Shown: piece after piece, positions 1 to 38,990 of the stretch
Layout of the letters: the number at the start of each line of letters is the position of its first letter
How positions within the stretch are numbered: position 1 is the first letter of the stretch
Source: an uncultured Collinsella sp.
GTDB lineage: Bacteria > Actinomycetota > Coriobacteriia > Coriobacteriales > Coriobacteriaceae
Direction of reading: 5' to 3'
DNA length: 38,990 bases
NCBI GenBank assembly: GCA_949287065.1
Contig: CASEEV010000004.1
Coordinates: 1 to 38,990 of the forward strand
Made by a program: the position numbers and the translations under genes
The notes under the pieces: generated by a model
Databases searched by the model: none
The model's input: the letters and a program-made list of their open reading frames with translations, nothing else
Told to the model about the DNA's origin: nothing

Positions 1-12
1 CGCACCGCAGCG

Positions 13-3000
13 TCAATCCCCCGAATCTCCGAGAGCCTCGAGAATACGCAGCGTCACCGGGAGAAGCTCCTCGGGGCCCATCTTGTAGGGGAACGTGAAT
101 TTGCGGGTCTTGGGATAGTTGAGCGCGCCGTACTTCTGGCGGAGGGCAAACGCCACCTTCTTGGGTACGTCGACGCCCTGATAGACCACGCGCCCCTGCG
201 TAAGCGACACCGACTCCATGCCCAGGCGCTCGCCGCGAATGCGGATACGCGCGCGGTCAAAAAGATTGCTCCCGGCGAGCGGCAGCTTGCCGTAGCTGTC
301 TTCGCACTCCTGCTGAAGCTCGTCGACCGTCTCGAGCTCCGTGGCTCCGGCAAGGCGCCGGTACACGAGCACACGCTTGTCGACGTCGGGCAGGTACTCG
401 TCGTCGAGGTAGAAGTCGGCAGGCAGATTGATGGTGACCTCGGCCTGCTCGAGCGCCGCGTCCTCGTCGCCGCGCGCCTCGGCAACGGCTTGGCCGAGCA
501 TCTGCGTAAACAGGTCAAAGCCCACGCTCGAAAGGTTGCCGTGCTGCTCGGCGCCCACGAGCGAACCCGCGCCACGGATCTCGAGGTCGCGCATGGCAAT
601 GCGCATGCCGCTGCCCAGCTCCTGCAGTTCCGAAAGCGCGGTCAGGCGCTCGGTGGCCTCCTCGGTGAGCGGAATCTCGCCGGGGAACATAAAGTAGGCG
701 TACGCCTGCGTGGCGCTGCGGCCCACGCGCCCCTTGAGCTGGTAGAGCTGCGCCAGACCGAGGCGCTGCGAGTCCTCAATGATGAGCGTGTTGGTGTGCG
801 GGTTGTCGATGCCGCTTTCGATGATCGTGGTTGCCACGAGCACGTCGATGCGCCCAGTTGCGAACTCGATCATCACGTCCTCGATCTCGCGCGCGGTCAT
901 CTTGCCGTGCGCCACGCCCACGCGCGCCTCGGGCACCGCCTCGTGCACGCGCTCCTCGGCGTCCTCGATGGTCTTCACGCGGTTGGACACGTAGTACACC
1001 TGGCCGCCGCGCTGGATCTCGAGCCTGATCGCGGCGCTCACCACATCCGGGTCGTACTCGCCCACGTGCACCTCGACCGGACGGCGCCCGGTAGGCGGCG
1101 TGGTGATGAGGCTCATCTCGCGCACGCCCGACAGCGCCATCTGCATGGTGCGCGGAATAGGCGTAGCCGAGAGCGTGAGAACGTCGATCTGCTCGCGTAG
1201 GTTCTTGAGCTGCTCTTTGTGCTGCACGCCAAAGCGCTGCTCCTCGTCGATGATCACCAGGCCCAGGTTAGCGGGGTTCACGTCGGCCGAAAGCAAACGG
1301 TGCGTGCCTACGAGCACCTTGACCTCGCCCTCGGCAAACTTGGCAAGGGCGCGCCGCTGCTGGGCGGGCGTGCGGAAGCGGCTGAGAACCTCGACTTCCA
1401 CGTCAAACGGCGCGAACCGCTCGAAGAAGGTCTCGTAGTGCTGCTGGGCAAGGATGGTCGTGGGGCAGAGGACCATGACCTGACGGCCGTCGGTCACGCA
1501 CTTGAACGCGGCGCGCAGCGCCACCTCGGTCTTGCCAAAGCCCACGTCGCCGCAAAGCAGGCGGTCCATGGGCTTGGCCGACTCCATGTCGGCCTTGATG
1601 TCGGCAATGGCTGCGAGCTGGTCGTGCGTGGGCTCGTAGGGGAAGCTCTCCTCCATCTCGAGCTGGGCGGGCGTGTCGGGACCGCAGGCGTAGCCCACCA
1701 CCGACGAGCGGCGCGTATAGAGGTCTACCAGGTCAAACGCAAGTTTCTTGGCGCTCTTGCGCGCACGCGTGGTGGCACGGCTCCAGTCGGCGGTGTTGAG
1801 GCGCGTGAGGCGCGGGTTGCTGCCGTCGGGGCCCACATAGCGCGTGATGCGGTCTACTTGCTCGAGCGGCACATAGAGCTTATCGCCGCCGGCGTACTCG
1901 AGCAAAAAGTAGTCGCGCTCCTTGCCGCCCACCTCTTGGCGCACGATGTCGGCAAACAGCGCGATGCCGTGGGTCGCGTGCACCACGTAGTCGCCAGGCT
2001 TGAAGGGGAAGGTGATCTCGGTCACGTCGACCTTGCGCCGCACGCGGTGCCGGCGGGCGTCGAGGCGCGCGTTGAGGTCGTTGACCGAGAAGATGGCAAG
2101 GCGAGCCGCGGGCACCACGATGCCGGCGGGAATCGGCGCGTCGACAAAGGTGACGCGGCCCGTGGGCAGGCGCGGCGCGCTGGCGGCGGCGCCCTTCTCG
2201 TCCAAGGGGTCGGCATTGAGCGGGTCGCCCGCAAGCGAGGCGTCAAACGGGATGCCCTCGTCGCCAAAGGTGAGCTCCATCGAGTCGCGCGCGCCGCGGT
2301 CGGGCATGGCAAAGAGCACGGCGTAGTGGTTGTTGACGACCGTCTGCACGCGCTCGATGAAGCGGTTGTCCGACCCGGCGAGCGCAGGCTGCTCGACCTT
2401 GAGCTCGGCGGTCACCGCGCCGCCCGCCCGGATGATGCTCACGTAGTTGAGCCGCTGCTGGCGCCCGAAGTCGAGCTCCTGGGGCCGCACGTACAGCCCG
2501 TCCAGGCGTGATATGCCCGCCTCGACCGCACGGGCGTCGATCTGCTCGTACGCGCGCGAGCAGTCGTCGAAGAGCGAGCGCGGCTCGGCGAGCACCACGA
2601 GCGCGTCTTTGTGCAGGTGCGCGAGCGGCGTGGCGGTAGAGCCGTAGAGAACCGGCAGCCAGCGGTCGAGCTCGGGCGTGGCCACGTGCGCGTTTGCCAA
2701 CTCGAGAAGCGCGGCGAGCTCGGTATCCTCCTGCGCGGGCTGATAAATGGCGAGCCGCAGGTTGTGCAGGGTCTTGTCGGTCAGCGCGAGCTCGCGGCAG
2801 GGCGAGATGCGCACGCTGTCAGCGTCGCCGATGGTCTGGCCCGTCGACGAGACCATATGGCGGATGCGGTCGATCTCGTCGCCGAAGAACTCAAGGCGCA
2901 CAGGCGCCTTGGCCTGCGCCGGGAAGACGTCAACGGAGTCGCCGTGCACGCGGAAGAGCCCGGCGCGGTCCGCCGCGTCGGACGCCGTGTAGCCCATGGC

Positions 3001-3474
3001 CACGAGCCGGCACGGCACATCGTCAAAGGGAACCTCCTCGCCCACCGCAAAGCGCTCGGAGGAGAAGTAGTTCTCGCCCGCCGGGGGCACGCAGCGCAGC
3101 AGCGCGCGAGCCGAGGCGACCATGATGCAGGCGTCGCCGCGGTGCATGCGCTCGAGCGCCTCGCAGCGGCTGGCGATAACGGCGGCCTCGGGCTCGGAGT
3201 CCTTCCAGGGGTAGTCGCGGCGCTCGGGGTAGCGCGCCACGTGCTCGAGCCCCACGTAGGCGGCGAGCGACCGCGCGGCGCGCTCGGCGGCCTCCTCGCC
3301 CGAGACGATGTAGACCGTCGGCCGCGGATGGCGCGCGAACTGCGCCGCGGCGAGCAGCGTGCGCGCCGACTGCGCCACGGCAAGCGTCACGTCGTCGCCA
3401 CGGCCGAGCGCCGACTCCACCGTGCGCAGGGCATCGACCTTGTAGAGCTGTGCGGCAATGCGATGAATGAGCAT
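13..3474 (-). CDS. mfd: Transcription-repair coupling factor Mfd
   Basis: This 1153-residue protein is a full-length Mfd, the ATP-dependent translocase that pushes stalled RNA polymerase off damaged DNA and recruits UvrA. The N-terminal third is the UvrB-like module. It is followed by the RNA-polymerase-interacting region (around 480-560, with the KPGDYVVHATHGIA stretch) and a RecG-like helicase core. The core shows Walker A GDVGFGKTE, motif II IIDEEQRFGV, motif III LSATPIPRT and the GRVGRS motif. The C-terminal TRCF domain (around 1010-1150) is complete. The start ATG at 3474 has only a weak Shine-Dalgarno (ACAGG). A TATACT -10-like box lies at 3533-3538 on the minus strand. The stop TGA is 13 bases from the window edge. 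The gene appears to be a single unit. Confidence 0.98.
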   Translation of the reverse strand: MLIHRIAAQLYKVDALRTVESALGRGDDVTLAVAQSARTLLAAAQFARHPRPTVYIVSGEEAAERAARSLAAYVGLEHVARYPERRDYPWKDSEPEAAVIASRCEALERMHRGDACIMVASARALLRCVPPAGENYFSSERFAVGEEVPFDDVPCRLVAMGYTASDAADRAGLFRVHGDSVDVFPAQAKAPVRLEFFGDEIDRIRHMVSSTGQTIGDADSVRISPCRELALTDKTLHNLRLAIYQPAQEDTELAALLELANAHVATPELDRWLPVLYGSTATPLAHLHKDALVVLAEPRSLFDDCSRAYEQIDARAVEAGISRLDGLYVRPQELDFGRQQRLNYVSIIRAGGAVTAELKVEQPALAGSDNRFIERVQTVVNNHYAVLFAMPDRGARDSMELTFGDEGIPFDASLAGDPLNADPLDEKGAAASAPRLPTGRVTFVDAPIPAGIVVPAARLAIFSVNDLNARLDARRHRVRRKVDVTEITFPFKPGDYVVHATHGIALFADIVRQEVGGKERDYFLLEYAGGDKLYVPLEQVDRITRYVGPDGSNPRLTRLNTADWSRATTRARKSAKKLAFDLVDLYTRRSSVVGYACGPDTPAQLEMEESFPYEPTHDQLAAIADIKADMESAKPMDRLLCGDVGFGKTEVALRAAFKCVTDGRQVMVLCPTTILAQQHYETFFERFAPFDVEVEVLSRFRTPAQQRRALAKFAEGEVKVLVGTHRLLSADVNPANLGLVIIDEEQRFGVQHKEQLKNLREQIDVLTLSATPIPRTMQMALSGVREMSLITTPPTGRRPVEVHVGEYDPDVVSAAIRLEIQRGGQVYYVSNRVKTIEDAEERVHEAVPEARVGVAHGKMTAREIEDVMIEFATGRIDVLVATTIIESGIDNPHTNTLIIEDSQRLGLAQLYQLKGRVGRSATQAYAYFMFPGEIPLTEEATERLTALSELQELGSGMRIAMRDLEIRGAGSLVGAEQHGNLSSVGFDLFTQMLGQAVAEARGDEDAALEQAEVTINLPADFYLDDEYLPDVDKRVLVYRRLAGATELETVDELQQECEDSYGKLPLAGSNLFDRARIRIRGERLGMESVSLTQGRVVYQGVDVPKKVAFALRQKYGALNYPKTRKFTFPYKMGPEELLPVTLRILEALGDSGD

Positions 3475-3532
3475 GGGAACCTGTTCTTAAGCAGCCGGCC
3501 CGCGTAGCCGGGGCCTTTGTTTGTGCTGCTTC

Positions 3533-3538
3533 AGTATA
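3533..3538 (-). promoter_or_regulatory. Candidate -10 box for mfd
   Basis: On the minus strand the sequence reads CTATACTGAAG about 60 bases upstream of the mfd start. No convincing -35 hexamer is visible at the usual distance. The same ten bases, CTATACTGAA, recur upstream of the binding-protein gene near 34191. Confidence 0.4.
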
Positions 3539-3610
3539 GTTGCCCGTGCGGACGCGCGCGCAAGTTCCTACATTCTCTTCAGCTCGTCGGCGCCTGCCGG
3601 CAACAGCAAA

Positions 3611-3640
3611 GCGCCCGCTGCCGCAAGGGGCAACGGGCGC
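3611..3640 (-). terminator. GC-rich stem-loop after the 3720-4328 gene
   Basis: A stem of about 11 pairs (GCGCCCG...CGGGCGC plus TGCC/GGCA, one mismatch) lies downstream of the small membrane-protein gene and upstream of mfd. On the minus strand it is followed by TTTGCTGTTG, a poor U-tract, so termination is plausible but weak. Confidence 0.4.
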
Positions 3641-3719
3641 TTGGAAAGGGGTAGGCCCTGATCAGATTCAAGCCGGCGAGAAGGGCGTAGCCGGCTGACA
3701 GGCGTGCGCGGGAGAACGC

Positions 3720-4328
3720 TTAGATCCCGACGCGCCACGCCGCGAAGGCGCAGAGAGCCGAAAGCAGGAACACCGCGAGCGCGCCTGAGATGTCGAAGAG
3801 CACGCCGCCGATCTTGCGCTCGCGCGCCCAAGCTGCCATAACGCCGTTAGGGGCCTTGCGCCACACGCGCCACACAAGAAGCAAGCAGCCAATGATGCCC
3901 ACCATGTTGCGTAGGCAGATCTCGGCGCAGAGAAGCCCCACCAGGTTGCCGAGCGCGTAGCCGTCCTCGCCAGCAGCGTGGTGCTTGTACACAAACCGCA
4001 GGATCCACGCCACAAAGGGCTGAACCATGGCCATGAGGAAGCTCACGGCAAAGATGGCATCCTCTTGCATGACGGTCTGGATGTCGCCGCCCATGAGGCC
4101 GTTAAAGCCCAGAAGCGCAAACGGGATAAGCACAAGCACAACCTGGACCGTAGTGAACATGCGCTTGGTCAGGCGCTCGGACTTGGTGCCCATGCGGCGC
4201 TCTTGGTCGGCAGCGCTGCGCTTGGCGGCGCGCTCCTCGGCGCGCTGAGCAGCAAGGGCCTTCTCTTCGGGCGTAACCTCGCGGCGGGCGGCGGCCTTTT
4301 GCGCGGGCGTCATCTTCTTCTTGCTCAT
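3720..4328 (-). CDS. Small polytopic membrane protein, putative member of the maltose regulon
   Basis: This 202-residue protein is not recognised. The first ~55 residues are highly charged and basic (MSKKKMTPAQKAAARREV...) and probably cytoplasmic. About four hydrophobic segments follow, near 57-80, 90-115, 128-148 and 175-198, with short charged loops between them. The start ATG is preceded by GAGGGGA. Its promoter region (4394-4431) carries two copies of the operator found in front of the PTS gene and of the GntR regulator, flanking a TATACT -10 box. Expression is therefore probably controlled with the alpha-glucoside locus, although a terminator and about 380 bases separate it from the GH4 gene. 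A role in sugar uptake or envelope adaptation is only inference. The 15826-16440 gene has a similar architecture (basic tail plus membrane segments). Confidence 0.8.
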   Translation of the reverse strand: MSKKKMTPAQKAAARREVTPEEKALAAQRAEERAAKRSAADQERRMGTKSERLTKRMFTTVQVVLVLIPFALLGFNGLMGGDIQTVMQEDAIFAVSFLMAMVQPFVAWILRFVYKHHAAGEDGYALGNLVGLLCAEICLRNMVGIIGCLLLVWRVWRKAPNGVMAAWARERKIGGVLFDISGALAVFLLSALCAFAAWRVGI

Positions 4329-4393
4329 GGCATCCCCTCAACAGGTTCGGGCAAACAGATCAGAGCGGCGATACGAAGCGGCAAATGCCTCCA

Positions 4394-4431
4394 CTTGTTC
4401 GTACATGTTTAGTATACCTTGTTCGAACAGG
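4394..4431 (-). promoter_or_regulatory. Promoter of the 3720-4328 gene with two GntR-type operators
   Basis: Two near-palindromes, CTTGTTCGTACATG (4394-4407) and CTTGTTCGAACAGG (4418-4431), start 24 bases apart. Between them, on the minus strand, lies GGTATACTAAA, which contains a TATACT -10 box at 4411-4416. One operator thus sits in the -35/-10 spacer and the other at the presumed transcription start, a classical repressor layout. The motif matches the operators at 8173-8236. Confidence 0.7.
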
Positions 4432-4704
4432 TTGGCGTGCGACAATCTCTGAACGGTCGGATTTTGCGCCGGAAAGGCAGCGTGCGCACGCCCTGCGCCC
4501 CTCGCTTGCGCATTCAGTCACGAAACGCCCGACCTCACGCGCGCCAGCCAGCAACCAAAACCCCGATGATTGCGTTTTGCGCGGGCCTCGCAAGGGTACC
4601 GCACTCAAACTGATGACGTTTCCTCAGGTAATGCATGCACATCTTTGTCCGCTACGCAGAACGTCTACCCTAAAACGCAATCATCGGTTTTTTGCGTGCT
4701 AACT
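4432..4704. other. Intergenic region with a 16-bp perfect inverted repeat
   Basis: I see no gene here. The region contains CCGATGATTGCGTTTT (4563-4578) and its exact reverse complement (4672-4687), separated by 93 bases. The right arm also forms a short hairpin with TTGCGT at 4692-4697. The function is unknown. Confidence 0.6.
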
Positions 4705-4736
4705 AAAAAAGGCTGCGGCCCGTGAAGGTCGCAGCC
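4705..4736 (-). terminator. Intrinsic terminator of the PTS-GH4 operon
   Basis: A ten-pair stem (GGCTGCGGCC / GGTCGCAGCC, one G-T pair) with a six-base loop is followed on the minus strand by TTTTTT. It lies about 80 bases after the GH4 stop codon. Confidence 0.85.
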
Positions 4737-4740
4737 CCGA

Positions 4741-4796
4741 AGCGCCGGTCAGCGGGCAGGGATTTCCACGTTAACGAGCCCGTGGCAACCGGCGCT
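4741..4796 (-). other. Second, longer stem-loop in the GH4 3' untranslated region
   Basis: AGCGCCGGT (4741-4749) and ACCGGCGCT (4788-4796) form a nine-pair outer stem around an inner CCACG/CGTGG stem (4766-4770/4780-4784). It lies between the GH4 stop codon and the intrinsic terminator and lacks its own U-tract. It may protect the 3' end of the mRNA. Confidence 0.55.
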
Positions 4797-4815
4797 TTCT
4801 CATGCGCGGTAATGC

Positions 4816-6165
<1,350 letters not shown>

Positions 6166-6289
6166 TCAGTCCTCCTTGTTCCTGGTCGCAAAGGTCAAGA
6201 GAAGCGCGCCGCCGCGACCGGTAGCAGCGCACCTGCACTCCGGCAAGAGGCGATCCGCCCCCGGAGGTAGTGCCAAACGGTTGGCGAGA

Positions 6290-6364
6290 AGCTCGCCGGG
6301 CGGGCCCGAGAGCCCGGGTAACACGAGGACGAGAAGCTCGTCCGGCGCCAGCGCAAGCGCTGGC
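6290..6364 (-). other. Run of three GC-rich hairpins between PTS and GH4 genes
   Basis: The 310-base space between the two operon genes holds no convincing ORF but has consecutive stem-loops: CGGGC/GCCCG (6301-6316), GGACGAG-aag-CTCGTCC (6327-6343) and GCCAGCG-caag-CGCTGGC (6347-6364). None is followed by a U-tract on the minus strand. They look like mRNA-stabilising or processing structures, not terminators. Confidence 0.6.
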
Positions 6365-6469
6365 AAGAGGCTCGGCGCGCCGCCTGTATGTTGATTGCGG
6401 CAGGCAGTTCGCATAAGGAGGCGCCGTATGCGTGCACGCGGACGGCGCGCCGAACAGGAGGGGTGAAGC

Positions 6470-8053
6470 TTAGAGCAGAGCCTCGAAGCGCTCGCGGACC
6501 TGAGGAACCTTGAGGCCGATGATGACCTGCATGTTCTTGCCGCGCTTGGCGACACCGCTGGTGCCCACGCTCTTGAAATCGGGGTCGTCGGCCACGAGGG
6601 TCTCGTCCTTGACGTTGACACGCAGACGGGTCACGCAGTTGGTCACGTCGACGATGTTGTCTTTGCCGCCCAGGAGCTCGAGAACCGCAGCGGCGATAAC
6701 CGCGTACTTGTCCTCAGCAGCGCCGTTGCCGTCGCCCGAGAAGCCGAGCTTCTCCTGACGGAACTCCTGCTTGGTGCGGAAGGTGATCTCCTCGGCGTCG
6801 TCCTCACGGCCGGGGACCTTGAAGTCGAACTTGAGGATGAGGAAGCGGAAGACCACGAACCAGATGCCGGTGAACACGAGGCCGATGACGAGACCGGTGA
6901 GGAAGGTCATCCAGTGGTTCGCGAGCAGCGGGATGATGGTCAGCGAGGAAGCCTCGATGAGGCCGCCGGTGAAGACGCCCACCACACCGAAGAGGTTCAT
7001 GACCGCGGCGCAGGTGGCGGCGAGGATGGCATGAACGATGAACAGCGGAGGAGCGACGAACAGGAAGGTGAACTCGATGGGCTCGGTCACGCCGCAGACG
7101 ATGGAGGTCAGGGTCGTGGGGATGAGCAGGCCGGCGAGCTCAACGCGCTTCTCGGGCTTGGCCGTAGCGTAGAAGGCCAGGGCGATGCCGGGAACACCGA
7201 AGAACTTGGACCACGAGGTCGCGGTGAAGGAAGCGTAGGGAGCGAGCTCCTTGATGGACTCCTTGGAAGCGGCGATCTCGGGGAGCGCCTTGGCGAAGGC
7301 AGCGTAGATGCCGCCCTGAACCGCAGCGTTGTCATAGTAGAACGGGCTGTAGAGCAGGTGGTGCAGGCCGAACGGGATGAGCAGGCGCTCGAGAAGCACG
7401 AACACCCAGACGCCGGCGACGCCCGTGGAGGTCACGAAGCCCTGGAAGGCGCGGAGGCCGTCCTGGACGTGGGGCCACACGAAGCAGCAGAGAAGCGCCA
7501 TGGGGATCATGACAAAGAAGCCGATCATGTAGATCAGACTCGAGCCGGAGAACACGCCGAGCCACTCGGGGAGCTCCGTGTCGAAGAACTTGTTGTGGAT
7601 CATGATGGTGATGCCCGAGATGAGAAGGGCGCCCATCATGCCCATGTCGAGGGTCTTGATGCTCGCGATGGTCGTAAGACCCGAGGAACCGCCGGCCTCG
7701 GCGCTGAAGTCAACGCCAAAGACAGGGCCCCACTGCGCGAGCATCGTGTTCATGAAGTACTGGAAGGCCAGGTACACGACCAGGGCCTCCATGCAGCAGC
7801 GCGCATGCTGCTTCTTGGCCAGACCGATGGGCAGCGAAACGGCAAACAGCAGCGGAAGCTGGTTGAACACCGTCCAAGCGCCCTGCAGCACCACGTTCCA
7901 GCACTGGTACCACATGGTCTCCGGAGCGGCGAGCGCTCCGAAGATAGCCTGAGTGGTGAAGAGCGTGCCAATACCCACCATGACGCCCGAGAAGGCGAAG
8001 AGCATGACGGGGGTGAACATCGCTCCACCGAACTTTTGGATTTTCTCCATCAT
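6470..8053 (-). CDS. PTS alpha-glucoside transporter subunit EIICB
   Basis: This 527-residue membrane protein is an EIIC-EIIB permease of the glucose/maltose PTS family. It imports a disaccharide and phosphorylates it. The EIIC domain (about 1-410) shows the expected multiple membrane spans and the substrate-site motif GVTEPIEFTFLF. The EIIB domain (about 440-527) has the phosphorylatable Cys473 in NCVTRLR. No EIIA domain is present, so phosphate must come from a EIIA encoded elsewhere, as for B. subtilis GlvC/MalP. The start ATG at 8053 (MMEKIQKFG) is preferred over an upstream ATG at 8098 because AAAGGGGA precedes it at good spacing. Three GntR-type operators and a promoter lie 140-190 bases upstream. 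The neighbouring GH4 enzyme points to maltose or a related alpha-glucoside as substrate. Confidence 0.93.
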   Translation of the reverse strand: MMEKIQKFGGAMFTPVMLFAFSGVMVGIGTLFTTQAIFGALAAPETMWYQCWNVVLQGAWTVFNQLPLLFAVSLPIGLAKKQHARCCMEALVVYLAFQYFMNTMLAQWGPVFGVDFSAEAGGSSGLTTIASIKTLDMGMMGALLISGITIMIHNKFFDTELPEWLGVFSGSSLIYMIGFFVMIPMALLCCFVWPHVQDGLRAFQGFVTSTGVAGVWVFVLLERLLIPFGLHHLLYSPFYYDNAAVQGGIYAAFAKALPEIAASKESIKELAPYASFTATSWSKFFGVPGIALAFYATAKPEKRVELAGLLIPTTLTSIVCGVTEPIEFTFLFVAPPLFIVHAILAATCAAVMNLFGVVGVFTGGLIEASSLTIIPLLANHWMTFLTGLVIGLVFTGIWFVVFRFLILKFDFKVPGREDDAEEITFRTKQEFRQEKLGFSGDGNGAAEDKYAVIAAAVLELLGGKDNIVDVTNCVTRLRVNVKDETLVADDPDFKSVGTSGVAKRGKNMQVIIGLKVPQVRERFEALL

Positions 8054-8172
8054 GGTAGAAAGTCCCCTTTCCCCTGGGCGCGCTGCGCGGCGATGCACAG
8101 CGCACTGCGAAGCAGATCCTTGCAGTCACGATTACCGACCTTCTCGCGCGGCGCCTCGCAATCTGGCCAGCA

Positions 8173-8236
8173 TGTTCGTACAAGTGCTGGAAACATAATC
8201 GCTTCGTTGTTCGTACAAGTCAAGCATGTTCGTACA
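8173..8236 (-). promoter_or_regulatory. Promoter of the PTS-GH4 operon with three GntR-type operators
   Basis: Three copies of TGTTCGTACA lie at 8173-8182, 8208-8217 and 8227-8236, each followed by AGT. Full sites approach CTTGTACGAACAAG, a near-perfect palindrome. On the minus strand TTGACT (8218-8223) and GATTAT (8195-8200) are 17 bases apart and form a plausible promoter. The middle operator fills the spacer, one is just upstream of the -35 box and one is downstream of the -10 box. Confidence 0.75.
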
Positions 8237-8419
8237 AGTTTTTTGCAGATGGGACGAGCGGTAGAATATCGGCGGCAAACGGCAGGCTGGAACGGTAGGT
8301 ATGCCGCGCGAGACCATGAGCGGTGCTTGGAACCCGCTCGCGTCGCCTGCGGCGCAGGACCTGGAAAACTCGATAGGCGGATTGCGTTTTACGCTTGCTT
8401 TAATCCGGCCTGCAGGGGG

Positions 8420-8460
8420 TATGATGATCAGAACTAACCTGTTCGAATAACTAAGGAGGT
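8420..8460 (+). promoter_or_regulatory. gntR promoter, degenerate operator and ribosome binding site
   Basis: A TATGAT -10 box lies at 8420-8425. CCTGTTCGAATAAC (core 8440-8449) follows, a degenerate version of the operator near the likely transcription start. A strong Shine-Dalgarno, AAGGAGGT (8453-8460), sits five bases before the GTG. This arrangement suggests weaker autoregulation of the repressor gene. Confidence 0.6.
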
Positions 8461-8465
8461 GCCCT

Positions 8466-9191
8466 GTGCCCAAAGCAGTGTTTCAGGACATCTACCGCGA
8501 CATTCGCGTGAATATCGAGAACGGAACGTACCGCTACCAGTCGTTCTTGCCCTCCGAGAACGAGCTCACGCAGCTCTACGGGTGCTCGCGCAGCTCCATC
8601 AGGCGCGCGCTCGCCATGCTCGCGCAGGACGCCTACGTGCTGCCGCAGCAGGGCAAGGGCGTCCGCGTGATCCGCAACCCCGCTATCACCGACCCGCGCG
8701 GCTACAGCGGCCTCGAGACCTTCGGCGAGATGGCCAAGCGCTTGGGATTCACGCCCCACACCGATGTGCTTGTTTGCGAAGAAGTTGTTGCCGGCGACGC
8801 ACTTGCCTCGCTCACCGGTTTTGACGTAGGCAGCAAGCTCACGCATATTTTGCGAGCGCGCTCCGCCAACGGTGTAACCATCTCGACCGACGAGAGCTAC
8901 TACCTGAGCGAGTCGGTGCCCGGCCTCACGCCCGAAATCGTGGCAAACTCGGTGTACGCCTACCTCGAGGGCACACTCGGCATGAAGATTGCCACAAGCC
9001 GCCGCATTATTACTGTGGAAGCGGTAACCCCGGCAGACAAAAGCATCATCGACCTCGACGGGTTCAACGCCGTTGGCGTTATGCGCTCACACACCTTTGA
9101 CGCCGACGGCATCATGATCGAGTACACCGAGACCCGCCAAAAACCTGGCGTTTTCTCGTCCGTCGAGACCGCCGTACGTCCTGCGCGCTAG
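8466..9191 (+). CDS. GntR-family transcriptional regulator, HutC/TreR subfamily
   Basis: This 241-residue regulator has an N-terminal winged helix-turn-helix (about 1-70; core PSENELTQLYGCSRSSIRRAL) and a C-terminal UTRA ligand-binding domain (about 90-235; includes TDESYYLSE and IEYTETR). It resembles TreR-type repressors that sense a phosphorylated sugar. It starts with GTG at 8466, chosen because AAGGAGGT lies five bases upstream. It is divergent from the PTS-GH4 operon. The CTTGTwCGwACAAG-type palindromes at its own promoter, the PTS promoter and the 3720-4328 promoter are the likely targets. The inducer is probably a phosphorylated alpha-glucoside or its product, which is inferred from context. 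Confidence 0.9.
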   Translation: MPKAVFQDIYRDIRVNIENGTYRYQSFLPSENELTQLYGCSRSSIRRALAMLAQDAYVLPQQGKGVRVIRNPAITDPRGYSGLETFGEMAKRLGFTPHTDVLVCEEVVAGDALASLTGFDVGSKLTHILRARSANGVTISTDESYYLSESVPGLTPEIVANSVYAYLEGTLGMKIATSRRIITVEAVTPADKSIIDLDGFNAVGVMRSHTFDADGIMIEYTETRQKPGVFSSVETAVRPAR

Positions 9192-9242
9192 GCGCGCCGC
9201 CACGGCTCCGCAGTCCTGCTCGGAGCGCAAGAAAGGAACGCC

Positions 9243-9905
9243 ATGCCACGCGAGACCAACGCCGCCAAGACCGCCCGCGCCGTCGAAGTCTGCCGACGCC
9301 TTGAGGAGAAGTACGGCCCGGTCGAGTGCTTCTTGGACCACGAGACGCCGTTTAGGCTGGTCATCGCCGTGCTTCTCTCTGCTCAGACGACCGACGCGCA
9401 GGTCAACAAGGTAACCCCCGAGCTCTTCTCCCGCTGGCCTACGCCCGAAACCATGGCCGGCGCCACCCCTGCCGAGATCTCCGAGGTTATCCGCAGCCTC
9501 GGGTTTTACAAAACCAAAGCGGTGCACTGCGTCGAAGCGGCGCAGATGATCATGGCCGACTTTGGCGGCGAGGTGCCGCATACCATGGCCGAGCTCGTGC
9601 GCCTGCCCGGCGTTGGCCGCAAGACCGCCAATATCGTCATGAACGTCGGGTTCGGCATCGTCGAGGGCATCGCGGTTGACACGCACGTCAACCGCATTGC
9701 GCACCGTCTGCGCCTCTCCCCCAAAACGCACGCCAAAGAGCCGCTCAAGACCGAGCAGGACCTTCTCAAGATCATTCCGCGCGAGCTGTGGGGGCCGGTC
9801 AACCACCAGTGGATCCGCCACGGCCGCGAGACCTGCACGGCGCGGAGCCCCAAGTGCGCCACGTGCCTTCTGGCCGACATATGCCCCAGCGCCGGTGCGT
9901 GCTAG
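9243..9905 (+). CDS. nth: Endonuclease III (DNA glycosylase/AP lyase)
   Basis: This 220-residue base-excision repair enzyme removes oxidised pyrimidines and nicks the abasic site. The helix-hairpin-helix LPGVGRKTAN carries the catalytic Lys127, and the GPD-region aspartate is Asp146 in VDTHVNR. The C-terminal [4Fe-4S] loop is complete, with four cysteines spaced C-x6-C-x2-C-x5-C near residues 199-215. A Shine-Dalgarno AAGAAAGGAACGCC precedes the ATG. It lies 51 bases after the gntR stop and may be cotranscribed. It ends at a long hairpin shared with a convergent gene. Confidence 0.97.
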   Translation: MPRETNAAKTARAVEVCRRLEEKYGPVECFLDHETPFRLVIAVLLSAQTTDAQVNKVTPELFSRWPTPETMAGATPAEISEVIRSLGFYKTKAVHCVEAAQMIMADFGGEVPHTMAELVRLPGVGRKTANIVMNVGFGIVEGIAVDTHVNRIAHRLRLSPKTHAKEPLKTEQDLLKIIPRELWGPVNHQWIRHGRETCTARSPKCATCLLADICPSAGAC

Positions 9906-9963
9906 TGCGCCGGCGGGCGACCCGCGGCCGCCGCGCAACCCACGGCGCCTGAACATGCAAACC

Positions 9964-10002
9964 GCCTCGTCTGGCAGTTGCACGCAACCTGCCGGGCGAG
10001 GC
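9964..10002. terminator. Bidirectional hairpin between nth and the convergent 10037-10816 gene
   Basis: GCCTCGTCTGGCAGTTG pairs with CAACCTGCCGGGCGAGGC over about 17 pairs with one bulge, and the loop is four bases. Flanking T-runs are short on both strands (GTCTT on plus, GGTTTG on minus). Its position between convergent genes supports a shared terminator. Confidence 0.65.
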
Positions 10003-10036
10003 GCCGTCTTATGCGTGGGCTTATCGCAGCTGCGCA

Positions 10037-10816
10037 CTACGCGCCTGCCGAGGCGAGCAAGGCGTCGACGTCGTAGTCGGTTATGTCGGCGCGCACGCAG
10101 GCAAGCGCCCTGCCGGCGCCAAAGGTCACGCCAAAGGCGGCAAGCGCGTCGGTGGGCTCCTGGCGCCACGACACGCAGGCGCCCTCGCGCGCCACGCCGT
10201 CAAAGCCGGCGGCAAACAGGCGGTCGGCGAGCTCTATGGCCATGGCCTGGTTTCCGTACTGCCCGTACTCGGTCGAGAAGGACCGAGCGCCTGCGCCCGT
10301 CGAGCCGGCGCGCATAGGGTCGTCGGCGGCCCACAGATCTTTGACGGGAATGTGGTAGGCGTCGCGCAGATAGGCGGCAACCGCGCGGGCAACCGGAGCA
10401 ACCGAGGCCTCGAGCGCAGCCGAGAGCCAGCTCCCGCCGCCGCGCGTCATAAGCTCGCCCACCTGCACGCAGAACGTGCGGCACGAGCGCAGGGTCTGGG
10501 CGGGAAGCACACAGGCAAACAGGTCGGCAAAGCTCAGCTCGCTCGCGCTGCGGTACCCGGGAAAGAGGTCGGCGGCGTCCAGGTCAAACTCAAACGAGGT
10601 GCCCGGCGCGGAGGCGGTTCCATCGACCGCGGCAACCAGCGCGGCACCCTCGCAATGCACGAGCGCCTCGACCGCATCGGCGTTGAGAGCATCTATGCCC
10701 ACCACGGCCACCTCGCCGCCAAAATCGTACCGCTGGCGCAGGTACGTCTCTACGGAGCGGCCAAAACCGTCGTCTGAAAGACGAGGATTTCCCACACAGA
10801 CAACGGCGTATTTCAT
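10037..10816 (-). CDS. Hydrogenase maturation protease-like (M52 fold) protein
   Basis: This 259-residue protein begins MKYAVVCVGNPRLSDDGFG, which matches the N-terminal GN-x4-DDG-x-G signature of hydrogenase maturation proteases. The metal-ligand aspartate of that family would be Asp16. The first ~160 residues are compatible with the M52 fold, with a predicted VDG strand and PAQTL-type loop. The last ~100 residues are an extension I do not recognise. Typical family members are about 150-170 residues, so this one is long. No hydrogenase genes are in the window, so an alternative cofactor- or redox-related function is possible. The ATG at 10816 is chosen over one at 10954 because AAGGAG lies six bases upstream. 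It is downstream of the 10954-12069 gene in the same direction. Confidence 0.55.
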   Translation of the reverse strand: MKYAVVCVGNPRLSDDGFGRSVETYLRQRYDFGGEVAVVGIDALNADAVEALVHCEGAALVAAVDGTASAPGTSFEFDLDAADLFPGYRSASELSFADLFACVLPAQTLRSCRTFCVQVGELMTRGGGSWLSAALEASVAPVARAVAAYLRDAYHIPVKDLWAADDPMRAGSTGAGARSFSTEYGQYGNQAMAIELADRLFAAGFDGVAREGACVSWRQEPTDALAAFGVTFGAGRALACVRADITDYDVDALLASAGA

Positions 10817-10953
10817 AGCCAACTCCTTTGCATTGGGCATCCAAGAAATTGTACCATGCGCCCGTGGCGGGCCCTGCCTCAGCCGGCGTACTTCTCGGGT
10901 CGGTAGCTGGTAATTTGCCGAAATGCGGCAAACGGCGCAGATGGGACCTCGCA

Positions 10954-12069
10954 TCAGAACAGATTGCCCAGATCGGCCAGGAACGACCCCATATGGGCGT
11001 AGCCGTTGCGCAGCAGCTCACCCAGCTCCTGCGGCGAGGCGCCGTTCATAACGCAGGTGAGCGCGTAGGCCGTCACAAACACCGCAAACAGCGCGCACGG
11101 CACAAGAACCACCGTGAGCACCACGCGCAGGGCTCCCATGCGGCGAGCGTGGCGCGTGCGCGCCGCATCGTAGGCGCGCTCGGCCTCGTAGGCCCGCGTA
11201 GTCGGCGTTGCCAGATGCGCGGCGGCACCGCCCAGAGAAGCCTGCATGCCGGCAACGCGCCCTCCCTCGTGGCTGGACATCTGTGCCACAGGCCCAAACG
11301 CACCCGAGGTCGACGCCCGTGCTGCCGATGGAGCCGTGTTAGGCGTAGCGGCGCCGAACACGTGCTCTTCTCCCCTCATGGATGCGCCCAGCTCCTCTGC
11401 CGGGAAGACACGAACCGACGAGCCCGAGGTTGCCACCCGAGGCGGTGCCGAGGCCTCGGCGGCTACCGCGCCCATTGAACGCGAGAGGGCGGCGTCGAGC
11501 GCGTCGCGGTCAAGCACGGTGGTTTGCGCAGCGCTGCCGAAGGGAGACGATTGAGAAGAGCTTTGCGGCGCCGAGGCCTGCGCGCTACGCGGGCGTGGCG
11601 CCGCGGGGGCGCGACGGGCACTGAGCACGCCGTTGCTCATTGGCGCGCTGCTGCCGTAGAGCTCCTCCCACGCGGCCTCCGAAGCGGCATCGGCAACCTC
11701 GTCGGCGCTGCGGGCCTCGTCGATTAAGCCCGAGATGTCAAACTTCGAGATCGGCTCGAGGCGCGGCTGAGGCGCCCGGACCGTGCCGGAAGCTTCCTGG
11801 CGCAGCGAGGGCGCTGGCGAGGCCCCGTCCGCCGAGGCCGATCGGCGAGAAGCACCGCCGCCCAGGGATCCCGAACTGTCGAACTGCTCAGCCGGCAGCC
11901 GCGACTCCCGCCCCACAGCCGGAATGCGCTGGCCCATAACGCGCGATGCCAGACTCGCCGCATGGGCAGCCTCGGCGGCACGCTCCGCCTTGAGCTGATT
12001 GATCTGTCGTTTTTGCTCGCGCGCCAGGCGCTTCGCGACTTCTTGGGACGTTTCGATAAACAGGTCCAT
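10954..12069 (-). CDS. Ser/Ala-rich single-pass membrane protein, function unknown
   Basis: This 371-residue protein is not recognised. The N-terminal ~40 residues (MDLFIETSQEVAKRLAREQKR) are predicted helical and charged. Residues ~45-300 are low-complexity, rich in Ser, Ala, Pro and Arg, and probably disordered. One strong transmembrane segment lies near 313-340 (VVLTVVLVPCALFAVFV), followed by a ~30-residue tail ending in GSFLADLGNLF. No signal peptide is seen, so the long region is likely cytoplasmic with a C-terminal anchor. The ATG at 12069 has GAAGGA upstream; an ATG at 12132 is less likely. It is followed after 137 bases by the M52-like gene in the same direction. Confidence 0.7.
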   Translation of the reverse strand: MDLFIETSQEVAKRLAREQKRQINQLKAERAAEAAHAASLASRVMGQRIPAVGRESRLPAEQFDSSGSLGGGASRRSASADGASPAPSLRQEASGTVRAPQPRLEPISKFDISGLIDEARSADEVADAASEAAWEELYGSSAPMSNGVLSARRAPAAPRPRSAQASAPQSSSQSSPFGSAAQTTVLDRDALDAALSRSMGAVAAEASAPPRVATSGSSVRVFPAEELGASMRGEEHVFGAATPNTAPSAARASTSGAFGPVAQMSSHEGGRVAGMQASLGGAAAHLATPTTRAYEAERAYDAARTRHARRMGALRVVLTVVLVPCALFAVFVTAYALTCVMNGASPQELGELLRNGYAHMGSFLADLGNLF

Positions 12070-12302
12070 GAGGTCCGTCCTTCTCGGACGGAGCGCACGG
12101 AAGGGGTCCTTTAACCTTGCGCCCGCCAGCATGCGCCGTCAAGCGCTTCTCGCCCGAGCGCCCCACTCAGCCGGTAAAAGGCACCCCCTCCCCCTACGTC
12201 GCGGCGCCTCCCACGCACAACACCGCCGCTAAGGCCCCACAAGCAGACCCTGCAGTAGAGCACCCTGCCAAAATGCATCTCGCCACGCACCAGAAGAACC
12301 GT

Positions 12303-12308
12303 TACAAT
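12303..12308 (+). promoter_or_regulatory. Candidate -10 box for tRNA-Lys
   Basis: TACAAT lies 12 bases before the mature 5' end of the tRNA. No good -35 hexamer is evident. Confidence 0.4.
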
Positions 12309-12320
12309 ACATGAATGCAA

Positions 12321-12393
12321 GGGCCGTTAGCTCAGCTGGCAGAGCAGGGGACTTTTAATCCCAAGGTCTAGGGTTCGAACCCCTAACGGCCCA
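12321..12393 (+). tRNA. tRNA-Lys (anticodon UUU)
   Basis: The cloverleaf can be folded by eye. The acceptor stem is GGGCCGT/ACGGCCC, and the D-arm is GCTC...GAGC. The anticodon loop CTTTTAA has TTT at 12354-12356, and the T-arm is TAGGG-TTCGAAC-CCCTA. The discriminator is A12393. CCA is not encoded; the next bases are CCC. A strong intrinsic terminator follows. Confidence 0.95.
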
Positions 12394-12561
12394 CCCATCG
12401 TTGATAAACCTCGCTACCGGCGAGGTTTTTTCGTATTCGGCGCCCATCCATGGGTTCGAACCCGCTAGGGCGCGAGCGTAAAGCGGATGCGGAGCATCCG
12501 TAGCGAGCGCGCGAGCGGCCGCGGGCGCCGCCAGGCGCACGCCGAACCCCTAACGGCCCAC
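12376..12561 (+). repeat. Direct repeat of the tRNA-Lys 3' end
   Basis: The 19 bases CGAACCCCTAACGGCCCAC inside tRNA-Lys (12376-12394) recur exactly at 12543-12561. Weaker similarity continues downstream of both copies: GATAAACCTC after the first and GATAAATCCTC after the second. Between them lies a further T-arm-like piece, GGGTTCGAACCC (12452-12463). The second copy has no acceptor 5' half, D-arm or anticodon arm, so it is a fragment. This looks like an attachment-site duplication or the remains of a tandem tRNA. Confidence 0.75.
12407..12431 (+). terminator. Intrinsic terminator of tRNA-Lys
   Basis: An eight-pair stem, AACCTCGC / GCGAGGTT, with a five-base loop is followed by a run of T to 12431. 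Confidence 0.85.
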
Positions 12562-13058
12562 TTCATTGCGATAAATCCTCTCAGCACACCACCCCCTCCT
12601 CCAACATCGCGCACATCGTCCCGCGTTGGGAGAAAAACAGCATTCTGAGAACCGAATTCTTGATTTCTGTGCGCAACGTCTCGGCTCGGGAGAGTTTGGC
12701 GGTTCGAGGCAGAAGCGGCACCCGACGTTTCCGCAGGTAGATCGCGTGGTTCTTCTCGTCCGCTCTCCCAAGGCGTGATCTTGCGCCAGCTCTTCTCTCC
12801 CAAGGCGAGACGATGTGCCGCGAAGGCCCGTTTTTTCAAGCTCAAAAGTGCGATTCTCTCCCAAGCAAGGACGATGTGCGCCGGGTATCTCTGGGCGGAC
12901 CAGCAAGCAGCCGCCTGCCTCTCTCCCAAGGCGGGACGATGCGGCGGCGGCGCTCGCGGATCAACCGTACAAAGAAGGAGCGCCCCGCGGGAGAGGCGCC
13001 CCGAAAAAACTTTCCCCACGGTCAGCCCCCCGCGCGAGGCACTAACGGCGGCAAACCG
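12562..13058. repeat. Non-coding region with six copies of a ~27-bp dispersed repeat
   Basis: The consensus is about GCGCACATCGTCCCGCCTTGGGAGAGAAT. Two copies read in plus orientation (12610-12636 and a degenerate one at 12671-12697). Four read in the opposite orientation, their CTCTCCCAAG ends starting at 12763, 12795, 12856 and 12921. Spacings are 61, 32, 61 and 65 bases. Open frames through the region shift frame between repeat copies and show no credible protein. A stem near 12977-13001 could terminate the aminopeptidase transcript. Confidence 0.65.
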
Positions 13059-14345
13059 TTATTGCTGCTCCCAGGCCCACTGACCGGCAACGAAGACCGG
13101 CACCTCGGTGCCGTCGGCCTTGATGCCCGTTACGCACAGGTCGTCGGTGCCGATCATGAAGTCCACGTGCGTGTGCGACTGGTTGACGCCCACGGCCAGC
13201 AGCTCGTCGGCCTCCATGTCGTACCCGCCCTCGTAGCACTCCGGGAACCCCATGCCCAGCGCCAGATGGCAGCTCGCGTTCTCGTCGTAGAGGGTGTCGT
13301 AGAACAGAAGCCCGCTCTCGCGGATCGGCGTGTTTTTGGAGATCAGCGCCACCTCGCCAAGCCGGCGCGCGCCTTCGTCGATGGCAAGGATCTGATCGAG
13401 CGCGTCCTTGCCCTGGGCGGCGTCCCACTCAACCGCCACCCCGTGCTCAAAGCGGATCCAGAACCCCGAGATCTTGGTGCCGTGGTGCACCAGCGGCAGC
13501 GCAGCATGCACCACGCCCTCGACGCGATGAAAATCCGGCGAGGTAAAGACCTCCTCGGTCGGGATGTTCGGAAAGAACGCGCGCCCCTCGGGCGTCTCGG
13601 TCTTGCCGCCGTCCCATACGTGCTTCCTGGTAAGCCCCACCACAAGGTCCGTGCCGTTGGCCGCCGTATAGCGCAGCCGATCAAAATGCGCCTCGTTGAG
13701 CATGCGCAGGTTCTTCTCAAAGGTGGCGTTGTGCAGCTCCCAGTCAGCACACGGGTCGTCACCCAGCGCGCGCGACGCGTCGAGAATCGCCTGCCAGAGC
13801 CGGTAGCACGCCGCCTCGTCGGAAAGCCCCGGAAACACCGTGCGCGCCCACGCCGCAACCGGCGCGCCGGCTATGCACCACGGGTTGATGTTGAAGTCGA
13901 GCCCATGGCGAAACACGCGGCACTGGCTGTTGCGCGCCGTAGCCGCGGCCATGGGCTTGGCCGGGTCGATCCCCTTGAGCGCCTCGGGGTCTGCGCCCTC
14001 GACAAACACAAAGCACGCGCCCCGCTCCGCCAGCGAGTCGTACATGAGCCGCTGCCAGCTCGGCGTCTCGCGGAACCACTCGACCGGTACGTTCTCGTAG
14101 GTGGCGCGCGTAACCTCGTCGTCGCTCCAGATCATCGTCACGTGGCCGGCGCCGGCAGCGTAGGCTTTACGCACCAGCAGGCGTGCAAAGGGCGCCGTCT
14201 CGACCGGCGCGCTCACCACAACTTCCTGCCCGGGCTGCACCGCCACGCCTTTGCGCACGATAAGCTCGGCATAGCGCTCGATGCTCGGCTGCAGCGCGCG
14301 CGTGCCGGCAACCACTTCCTCGTGGGTCAGATCGGATCGAAACAC
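13059..14345 (-). CDS. M29-family aminopeptidase
   Basis: This 428-residue protein belongs to the thermophilic-metalloprotease M29 family (AmpS/PepS/aminopeptidase T), cytosolic exopeptidases with a dinuclear metal centre. The hallmark NIPTEEVFTSPD is present near the middle, as are the downstream FEHG and the C-terminal cluster SHTHVDFMIGT. The length fits the family's ~410 residues. The start is assigned to GTG at 14345 (VFRSDLTHEEV), because GGAGG lies four bases upstream. ATGs at 14366 and 14447 would overlap that Shine-Dalgarno or extend into the preceding terminator. It appears monocistronic, after the terminator at 14381-14415. Confidence 0.93.
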   Translation of the reverse strand: MFRSDLTHEEVVAGTRALQPSIERYAELIVRKGVAVQPGQEVVVSAPVETAPFARLLVRKAYAAGAGHVTMIWSDDEVTRATYENVPVEWFRETPSWQRLMYDSLAERGACFVFVEGADPEALKGIDPAKPMAAATARNSQCRVFRHGLDFNINPWCIAGAPVAAWARTVFPGLSDEAACYRLWQAILDASRALGDDPCADWELHNATFEKNLRMLNEAHFDRLRYTAANGTDLVVGLTRKHVWDGGKTETPEGRAFFPNIPTEEVFTSPDFHRVEGVVHAALPLVHHGTKISGFWIRFEHGVAVEWDAAQGKDALDQILAIDEGARRLGEVALISKNTPIRESGLLFYDTLYDENASCHLALGMGFPECYEGGYDMEADELLAVGVNQSHTHVDFMIGTDDLCVTGIKADGTEVPVFVAGQWAWEQQ

Positions 14346-14380
14346 AGGTCCTCCAGGGTATCGCATACACAAATATGGAC

Positions 14381-14415
14381 AAAACGGCCCGACCGCGGCA
14401 AGCGATCGGGCCGTT
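14381..14415 (-). terminator. Intrinsic terminator of the 14466-15713 gene
   Basis: A ten-pair perfect stem, AACGGCCCGA / TCGGGCCGTT (14383-14392 / 14406-14415), is followed on the minus strand by TTTTGTCC. Two smaller perfect hairpins precede it, at 14415-14436 and 14440-14456. Confidence 0.75.
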
Positions 14416-14465
14416 GGCAGACGCAGCAACTGCCAGGTACCGGGCAAAGCGCCCGGAACGTAAGC

Positions 14466-15713
14466 TTACGCGGTGACGTGAGCCACAGCGCCCTTGAAGT
14501 CGCTCGCGATCCAGCCGAGGTCAACGACCTTGGCCGTGGCGTCAAAGCGCACAAGTCCGTCGTTCGTCACGCGGCCGAGCGCCAAAAACGGCACGCCCGA
14601 GGCGCGCAGTTGGTCGATAAGCTCGCCCTCGCGGTCGATGGCGGCAGTTGCGATGATGCGCAGCGGGCTCTTCTCGGAGTCGCCCACCACGGAGGGCACC
14701 GCGGCGTAGTCGCAGTCAACGGCGAGGAACGCACCCTTGCCGCTCGCACCGCTGCACTCGAGAAGCGCGGTGGCAAGCGAGCCGGGGCACGCATGGGCCG
14801 AGCGCACCGTGCCGGCGTCGAGCGCCGCGCGGGCGGCGGCGTCGATGGCAACGTTGCCCTCGTAGGTGACCTCGGCGGTGAGCAGCGGCTGGCCGATAAG
14901 CACGATCAGGTCATCGGCGTCAAGGTAGCCCATCGGGGCGTCGTGGTAGCCGTCGATCTCGGCGATCGCAGGCTTGGGCGCGGGCTTCTTGGCCGAAGCT
15001 TTCTTGGCAGTAGCCTTCTTGGCGGGAGCCTTCTTGGCAGCCGGCTTCTTCTCGACGGGAGCCTCGGCAGCCTCGGCCTTGGCCGGCTCCTCGGCGGGAG
15101 CCTCTGCCTTGGCGGCAGCTGCGGCGGTCTTCTTGGCAGCCGTCTTCTTAGCCGGGGCCTTCTTGGCCGCGGGCTTCTTAGCGGCCGGCTTGGCCTCCAC
15201 CTGGGAAGCCTCCTCCGCAGCCGCGGGCTTCTCGGCCTCTGCGACCTTCTCGGCCGCGGCGGGCTTCTCCTCGGCCTTGGCGGCAGCCTTCTTGGCCGGC
15301 ACCTTGGCAGCGGTCTTCTTGGCAGCAGGAGCCTTCTTGGCCGGAGCCTTCTTGGCTGCAGGCTTGGCCTCTGCCTTTGCGGGCTCCTCCACTGCCTCAG
15401 CGGGCTTGGCTGCCTCGGCGGCAGGAGCGGCGGCCTTCTTGGAAGTCTTGGCGGCCGCGGTCTTAGCCGTCGTGCTCTTGGCGGCCGCGGTCTTAGCAGC
15501 GGTCTTGGTCGTTGCAGCCTTCTTGGCGGCCGGCTTCTTGGCGGCCGGCTTGGCCGCCTCCTCCGCAGCCGCGGCGGGCTCCTCTACGGGCTTCTCCTCT
15601 GCTTTGGCGGCAGCCTTGGTTGCCGCGGCGGTCTTCTTCTCGGCCGCAGCAGTGCTCTTGGCGGCGGCCGACGCCCTCTTGGCAGATGTCGACGCAGTCT
15701 TCCTGGTGGCCAT
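14466..15713 (-). CDS. Histone-H1-like Ala/Lys-rich tail fused to a PurL C-terminal-like domain
   Basis: This is a 415-residue two-part protein. Residues ~1-245 are almost only Ala, Lys, Pro, Glu and Thr, with tandem PAAKKAPAKKA units like histone H1 or bacterial Hc1/HupB tails. They alternate with acidic EEPAKAEA blocks. Residues ~250-415 form a globular domain. The order YLDADDLIVLIG, VRSAHACPGSLATALLE, GVPFLALGRVTNDG resembles the last domain of FGAM synthase PurL (DxxDxVxLLG, VRSAHDxSxGGLAVALAE, GxPxxxIGxVT). The PurL Asp and double Gly of that loop are missing, so catalysis is unlikely. It shares direction with purC two genes upstream. The ATG at 15713 is preferred over an in-frame TTG at 15719 because GAAGGGA is eight bases away. 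Nucleoid or RNA binding by the tail is inference. Confidence 0.75.
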   Translation of the reverse strand: MATRKTASTSAKRASAAAKSTAAAEKKTAAATKAAAKAEEKPVEEPAAAAEEAAKPAAKKPAAKKAATTKTAAKTAAAKSTTAKTAAAKTSKKAAAPAAEAAKPAEAVEEPAKAEAKPAAKKAPAKKAPAAKKTAAKVPAKKAAAKAEEKPAAAEKVAEAEKPAAAEEASQVEAKPAAKKPAAKKAPAKKTAAKKTAAAAAKAEAPAEEPAKAEAAEAPVEKKPAAKKAPAKKATAKKASAKKPAPKPAIAEIDGYHDAPMGYLDADDLIVLIGQPLLTAEVTYEGNVAIDAAARAALDAGTVRSAHACPGSLATALLECSGASGKGAFLAVDCDYAAVPSVVGDSEKSPLRIIATAAIDREGELIDQLRASGVPFLALGRVTNDGLVRFDATAKVVDLGWIASDFKGAVAHVTA

Positions 15714-15825
15714 GCTCAACGTCCCTTCTCGCGCGTGCCACGTGAGCGGACGGCGGTCCTCTCCTGCTGCCCGCTCGTATTAGCAGGTCCCCGTGGGACC
15801 CCAGCGCTAAGCCCGCAAAGGGGCC

Positions 15826-16440
15826 TTAGGCGCTCTTCTTCTTTTTCTTCGTCCGAGCCTTCTCGTCGCGCTCGGCACGCTCGCGAGCAGCGCGCTCGAG
15901 AACCGCGTCGAGCTTGTTCTCAGACATGCCTTCCACCGTGGCGCGCACCTCGTTGCGCACCGGGCGAATACGGATGAAGTCGTACCCCACCGCCACGAAC
16001 AGCAGGGCATAGGCGCAGACGAGCACCACAAAGCCGCCGGTCACGAGCTCGGGATGCGTCTCGGAGATGTTAAGCACAAAGAACAGAACGAGCGACACGA
16101 ACGCAAGCACACCGGCGATGCCGAGCAGCGTCCACCACGTGCGGCGGCGCTGCTTGTACACCGGCTGCTCCTTGAGGAGAAACTCGGTGGCGCTGTACAC
16201 CCGGTCCTCAAAGCGGCGCTCCTCGGCGCGGCGGGCGCGCTTCTCCTCCTTGGACAGGCCCGCAAGCGACTCGCCGCGCTCGCGCTGGGCGCGACGGGCC
16301 TTGGACTTGGCGGGAACCACGCGCACCGAGCCTGCCGCGGCGCGGGCGGGCTTAGCGCTGGAAGCCGACTTGCGCGCCATGCCCGACGTGCGCTCGCGCT
16401 CGGGCTGGTTGCGCTTGTTCATAGGACTACGCTGACTCAC
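15826..16440 (-). CDS. Small membrane protein with basic N- and C-terminal tails, unknown function
   Basis: This 204-residue protein is not recognised. Residues 1-100 are very basic with Ala/Ser-rich stretches. Two transmembrane segments follow, near 105-128 and 135-155. The last ~45 residues are charged and helical, ending in KKKKKSA. Both tails are probably cytoplasmic. The start is GTG at 16440, directly abutting the purC stop codon (TAA then GTG), with AAGGAG inside the end of purC. This points to translational coupling to purC. An ATG at 16422 lacks a Shine-Dalgarno. The architecture resembles the 3720-4328 protein, but I see no sequence similarity that would make them homologues. Confidence 0.75.
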   Translation of the reverse strand: MSQRSPMNKRNQPERERTSGMARKSASSAKPARAAAGSVRVVPAKSKARRAQRERGESLAGLSKEEKRARRAEERRFEDRVYSATEFLLKEQPVYKQRRRTWWTLLGIAGVLAFVSLVLFFVLNISETHPELVTGGFVVLVCAYALLFVAVGYDFIRIRPVRNEVRATVEGMSENKLDAVLERAARERAERDEKARTKKKKKSA

Positions 16441-17328
16441 TTACAGCTGCTCCTTCATGGACTCGAACGTCTTGGCGGTGATGATCTCGTACGCCTCGCG
16501 GTAACGGTTGGCCGTGCCCTCGATGACCTCGGCGGGCAGGTGCGGCGGCTCGCCGGTCATATCCCAGTTGGCCTTGAGCCAGTCGCGCACGTACTGCTTG
16601 TCGTAGCTCGGCTGGACCTTGCCCTCCTCGTAAGAGTCGGCAGGCCAGAAGCGGCTCGAGTCGGGCGTGAGGCACTCGTCGATGAGGGTGACCTTGCCGT
16701 CGATGATGCCGAACTCAAACTTGGTATCGGCGATGATGATGCCGCGCGTGGCCGCGTACTCGGCGGCGGCGGTATAGATCTCGAGCGAGAGGTCGCGCAG
16801 CTGGCTGGCGATGTCGGCGCCCACGATGTCGGCGCAGCGCTCGTAGGAGATGTTCTCGTCATGGTCGCCGATGGCGGCCTTGGTGGACGGCGTGAAGAGC
16901 GGCTCGGGCAGCTTGGAGGCCTCGGTCAGGCCGGCAGGCAGGTGGATGCCGCACACGGTGCCGTCCTCGTCGTAGGTCTTCTTGCCGGAGCCGGTGAGAT
17001 AGCCGCGCACGATGCACTCCACCGGAATGGTCTCGGCCTTCTTGACAAGCATCGAACGACCAGCGAGGTAGTTGCGGTAGGGCGCGAACTCCTCGGGGAA
17101 GTCGGCGGGGTCGATCGAGATCAGGTGGTTGGGCACGAGGTCGCGGAAGCGGTCGAACCAGAAGGCCGAGATGCGGTTGAGAACCTCGCCCTTGTAGGGA
17201 ATCTCGTCGGGGAGGATGAAGTCGAACGCAGAAATGCGGTCGGTGACCACCATCAGCAGCGCATCGCCGGCGTCGTAGATGTCGCGGACCTTGCCGTGCG
17301 AATCCGGGCGAATTTCCTGAAGAGACAT
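16441..17328 (-). CDS. purC: Phosphoribosylaminoimidazole-succinocarboxamide synthase (SAICAR synthetase)
   Basis: This 295-residue enzyme of purine biosynthesis joins aspartate to CAIR using ATP. Family motifs are visible: GKVRDIYD near the start, TDRISAFD, the VECIVRGYLTGSG substrate loop, and IADTKFEFG and DECLTPDSSR in the C-terminal half. The length matches the longer type of SAICAR synthetase. The ATG at 17328 (MSLQEIRPDS) is chosen because AAAGGAG precedes it; an ATG at 17382 would overlap the preceding kinase gene. The next gene starts at the base after its stop codon. The other pur genes are not in the window. Confidence 0.97.
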   Translation of the reverse strand: MSLQEIRPDSHGKVRDIYDAGDALLMVVTDRISAFDFILPDEIPYKGEVLNRISAFWFDRFRDLVPNHLISIDPADFPEEFAPYRNYLAGRSMLVKKAETIPVECIVRGYLTGSGKKTYDEDGTVCGIHLPAGLTEASKLPEPLFTPSTKAAIGDHDENISYERCADIVGADIASQLRDLSLEIYTAAAEYAATRGIIIADTKFEFGIIDGKVTLIDECLTPDSSRFWPADSYEEGKVQPSYDKQYVRDWLKANWDMTGEPPHLPAEVIEGTANRYREAYEIITAKTFESMKEQL

Positions 17329-17371
17329 GCTGGTCAGCTCCTTTGAAATCATGTACTGACAGGCGTTGTAA

Positions 17372-18988
17372 CTAACGCTCAATTGTAGACGAAGATGCCG
17401 AGGCGTGGTGCTCCCGCGGCAGGTGAATCGTGAAAGTGGTGCCCTTGCCGAGCTCGGACTCCACTGCGATGAACCCGTGGTGGCGCTCGACGATCTGCTT
17501 GGTCACGGCAAGGCCCACGCCCAGGCCGCCCGCCTCGCGCGCACGGCTCGCGTCGGCACGCCAGAACCGCCCGAACACGCGCGAGAGGTCCTCCTTGGCA
17601 ATGCCGATGCCGGTATCGGACACCGACACCGTGACGTTGCGCTTGTCGATGCCCACGCGCACCACGACCCACCCCCCTTCGGGCGTGTAGCGCATGGCGT
17701 TGGACAACAGGTTGATGACCGCCTGCGTGATCATGTCGGGATCGGCCTCGATCTCGACCGGGCGCCCCTCCGTTTCGTCCGAGAAGCGCAGGCGCAGGTC
17801 GCGCTCGGAAAAGAGCGGCTCTTGGGTGCGCACGATGTTGCGCACGAACGAGACCATCTCCACGTCCTCGATGTTGAGCGGCGCCGTGTGGTTCTCCATG
17901 CGCGACAGGTCGAGCATCTGCTGCACGAGACGCGAGAGGCGGCGCGTTTCGGAGGCGACGGTCTCGAGGTGCTCGTAGTCGGCCGGGTAGATGCCGTCCT
18001 GCATGGCCTCGACCGTGGCGAGCATGGCCATGAGCGGGGTGCGCAGCTCGTGCGCCACGTCGGAGGTCAGGCGGCGCTCGCGTTTGAGGTCCTTCTCGAG
18101 CGACGAGGCCATCTCGTCAAAGGTCTCGCCGAGCTGGTCGAGCTCGTCGTCGCCCTTGAGGCCGGTGCGGGCCGACAGGTCGCCGTCGCGGATCTGCTTG
18201 GCCACCGACATGATGCGGCGGATCTGGTTGGTAAGCGCGCGCGAGAAGAACAGCCCCATGACCACGGCGATGACGATGGCGATAATCGCCGCGAGCCCCA
18301 TGGCCTCGAACGTCTTCTCGCGGAACACCGTGTCGGCCTTGGTGAGCAGCACGTCGCTGCCGAGCACCCACATGCGCACCGTGCCGATGCGCTCGCCGTC
18401 GTCGTCGGTGATGGGCACGGCGACGGTGCTTTCGCGGCTGCTCGGCGCCGTCGAAACCACGCCGTGGGCATCGGGAGCCGTGCCGAGCGACTCGGCCTCG
18501 GCGTCCTTGCTGGGCTTGCTTGGCTTGGAGGCCCCGTCCTTCTCGTCGTCGGACCCCTGCGAGCTCGACGTCAGGGCGGCGCTGATGGACGTGTCGTCGT
18601 AGATGATGGTTCCCGTGGCGTCGAGCACCTGCACGCCGATGTCGTCGGAGATCATGCTCGACCGCGCGATGGAAACGAGCGTGTCCTGCATCCATCGGTT
18701 GCCGTCCTCCTCGTAGCCCTCGGCCAGGCGGTCAGCCGTGAGCGTGGCGACCTCCTCCACGTTGGCGCGCGTGTAGTCGGAGAAGACCCCGCTCCACACG
18801 AACGAGATCACCACGATGAGCACGAGCACCGTCATGAGGGCGGTGAGGGCAAACGAGACCGTCATGCGCGAGGTGTAGCTTACCGCCGCGCCCACGTGGG
18901 AGCGCGGCGTGTTCCAGCTCGCGCGGGAGCTGCCCTCGTCTGCGGACGGTTTTCGTTTGGGATCGAGCACGAGCCTTGCCGGCACCAT
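17372..18988 (-). CDS. Sensor histidine kinase (HAMP-HisKA-HATPase)
   Basis: This 538-residue membrane kinase pairs with the response regulator just upstream. From the ATG at 18988 the layout is: a cytoplasmic lead of ~40 residues, TM1 around 44-66, an extracytoplasmic sensor of ~165 residues containing a Ser/Asp/Lys-rich low-complexity stretch (about 140-185), TM2 around 231-249, HAMP to about 300, and HisKA with His313 in SDVAHELRTPL. The ATP-binding domain follows, with NLLSNAMRYTP (N box), DTGIGIAKED and GGLGVGLAVTK. The type is like BaeS/VicK-class kinases. Its signal cannot be read from sequence. AGGTG lies five bases before the start. A strong hairpin separates it from the regulator gene. 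Confidence 0.94.
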   Translation of the reverse strand: MVPARLVLDPKRKPSADEGSSRASWNTPRSHVGAAVSYTSRMTVSFALTALMTVLVLIVVISFVWSGVFSDYTRANVEEVATLTADRLAEGYEEDGNRWMQDTLVSIARSSMISDDIGVQVLDATGTIIYDDTSISAALTSSSQGSDDEKDGASKPSKPSKDAEAESLGTAPDAHGVVSTAPSSRESTVAVPITDDDGERIGTVRMWVLGSDVLLTKADTVFREKTFEAMGLAAIIAIVIAVVMGLFFSRALTNQIRRIMSVAKQIRDGDLSARTGLKGDDELDQLGETFDEMASSLEKDLKRERRLTSDVAHELRTPLMAMLATVEAMQDGIYPADYEHLETVASETRRLSRLVQQMLDLSRMENHTAPLNIEDVEMVSFVRNIVRTQEPLFSERDLRLRFSDETEGRPVEIEADPDMITQAVINLLSNAMRYTPEGGWVVVRVGIDKRNVTVSVSDTGIGIAKEDLSRVFGRFWRADASRAREAGGLGVGLAVTKQIVERHHGFIAVESELGKGTTFTIHLPREHHASASSSTIER

Positions 18989-19007
18989 AGCATCACCTGT
19001 TGAGACA

Positions 19008-19033
19008 GAGATGCCCCGGGGCCGGGGCATCTC
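19008..19033 (-). other. Perfect 12-bp hairpin between response regulator and kinase genes
   Basis: GAGATGCCCCGG pairs exactly with CCGGGGCATCTC around a two-base centre. It fills the 57-base gap between the regulator stop and the kinase start, about 20 bases before the kinase ATG. There is no U-tract after it. It may lower kinase expression relative to the regulator by partial termination or by affecting ribosome access. Confidence 0.65.
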
Positions 19034-19045
19034 GAACGATCGTTG

Positions 19046-19768
19046 TTACTTGGCGTCCGCATCGGGCTTCTTCTCGGGAGCCTCGAAGCGGTAGCCCACG
19101 CCGTGCACGGTGTAGAGCCACTTGGGGTTGCGCGGGTCGTCGCCGAGCTTGGCGCGCAGGTTCTTGACGTGGGAGTCGATGGTGCGCTCGTAGCCCTCGA
19201 AGTCGTAGCCGAGGACCTTCTCGACGAGCTCCATGCGGGTGTACACGCGGCCCGGATGGCGCGCGAGCGTGGTGAGCAGCTTGAACTCGGAGGCAGTGAG
19301 GTCGACCTCCTTGCCCTCCACGAGGATCTTGTGACCCGAGATGTCGATCACGAGGTCGGTAAAGTCGAGAACCTCGGGCTGCGGCTCGTCGGTCATGTGC
19401 GTGCGGCGCAGCAGGGCGCGGACGCGCGCCACGAGCTCGCGGGGCGAGAACGGCTTGATGAGGTAGTCGTCGGCGCCGAGCTCGAGGCCGATGATGCGGT
19501 CCTCGACCTCGCCCTTGGCCGTCAGCATGATGATCGGCACGTCGGAGGTGTCGCGGATGGCGCGGCAGACGCGCTCGCCCGAAAGCTTGGGAAGCATGAG
19601 GTCGAGGATGATGAGGTCGAACTGGTGCTTCTCGAACTCCTCGACGGCGGACTGGCCGTCGCCCACGCCCACAACGTAGTAGCCCTCGCGCTCAAGATAC
19701 GCCGCCACCGCGTCGCGGATGGCCTTCTCGTCCTCTACCAATAAGATCTTTCTTGCATCTGAAGCCAT
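19046..19768 (-). CDS. OmpR/PhoB-family response regulator
   Basis: This 240-residue regulator has a receiver domain (about 7-120) with acidic residues E12/D13 and the phosphorylatable Asp56 in LIILDLMLP. Thr83 and Lys105 (YLIKPF) complete the switch. It also has a C-terminal winged-helix DNA-binding domain (about 140-230; TRMELVEKVLGYDFEGYERTID and VRGVGYRF-type end VHGVGYRF). The ATG at 19768 follows a run of G (GAGGGGGG). A perfect TATAAT -10 box lies at 19821-19826 on the minus strand. It forms an operon with the kinase gene downstream. Confidence 0.95.
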   Translation of the reverse strand: MASDARKILLVEDEKAIRDAVAAYLEREGYYVVGVGDGQSAVEEFEKHQFDLIILDLMLPKLSGERVCRAIRDTSDVPIIMLTAKGEVEDRIIGLELGADDYLIKPFSPRELVARVRALLRRTHMTDEPQPEVLDFTDLVIDISGHKILVEGKEVDLTASEFKLLTTLARHPGRVYTRMELVEKVLGYDFEGYERTIDSHVKNLRAKLGDDPRNPKWLYTVHGVGYRFEAPEKKPDADAK

Positions 19769-19820
19769 GGCGGCCCCCCTCAACGCGCACGTTTGCACAT
19801 TACTTCTCCATATCTGCTCC

Positions 19821-19826
19821 ATTATA
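19821..19826 (-). promoter_or_regulatory. -10 box for the two-component operon
   Basis: TATAAT on the minus strand is 53 bases upstream of the response regulator start. The -35 region (GGATTC) is poor, as might be expected for an activator-dependent promoter. Confidence 0.5.
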
Positions 19827-19988
19827 AACGCATAGAGCGCGGAGAATCCGCCTGATCGCGACATTCAACCTGCCTGTTTGCACTGCGCGGGCACAGGCGG
19901 AACAAAGCCCTTTGCGCAGGCCAGAGCATGCGCGGCGCATCGCAAACAGCGCGCCGCGGCAAACTTGCTCGGCGCGGCACTGCCTAAA

Positions 19989-21404
19989 CTATTCCCGCTC
20001 GCTGCGGTTTTTATCCCCGGTGAGCGGGGAGGCCGCGTGCCGGGCGGCGTGGCGCGCGGCGGTGGCAACGGTCGCGAGCGGCACGCCGGCCGCGCGGGCA
20101 AGGCGCGCGCAGTCGTCGAGCTCGGGCTTTGCGCGCTCCGAACCGCCAGGCAGCATCGAGCGCTTGACGCGCACGTCTCCGTACGGGGTGCTCACCGTGT
20201 CCTCACAGCGCTCGAGCACCGTGCGGGCCATGGGCGTGCGCCGAATGCCGATGGTGGGCGTCTCGGCAAATATGAGCTTCTCGAGGCGCGCCACGTCTTT
20301 GGGCAGGGCGATGACCTGCAGCTGATAGGCCGGGCGGCCCTTCTTGCCAAAGACCGGCACCCAGTGGGCCTCGCGCGCGCCCTCCTCCATGAGGCGCTCC
20401 GCCGCGTAGGCGAGCTGCTCGCCGGTGGCGTCGTCTACGTCGCACTCGAGCTTGACCACGCGGTCCTGCGGAACGGGGCTGGCGTCGACAATGATCATGG
20501 CGCGCAGAAGGCTCGGACGGCTGTAGGCGCGCTTGCCGGCACCCAGGCCCACGCGCTCAACTACAAAGCGCTGCGGCAGCTCGTGCTCGGCTTTGCACGC
20601 CGCCACGATTGCAGCGCCGGTGGGCGTTACGAGCTCGCCCTCGACCTCGCAGATAGAGAGCGGCAGTCCGTGAGCTGCAACGATGTTGAGCGTGGCGGGA
20701 ACCGGCACGGGGATGACGCCGTGCTGGCAGCGGATGGTTCCGTGGCCGTCTACGAGCTCGGGCACGATCACGCGGCTGATGCCGAGGTCGTCGAGAAGCA
20801 CCGCCACCGACACGATGTCGACGATGGAGTCGACCGCGCCGACCTCGTGGAAGTGCACCTCGGCGAGCTCTACGCCGTGGGCCTTGGCCTCGGCTGCTGC
20901 GAGCACCTGCACCATGCGGTGCGCGAGGCGCTTGGCGCCCGGCGTGAGCGCGCCCGCTTCGATGATCGCGTCGATGTCGGCCGGCGAGCGGTGCTCGTGG
21001 TGATGGCCGTGGTCATGAGCGTGGACGTGGCCCTCGTCGTGTCCGTGTCCGTGGTCGTGTTCGTGATGATGGTCGCGTGCGTTACCGTGGTCGTGACCGT
21101 GCCCGTGATGATGATCGTGCACGTGGTCGTGCGCATGGTCGTGCGCGTGGTCATGCGCATGGCCGTGCAGGTACGCCATGTCGTGGTCGTGGCCGTCATG
21201 AGCGGCATCGAGCACCACGTCAAAGTCGCAGGCGCTGAGGCCCGCCTTGGCCACGCGCGAGACCTCCACGCGGTAGCCCCCAAGCGGCAGGCTCGCGAGC
21301 GCGGCGCGGAGCTTCTCCTCGCTCGCACCCAGGTCGAGCAGGGCGGCAACCGTCATGTCGCCGCTGATGCCGTTCGTGCAGTCCAAATAGAGCGTGCGCC
21401 CCAT
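19989..21404 (-). CDS. larC: LarC, nickel insertion protein of nickel-pincer cofactor synthesis
   Basis: This 471-residue protein would insert nickel into pyridinium-3,5-bisthiocarboxylic acid mononucleotide, using CTP, to make the cofactor of lactate racemase-type enzymes. The N-terminus [12 protein letters not shown] is typical. Further family stretches are [41 protein letters not shown] and the C-terminal [13 protein letters not shown] region. Between about residues 69 and 138 lies an insertion with 33 histidines, mostly HD and HG repeats, a likely nickel store. The gene is one uninterrupted frame, whereas in Lactiplantibacillus plantarum full LarC needs a programmed frameshift. The ATG at 21404 follows GGGAGGG. 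It is the last gene of larE-larB-larC. Confidence 0.95.
20991..21200 (-). repeat. His-rich codon repeat inside larC
   Basis: This stretch of larC encodes 33 His within 70 residues, through reiterated CAC/CAT-GAC codon pairs. It is degenerate at DNA level (GTGGTCGTG-type units on the plus strand), so it could expand or contract by slippage. Confidence 0.8.
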
Positions 21405-21433
21405 GGTCCCTCCCTGCAAAGGCGCGCGGCGCT

Positions 21434-22216
21434 TTAAGCCAAGCGCGCGTGGTTGATAAGCGACGCCTGGAACCCGGCGCCAAAGCCGTTGTCGATGTTG
21501 ACGACCGAAACGCCACTCGCGCAGCTGTTGAGCATGGCGAGAAGCGCCGCCACGCCGCCGAAGCTCGCGCCGTAGCCCACGCTCGTGGGAACGGCGATGA
21601 CCGGGCAGGCCGCCATGCCGCCGATAACGCTCGCAAGCGCGCCCTCCATGCCCGCCACGGCTACGATGGCCTGGGCGCGGGCGATCTGGTCGGCGTGCGC
21701 GAGCAGCCGGTGGATGCCCGCAACGCCCACGTCGTAGACGCGCTCCACCCGGTTGCCGAGAAACTCGAGCGTCACCGCCGCTTCCTCCGCCACGGGCAGG
21801 TCGCTCGTACCCGCCGCGGCCACGAGCACAAAGCCGTTGCCGCTTGCCTCGGGCAGCCCGCCGAGCACCGCGAGCCCGGGCTCGTCGTAGTACACGAGGT
21901 CCGCGGCGAGCGCAGGCGCGAGCGCCTGGTGCACGGCCAGGTGCTTCTCGCGGTCGAGGCGCGTAACGAGCGTGCGCGCCTGACCCGCCTCACGCATGGC
22001 CGTGAGGATGCCCGCGATCTGCTGCGCGGTCTTGCCCGCGCCGTACACGACCTCCGACGTGCCCGTTCTCAGGCCGCGCTGCAGGTCGATGTTGGCGTAG
22101 CCCAGATCGGCCGAGAGCTGCGCGGCGTCCTCGCGCACGCGCGCCACCAGGTCGTCGGGAGCCATGTTGCCCGCGGCAACCTGCTCGGCGAGCGCCTTGA
22201 GTTCCGATGCGTCCAA
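21434..22216 (-). CDS. larB: LarB, pyridinium-3,5-biscarboxylic acid mononucleotide synthase
   Basis: LarB carboxylates and hydrolyses nicotinic acid adenine dinucleotide, the first step in making the nickel-pincer nucleotide. The 260-residue product shows the PurE-like C-terminal half with [38 protein letters not shown] and [13 protein letters not shown], ending in NIDNGFGAG. The TTG at 22216 ([12 protein letters not shown]) is proposed as start because AAGGGAG lies nine bases before it and gives the family's usual length of ~250. An ATG at 22303 without a clear Shine-Dalgarno is the alternative. It lies 29 bases before larC. Confidence 0.92.
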
Positions 22217-22331
22217 AAAGCCGCGCTCCCTTCGTGTGCAAGCGGCACGGTCTGTTTCCGTTTGCGCCCGGGCCCGCGCCCGCGCGCTCTTCGACATTAC
22301 CATCAGCGCCCGATCTGCGCGAGCAAGCTCC

Positions 22332-22940
22332 CTAGCGCCAGCCCGCCGCTTCGCGCGCGGCAACCTCGGCGAGGCGCGCGGCGGTGATCTTCTCGCCCGT
22401 GGGAACCTTGGTGGCGTAGCACGAGAAGTTGGGCTTTTGGGCGGTAAACAGCCCGAGCTCGCGCGAGAGGGCGCGCACCTCGGCCTTGGTAAGGCCGAGC
22501 TCGCGCAGAGGGCTCACCACGCCGAGCTCGCCGAGCACGCGCATGCCCGGCCGGCGCGCCGGGTCGTCGCTCGCGTTGCTCCCGTCGAGAAGCACCGTGC
22601 GGCCCTCGCACGCCATGGCGCCGAGGATCGTGCCGAAGATGAAGTGCTTGCACCAGTAGCAGCGGTCAGGGCCGTTGGCGCATACGCGCTCCTGCCCGAG
22701 GACGTCCTTCTCGATCACCGTGAGGTGCGCGCCGAGATCGCGCGCGCCGTCGCGGGCGTCCTGGAGCTCAAAGGCGGCCTGGAACGCGGTTACGAGCGTG
22801 TAGGGCGCCACATCGATGCCGGCGCGGCGTGCAAGCGCGAGCACGAGCATCGAGTCGCATCCGCCCGAGAACGCAAGGCCGTACGCCGTGCGCGCGTCGA
22901 GAAGCTGTGCGAACTCCTCGGTTGCCTTATCCAGTGTCAT
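22332..22940 (-). CDS. larE: LarE-type sacrificial sulfur transferase, short form
   Basis: LarE is a PP-loop ATPase that adenylates the pyridinium carboxylates and supplies sulfur. The N-terminal PP-loop AFSGGCDSMLV is intact. PDRCYWCKHFIF and KPNFSCYATKVPTGEKIT contain the conserved cysteines used either as a sacrificial sulfur donor or to hold an Fe-S cluster. The protein is 202 residues, while most LarE proteins have about 270. The frame stops shortly after the KVPTGEKIT segment, so the usual C-terminal ~60 residues are absent. I find no continuation in the other frames. The ATG follows GGAGGGGGG. It is the first gene of the lar operon. No larA is nearby. Confidence 0.88.
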   Translation of the reverse strand: MTLDKATEEFAQLLDARTAYGLAFSGGCDSMLVLALARRAGIDVAPYTLVTAFQAAFELQDARDGARDLGAHLTVIEKDVLGQERVCANGPDRCYWCKHFIFGTILGAMACEGRTVLLDGSNASDDPARRPGMRVLGELGVVSPLRELGLTKAEVRALSRELGLFTAQKPNFSCYATKVPTGEKITAARLAEVAAREAAGWR

Positions 22941-23045
22941 GGCGCCCCCCTCCCCACAGGCTGAGCCGGACCCGTATTGGGCCCCGTCTGTACGGAGGTC
23001 ATTATCCCCTTTTGCGCGGTGTTTACGCCGTGGGCGGCAGATGCC

Positions 23046-24287
23046 TTAGGCGAGCGCGTCGCGTGCGGCAAAGAGCGCGGACGCCAGCTGCTCGAGCAGC
23101 GCCTCGGTCTCAGCGCTGTCGGACATGCTGCTCATGAGGCACATGAGGTAGGTGTGGCCGTTGCACTCGATGATGCCGGCGTCGGTTACCGAGTTGTACT
23201 CCGGGTCGCCGCCGAGCCAGCCCGCCTTGTTGAGCACGCGCACGCCCTCATCCTCAAGGGCCGTGCGGATAAACGAGACCGTGGTCTGCTCGAGCAGGCC
23301 CTCGAGCCACTGGGCGGTCGCGGTGCCCGTGCCAAGGTATCCGAGCATTTCGCACCACAGGCGGGCCGAGCTGCGCGCGCAGTACGACGGGTAGTAGGAC
23401 ACGGGGTCGATAGGGGCATCCGTCACGCCCAGGCTCTCCGCCCACGACTCGTAGCCCTGGGCGTCGTAGGCGTTGCGGAGAATCTTGAAGCTGTCGTTGT
23501 CCGATACGGTGACCGCGTTGGAAATAAGGTCGCGCGTGACATGGGCCTCGCTGGGGTCGTGCGGCTCGTCGAGGCCGTAGGTGGCGCCCACCGTGCACAC
23601 GTCGTCGAGCGACGCCTTGCCCTTCTCGACCAGCTGCTCGCACACGTAGAGCGCGTACGGGGCCTTGAACGAGCTCGCGCCGTACACCTCGGTGTCGGGC
23701 GCGTAGGCAACTCCCGCGCCCGTGTTCATGTCGACGAAGACCGCGCCGAGCTTGCCGCCTGCCTGTGCAACGGCGCTGGCGGCACGCTCGATCTGCTGCC
23801 GAGCGCTGCTCGGGAGCTCAGGCTCTGGCGTGCCGTCTACCAGCGAGAACGTTGCAAACCCGTCTGAGGCGGGCACGACATCAAAGCTCAGGGGATCGAT
23901 ATCGGCGAGAGCGAGCTCCTCTGCCTCGTCGCTTTTTGCTGCTGCCTGCTTCTTGGCGTTGTCCGACGTGCGGGAAGCGGCGGTTTTATTGGCGCTGTCG
24001 TCGGCATCGTTCTCATCGGCAGCGGTTTCTTCGGCGTCGCCATCGGCGTTTTCTACCGCATCCGACCCGATAGCCGGAGTCGCCTGATCCTGCGCGGACC
24101 CCTGGCTGCCGGAACCGTGGCTGTTGGACGCTGCCTCTAACTCGGGGATCCCACCCATCTGGGCGGCAACCACACCGGCGCACACCGCGCATGCCGCAAG
24201 CAGTATCGCCACCGTGGCGGCAACGCGAACACGCGGCCGCGGGGCATTGCCCTTGCCGTGTTGGCCGAACGGCATCTTACCCAACAC
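23046..24287 (-). CDS. Membrane-anchored class A beta-lactamase-fold serine hydrolase
   Basis: This 413-residue protein has a short cytoplasmic start, one transmembrane or uncleaved signal segment (about 22-42) and a long acidic Ala/Asp/Ser-rich linker (about 50-130). An extracellular domain of the class A beta-lactamase fold follows. Catalytic motifs are Ser205-x-x-Lys208 (SSFK), SDN at 262-264 and KAG at 354-356 in place of KTG. The sequence is that of the divergent beta-lactamase2 group common in Gram-positive bacteria, many of which act on peptidoglycan-related substrates, so resistance should not be assumed. GTG at 24287 is proposed as start because GGAAGG is six bases upstream; ATG at 24275 is the alternative. 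It lies 105 bases before larE. Confidence 0.85.
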   Translation of the reverse strand: MLGKMPFGQHGKGNAPRPRVRVAATVAILLAACAVCAGVVAAQMGGIPELEAASNSHGSGSQGSAQDQATPAIGSDAVENADGDAEETAADENDADDSANKTAASRTSDNAKKQAAAKSDEAEELALADIDPLSFDVVPASDGFATFSLVDGTPEPELPSSARQQIERAASAVAQAGGKLGAVFVDMNTGAGVAYAPDTEVYGASSFKAPYALYVCEQLVEKGKASLDDVCTVGATYGLDEPHDPSEAHVTRDLISNAVTVSDNDSFKILRNAYDAQGYESWAESLGVTDAPIDPVSYYPSYCARSSARLWCEMLGYLGTGTATAQWLEGLLEQTTVSFIRTALEDEGVRVLNKAGWLGGDPEYNSVTDAGIIECNGHTYLMCLMSSMSDSAETEALLEQLASALFAARDALA

Positions 24288-24326
24288 CAACCACCTTCCG
24301 AACACCTGCACCTACGCAAACGGTGT

Positions 24327-24336
24327 CTTCAGTATG
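24327..24336 (-). promoter_or_regulatory. Candidate -10 region for the serine hydrolase gene
   Basis: On the minus strand CATACTGAAG lies about 40 bases before the start. It resembles the CTATACTGAAG sequences before mfd and the binding-protein gene. Confidence 0.35.
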
Positions 24337-24410
24337 GCAAACAAAACCCGAATTCAGCTGAACGAGGCAGCCAAAACAGCCCGCGAATCGCCTTGCAAAA
24401 CAAAAAACGA

Positions 24411-24535
24411 CGGATATTCGAGAACTTTTGCCAAGGGTCCGAGTAGACCCATCCTTCACGGAATTAAAACCGCAGGTAGATGACGTGACGGTTTTGCCTC
24501 TACTTGAGGGTTCGCCAAAAGTATTCGAATATGCG
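24411..24535. repeat. Extended imperfect inverted repeat, AT-richer than its surroundings
   Basis: The outer arms are ATATTCGAGAACTTTTGCC (24414-24432) and the complement of GCCAAAAGTATTCGAATAT (24515-24533). They are similar over about 20 bases with a few mismatches. Nested pairs AGTAGA/TCTACT (24442-24447/24499-24504) and AAAACCG/CGGTTTT (24466-24472/24489-24495) lie inside. Together they can form a ~125-base fold. I see no gene in 24288-24630. Confidence 0.6.
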
Positions 24536-24569
24536 AAAAACCTCTCCGAGGCCCCTTTTTCAAAACGAC

Positions 24570-24591
24570 AAAAGCCCAGGAAACGGGGCTT
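24570..24591 (-). terminator. Terminator of the DUF3006-like gene
   Basis: AAGCCC / GGGCTT (24572-24577 / 24586-24591) with an eight-base loop is followed on the minus strand by TTTTGTCGTTTTG. Another GC-rich stem, CTTGGG...CCCAAG, lies just upstream near 24600-24619. Confidence 0.6.
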
Positions 24592-24630
24592 CGGAGCTCC
24601 TTGGGCGCCGGGCCCCAAGCGGAGCAGGGC

Positions 24631-24888
24631 CTACATGCGCCCCTCAAAGTCGTCGCGCATAGCGGGAGATCCGTCCTCGTGCTCGTAGTAGAGCTCGCTT
24701 TCCATATAGACGGTCTGCCCGGCCGTAAGCTCGGCGTTTATCACGTACGCGCCGTCCACACAGTCGAGCACGGTGCCTTCCCCCGTGCCTTCGGGCAGCT
24801 CGTCGGCAGGGATGCGCCTCAGCATGCCCGGGCCCGCCAGGCAGATAGCAACACCGTCGATAATGCGGTCAACAGTCACGCGCTCCAT
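24631..24888 (-). CDS. Small DUF3006-like protein
   Basis: This 85-residue protein starts MERVTVDRIIDGVAICL and contains IPADELPEGTGEGTVL. The pattern VDRI..G.A......R.P...LPEG..EG.VL matches small DUF3006 proteins, whose function is unknown. The ATG at 24888 has GAGGAGG upstream; an ATG at 24942 does not. It is divergent from the metallopeptidase gene at 25031 and followed by its own terminator. Confidence 0.75.
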   Translation of the reverse strand: MERVTVDRIIDGVAICLAGPGMLRRIPADELPEGTGEGTVLDCVDGAYVINAELTAGQTVYMESELYYEHEDGSPAMRDDFEGRM

Positions 24889-25030
24889 AACGAACCTCCT
24901 CTTGGCCGCGCCCCAAGCCCGTGCGCAATGCGCAGGCAGCACGCGACGCCATCATGTTCTGGCTTCTCATCGTAGCGTATAGTGGAGCAAAGCGGTGCCG
25001 CGCGCCCGCCGAGCGCAAGAAGGAGCGCCC

Positions 25031-25429
25031 ATGTACGAAATGACCGACGAAGAGTTCGAGCTTGCCATTGAGGAAGCGCTGGCAAGCATACCGCCGCGCT
25101 TCTTGGATGCGCTCGAAAACGTCGGCATTACCATGGCGGATGAGCCGAGCGCCGCGCAGCGCGCCGCCCTCGCCCGAGGCGAAGAGCCCTCGGACGGCAC
25201 ACGGGTGCGCGGCGTGCTTCTCGGCCTGTACGAGGGCGTTCCTCTCACCGAGCGCGGTTTTAGCTACGGCAACATGGCCCCCGACATGGTCACGATCTTC
25301 AAACGCGCGCACGAGCGGCTCTTCTCAAGCCGCGAGGAGATCATCGAGCAGATTCGCAAAACCGTGGTCCACGAGATCGGCCACTACTTTGGCCTGAGCG
25401 ACGACGATCTGCGCCGCATGGGCTACTAA
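25031..25429 (+). CDS. Small zincin-like metallopeptidase
   Basis: This 132-residue protein has the C-terminal motif HEIGHYFGLSDDDL, the HExxHxxG-type zinc site of the small metallopeptidase family (PF06262-like). The N-terminal stretch MTDEEFELAIEEALASIPP is also typical of that family. It has no signal peptide and is probably cytoplasmic. The substrate is unknown. The ATG at 25031 follows AAGAAGGAG. A TATAGT -10-like box lies at 24978-24983. It converges on the 25716-26981 gene, with the composite hairpin at 25506-25599 between them. Confidence 0.88.
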   Translation: MYEMTDEEFELAIEEALASIPPRFLDALENVGITMADEPSAAQRAALARGEEPSDGTRVRGVLLGLYEGVPLTERGFSYGNMAPDMVTIFKRAHERLFSSREEIIEQIRKTVVHEIGHYFGLSDDDLRRMGY

Positions 25430-25505
25430 CCCCTGCCCCGCCTCGCCACAAGCGCGGCGCGCTCGCCCAAAGACCAGGTCGCCCTGAGCCTCAGCGCCGA
25501 GTTCT

Positions 25506-25599
25506 ACGCAACGACGAACGCTTGACGCAACTACGAACGCTTACCGGCTCAAAACGGGCTCTAAGCGTTCGCGTTTGCGTCAAGCGTTCGTAACTGCGT
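25506..25599. repeat. Composite hairpin built from four 19-bp units
   Basis: Two tandem 19-base units (25506-25524 ACGCAACGACGAACGCTTG and 25525-25543 ACGCAACTACGAACGCTTA) are followed after an 18-base loop by two units in inverse orientation (25562-25580 and 25581-25599). The 38-base arms pair exactly except for three central bases in each unit. It lies between convergent genes, so it could act as a bidirectional terminator. The internal tandem structure is unusual for one, and no U-tract is present. Confidence 0.85.
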
Positions 25600-25715
25600 A
25601 AAACGTTAGCGGCTACGGTTAGCGACGCTCCCCTCGGCGCCAACGCGCCCGCCGCGCGGCCGCGGCCGCGCAAGACGTGCGCCCGCAATGCAGGCACTCC
25701 CGTGCGCAGGGGCAG

Positions 25716-26981
25716 CTACAGCTCAAACGTGCGGGCAACGACCTTCTCGGGCATGCCGGTCTCTTGGTTGCGCACGGTGGCAAAGGTCACCAGCGTGTCG
25801 GCCGTACCGACGGTGGCGGGGTAGTCGCCAAAGTCGAGGCTGTGGTCGGGCGCGTAGATAACCGCGTACGTCTCTTGGTCGGTGTCGATGAGAAAGTGCG
25901 ACGACTGCGACTTAACGGCGTAGCGACCCTCTTTGCCGCACACGCAGGCAAACGGCTCGCGCGAAAGCGTGTAGTACGGGCCGCTGCCGCTGCCCACGTA
26001 GGTGCCCATGTTGCCAAACAGGCCGCCCGACTCGTAGCTCGCCTCAACCGAGAAGGCAAACTTGCCCCCCATGTACACCGCCTCGAAGGGGCGGATGCTC
26101 AGAGGCAGCACGAGCTGGTCGAGCTGCGCGCGGTCGCTGTCCGTGAGATCGATGGCCGTGATGCCGTAGTACTGGCCCTCGTCCTCGCGCACGCGCGGCG
26201 CGATGGTGAGCACGCCCTCCGAAACCGTGGGCGTGGTCGCAAAGCGGCCGTGCGACTCCCACAGGTCCTGCGCGCTGTCGTCGCCCGTGGACCACATGCG
26301 GCAAAACGAGCTCTCAGACGACTTGGGGCCCGAAGCGTTGGGCATCACAAGCCAGATAACCGCGTCGTTGTACACGGCAAAGCGCGGCGGATCGTAGTCC
26401 GAGGTGCCCTTCGCGAGCTCCTGAGCAGAACCCGTGAGCGCGCCCTCGGCAAAGGGCTGGGCAAACAGAGTCCAGGTGCGGTCGCTGTAGTCGATCTCGA
26501 TCCATGCAAAGAGGTCGTCAGAGCAGCTCGCGTCAAAGAACGAGCGAGAAGTGCCCGAGGTCGGCTCCTCGAGCAGCGTGACCGTTGAGCCAGAGGAGAG
26601 GCTCAGCGCGCCGAGCGTGTTCATGACGGCGGCCGTAGTTCCCTGCTGGATAAGGGCAACGTACGCGCCGCTGCTCGGGAGAAGCACCGTGCCAAGCGGA
26701 AGCTCCCAAGTGGCGGAAGCCTCGGGCGCCTCGGCCTCGGCAAACTCCTCGAGCACGTTGATGCTCTGCGAATCGTCGTCGATGATCGTGGGGTCGCCCG
26801 CGCCTGTGCCGTCCGAACCGCCGCAACCCGACAGCGCGGTAGCTACAGCAATCGCGCCGCCCACGGCGGCGGTGCCGGCGGCAAAGCGACGGCGCGTAAT
26901 GCCCCTGCGCGCGGCGCCCTGGCTCTCGGGGCGCGCGGCGGAGGCAGACGATGCGGACAGTTTGCGCTTTGGCTTGAACAC
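25716..26981 (-). CDS. Tat-exported putative lipoprotein, unknown function
   Basis: This 421-residue protein has a twin-arginine signal near residues 24-55: GITRRRFAAGTAAVGGAIAV followed by ALSGCGG. It is therefore probably exported folded and lipidated at the Cys. The mature part lacks further membrane segments. It has repeated short hydrophobic-aromatic strands (WELPLGTVLLP, DDLFAWIEIDY, AVYNDAVIWLV, GGKFAFSVEAS), suggesting a beta-propeller. I do not recognise a catalytic motif. GTG at 26981 is taken as start because GGAGAA lies just before it; an ATG at 27056 lies inside the TSCPD gene. It is 17 bases downstream of the TSCPD gene and probably cotranscribed. Confidence 0.75.
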   Translation of the reverse strand: MFKPKRKLSASSASAARPESQGAARRGITRRRFAAGTAAVGGAIAVATALSGCGGSDGTGAGDPTIIDDDSQSINVLEEFAEAEAPEASATWELPLGTVLLPSSGAYVALIQQGTTAAVMNTLGALSLSSGSTVTLLEEPTSGTSRSFFDASCSDDLFAWIEIDYSDRTWTLFAQPFAEGALTGSAQELAKGTSDYDPPRFAVYNDAVIWLVMPNASGPKSSESSFCRMWSTGDDSAQDLWESHGRFATTPTVSEGVLTIAPRVREDEGQYYGITAIDLTDSDRAQLDQLVLPLSIRPFEAVYMGGKFAFSVEASYESGGLFGNMGTYVGSGSGPYYTLSREPFACVCGKEGRYAVKSQSSHFLIDTDQETYAVIYAPDHSLDFGDYPATVGTADTLVTFATVRNQETGMPEKVVARTFEL

Positions 26982-26998
26982 GGGCTTCTCCGGATAAC

Positions 26999-27265
26999 TT
27001 AGGCGCGGGCCTGGGACTGAGCGGCGCGCAGGGCACGCGTCAGCTGGTCGGCGCACGAGGTGGGACGGTTGCCGCAGGTGTTGCCCTCGAGGATCGAGAC
27101 GATCTCGTCAACAGGCTTGCCGGCAACGAGCTTGGAGACGGCTTTGAGGTTGCCGTTGCAGCCGCCCACAAAGCTCACGGCGTTGATGGTGTTGCCGTCG
27201 TCGGCAAGCTCCACGTGGATGTTGCGCGAGCAAACGCCCTGCGGCGTGTAGTCAATGGCGGTCAT
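26999..27265 (-). CDS. TSCPD domain protein
   Basis: This 88-residue protein matches the small TSCPD proteins related to the C-terminus of class II ribonucleotide reductase. Four Cys are in place: VCSRNI, GGCNGNL, NTCGNRP and TSCADQL, the last a variant of the TSCPD motif itself. It probably binds a metal, although its function is unknown. The ATG at 27265 follows AAAGGGGA. It is upstream of the Tat lipoprotein gene. Confidence 0.88.
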   Translation of the reverse strand: MTAIDYTPQGVCSRNIHVELADDGNTINAVSFVGGCNGNLKAVSKLVAGKPVDEIVSILEGNTCGNRPTSCADQLTRALRAAQSQARA

Positions 27266-27426
27266 GGATCCCCTTTCGCGACAGTTAAACGCCGCTATTA
27301 TCCCCCAGATGCCCGATACGTGGCAGCGCCCCCGGCAAAACTGCGAGAACTGCAAACACGCTCACAGGCTTGTCCGAGCACGCGGAACAAGCGCATGCCA
27401 CCCCGCCGCCCACTATATATAAGAGA

Positions 27427-27454
27427 AGGGCGGCCTCCTTGAGGAAGCCGCCCT
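27427..27454 (-). terminator. Terminator of the ferredoxin-AOR-cytochrome operon
   Basis: An eight-pair stem, AGGGCGGC / GCCGCCCT, is followed on the minus strand by TCTCTTATATATAG. It lies about 50 bases after the cytochrome stop codon. Confidence 0.65.
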
Positions 27455-27502
27455 ATCAGGCGCTATGCCTTGGCGATGCATGCAGGCGAGAAGCTCAGAG
27501 GC

Positions 27503-28174
27503 TTACTCCTGCGTGGTGGTTGCCTCGAAGTTCTGGGGAACCGTCCAGCCCTTGGGCAGGTAGGTCATGGTGCCGTCGACCTCGGCGGTGTCGGTCCAAC
27601 CCTCGGGGACGCCGCCCTCGCCCTCGTACGCGCCGATCTGGTGGCAGCCGGTGCAGGTGAGGACGCTCTGGTCGTGCATGCGGTGGCAGGAGTTGCACTG
27701 CTGCACAACGCCGCCGTGGTAGGTGCTGTGCGGGTCAAAGCCGTAGTCCTTGGTGGAGGACTCGGTTGCGCCCGGCATCACGCCGCCGCCCAGGTGGCAG
27801 CCGCTCTGCAGGCAGAACTCGTTGGAGTAGGTCACCTTTTGGAGCGGGGTGGAGAAGCTGCCCGAGAGCTGCGACTGGGCCTGGCTCACCGTCTGGGAGA
27901 GCGTGGCCTCGTGGCAGCCGAGGCACTGGTTGTTAACGATGGACTTGTGAGCGTAGGCAAGGCTCGTGGTGTCGTTCTCGAACGAGTCGTAGTACTTGCC
28001 CATCGTGCTGTGGCACACGGCGTCGCAGTACTCGGGGGTGGCGTGCCAGGCCCAGCCGGCAACGCCGAGCACGGCAACGATCACAACGACCGCAATGGCG
28101 ATCGGGAGGCGCTTGACCTTGCGCTTCTTGGCCGGGGCTTCGGTCCCGGTGGTGTCCTTGATTTCGTCAGCCAT
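27503..28174 (-). CDS. NrfH/NapC-like membrane-anchored multihaem cytochrome c
   Basis: This 223-residue protein has a charged N-terminus, one membrane anchor (about 23-45) and an extracytoplasmic haem domain. Five candidate covalent haem sites are visible: C50-x3-C54-H, C84-x2-C87-H, C121-x4-C126-H, C160-x2-C163-H and C174-x2-C177-H. Three are canonical CxxCH and two have longer spacing. Additional His (H76, H149, H153, H167) could be axial ligands. Proteins of this type pass electrons from the membrane quinone pool to or from a periplasm-side partner. It starts 22 bases after the AOR stop codon with AAAGGAG upstream, so it is the third gene of the redox operon. Confidence 0.9.
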   Translation of the reverse strand: MADEIKDTTGTEAPAKKRKVKRLPIAIAVVVIVAVLGVAGWAWHATPEYCDAVCHSTMGKYYDSFENDTTSLAYAHKSIVNNQCLGCHEATLSQTVSQAQSQLSGSFSTPLQKVTYSNEFCLQSGCHLGGGVMPGATESSTKDYGFDPHSTYHGGVVQQCNSCHRMHDQSVLTCTGCHQIGAYEGEGGVPEGWTDTAEVDGTMTYLPKGWTVPQNFEATTTQE

Positions 28175-28196
28175 GGTTCACTCCTTTCGTGGTCGT

Positions 28197-30440
28197 TTAG
28201 GCGAGGGCCGGGTTGTTGGCGCTGTAGTCGGCGAGAACGCCGTCGTAGCTGCGCGTGCGGTCGTCGTAGGCGTCGCCGCCGTCAACGAGCAGGCCGGCTT
28301 CGTCGAGCTTGGTCGCGAGATCGTCGAGCTCGAGGTCCTCGAGGCACTGCTTGGTGGGGCAGCCGAGCTCCTCGTCCCAGCCGAAGCGCTTGTAGAGCAT
28401 GCCCAGCGCCTTCGACCAGTCGTCGCGATCCATCTTGTCGGTGCCCTCCTCGAAGGGCTTGATGTCGGGATCCTTCTCGAAGACCCACTCGGTGATGACG
28501 TCGTGGACGTTGCGGAAGTCGTTGCAGCCCACGTTGCCGTCGGCGTCGGTCATGCCGAGCGCCGAGTAGCCGCGCTGAAGCGTCATGATGCGCTCGCCGG
28601 CCTTGTAGAGGTCGTCGATGGTGACCTCCTTGCCGGTGACGGCGGTGTAGAACTGGGCCTCGAGGTCGAGGTCGCCGCGGTAGTCGCGGGCCTTCTCGGG
28701 GGCCATGGCCATCGGCCACACCCAGTTGCACAGCGTCAGCGAGTCATGCAGGACGTCGGTGACGATGCTCCACCACGCGAACTCGATCTTGGCGTCGTTG
28801 ATGGGCGTGTACGCCTTGTCGGGATCGCACGCGTCCTCGGCGCCCCACATCTCCTTGGCCATCTGGCGCTTGAGGTCGATGGGCAGGCCGCAGCCCTGGA
28901 AGTTGACGGCGGAGTGGATCATGTCGTCGCGGTTGAACATCATGTTGTACAGGCCGCCGACCTGGCCGAAGCACTCGATGGCGTGGTGCACGGGCCAGCC
29001 GCGGTAGTTGATGAGGCAGCTCTTGGCGTCGTCGTACCACTTGGCGTCGTTCCAGCGCTCGGTCCACACAAACGGGCCGTGACCGACATAGGCGATCTCC
29101 TTCTTGTTCATCGCGATGTCGGTGAGGATCTTGACGATGGGCGTCGGGTCCTGGTTGTTGAAGAAGTCCTCGAACTTGTAGTCGGCGTAGTCGTCGCCGA
29201 GCTCGCGCTCGAAGATACCCTCGGCGTAGCAGTGCGCGATGTCGCGATAGAGCTGCGCGTAGTTGCACCACAGGCCGAGGTCGTCAACGACGCCCGAGAC
29301 AACCTGGTTGTAGATGACCGAGAGGTCGGTGAGGGTGCCCTCGTCGTCGGTCAGGCCGGCAACCGGGGCGATGCCGGGCATGTAGGACGAAACCGGGAAG
29401 TTCGGCACGCAGGTGTTGCCCGTGGACGAGTAGCCGGTGATCTCCTTGACGCGCGGGATGGCGACGTTGGTGTAGCAGCGCACCGGGCAGCCGTGGCAGC
29501 CGGCCATCTTGACGGTGTACTTCTCGGCCTCGGGGCCCAGGTCCTTGGTGGACTTCATGCAGCGGTAGCCGACGGTGTTGAGCTCGCCGGGCTTAGGCTC
29601 GCCGGTCTCGATGGGACCGCCCTCGGCGGCAGCCCAGTACAGGCCCTTGGCAGCGGTCCAACGGGAGCCCTTGTCGTAGTACTCGGCCCAGGACTGCTGG
29701 GTGCTCGGGACCACGTGGTTGTTGTTGGAGCCGAGAACCTCGTTGAGCATGTAGTCGGAGAGGTCGGCGACCATCTGCGGGTCGGCAACGTTGACGGCCT
29801 TGGTGCCGCGCACGACGACGGCCTTGACCTTCTTCTTGCCGAGAACCGCGCCGAGGCCGGCGCCTGCGGAGTGGCTGCGGGCGTTCATGACGCACGCGTA
29901 GGGCAGCAGGTTCTCGCCCGCCGGGCCGATGGCGGCGACGCAGCAGTCGACGCCGTGCTTCTTGCACAGGGCCTCGGTGGTCTCGCGGGTGCCCTTGCCC
30001 CAGACGGCGGAGGCGTCCTCGATCGAGATCTTGTCGTCGTCGATGAGGATGTAGACCGGCGACTCGGACTCGCCCTCGATGATGAGGCCGTCGTGGCCGG
30101 AGTACTTGAGCTGGGCGCCGAGCGTGCCGCCGCAGTGGGCATCGACGATCAGGTAGTCCTTGGTGAACGTGGAGAGCGTGGCCCAGGTGGAGCGGCCGGC
30201 AAGCGGCACGCCCGAACCGGTGAGCGGGCCGACGGCGAGAACGGCCTTGTTCTCGGGATCGTCCCACTTGGTGCCCGCGGGAACCTCGTCGGCCATGATC
30301 TTGTTGGCAAAGCCCATGCCGCCGATGTAGAGGTCCTGCAGCTCCTCGTCGGACTCGGTAGTGATGTTGCCGGACGTAAGGTCGACGCGCGCGATGTAGC
30401 CCGCCCAACCGTACGATCCGTAAACGGCGTTATCAGCCAT
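28197..30440 (-). CDS. Aldehyde:ferredoxin oxidoreductase-family tungsto/molybdoenzyme
   Basis: This 747-residue protein has the whole AOR layout. The N-terminal domain contains the bis-pterin loop VPLAGRSTWATLST (about 78-91) and RSHSAGAGLGAVLGKK (188-203). The [4Fe-4S] cysteines are C315, C318 and C322 in AGCHGCPVRC, with the distal Cys in LTLCNW near 570. It lacks its own signal peptide. It resembles AOR-like proteins coupled to ferredoxins, such as E. coli YdhV, better than classic archaeal AOR, as it is longer than the usual ~610 residues. Its substrate could be an aldehyde or an aromatic/acyl compound; sequence does not decide. It sits between a Tat-exported ferredoxin (36 bases upstream) and a multihaem cytochrome (22 bases downstream). 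Confidence 0.93.
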   Translation of the reverse strand: MADNAVYGSYGWAGYIARVDLTSGNITTESDEELQDLYIGGMGFANKIMADEVPAGTKWDDPENKAVLAVGPLTGSGVPLAGRSTWATLSTFTKDYLIVDAHCGGTLGAQLKYSGHDGLIIEGESESPVYILIDDDKISIEDASAVWGKGTRETTEALCKKHGVDCCVAAIGPAGENLLPYACVMNARSHSAGAGLGAVLGKKKVKAVVVRGTKAVNVADPQMVADLSDYMLNEVLGSNNNHVVPSTQQSWAEYYDKGSRWTAAKGLYWAAAEGGPIETGEPKPGELNTVGYRCMKSTKDLGPEAEKYTVKMAGCHGCPVRCYTNVAIPRVKEITGYSSTGNTCVPNFPVSSYMPGIAPVAGLTDDEGTLTDLSVIYNQVVSGVVDDLGLWCNYAQLYRDIAHCYAEGIFERELGDDYADYKFEDFFNNQDPTPIVKILTDIAMNKKEIAYVGHGPFVWTERWNDAKWYDDAKSCLINYRGWPVHHAIECFGQVGGLYNMMFNRDDMIHSAVNFQGCGLPIDLKRQMAKEMWGAEDACDPDKAYTPINDAKIEFAWWSIVTDVLHDSLTLCNWVWPMAMAPEKARDYRGDLDLEAQFYTAVTGKEVTIDDLYKAGERIMTLQRGYSALGMTDADGNVGCNDFRNVHDVITEWVFEKDPDIKPFEEGTDKMDRDDWSKALGMLYKRFGWDEELGCPTKQCLEDLELDDLATKLDEAGLLVDGGDAYDDRTRSYDGVLADYSANNPALA

Positions 30441-30476
30441 GGATAAGCTCCTTTACTCGAAGTGCGGTCAGTGCGG

Positions 30477-31202
30477 CTATTTGATCTTGCCGCCGCCCAC
30501 GTAATCCTGCTTCTCGGAGATCAGCGGATCGGGGTTCTCCTGCTTGGTGGGGCCGGACGCATGGTTGACGTTCTCCCACTCGACGAGCTCGAGCGCGCCG
30601 TTGGGGCACTGCTCGGCGCAGCGGCCGCACGCGATGCACTTGGAGGCCTTGTGCGTGACCGTGTTGACCGTGGGCATGTGGTACGGGCACGCGGCGGCGC
30701 AGGTGCCGCAGCCGACGCACTTGTCGGGGTCAACGGAGCGCACGCCCGTGGACTCGTCGGTCACAATGGCGCCGTGCGGGCAGGCGGTCTGGCACATGGC
30801 GGTGGTGCACATGTGGCACTGACGGATGTTCCACTCGCAGGAGTAGTAGATGCCGTCGCCGGAGCCGAGCTCCTTGCCAAACAGGAAGCCGTCGCGCACG
30901 TGGATGCGCGAAGCCGCGGGCTGAGCAACGCCGTCGTTCTTGAGCGTGCACATCATTTCGCAGCGCTGGCAACCGGTGCAGCGGGCACGGTTGATCTTGA
31001 GCACGTGGCTCGGCGTGGCGTAGTAGTCGATCTGGCCCTGCGAGCTGGTGGGCTGCGCCGCGGCGGACTCGGGCAGCAGGCCGAGAGCCGCGAGCGCCGT
31101 CACGAACGCTCCCGACACCTTCACGAACCCGCGGCGGGTGAAGAAGGCGTCGAGGCGATCCGCGCCGGAGCCCACATGCTCCAAAGCGGTGTTCTCTTTC
31201 AT
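30477..31202 (-). CDS. Tat-exported ferredoxin with four [4Fe-4S] clusters
   Basis: This 241-residue electron-transfer subunit resembles HybA/DmsB/YdhY-type proteins. A twin-arginine signal lies near residues 20-48 (FFTRRGFVKVSGA followed by a hydrophobic stretch and AAA). Four Cys clusters follow: CTGCQRCEMMC, CHMCTTAMCQTACP, CVGCGTCAAACP and CIACGRCAEQCP, enough for four [4Fe-4S]. Export on the outer face suggests the AOR protein, which has no signal, is either carried along by this subunit or works on the other side of the membrane. The ATG follows AGGGAGGG. It is the first gene of the operon. Confidence 0.93.
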   Translation of the reverse strand: MKENTALEHVGSGADRLDAFFTRRGFVKVSGAFVTALAALGLLPESAAAQPTSSQGQIDYYATPSHVLKINRARCTGCQRCEMMCTLKNDGVAQPAASRIHVRDGFLFGKELGSGDGIYYSCEWNIRQCHMCTTAMCQTACPHGAIVTDESTGVRSVDPDKCVGCGTCAAACPYHMPTVNTVTHKASKCIACGRCAEQCPNGALELVEWENVNHASGPTKQENPDPLISEKQDYVGGGKIK

Positions 31203-31224
31203 GTTCCCTCCCTAACGCAACTTT

Positions 31225-31310
31225 GCGGCGCCCCCTCCCGCGAAGAGGCGCCGCCCAACTATCAGACAGCGATGCGGGGCGATCCGCATCACAAATCCGT
31301 CACAAGTATT
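31225..31310 (-). promoter_or_regulatory. Promoter and structured leader of the ferredoxin-AOR operon
   Basis: On the minus strand AATACT (31305-31310) is a possible -10 box. TCACAA occurs twice exactly 11 bases apart on the plus strand (31289-31294, 31300-31305), like a response-regulator direct repeat. The presumed leader contains two perfect hairpins: GATGCGG/CCGCATC (31271-31277/31284-31290) and GCGGCGCC/GGCGCCGC (31225-31232/31247-31254). The loop of the second contains a GGGAGG sequence similar to the true Shine-Dalgarno. Confidence 0.5.
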
Positions 31311-31380
31311 CTCGCCTCAGGAAGTCTTCAGGCTTCACCTTGTTCCGGGTAATTTGAGGGTCAGAACGCGTGTTTATATA

Positions 31381-31412
31381 TAAACGGGGTACCCTGTTTG
31401 AGGGTACCCCGT
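31381..31412 (-). terminator. Terminator of the amino-acid ABC transporter operon
   Basis: A perfect 11-pair stem, ACGGGGTACCC / GGGTACCCCGT, with a seven-base loop is followed on the minus strand by TTTATATATAAAC. The tail itself overlaps a 14-base palindrome (31372-31385). Confidence 0.78.
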
Positions 31413-31470
31413 CACCACCGGTCACCTTGTGCTGCTGTTTTGCCTGTTCAGCGTTGCGCGAGCCGCTGCC

Positions 31471-32271
<801 letters not shown>

Positions 32272-32302
32272 GCCTGCTCCTTTAGGTTTCGCAACCGCTG
32301 CC

Positions 32303-32439
32303 GCTCAAGATAAGCGCTTGAGCTTTCACGGTTTTCACGCGTGCTTTCCACGTGTTTCTCGGGTTTCTCGGTAAAACCGTGCGAAGTTTCACGATCGCGA
32401 GCCACCCGGCTGACTCTCTCGGCTCAAGATAGGCGCTTA
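32303..32439 (-). repeat. Direct and inverted repeats between permease and ATPase genes
   Basis: GCTCAAGATAAGCGCTT (32303-32319) recurs as GCTCAAGATAGGCGCTT (32422-32438) with one mismatch, reaching into the permease stop codon. Between the copies, CACGGTTTT (32327-32335) and AAAACCGTG (32373-32381) are a perfect inverted repeat. The 165-base gap carries no gene and could fold in the operon mRNA. Confidence 0.6.
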
Positions 32440-33117
32440 GTCGTGGTAGTAGTCCAAGCGCTTCTCGACGCGGCCAAGAACGATCTCGACGATAAAGTTG
32501 AACACCCAGTAGAGCGCCGCCGCAATGGCAAACGGCATCATGCTCACCTGCGACGCCACGAGCGCCTTTGCCGTAGAGAACATCTCGGCAACGCCGATAG
32601 AGAACGCAAGCGACGTGTCTTTGACCAACGTGATGACCTCGTTGCCCATGGCGGGCAGGATACGCTTTGCCACCTGCGGCAACACGATCTTGAAGAAGGT
32701 CTGCGCACGGGAGTAGCCCAGGACCTCTGCCGCCTCGTACTGACCGCGCGGAATGGACTGCATGCCAGAGCGATAGATCTCGGCAAAGTAGGCGGCGTAG
32801 TTGATGATAAACGCCACGACGCAGGCTTGCCACTTGGACTCGGGCGTGAGCTTGATGCCAAAAACGTAGTAGGGCGCAAAGTAGATGGCAAACATCTGCA
32901 GCATGAGCGGCGTGCCGCGCATGACCGAGATGTAAAAGCGCGCGATGAGCGCGAGCGGGCGCACGCGCACCCGGCCCAGGGAGAATCCCCAGGTGCTCTG
33001 GCGCATGAGCGCCACCGGAACGCCGAGCGGAATGGCGCCCACGAGCGTGAGCGCAAACAGCTGCAGGCTTACGGCAAAGCCCTCCAGCAGCATGCCCATC
33101 ATCGTTGAGGTATCCAA
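32437..33117 (-). CDS. Polar amino-acid ABC transporter permease
   Basis: This 226-residue inner-membrane protein is of the HisMQ family with about five membrane spans. The EAA loop that contacts the ATPase is EAAEVLGYSRAQTFFKIVLPQ (near residues 137-157), preceded by the typical YRSGMQSIPRGQ. The start is TTG at 33117 (MDTSTMM), with AGGGGCAGGG upstream. ATG codons a few residues further in (33102, 33099) lack a Shine-Dalgarno. It lies 125 bases after the binding-protein gene, with a stable hairpin between, and 165 bases before the ATPase gene. Confidence 0.92.
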   Translation of the reverse strand: MDTSTMMGMLLEGFAVSLQLFALTLVGAIPLGVPVALMRQSTWGFSLGRVRVRPLALIARFYISVMRGTPLMLQMFAIYFAPYYVFGIKLTPESKWQACVVAFIINYAAYFAEIYRSGMQSIPRGQYEAAEVLGYSRAQTFFKIVLPQVAKRILPAMGNEVITLVKDTSLAFSIGVAEMFSTAKALVASQVSMMPFAIAAALYWVFNFIVEIVLGRVEKRLDYYHD

Positions 33118-33140
33118 ACCCTGCCCCTCTCATAGAAGAG

Positions 33141-33170
33141 CCGCGGACGGGGCCAAGCCCGCGTCCGCGG
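33141..33170 (-). other. Stable hairpin between binding-protein and permease genes
   Basis: CCGCGGACG pairs exactly with CGTCCGCGG, with an additional inner GGG/CCC. There is no strong U-tract (CTCTTCTATG follows on the minus strand). Hairpins in this position commonly keep binding-protein mRNA more abundant than the rest of the operon. Confidence 0.6.
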
Positions 33171-33242
33171 TCGTTCGCTCATTGTAGCCGAGGCTTCCTG
33201 ACAAGCGCGCAGGCACGCGCCGCGCGAAGCCCTCGGGCGATC

Positions 33243-34112
33243 TTACTCGAGAACCCAGTTCTCGTAGGAGATGCCGTACTCGGCGTACTTCTCGCACAGC
33301 TCCTCGATGGTGCCGTCCTCGTCCATGGCGCGCAGCGTGTCGTTGACCGTTGCGGCAAGCTCCTCGTTGCCCTGCTTGAAGCCCACGCCGTAGTGCTCCT
33401 CGGAGAGCATCTCGGGCAGCTGGACGTACGCGTCGGGGTTGGCGGCCATCTGGTACTCGGCAATGGAGAGGTCGCAGGCAACCGCGTCGACGGCGCCGGA
33501 CTCGAGCTGCATGAAGGCGGTGTTGTACTCGCCGATGGTGTCGAGGCTCGCAAAGGTGGCGGCGAGGTCAGCCTGGTCGCCCTCGAGCACGTCGAGCGCA
33601 GCGGAGTCGACCTGGGTGATCACGGCCTTGCCTGCCAGGTCATCGAGGCTCTCGATGCCGGAGTCAGCGCGCACGACCACAACCTGGCCGTTCAGCATGT
33701 ACGGCTCGGAGAAGGTGTAGTCGTCCTCGCGGCCCTCGATGGTAAAGCCGTTCCAGATGCAGCTGATGGCGCCGGAGTTGAGCAGCGTGTCCTTGGCGTC
33801 CCAGTCAATGGGCTCGAGCGCGAGCTCCCAGCCGTTGCGCTCGCACACCTCGGCAGCCAGGTCGAGATCAAAGCCGGTAAACTCGCCGTCGTCGCCCACA
33901 AAGCCGTACGGCGGGTACGACTGGTCGAAGCCCACGGTAAAGGTGTCGCCCTCGGCGGGAACACCCGCGTCCTCGGTTGCCGCAGGCGCGGAGCCTGCCG
34001 CGCTGCCGGTATCGGCGGTGTCAGCGGGCGCGCCGCCGCACGCAGCGAGCGAGATGCAAGTGAGCGCCGCAGCGGCAAGAGCACCGGCGCGAGAAACTAC
34101 GGGGTTGAGCAT
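33243..34112 (-). CDS. Amino-acid ABC transporter substrate-binding lipoprotein
   Basis: This 289-residue protein has a lipoprotein signal (lipobox LAAC, Cys near residue 25), a short Ala/Asp/Ser-rich linker and a periplasmic-binding-protein family 3 domain. Family stretches include FTVGFDQSYPPYGF, GEFTGFDLDLAAEV, WNGFTIEGREDDYTFSEPY (ligand-site Arg) and the domain II GKAVITQVDSA. It would capture a polar amino acid; which one cannot be read. GGGAGG precedes the ATG. A TATACT -10 box is at 34191-34196. It is the first gene of the operon. Confidence 0.93.
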   Translation of the reverse strand: MLNPVVSRAGALAAAALTCISLAACGGAPADTADTGSAAGSAPAATEDAGVPAEGDTFTVGFDQSYPPYGFVGDDGEFTGFDLDLAAEVCERNGWELALEPIDWDAKDTLLNSGAISCIWNGFTIEGREDDYTFSEPYMLNGQVVVVRADSGIESLDDLAGKAVITQVDSAALDVLEGDQADLAATFASLDTIGEYNTAFMQLESGAVDAVACDLSIAEYQMAANPDAYVQLPEMLSEEHYGVGFKQGNEELAATVNDTLRAMDEDGTIEELCEKYAEYGISYENWVLE

Positions 34113-34190
34113 GATGGCCTCCCTGTTGAAGTCGAGCGCCCCGCTTGCGGAGCGCGTACTTTACCATGCTAAAGTGAAACGCAGGACTTC

Positions 34191-34253
34191 AGTATAGCGA
34201 CTCACAGGAAGCGGTGCGCCCGCAGGCGCTACGTTTCTGTTTGGTTTCAGAAA
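34191..34253 (-). promoter_or_regulatory. Promoter region of the amino-acid ABC operon
   Basis: A TATACT -10 box (34191-34196) is followed by GAAG. Upstream lies the inverted repeat TTTCTG-n8-CAGAAA (34234-34253), a possible operator for an unidentified regulator. The -35 hexamer is weak. Confidence 0.45.
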
Positions 34254-34304
34254 GCCTGAGCCGGCAGATGAGCCTGACCCCGCCGCGCACCCCAGGACGC
34301 GCGC

Positions 34305-34341
34305 AAAAGAAGAGCTTCTCGCCCGCACGGACGAGAAGCTC
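34305..34341 (-). terminator. Terminator of the MacB-like transporter gene
   Basis: A ten-pair perfect stem, GAGCTTCTCG / CGAGAAGCTC (34312-34321 / 34332-34341), is followed on the minus strand by TTCTTTTG. Confidence 0.75.
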
Positions 34342-34358
34342 AACCATCCACAGAGGCG

Positions 34359-37028
<2,670 letters not shown>

Positions 37029-37154
37029 TGAGAAGGCCTTTCGGATGCAGACACGTACGTCGTGCTATGGTAACGCTGATAAGCTGCTATGCTTTGTACC
37101 CCGTTAGGCGCTCGGCAACAAAACAGGTACCGAACAAACCTGAAAGGAGCGGGC

Positions 37155-38582
37155 ATGAGCAAGCATCTCGCCAAAAAGGAGGCGCGCCGCCGCAAGCGCG
37201 AGGAACGAGCCGCCGAGGCCGCCCGCTCAGCGCGCGCCGCAAGCGCCCCGGGCGAGAAGCACGCCAGCAGCCGCGGCAAGTCGGGCGAGAAGCGCCGCAA
37301 CCAGGCAGGTGCGGGCACGGGACACGGTGCCCACAAGCGCTCCGGGTCCGCCCGGAAGCCCCAGGCCGCCCGCAGCGCGGACCGCAAACGCACGCGCACC
37401 CCGGCAGCCAAGAGCTTTTGCCCCTTGGCCGAGAAGTGCGGCGGCTGCTCGCTCGCCGGCATGCCCTACGCCGACCAGCTCGCGCGCAAGCAGCAAGCCA
37501 TGGAGAAGCTCTTCGCGCCCATTGTCGCGCGCTCCGGGTGCGCCGTTGACCCCATCGCGCCCATGGAGCGCCCGTTTGGCTATCGCCACAAGGCGGCGAC
37601 ACCCTTTGCGCCCGGTCCGCAGGGCGCTGTGCACAGCGGCTTCTTTGCCGCCGGCACGCACCGCATCGTGCCCTGCGCCAGCTGCCCGGTCGAAGCCGAG
37701 GGCGCGCGCGAGATCCTGAACGGCGTGGCGCGCACCCTCGAGGAGCTGGGTATCTCGGCCCACAACGAGGACACGCACCGCGGCTTGGCGCGCTACGCCG
37801 TGCTGAGGCTCGGCTGGCGCACCAGCGAGGGCATCCTCACGCTCGTCACCAACGGCCGCGACCTGCCCAGGCGCAGCGAGCTCGTAGAGCGCCTCGTTGC
37901 GCTCGACCCGCGCATCACCTGCCTCGCGCAGAACGTCAACCAACGCCCCGGCAACGCGATCCTCGGCCGCGAGACCACCGTGCTCGCCGGCAAGCCCGTC
38001 ATGCGCGACCAGCTGCTCGGCTGCACCTTCGAGATCTCCCCCACCGCGTTCTACCAGACCAACCCCGAGCAGACCGAGGTGCTCTACAGCCTCGCCATCG
38101 ACGCCGCGGGCTTCTGCGACGGCGACGTGGTTCTCGACGCGTACTGCGGGAGCGGCACCATTGGCATATGCGCCGCGGCAGCCGCACGCGAGGCGGGCGG
38201 GCGCTTGCGCCTCATCGGCGTGGAGCGCGGCGAGGAGGCCGTGCGCGACGCGCGCCGCAACGCACAGTTGAACCAGCTCGATGACGCTGAGTTTATCGCC
38301 GAGGACGCCACGACCTACCTCACGCATGCCGCCTCCGACGGCCAACACGTTGACGTGCTTCTCATGGACCCGCCGCGCGCCGGCTCCACGCAGGCCTTCT
38401 TGCGCAACGCGGCGGCGCTCGGCCCGCGCCGCATCGTGTACGTGAGCTGCAACCCTGCTACCCAGGTGCGCGACCTCGAGCTGCTCGGCCGCATGGGCTA
38501 CCGCACCGTGAGCGTGAGCCCGGTCGACATGTTCCCGCACACCGACCATGTGGAGACGGTCGCGGCACTCGAGCGCGCGTAG
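37155..38582 (+). CDS. RumA/RlmD-type 23S rRNA (uracil-5-)-methyltransferase
   Basis: This 475-residue SAM-dependent RNA m5U methyltransferase begins with a basic, disordered ~85-residue tail. An iron-sulfur motif follows (C89-x5-C95-x2-C98, with C174/C177 further on). The methyltransferase domain has LDAYCGSGTIG (SAM binding), LLMDPPRAG, the catalytic nucleophile in YVSCNPAT and the C-terminal FPHTDHVETV. No TRAM domain is seen at the N-terminus; the basic tail may replace its RNA-binding role. The target (U1939 or another site) is not decided by sequence. The ATG at 37155 follows AAAGGAG. It is divergent from the MacB-like gene. Confidence 0.92.
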   Translation: MSKHLAKKEARRRKREERAAEAARSARAASAPGEKHASSRGKSGEKRRNQAGAGTGHGAHKRSGSARKPQAARSADRKRTRTPAAKSFCPLAEKCGGCSLAGMPYADQLARKQQAMEKLFAPIVARSGCAVDPIAPMERPFGYRHKAATPFAPGPQGAVHSGFFAAGTHRIVPCASCPVEAEGAREILNGVARTLEELGISAHNEDTHRGLARYAVLRLGWRTSEGILTLVTNGRDLPRRSELVERLVALDPRITCLAQNVNQRPGNAILGRETTVLAGKPVMRDQLLGCTFEISPTAFYQTNPEQTEVLYSLAIDAAGFCDGDVVLDAYCGSGTIGICAAAAAREAGGRLRLIGVERGEEAVRDARRNAQLNQLDDAEFIAEDATTYLTHAASDGQHVDVLLMDPPRAGSTQAFLRNAAALGPRRIVYVSCNPATQVRDLELLGRMGYRTVSVSPVDMFPHTDHVETVAALERA

Positions 38583-38657
38583 CGGCCCTCGGTACGGCCC
38601 CGCTCGCGCCGTACGGGCGGCAAAGCGGCAATCTGGCGCCACGCAAGCCAGCGCAAC

Positions 38658-38672
38658 AGGTATTATTTACCT
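38658..38672 (+). promoter_or_regulatory. Small palindrome upstream of the 38725 gene
   Basis: AGGTA-TTATT-TACCT is an exact inverted repeat overlapping a TATTAT -10-like sequence. It may be an operator or promoter element. A perfect hairpin, CGCTGCC-gcct-GGCAGCG (38684-38701), follows in the presumed leader. Confidence 0.4.
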
Positions 38673-38724
38673 ATTGCGATAACCGCTGCCGCCTGGCAGC
38701 GCCCGGGCAGAAACTGTAGGAACC

Positions 38725-38990
38725 ATGGCAGGACGGTACGGCGAACAACCGAGCTCAAGACGCCCCTCCCCTGACACAGCGCAGGGGTCGACTCGTTATG
38801 GCTCGCGACCGCACACCGTCTCTCTCGCCGGTTCCTCGGACTCCGTCCGCGCGCGCCGCGAGCCGCCCATCGGTGTCAACGCGCGCCGTTCCGACACCGG
38901 CGAGGCACGCCCCTTCGCATCGGGCCAGGTGCCCCGCTCCTCCCGCCCGCGCGTCGGGCGCCCCGCGCCCAGGCGCCGCCAGGGCTCCAC
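38725..38990 (+). CDS. Partial gene running off the window; Arg/Ser/Pro-rich N-terminus
   Basis: An open frame starts at ATG 38725 with TAGGAA just upstream and stays open for 88 codons to the window end. It encodes MAGRYGEQPSSRRPSPDTAQ and continues rich in Arg, Ser, Pro and Gly. Such a basic low-complexity leader precedes a membrane or cell-wall domain in many Actinobacteria, but the rest is not visible. It could also be a non-coding open frame, since GC-rich DNA has few stops. An opposite-strand frame (38796-38990) exists but has no clear start context. Confidence 0.5.
   Translation, partial: MAGRYGEQPSSRRPSPDTAQGSTRYGSRPHTVSLAGSSDSVRARREPPIGVNARRSDTGEARPFASGQVPRSSRPRVGRPAPRRRQGS

Follow-up and report, generated by a model that had tools for sequence, protein, structure and literature searches.

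A probable purL relic with a histone H1-like tail behind purC in an uncultured Collinsella

Introduction

The small form of PurL (PRK01213/NF002290) is built from four domains, A1, B1, A2 and B2. In Salmonella PurL, the active site is located in the first half of the enzyme; the second half (A2, B2) contains an ADP site whose function is unknown (PMC3815217). The acquisition of a long PurL by transfer in a small-PurL lineage has a precedent in archaea (PMC3261824).

Tails rich in lysine, alanine and proline, with AKKA or PAKKA repeats, are known on unrelated folds, namely in HupB, the mycobacterial HU protein with a PAKK/KAAK tail, and in HbhA (PMC5676037, PMC10665949). The tail of HupB is required for nucleoid association (PMC5676037), and the AKKA tail of HbhA is required for DNA binding (PMC10665949).

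Here we describe a gene that combines such a tail with a single PurL domain. It lies in a stretch of 38,990 nucleotides from an uncultured Collinsella sp. (assembly GCA_949287065.1, contig CASEEV010000004.1, positions 1 to 38,990 of the forward strand), hereafter the window. An earlier note on this DNA described a histone H1-like tail fused to a degenerate PurL domain; both the tail and the unusual architecture are supported by the present analysis. Our literature searches found no description of such a tailed-B2 protein or of its architecture.

Results

The tailed gene and its neighbours

The tailed gene (14466..15713, reverse strand) encodes 415 amino acids and runs from an ATG at 15713 to a TAA at 14466, with the same build in all four genomes of the genus. 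A TTG located 6 nt upstream of this ATG is likewise open as an alternative start. We favour the ATG, because the spacing of the Shine-Dalgarno-like AGAAGGGA (15722..15729, reverse strand) that precedes it fits this start, and because a similar site is present in all four genomes. A terminator-like hairpin with a T run lies 3' of the gene (14383..14415, reverse strand), and the next gene past the hairpin encodes an M29 aminopeptidase (13059..14363, reverse strand).

Upstream on the same strand are a gene for a membrane protein with a basic N-terminus (15826..16440) and purC (16441..17346; SAICAR synthetase, E 4e-77), which meet at a TAA-GTG junction. The shared direction with purC and this junction had both been reported in the earlier note, and we found them as described in the window. 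Its wording that the tailed gene is "in line with purC" holds for the strand but not for immediate adjacency, as the membrane gene and a 112-bp gap intervene.

Of 60 Coriobacteriales genomes, 58 gave a match to the membrane gene, which adjoins purC in most Coriobacteriales searched, usually directly behind it. Its product has about 200 residues and matches no Pfam family above the cut-off. A 26-nt repeat (TTCTCTCCCAAGGCGAGACGATGTGC-like) occurs four times (window 12761-12944), at spacings of 32, 61 and 65 bases, in the region that separates a tRNA-Lys from the M29 gene. Within 12321-12560, the 3' end of the tRNA-Lys recurs behind the gene as a second copy (cgaacccctaacggcccac, near 12542-12560), which looks as if it were the trace of an inserted element.

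The lysine-rich tail

The histone H1-like tail comprises residues 1-246 (14976..15713, reverse strand) and the globular domain residues 247-415 (169 residues; 14469..14975, reverse strand), in agreement with the approximately 245 residues of PAKKA-type repeats and 165-residue domain given earlier. In the window gene the tail consists of 42% alanine, 23% lysine, 11% glutamate and 9% proline, has a net charge of about +33 and contains AKKA and AAKK eight times each. Across the four genus genomes its net charge ranges from +33 to +42 and its length from 243 to 309 residues, and its sequence is poorly conserved. The underlying DNA is a patchwork of tandem units of 15, 18, 21 and 30 bases; hence, the tail probably arose by repeat expansion.

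Long, rich in Lys, Ala and Pro, net basic and carrying AKKA/PAKKA repeats, the tail resembles those of HupB and HbhA. In contrast to these proteins, the tail is N-terminal and Glu-rich, the folded part is a PurL domain rather than HU or a coiled coil, and DNA binding is putative. The HU fold (PF00216) was not found in the tailed protein. Similarity to Hc2/HctB (PF07382) extends to tail composition and a weak profile score of 23 bits, below the 40-bit cut-off, but the tailed protein differs in having a PurL-derived domain. Compared with classical H1 tails, the tail is more acidic. A search for paralogues of the tail matched only the tailed gene itself, in the window's assembly (G000) and in G001; this is a weak test, because the known tails of G002 and G003 escaped it.

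Identity of the globular domain

The kinship to the last AIRS-like domain of PurL that the earlier note had claimed is now solid. In a profile comparison with hhalign, the stretch 14481..14939 (reverse strand) matched B2, the final AIRS_C domain of small-form PurL, across 148 columns at 30% identity (P 98.6, E 9e-16), whereas the control against the first AIRS_C domain (B1) reached only P 7, which identifies the domain as B2. The segment order DxIVLIG, SAHxC, VPxxxxGxV is common to both. As a single sequence, the domain matched the NCBIfam PurL model at E 7e-4 (positions 589-703 of 723) and the PurLs of G039, G041 and G055 at E 1e-6 to 3e-5. A genus profile of the domain retrieved full PurLs down to E 2e-14, with about 30 PurLs matched in the order. 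In the reverse direction, a degenerate half-PurL from G110 as query returned the window gene at E 7e-10 and 36% identity. The resemblance to PurL is thus far beyond chance, and these profile matches assign the domain to B2 of small-form PurL.

The Pfam AIRS_C profile (PF02769), with which the earlier note had proposed to check the kinship, gave no hit on the domain at E values up to 1; it does score on AIRS_C proteins of the window's own genome. An origin from that genome's long PurL or PurM was rejected, as neither the genus profile nor the single domain found a paralogue at E 0.001 and the B1 control failed. Sequence searches of the PDB (single domain and genus profile) returned nothing relevant, and searches of PHROGs and of plasmids gave no match.

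AlphaFold2, given the window sequence, L011 and one phage PurL row, predicted a model with pLDDT 57, pTM 0.60 and the element order E-H-E-H-E-H-E-E-H. This model depends on the phage row: the control with two rows and no phage PurL failed (pLDDT 37). In a Foldseek search with the pLDDT 57 model all E values were above 0.03 and CutA rows ranked over PurL. The PurL rows lead only after VIA realignment, where nine PurL/FGAMS entries come first, the best being Thermus PurL (Z 8.7, rmsd 5.0, 118 residues).

Loss of PurL motifs

The tailed protein consists of B2 and the tail only; A1, B1 and A2 are absent. B2 was aligned with 27 PurLs from the order, including the G110 half. At QPLLTAEVTYEG (14856..14891, reverse strand), about 19 residues including the PurL motif GGSEY are deleted. 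SAHACPGS (14778..14801, reverse strand) stands in place of PurL SAHDCSEGG, so that HDxSEGG has become HACPGS here, or RNCDKS in the genus's other two species. PSVVGDSEKSPLR (14658..14696, reverse strand) stands in place of LFSETQSR, which in the genus has become VGDSEKSPLR or similar. All three motifs are lost in all four genus genomes.

The AHACPGS replacement of the PurL loop AHDxSxGG was therefore correctly read in the earlier note, and its view of the domain as non-catalytic gains from the two further motifs lost and the absence of A2. Judged by these losses, the lone B2 is not catalytic and cannot be FGAM synthase, and it is unlikely to be a nucleotide sensor.

Distribution and history of the locus

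The same architecture beside purC, for which the earlier note had suggested a search, was found with the domain profile in all four genus genomes and in none of the 63 other genomes of the family. We extended the search to 397 genomes of the order and 396 genomes drawn from the phylum. There, almost every other match sits in an open frame of about 730-1000 amino acids, the size of small-form PurL, and a few listed matches sit in shorter frames; the matches that were read are small-form PurL or its half. Weak matches in G009 and G139 (E 0.003-0.01) were taken as chance, since gene calls nearby show neither PurL nor a tailed gene. Among viral contigs of IMG/VR (L186-L188, L190-L194), PurL frames appear to end past A2, without the last AIRS_C domain.

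The tailed B2 gene occupies the genomic place that purL holds elsewhere. The order purC-membrane gene-purS-purQ-purL was found in G045 and G049, and purC-membrane gene-purQ-purL in G103 and G039. In G110, of a sister family, what follows the purC-membrane gene pair is the second half of PurL, free-standing and degenerate; in G053 the pair is followed by a long purL, and in the four genus genomes by the tailed B2 gene. Across the 20 loci read from the family's remaining five genera, the M29 gene lies directly behind the membrane gene, with nothing recognisable between them.

The G110 half (L148, about 7861-8853) is the closest parallel. Like the tailed gene, it is a degenerate remnant of small PurL directly behind the purC-membrane gene pair, in a genome with a long PurL, and it has AHAC for AHDC (altered loop AHACGEGG). 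Unlike the tailed gene, it keeps A2 together with B2 as well as the EGG and SETQGR motifs, and it has no histone-like tail.

In a check of 30 genomes, a long PurL was encoded elsewhere in the genome in the four genus genomes and G110. No long PurL was found in the 12 genomes of this sample that matched the small form (G039, G041, G045, G049, G057, G100, G102, G103, G105, G106, G336 and G356). The sister genera use the same long PurL without a tailed gene.

A tree of purC, the M29 peptidase and the membrane protein placed the genus as sister to the remaining genera of the family (support of the family 90/84, of those remaining genera 89/70), and the family of G103 and G110 falls outside. Hence, the pattern within the family requires no more than a single retention and a single loss. 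By path length, G110 and its family come closest in the domain tree, but a long branch lies between, which makes this proximity weak evidence.

Selection on the domain

We calculated dN/dS from Nei-Gojobori counts for the pairs window versus G001 and G002 versus G003. The domain gave 0.095 and 0.10, about equal to purC (0.085 and 0.09), and the tail gave 0.16 and 0.22. The domain is thus under purifying selection. Between the two subclades the domain dN/dS is 0.66, which implies fast change after their split.

Discussion

The origin of the tailed gene as an in-place relic of purL is well supported by homology and gene order. The ancestor would have carried purC, the membrane gene, purS, purQ and purL. 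A long, glutaminase-fused PurL, coded at another locus, would then have taken over FGAM synthesis, after which the old purSQL genes decayed. In the genus, B2 alone would have survived at the purL place, lost its ligand motifs and joined a repeat-built Ala/Lys/Pro tail. Homology, position, motif loss, the presence of a long PurL and purifying selection are the observed parts of this explanation.

What the protein does is suggested by analogy. Like those of HupB and HbhA, the tail may bind DNA (or RNA) in a sequence-independent manner; its composition makes nucleic-acid binding plausible. B2, as the folded core, would determine the oligomeric state or a protein partner, and the whole would be a nucleoid-associated protein of the H1 type. 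We rate the tailed protein as DNA-binding-like and built on a pseudoenzyme domain, and we think it fairly probable that a small-form purL relic at its old place is re-used as an H1-like nucleic-acid-binding protein. The fast change of the domain between subclades, the poorly conserved tail, its 11% Glu and a structure model of only pLDDT 57 count against this explanation.

A more specific proposal, possible but doubtful, is that a purine-enzyme domain forms the core of an H1-like chromosome binder in a lineage that may lack detectable HU. In the window's assembly, one 96.9% complete draft genome, HU/IHF (PF00216) gave no match, and the control search was positive in 9 of 14 reference genomes.

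The tail might instead bind another polyanion or surface, such as polyphosphate, the ribosome or RNA, or a cell-wall polymer, in which case the protein would not organise DNA. Lys/Ala/Pro tails are versatile, as sulfated glycoconjugates are a further ligand of the HbhA tail and RplV, a protein with AKKA repeats, binds 23S rRNA (PMC10665949); moreover, K and E blocks are mixed within the present tail. However, neither a signal peptide nor a transmembrane segment can be discerned by eye in the protein, and the nearest functional precedents in the Actinomycetota are DNA binders. We consider this alternative unlikely.

The domain might also dock on a purine enzyme, the long PurL or another one, and serve there as a subunit for localisation or regulation, which we consider very unlikely. 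The domain does stem from part of the PurL complex, and a long PurL is present in every genome with the tailed gene, but the sister genera rely on the same long PurL and lack the tailed gene.

The earlier note had suggested that the domain senses a purine nucleotide or other effector and so couples purine state to the nucleoid or transcription. This would fit the PurL descent of the domain, the ADP site in the second half of Salmonella PurL (PMC3815217) and the proximity of purC. Yet A2, which completes that site, is absent, and GGSEY, HDxSEGG and LFSETQSR are lost in every copy. The neighbourhood of purC is explained by the place inherited from the old purC-membrane gene-purS-purQ-purL cluster and is therefore no evidence of a regulatory link. 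Sensing by the lone B2 is likewise very unlikely. A decaying, functionless pseudogene is less credible still: the reduction series across the order does end in loss in the sister genera and the subclades diverged fast, but frame and ribosome site are intact in four genomes, a domain dN/dS of about 0.1 in two independent pairs speaks against a dying gene, and gaining a long charged tail is not decay.

The preferred reading, re-use of the purL relic as an H1-like protein, carries a warning that adjacency to purC should not be read as a regulatory link. The locus would be a clear case of an enzyme gene reduced and re-used in place after another form of the enzyme took over, with the intermediate stages, from the full enzyme through its half and the tailed single domain to loss, still present at the same locus in extant relatives. 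If the tail does bind DNA, the case shows how any stable folded fragment can become the core of an H1-like protein.

Follow-up and report, generated by a model that had tools for sequence, protein, structure and literature searches.

A candidate extracytoplasmic terminal reductase that joins a YdhV-type oxidoreductase to a pentahaem cytochrome in Coriobacteriaceae

An enzyme of the aldehyde:ferredoxin oxidoreductase (AOR) family, encoded together with a ferredoxin that carries a twin-arginine (Tat) signal and a multihaem membrane cytochrome, raises the question of the side of the membrane on which such an enzyme works and the direction in which electrons pass through it. In the window, that is, the whole stretch of 38,990 nucleotides that was analysed, the open reading frames read as a minus-strand operon at 31202-27503 in the order ferredoxin gene, AOR gene, cytochrome gene (Table 1), with 36 bases between the ferredoxin and AOR genes and 22 between the AOR and cytochrome genes, the tight spacing on which an earlier note on this DNA had remarked. 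As judged from sequence, the three genes are one conserved operon, and their association is not a matter of chance, since all 22 named Coriobacteriaceae loci show the same gene order and strand together with the five haem motifs. A terminator-like hairpin appears to close the operon; the terminator scan returned 5 sites of this kind where chance alone would give 4.1, and this call therefore depends on the long stem of the hairpin. The gene of a lipoprotein predicted to form a beta-propeller, for which no Pfam or NCBIfam family was matched, lies beyond the terminator, and this protein was therefore ruled out as a fourth subunit; its real start is downstream of the GTG that opens the ORF. The TSCPD gene adjoins the operon in 21 of the 22 named loci.

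Table 1. Features of the operon and its downstream neighbours, in window coordinates.
Feature	Coordinates	Strand	Basis
Electron-transfer subunit with four [4Fe-4S] clusters, predicted to be exported by Tat; orthologue of YdhY (WorS), 241 aa	30477..31202	-	YdhY model, identity, Tat motif, Cys
Catalytic subunit, predicted pterin enzyme of the AOR family; orthologue of YdhV (WorL, clade 41), 747 aa	28197..30440	-	NF007354, identity, tree
Predicted membrane-anchored five-haem c-type cytochrome, Cgr1-like, 223 aa	27503..28174	-	Cytochrom_c3_2, NF051471, motifs
Intrinsic-terminator-like hairpin, 12-bp stem then T-rich tail, closing the operon	27427..27454	-	Terminator scan, z -2.43
TSCPD protein TIGR03905, neighbour outside the operon	26999..27265	-	Profile match
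Tat lipoprotein, predicted beta-propeller, neighbour outside the operon	25716..27056	-	Prediction

The large subunit matches AFOR_N (E 4.6e-64) and AFOR_C (8.8e-32) in a Pfam profile search, scores above the cut-off of the YdhV-family equivalog NF007354 (987 bits vs 868) and is 53% identical to Escherichia coli YdhV, and in a phylogeny of the kind proposed earlier as a check, from which a false 133-aa ORF of Acetoanaerobium was left out, it falls in a clade with YdhV and the C. somerae WOR41 (support 0.995). Its N-terminus, MADNAVYGSYGWAG, displays no visible signal peptide, as had been claimed, and four cysteines (315, 318, 322 and 571) and His 509 are conserved in the alignment; from the structure of the P. 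furiosus AOR, we take these to be the ligands of the [4Fe-4S] cluster and an active-site residue, respectively. The small subunit likewise answers to its earlier description as a Tat-exported 4x[4Fe-4S] protein, with a twin-arginine signal (FFTRRGFVKVSG, with AAA) and 16 cysteines in four clusters, all of them invariant among 12 aligned sequences, while the Tat motif TRRGFVKVS, read by eye, occurs in the ferredoxin of 22 of 22 named relatives. Although it remains below the cut-off of the YdhY model NF007382 (179 vs 213 bits), it is closer to E. coli YdhY (40% identity) than to YdhX (29%), and an assignment as YdhX was rejected on these grounds. By profile, identity and tree, the two subunits are thus orthologues of YdhV and YdhY, and the likeness to E. 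coli ydh clusters noted previously is stronger than had been stated.

The cytochrome carries the motifs CDAVCH, CLGCH, CLQSGCH, CNSCH and CTGCH, indicating five haem sites, of which the first (x3) and the third (x4) are non-canonical, and the spacing x3/x2/x4/x2/x2 is found, with the reading frame intact, in the cytochromes of 22 of 22 named loci. It is anchored by one predicted N-terminal helix (residues 22-44), the only confidently predicted membrane helix, which precedes all five haem sites; its structure model is poor (pLDDT 56.7). The earlier label "NrfH-like" proved loose, given that PF03264 (NapC/NirT) reaches 19.1 against a gathering cut-off of 24.1, while Cytochrom_c3_2 (Pfam) is matched above its cut-off and the best match is the Cgr1 equivalog NF051471, at 101.7 bits and below its cut-off of 340; two other cytochromes of the class score 117 and 157 with this model. 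The two unusual haem spacings pointed out earlier are indeed present, but they are ordinary for the family: other cytochromes of the class have x3 in the first motif in 16 of 16 cases and x4 in the third in 15 of 16, and these spacings were consequently discarded as a hallmark of the operon.

Across the family, 65 genomes were surveyed, 30 with and 35 without AOR, and the five-haem pattern lies beside AOR in all 30 carriers, in 27 of which, the source genome among them, no plausible multihaem match turned up apart from the operon cytochrome. By plain counts, which ignore kinship, cytochrome c maturation (Ccm) genes are present in 29/30 AOR-positive and 0/35 AOR-negative genomes, the Ccm and AOR labels agreeing in every genome except G028. 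Kinship is considered only in a one-gene TatC tree (62 of 65 genomes), on which AOR presence changes approximately six times; TatC itself, present in 62/65, was dropped as an uninformative marker. A similar pattern emerges for the pterin cofactor, for which the enzymes tested were MopB and those of the xanthine-dehydrogenase type. Among genomes lacking both tested families, MoaA scores above the cut-off in 14 of 15 with AOR (G024, with only a fragmentary match close to the end of a contig, being entered as a miss) and in 0 of 10 without, suggesting that AOR alone goes along with retention of the pterin pathway. The claim of a sole pterin enzyme is limited to these 15 genomes, and it was rejected for the source genome, which has two PF02738 matches. 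When moaA neighbourhoods were inspected by eye for a hint of molybdenum versus tungsten, no transporter was recognised. The prenyltransferase UbiA was detected in 10/30 AOR-positive and 0/35 AOR-negative genomes; in the remaining 20 carriers, including the source genome, it was not found, which makes a quinone pool of their own doubtful and means that quinone, if used, would be scavenged.

We consider that the operon product is probably a membrane-attached, extracytoplasmic terminal reductase (probability of about 0.6). Location of the AOR subunit outside the cytoplasm is suggested by the Tat signal of its partner ferredoxin. Moreover, neither a cytochrome b nor an NrfD protein occurs among the three operon proteins, and the one confidently predicted membrane helix of the cytochrome lies ahead of all its haem sites, so that none of the three could pass electrons through the membrane and a cytoplasmic AOR would have no route to the other two; of the two options that the earlier note had left side by side, co-export is therefore favoured by the sequences. 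The AOR subunit would fold in the cytoplasm around a predicted bis-pyranopterin (Mo or W) cofactor, bind the Tat ferredoxin and be exported together with it. Such hitch-hiking export has a precedent in the Hyb hydrogenase. Once outside, electrons from a putative quinol would pass along the haem chain, the [4Fe-4S] chain and the AOR cluster to the Mo/W site, where a small acceptor would be reduced, and in genomes without UbiA, such as the source genome, the quinone might be supplied by other gut bacteria. Least certain are the substrate and the direction of flow, the case for reduction over oxidation being one of analogy. This cytochrome family pairs with Tat reductases elsewhere, as in the accessible account of Cgr1-Cgr2 (PMC5953540) and in genome G003, where a second cytochrome of the family adjoins the gene for a Tat FAD-binding protein.

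On the other hand, the same exported complex might run in reverse as an extracytoplasmic dehydrogenase, oxidising an outside aldehyde or low-potential donor and delivering electrons through the cytochrome to quinone or an external acceptor. Characterised AOR-family enzymes are mostly aldehyde oxidisers, according to the accessible text of PMC13328260, and the missing UbiA of 20/30 carriers weakens a quinol-fed reductase, although an oxidising enzyme without quinone would likewise be short of an acceptor. Compared with a canonical AOR, the cysteine ligands and the histidine are present but the catalytic Glu (PEYE motif) is missing in 24 of 24 YdhV-clade sequences, its column lying in a gapped region of the alignment, whereas, of the 13 sequences in the same alignment that belong elsewhere in the AOR family, 7 retain PE(Y/F)E. 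In addition, the C. somerae homologue, assayed as a large subunit that was only partly purified and lacked its partner, had no activity on 46 aldehydes in the accessible text of PMC13328260. Together, these two observations argue against classic aldehyde chemistry, and with the cytochrome family serving reductases elsewhere in the class, a dehydrogenase seems unlikely.

It could also be proposed that the AOR stays in the cytoplasm, where its lack of a signal peptide would leave it, only the ferredoxin bearing a Tat signal, that ferredoxin and cytochrome work outside for another system, and that the operon reflects co-regulation only. Nevertheless, the ferredoxin is the YdhY/WorS subunit, whose gene adjoins that of AOR in E. 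coli, C. somerae and Coriobacteriia, Ccm and AOR track each other, and the operon holds no other multihaem-dependent enzyme, all of which renders such a split decidedly improbable. That the locus is decayed, or a bystander maintained by linkage, is scarcely credible, even though 35/65 family genomes do without AOR, for the cofactor ligands are kept throughout the AOR, cytochrome and ferredoxin alignments (11 to 24 sequences), the cytochrome is intact throughout the named loci, no AOR match in the family has an internal stop, and its presence shifts together with Ccm on the tree.

Returning to the terminal reductase, a fuller proposal, to which we would give somewhat worse than even odds, is that a YdhV-type AOR lost aldehyde chemistry and became a cytochrome-c-driven enzyme, being the only client found for Ccm in many Coriobacteriaceae and, in some, for molybdopterin synthesis as well, and that it would use quinones scavenged from gut neighbours because carriers are unable to make quinones themselves. 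The gut abounds in Class V WORs, and the genome context is unusually informative here: AOR travels with the whole Ccm pathway and pterin synthesis, AOR itself is missing from many close relatives, and in some carriers there seems to be neither a further multihaem cytochrome nor a further pterin enzyme of the tested kinds. With so few other clients, a comparison of carriers (Collinsella tanakaei, C. stercoris, C. intestinalis) against near relatives without AOR would reveal little beyond this enzyme, and haem-c or cofactor deficiency in such carriers would resemble an AOR knock-out. The system also offers a testable tie, within a major gut family, of respiration to the cross-feeding of quinones.

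Among known systems, the Class V WOR (clade 41) tungsten/molybdenum oxidoreductases, described in June 2026 with Collinsella named as a carrier (PMC13328260), share a YdhV-type large subunit, a Tat-tagged ferredoxin-like small subunit and a further membrane-linked subunit, the last being here the cytochrome, whose gene accompanies the other two in all 22 named loci. The earlier suggestion that a gut anaerobe has here a respiratory reductase not yet characterised remains the best reading, but the enzyme belongs to a published class, to no member of which does the accessible text assign an activity or role. That text credits Coriobacteria with an unknown pyranopterin subunit besides a transmembrane one, a layout that matches Eggerthellaceae, whereas Coriobacteriaceae have the pentahaem cytochrome instead; the latter architecture is absent from the accessible text, and Figure 5 and Supplementary Figure S4 may show it. 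Indeed, in Eggerthellaceae and relatives the core is joined to MopB-PhsB-NrfD in 51 of 57 loci, the other 6 being incomplete, and a linked cytochrome was found in none of the 57. The Eggerthellaceae AOR and ferredoxin are 59-67% and 38-47% identical to the operon's proteins, and this ferredoxin sits with MopB, PhsB and NrfD, divergent from the AOR gene. A link to steroid 21-dehydroxylation (Elen_2451-2454) was considered and rejected, since the genes listed in the accessible part of a commentary (PMC11835702), for FdhD, a ferredoxin, a molybdopterin oxidoreductase and an SPFH protein, include no AOR.

E. coli ydhYVWXUT (NC_000913.3) has the orthologous YdhY and YdhV in the same order, but the Coriobacteriaceae operon comprises three genes without YdhW, X, U and T, and its ferredoxin signal has RR where that of E. 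coli YdhY has TR. The E. coli membrane partner is the cytochrome b561-type YdhU, whereas here it is of c-type, with no b-type among the three genes, and the cytochrome would fill the place both of YdhU and of the Eggerthellaceae MopB-PhsB-NrfD. As with the digoxin reductase Cgr1-Cgr2 of Eggerthella lenta, in which, in the accessible text of PMC5953540, a multihaem membrane cytochrome is modelled as feeding a Tat-exported reductase, a Cgr1-family multihaem membrane cytochrome would lie beside a Tat-exported enzyme, the catalytic partner being a flavoprotein in that system and an AOR with its ferredoxin in this one.

Three minus-strand ORFs with Fer4, AFOR_N/AFOR_C and Cytochrom_c3_2 domains lie 36 bases (ferredoxin/AOR) and 22 bases (AOR/cytochrome) apart, and the description of the three genes in the earlier note was thus accurate. 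The third ORF is followed by a hairpin with a T-rich tail, where the operon most likely ends. An AOR with 99% identity occurs in an uncultured Coriobacteriaceae MAG (CALUOB010000005.1), to which the window's organism is related. Gene architecture was counted in 79 loci from named genomes, among the best 80 of 190, and all counts of named loci given here refer to this set; it comprises 22 loci of Coriobacteriaceae (including Collinsella tanakaei, C. stercoris, C. intestinalis, C. ihumii and Enorma phocaeensis) and 57 others. A gene for a TSCPD protein (TIGR03905) adjoins the operon in 21 of the 22 named Coriobacteriaceae loci. Further downstream lies a Tat lipoprotein (signal RRRF...LSGC) without a Pfam or NCBIfam family. 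Its predicted structure (pLDDT 87) is a beta-propeller, for which VIA gives S9 peptidase propellers as the best match (Z 19.3), a result that is not discriminating; its gene is found in 20/22 of these loci, a count that is affected by L083, in which it falls just beyond the stretch compared (cf. L040), and in 0/57 of the others. A tRNA-like ARAGORN match with undetermined anticodon is probably spurious.

Features of the operon, its surroundings and compared loci (window positions unless a locus, L, is named)
Feature	Position	Strand	Basis or remark
Ferredoxin ORF	31202-30477	-	ORF, Fer4 modules (Pfam)
AOR ORF	30440-28197	-	ORF, AFOR_N/AFOR_C (Pfam)
Cytochrome ORF	28174-27503	-	ORF, Cytochrom_c3_2 (Pfam)
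Hairpin	27454-27427	-	12-bp stem and T-rich tail, 3' of cytochrome ORF
TSCPD protein	26999-27265	-	TIGR03905
Tat lipoprotein	25716-27056	-	
tRNA-like match	25389-25476	-	ARAGORN
ccmE-ccmF-ABC ATPase-ccmB-ccmC	L063:7314-12776		window's genome
Second Cgr1-type cytochrome and Tat FAD-binding protein	L182:4008-4568 and 2519-4012		genome G003
AOR with PhsA-like MopB enzyme	L054:10475-15628		Eggerthellaceae-type locus

The AOR protein scores 987 bits against the NCBI YdhV equivalog model (cut-off 868), which is also passed by E. coli YdhV, to which it is 53% identical, and by C. somerae WOR41. The phylogeny called for in the earlier note, built with FastTree from 37 AOR-family proteins (24 YdhV-clade and 13 others), places it in one clade with YdhV and WOR41 (support 0.995), nested in Coriobacteriia (0.985) and then Coriobacteriaceae (1.0), and away from the 13 other proteins. 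Cys 315, 318, 322 and 571 align to the cluster ligands of other AOR-family proteins and His 509 to their active-site His, roles that we take from the P. furiosus AOR literature. In the same alignment 24/24 YdhV-clade sequences lack an equivalent of the PEYE-motif Glu, whereas PE(Y/F)E is retained in 7/13 of the others; gaps in this region leave the exact column uncertain, yet Glu is missing from all 24 at both aligned positions. According to PMC13328260, the C. somerae large subunit, partly purified without its small subunit, showed no activity with 46 aldehydes. The apparent loss of the Glu agrees with this result, itself a weak negative because the small subunit was absent from the assay.

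The ferredoxin, 40% identical to E. coli YdhY, is the YdhY orthologue, although its YdhY model score of 179 lies under the cut-off of 213; YdhX was ruled out at 29%. A full twin-arginine signal is present in 22/22 named Coriobacteriaceae relatives, whereas E. coli YdhY has TR at this position. The cytochrome (101.7 bits against the Cgr1 model NF051471, cut-off 340) is one of a family that is widespread in Coriobacteriia and has Cgr1 as its named member; AlphaFold2 modelled it poorly (pLDDT 56.7), with a single confident helix, at the N-terminus (22-44). The two non-canonical haem spacings pointed out earlier are present, in the order x3, x2, x4, x2, x2 in 22/22 named operon cytochromes, but are not peculiar to the operon: in relatives, 16/16 other Cgr1-type cytochromes have x3 at the first motif and 15/16 have x4 at the third, so that this spacing is a trait of the whole family. 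One of these 16, a second Cgr1-type cytochrome at L182, has lost its second haem motif (decayed to CLSRH) and adjoins a Tat FAD-binding reductase-like protein.

Carriage of the operon is closely linked to cytochrome c maturation. Among 65 Coriobacteriaceae genomes (AOR in 30, not in 35), the haem-pair pattern adjoins the AOR in 30/30 carriers, and PF01578 (CcmF and CcmC) occurs in 29/30 carriers versus 0/35 non-carriers (Fisher 1.2e-17), the sole exception, G028, being 81% complete. CcmE of the window's genome has CPSKY, hence CxxxY rather than HxxxY, and its Ccm cluster shows no CcmH, as in a variant System I. In a TatC phylogeny covering 62 of the 65 genomes, parsimony requires about six changes in AOR presence versus a shuffled mean of 20.7; the six is an estimate, TatC being a single short gene. 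Ccm and AOR labels agree at all tips except G028. After removal of out-of-frame, stop-containing and CxxCHGxG matches (the latter presumably the DnaJ zinc motif), the operon cytochrome is the only multihaem-like match in 27/30 carriers, by a pattern that single-haem cytochromes and wider spacings escape; G003, G005 and G011 have a second.

Regarding cofactors, MopB-type enzymes (PF00384) occur in 2/30 carriers versus 19/35 non-carriers and xanthine-dehydrogenase-type enzymes (PF02738) in 14/30 versus 25/35, with two PF02738 matches in the window's genome. In the 25 genomes that lack both enzyme types (15 carriers, 10 non-carriers), MoaA exceeds the cut-off in 14/15 versus 0/10, the fifteenth carrier's match being a fragment near a contig end; this tracking gives the strongest available argument for a pterin cofactor bound by the AOR in vivo. 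UbiA-family prenyltransferases (PF01040) occur in 10/30 carriers versus 0/35 non-carriers, and a match to MenA in particular in 9/65 genomes, all carriers. No UbiA-family match was found in the window's genome (97% complete), while 14/14 control genomes give one; in all, 20 carriers (G000 and 19 others) lack any such enzyme despite a respiratory-looking cytochrome. Carriers therefore show traces of quinone-linked life, and two thirds seem unable to make quinone. These may scavenge it or use a non-quinone donor; scavenging is plausible since gut bacteria including Gordonibacter depend on neighbours for menaquinone (PMC5738691).

Among the three operon proteins only the ferredoxin carries an export signal and none is a membrane-spanning redox subunit, so that a cytoplasmic AOR would be cut off from its partners. 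Most likely, therefore, the AOR would be exported together with the Tat ferredoxin and both would dock to the cytochrome outside, electrons passing from quinol through the haems, [4Fe-4S] clusters and Mo/W to an acceptor. The case for reduction is one of analogy: a Cgr1-family cytochrome has been modelled as the electron supplier of Cgr2 (PMC5953540), and the second family member of G003 adjoins a Tat FAD-binding protein.

The ferredoxin-AOR-cytochrome arrangement, in one direction, is found in 22/22 named Coriobacteriaceae loci, with MopB or NrfD in 0/22, whereas 51/57 of the others combine the ferredoxin with MopB, PhsB and NrfD (assignments checked by Pfam at one locus), the remaining six ending at a contig edge on that side, and 0/57 have a linked cytochrome. 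By these counts two membrane modules, pentahaem cytochrome and MopB-PhsB-NrfD, interchange around the same AOR and ferredoxin core. At L054 and similar Eggerthellaceae-type loci the MopB enzyme is PhsA-like and Tat-exported, giving two different pterin enzymes per cluster.

Searches on Collinsella multihaem cytochromes, respiration and menaquinone gave nothing on such an operon among the matches listed; for Collinsella together with aldehyde ferredoxin oxidoreductase the matches were PMC13328260 and PMC12428997. Class V WORs, with Collinsella among their carriers, have already been published (PMC13328260, June 2026); the text of that paper assigns to Coriobacteria a transmembrane subunit and an unknown pyranopterin subunit, and mentions no cytochrome for them. 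The pentahaem-cytochrome layout of Coriobacteriaceae is thus a variant of these enzymes not contained in that text. In C. somerae the locus is an uninterrupted series that starts with a three-gene ABC transporter, named TupABC in PMC13328260, and continues with both enzyme subunits (small, then large), FdhD, TatA/TatC and MoeA, and in E. coli ydh the membrane partner is the cytochrome b561-type YdhU, whereas here it is a c-type pentahaem cytochrome.
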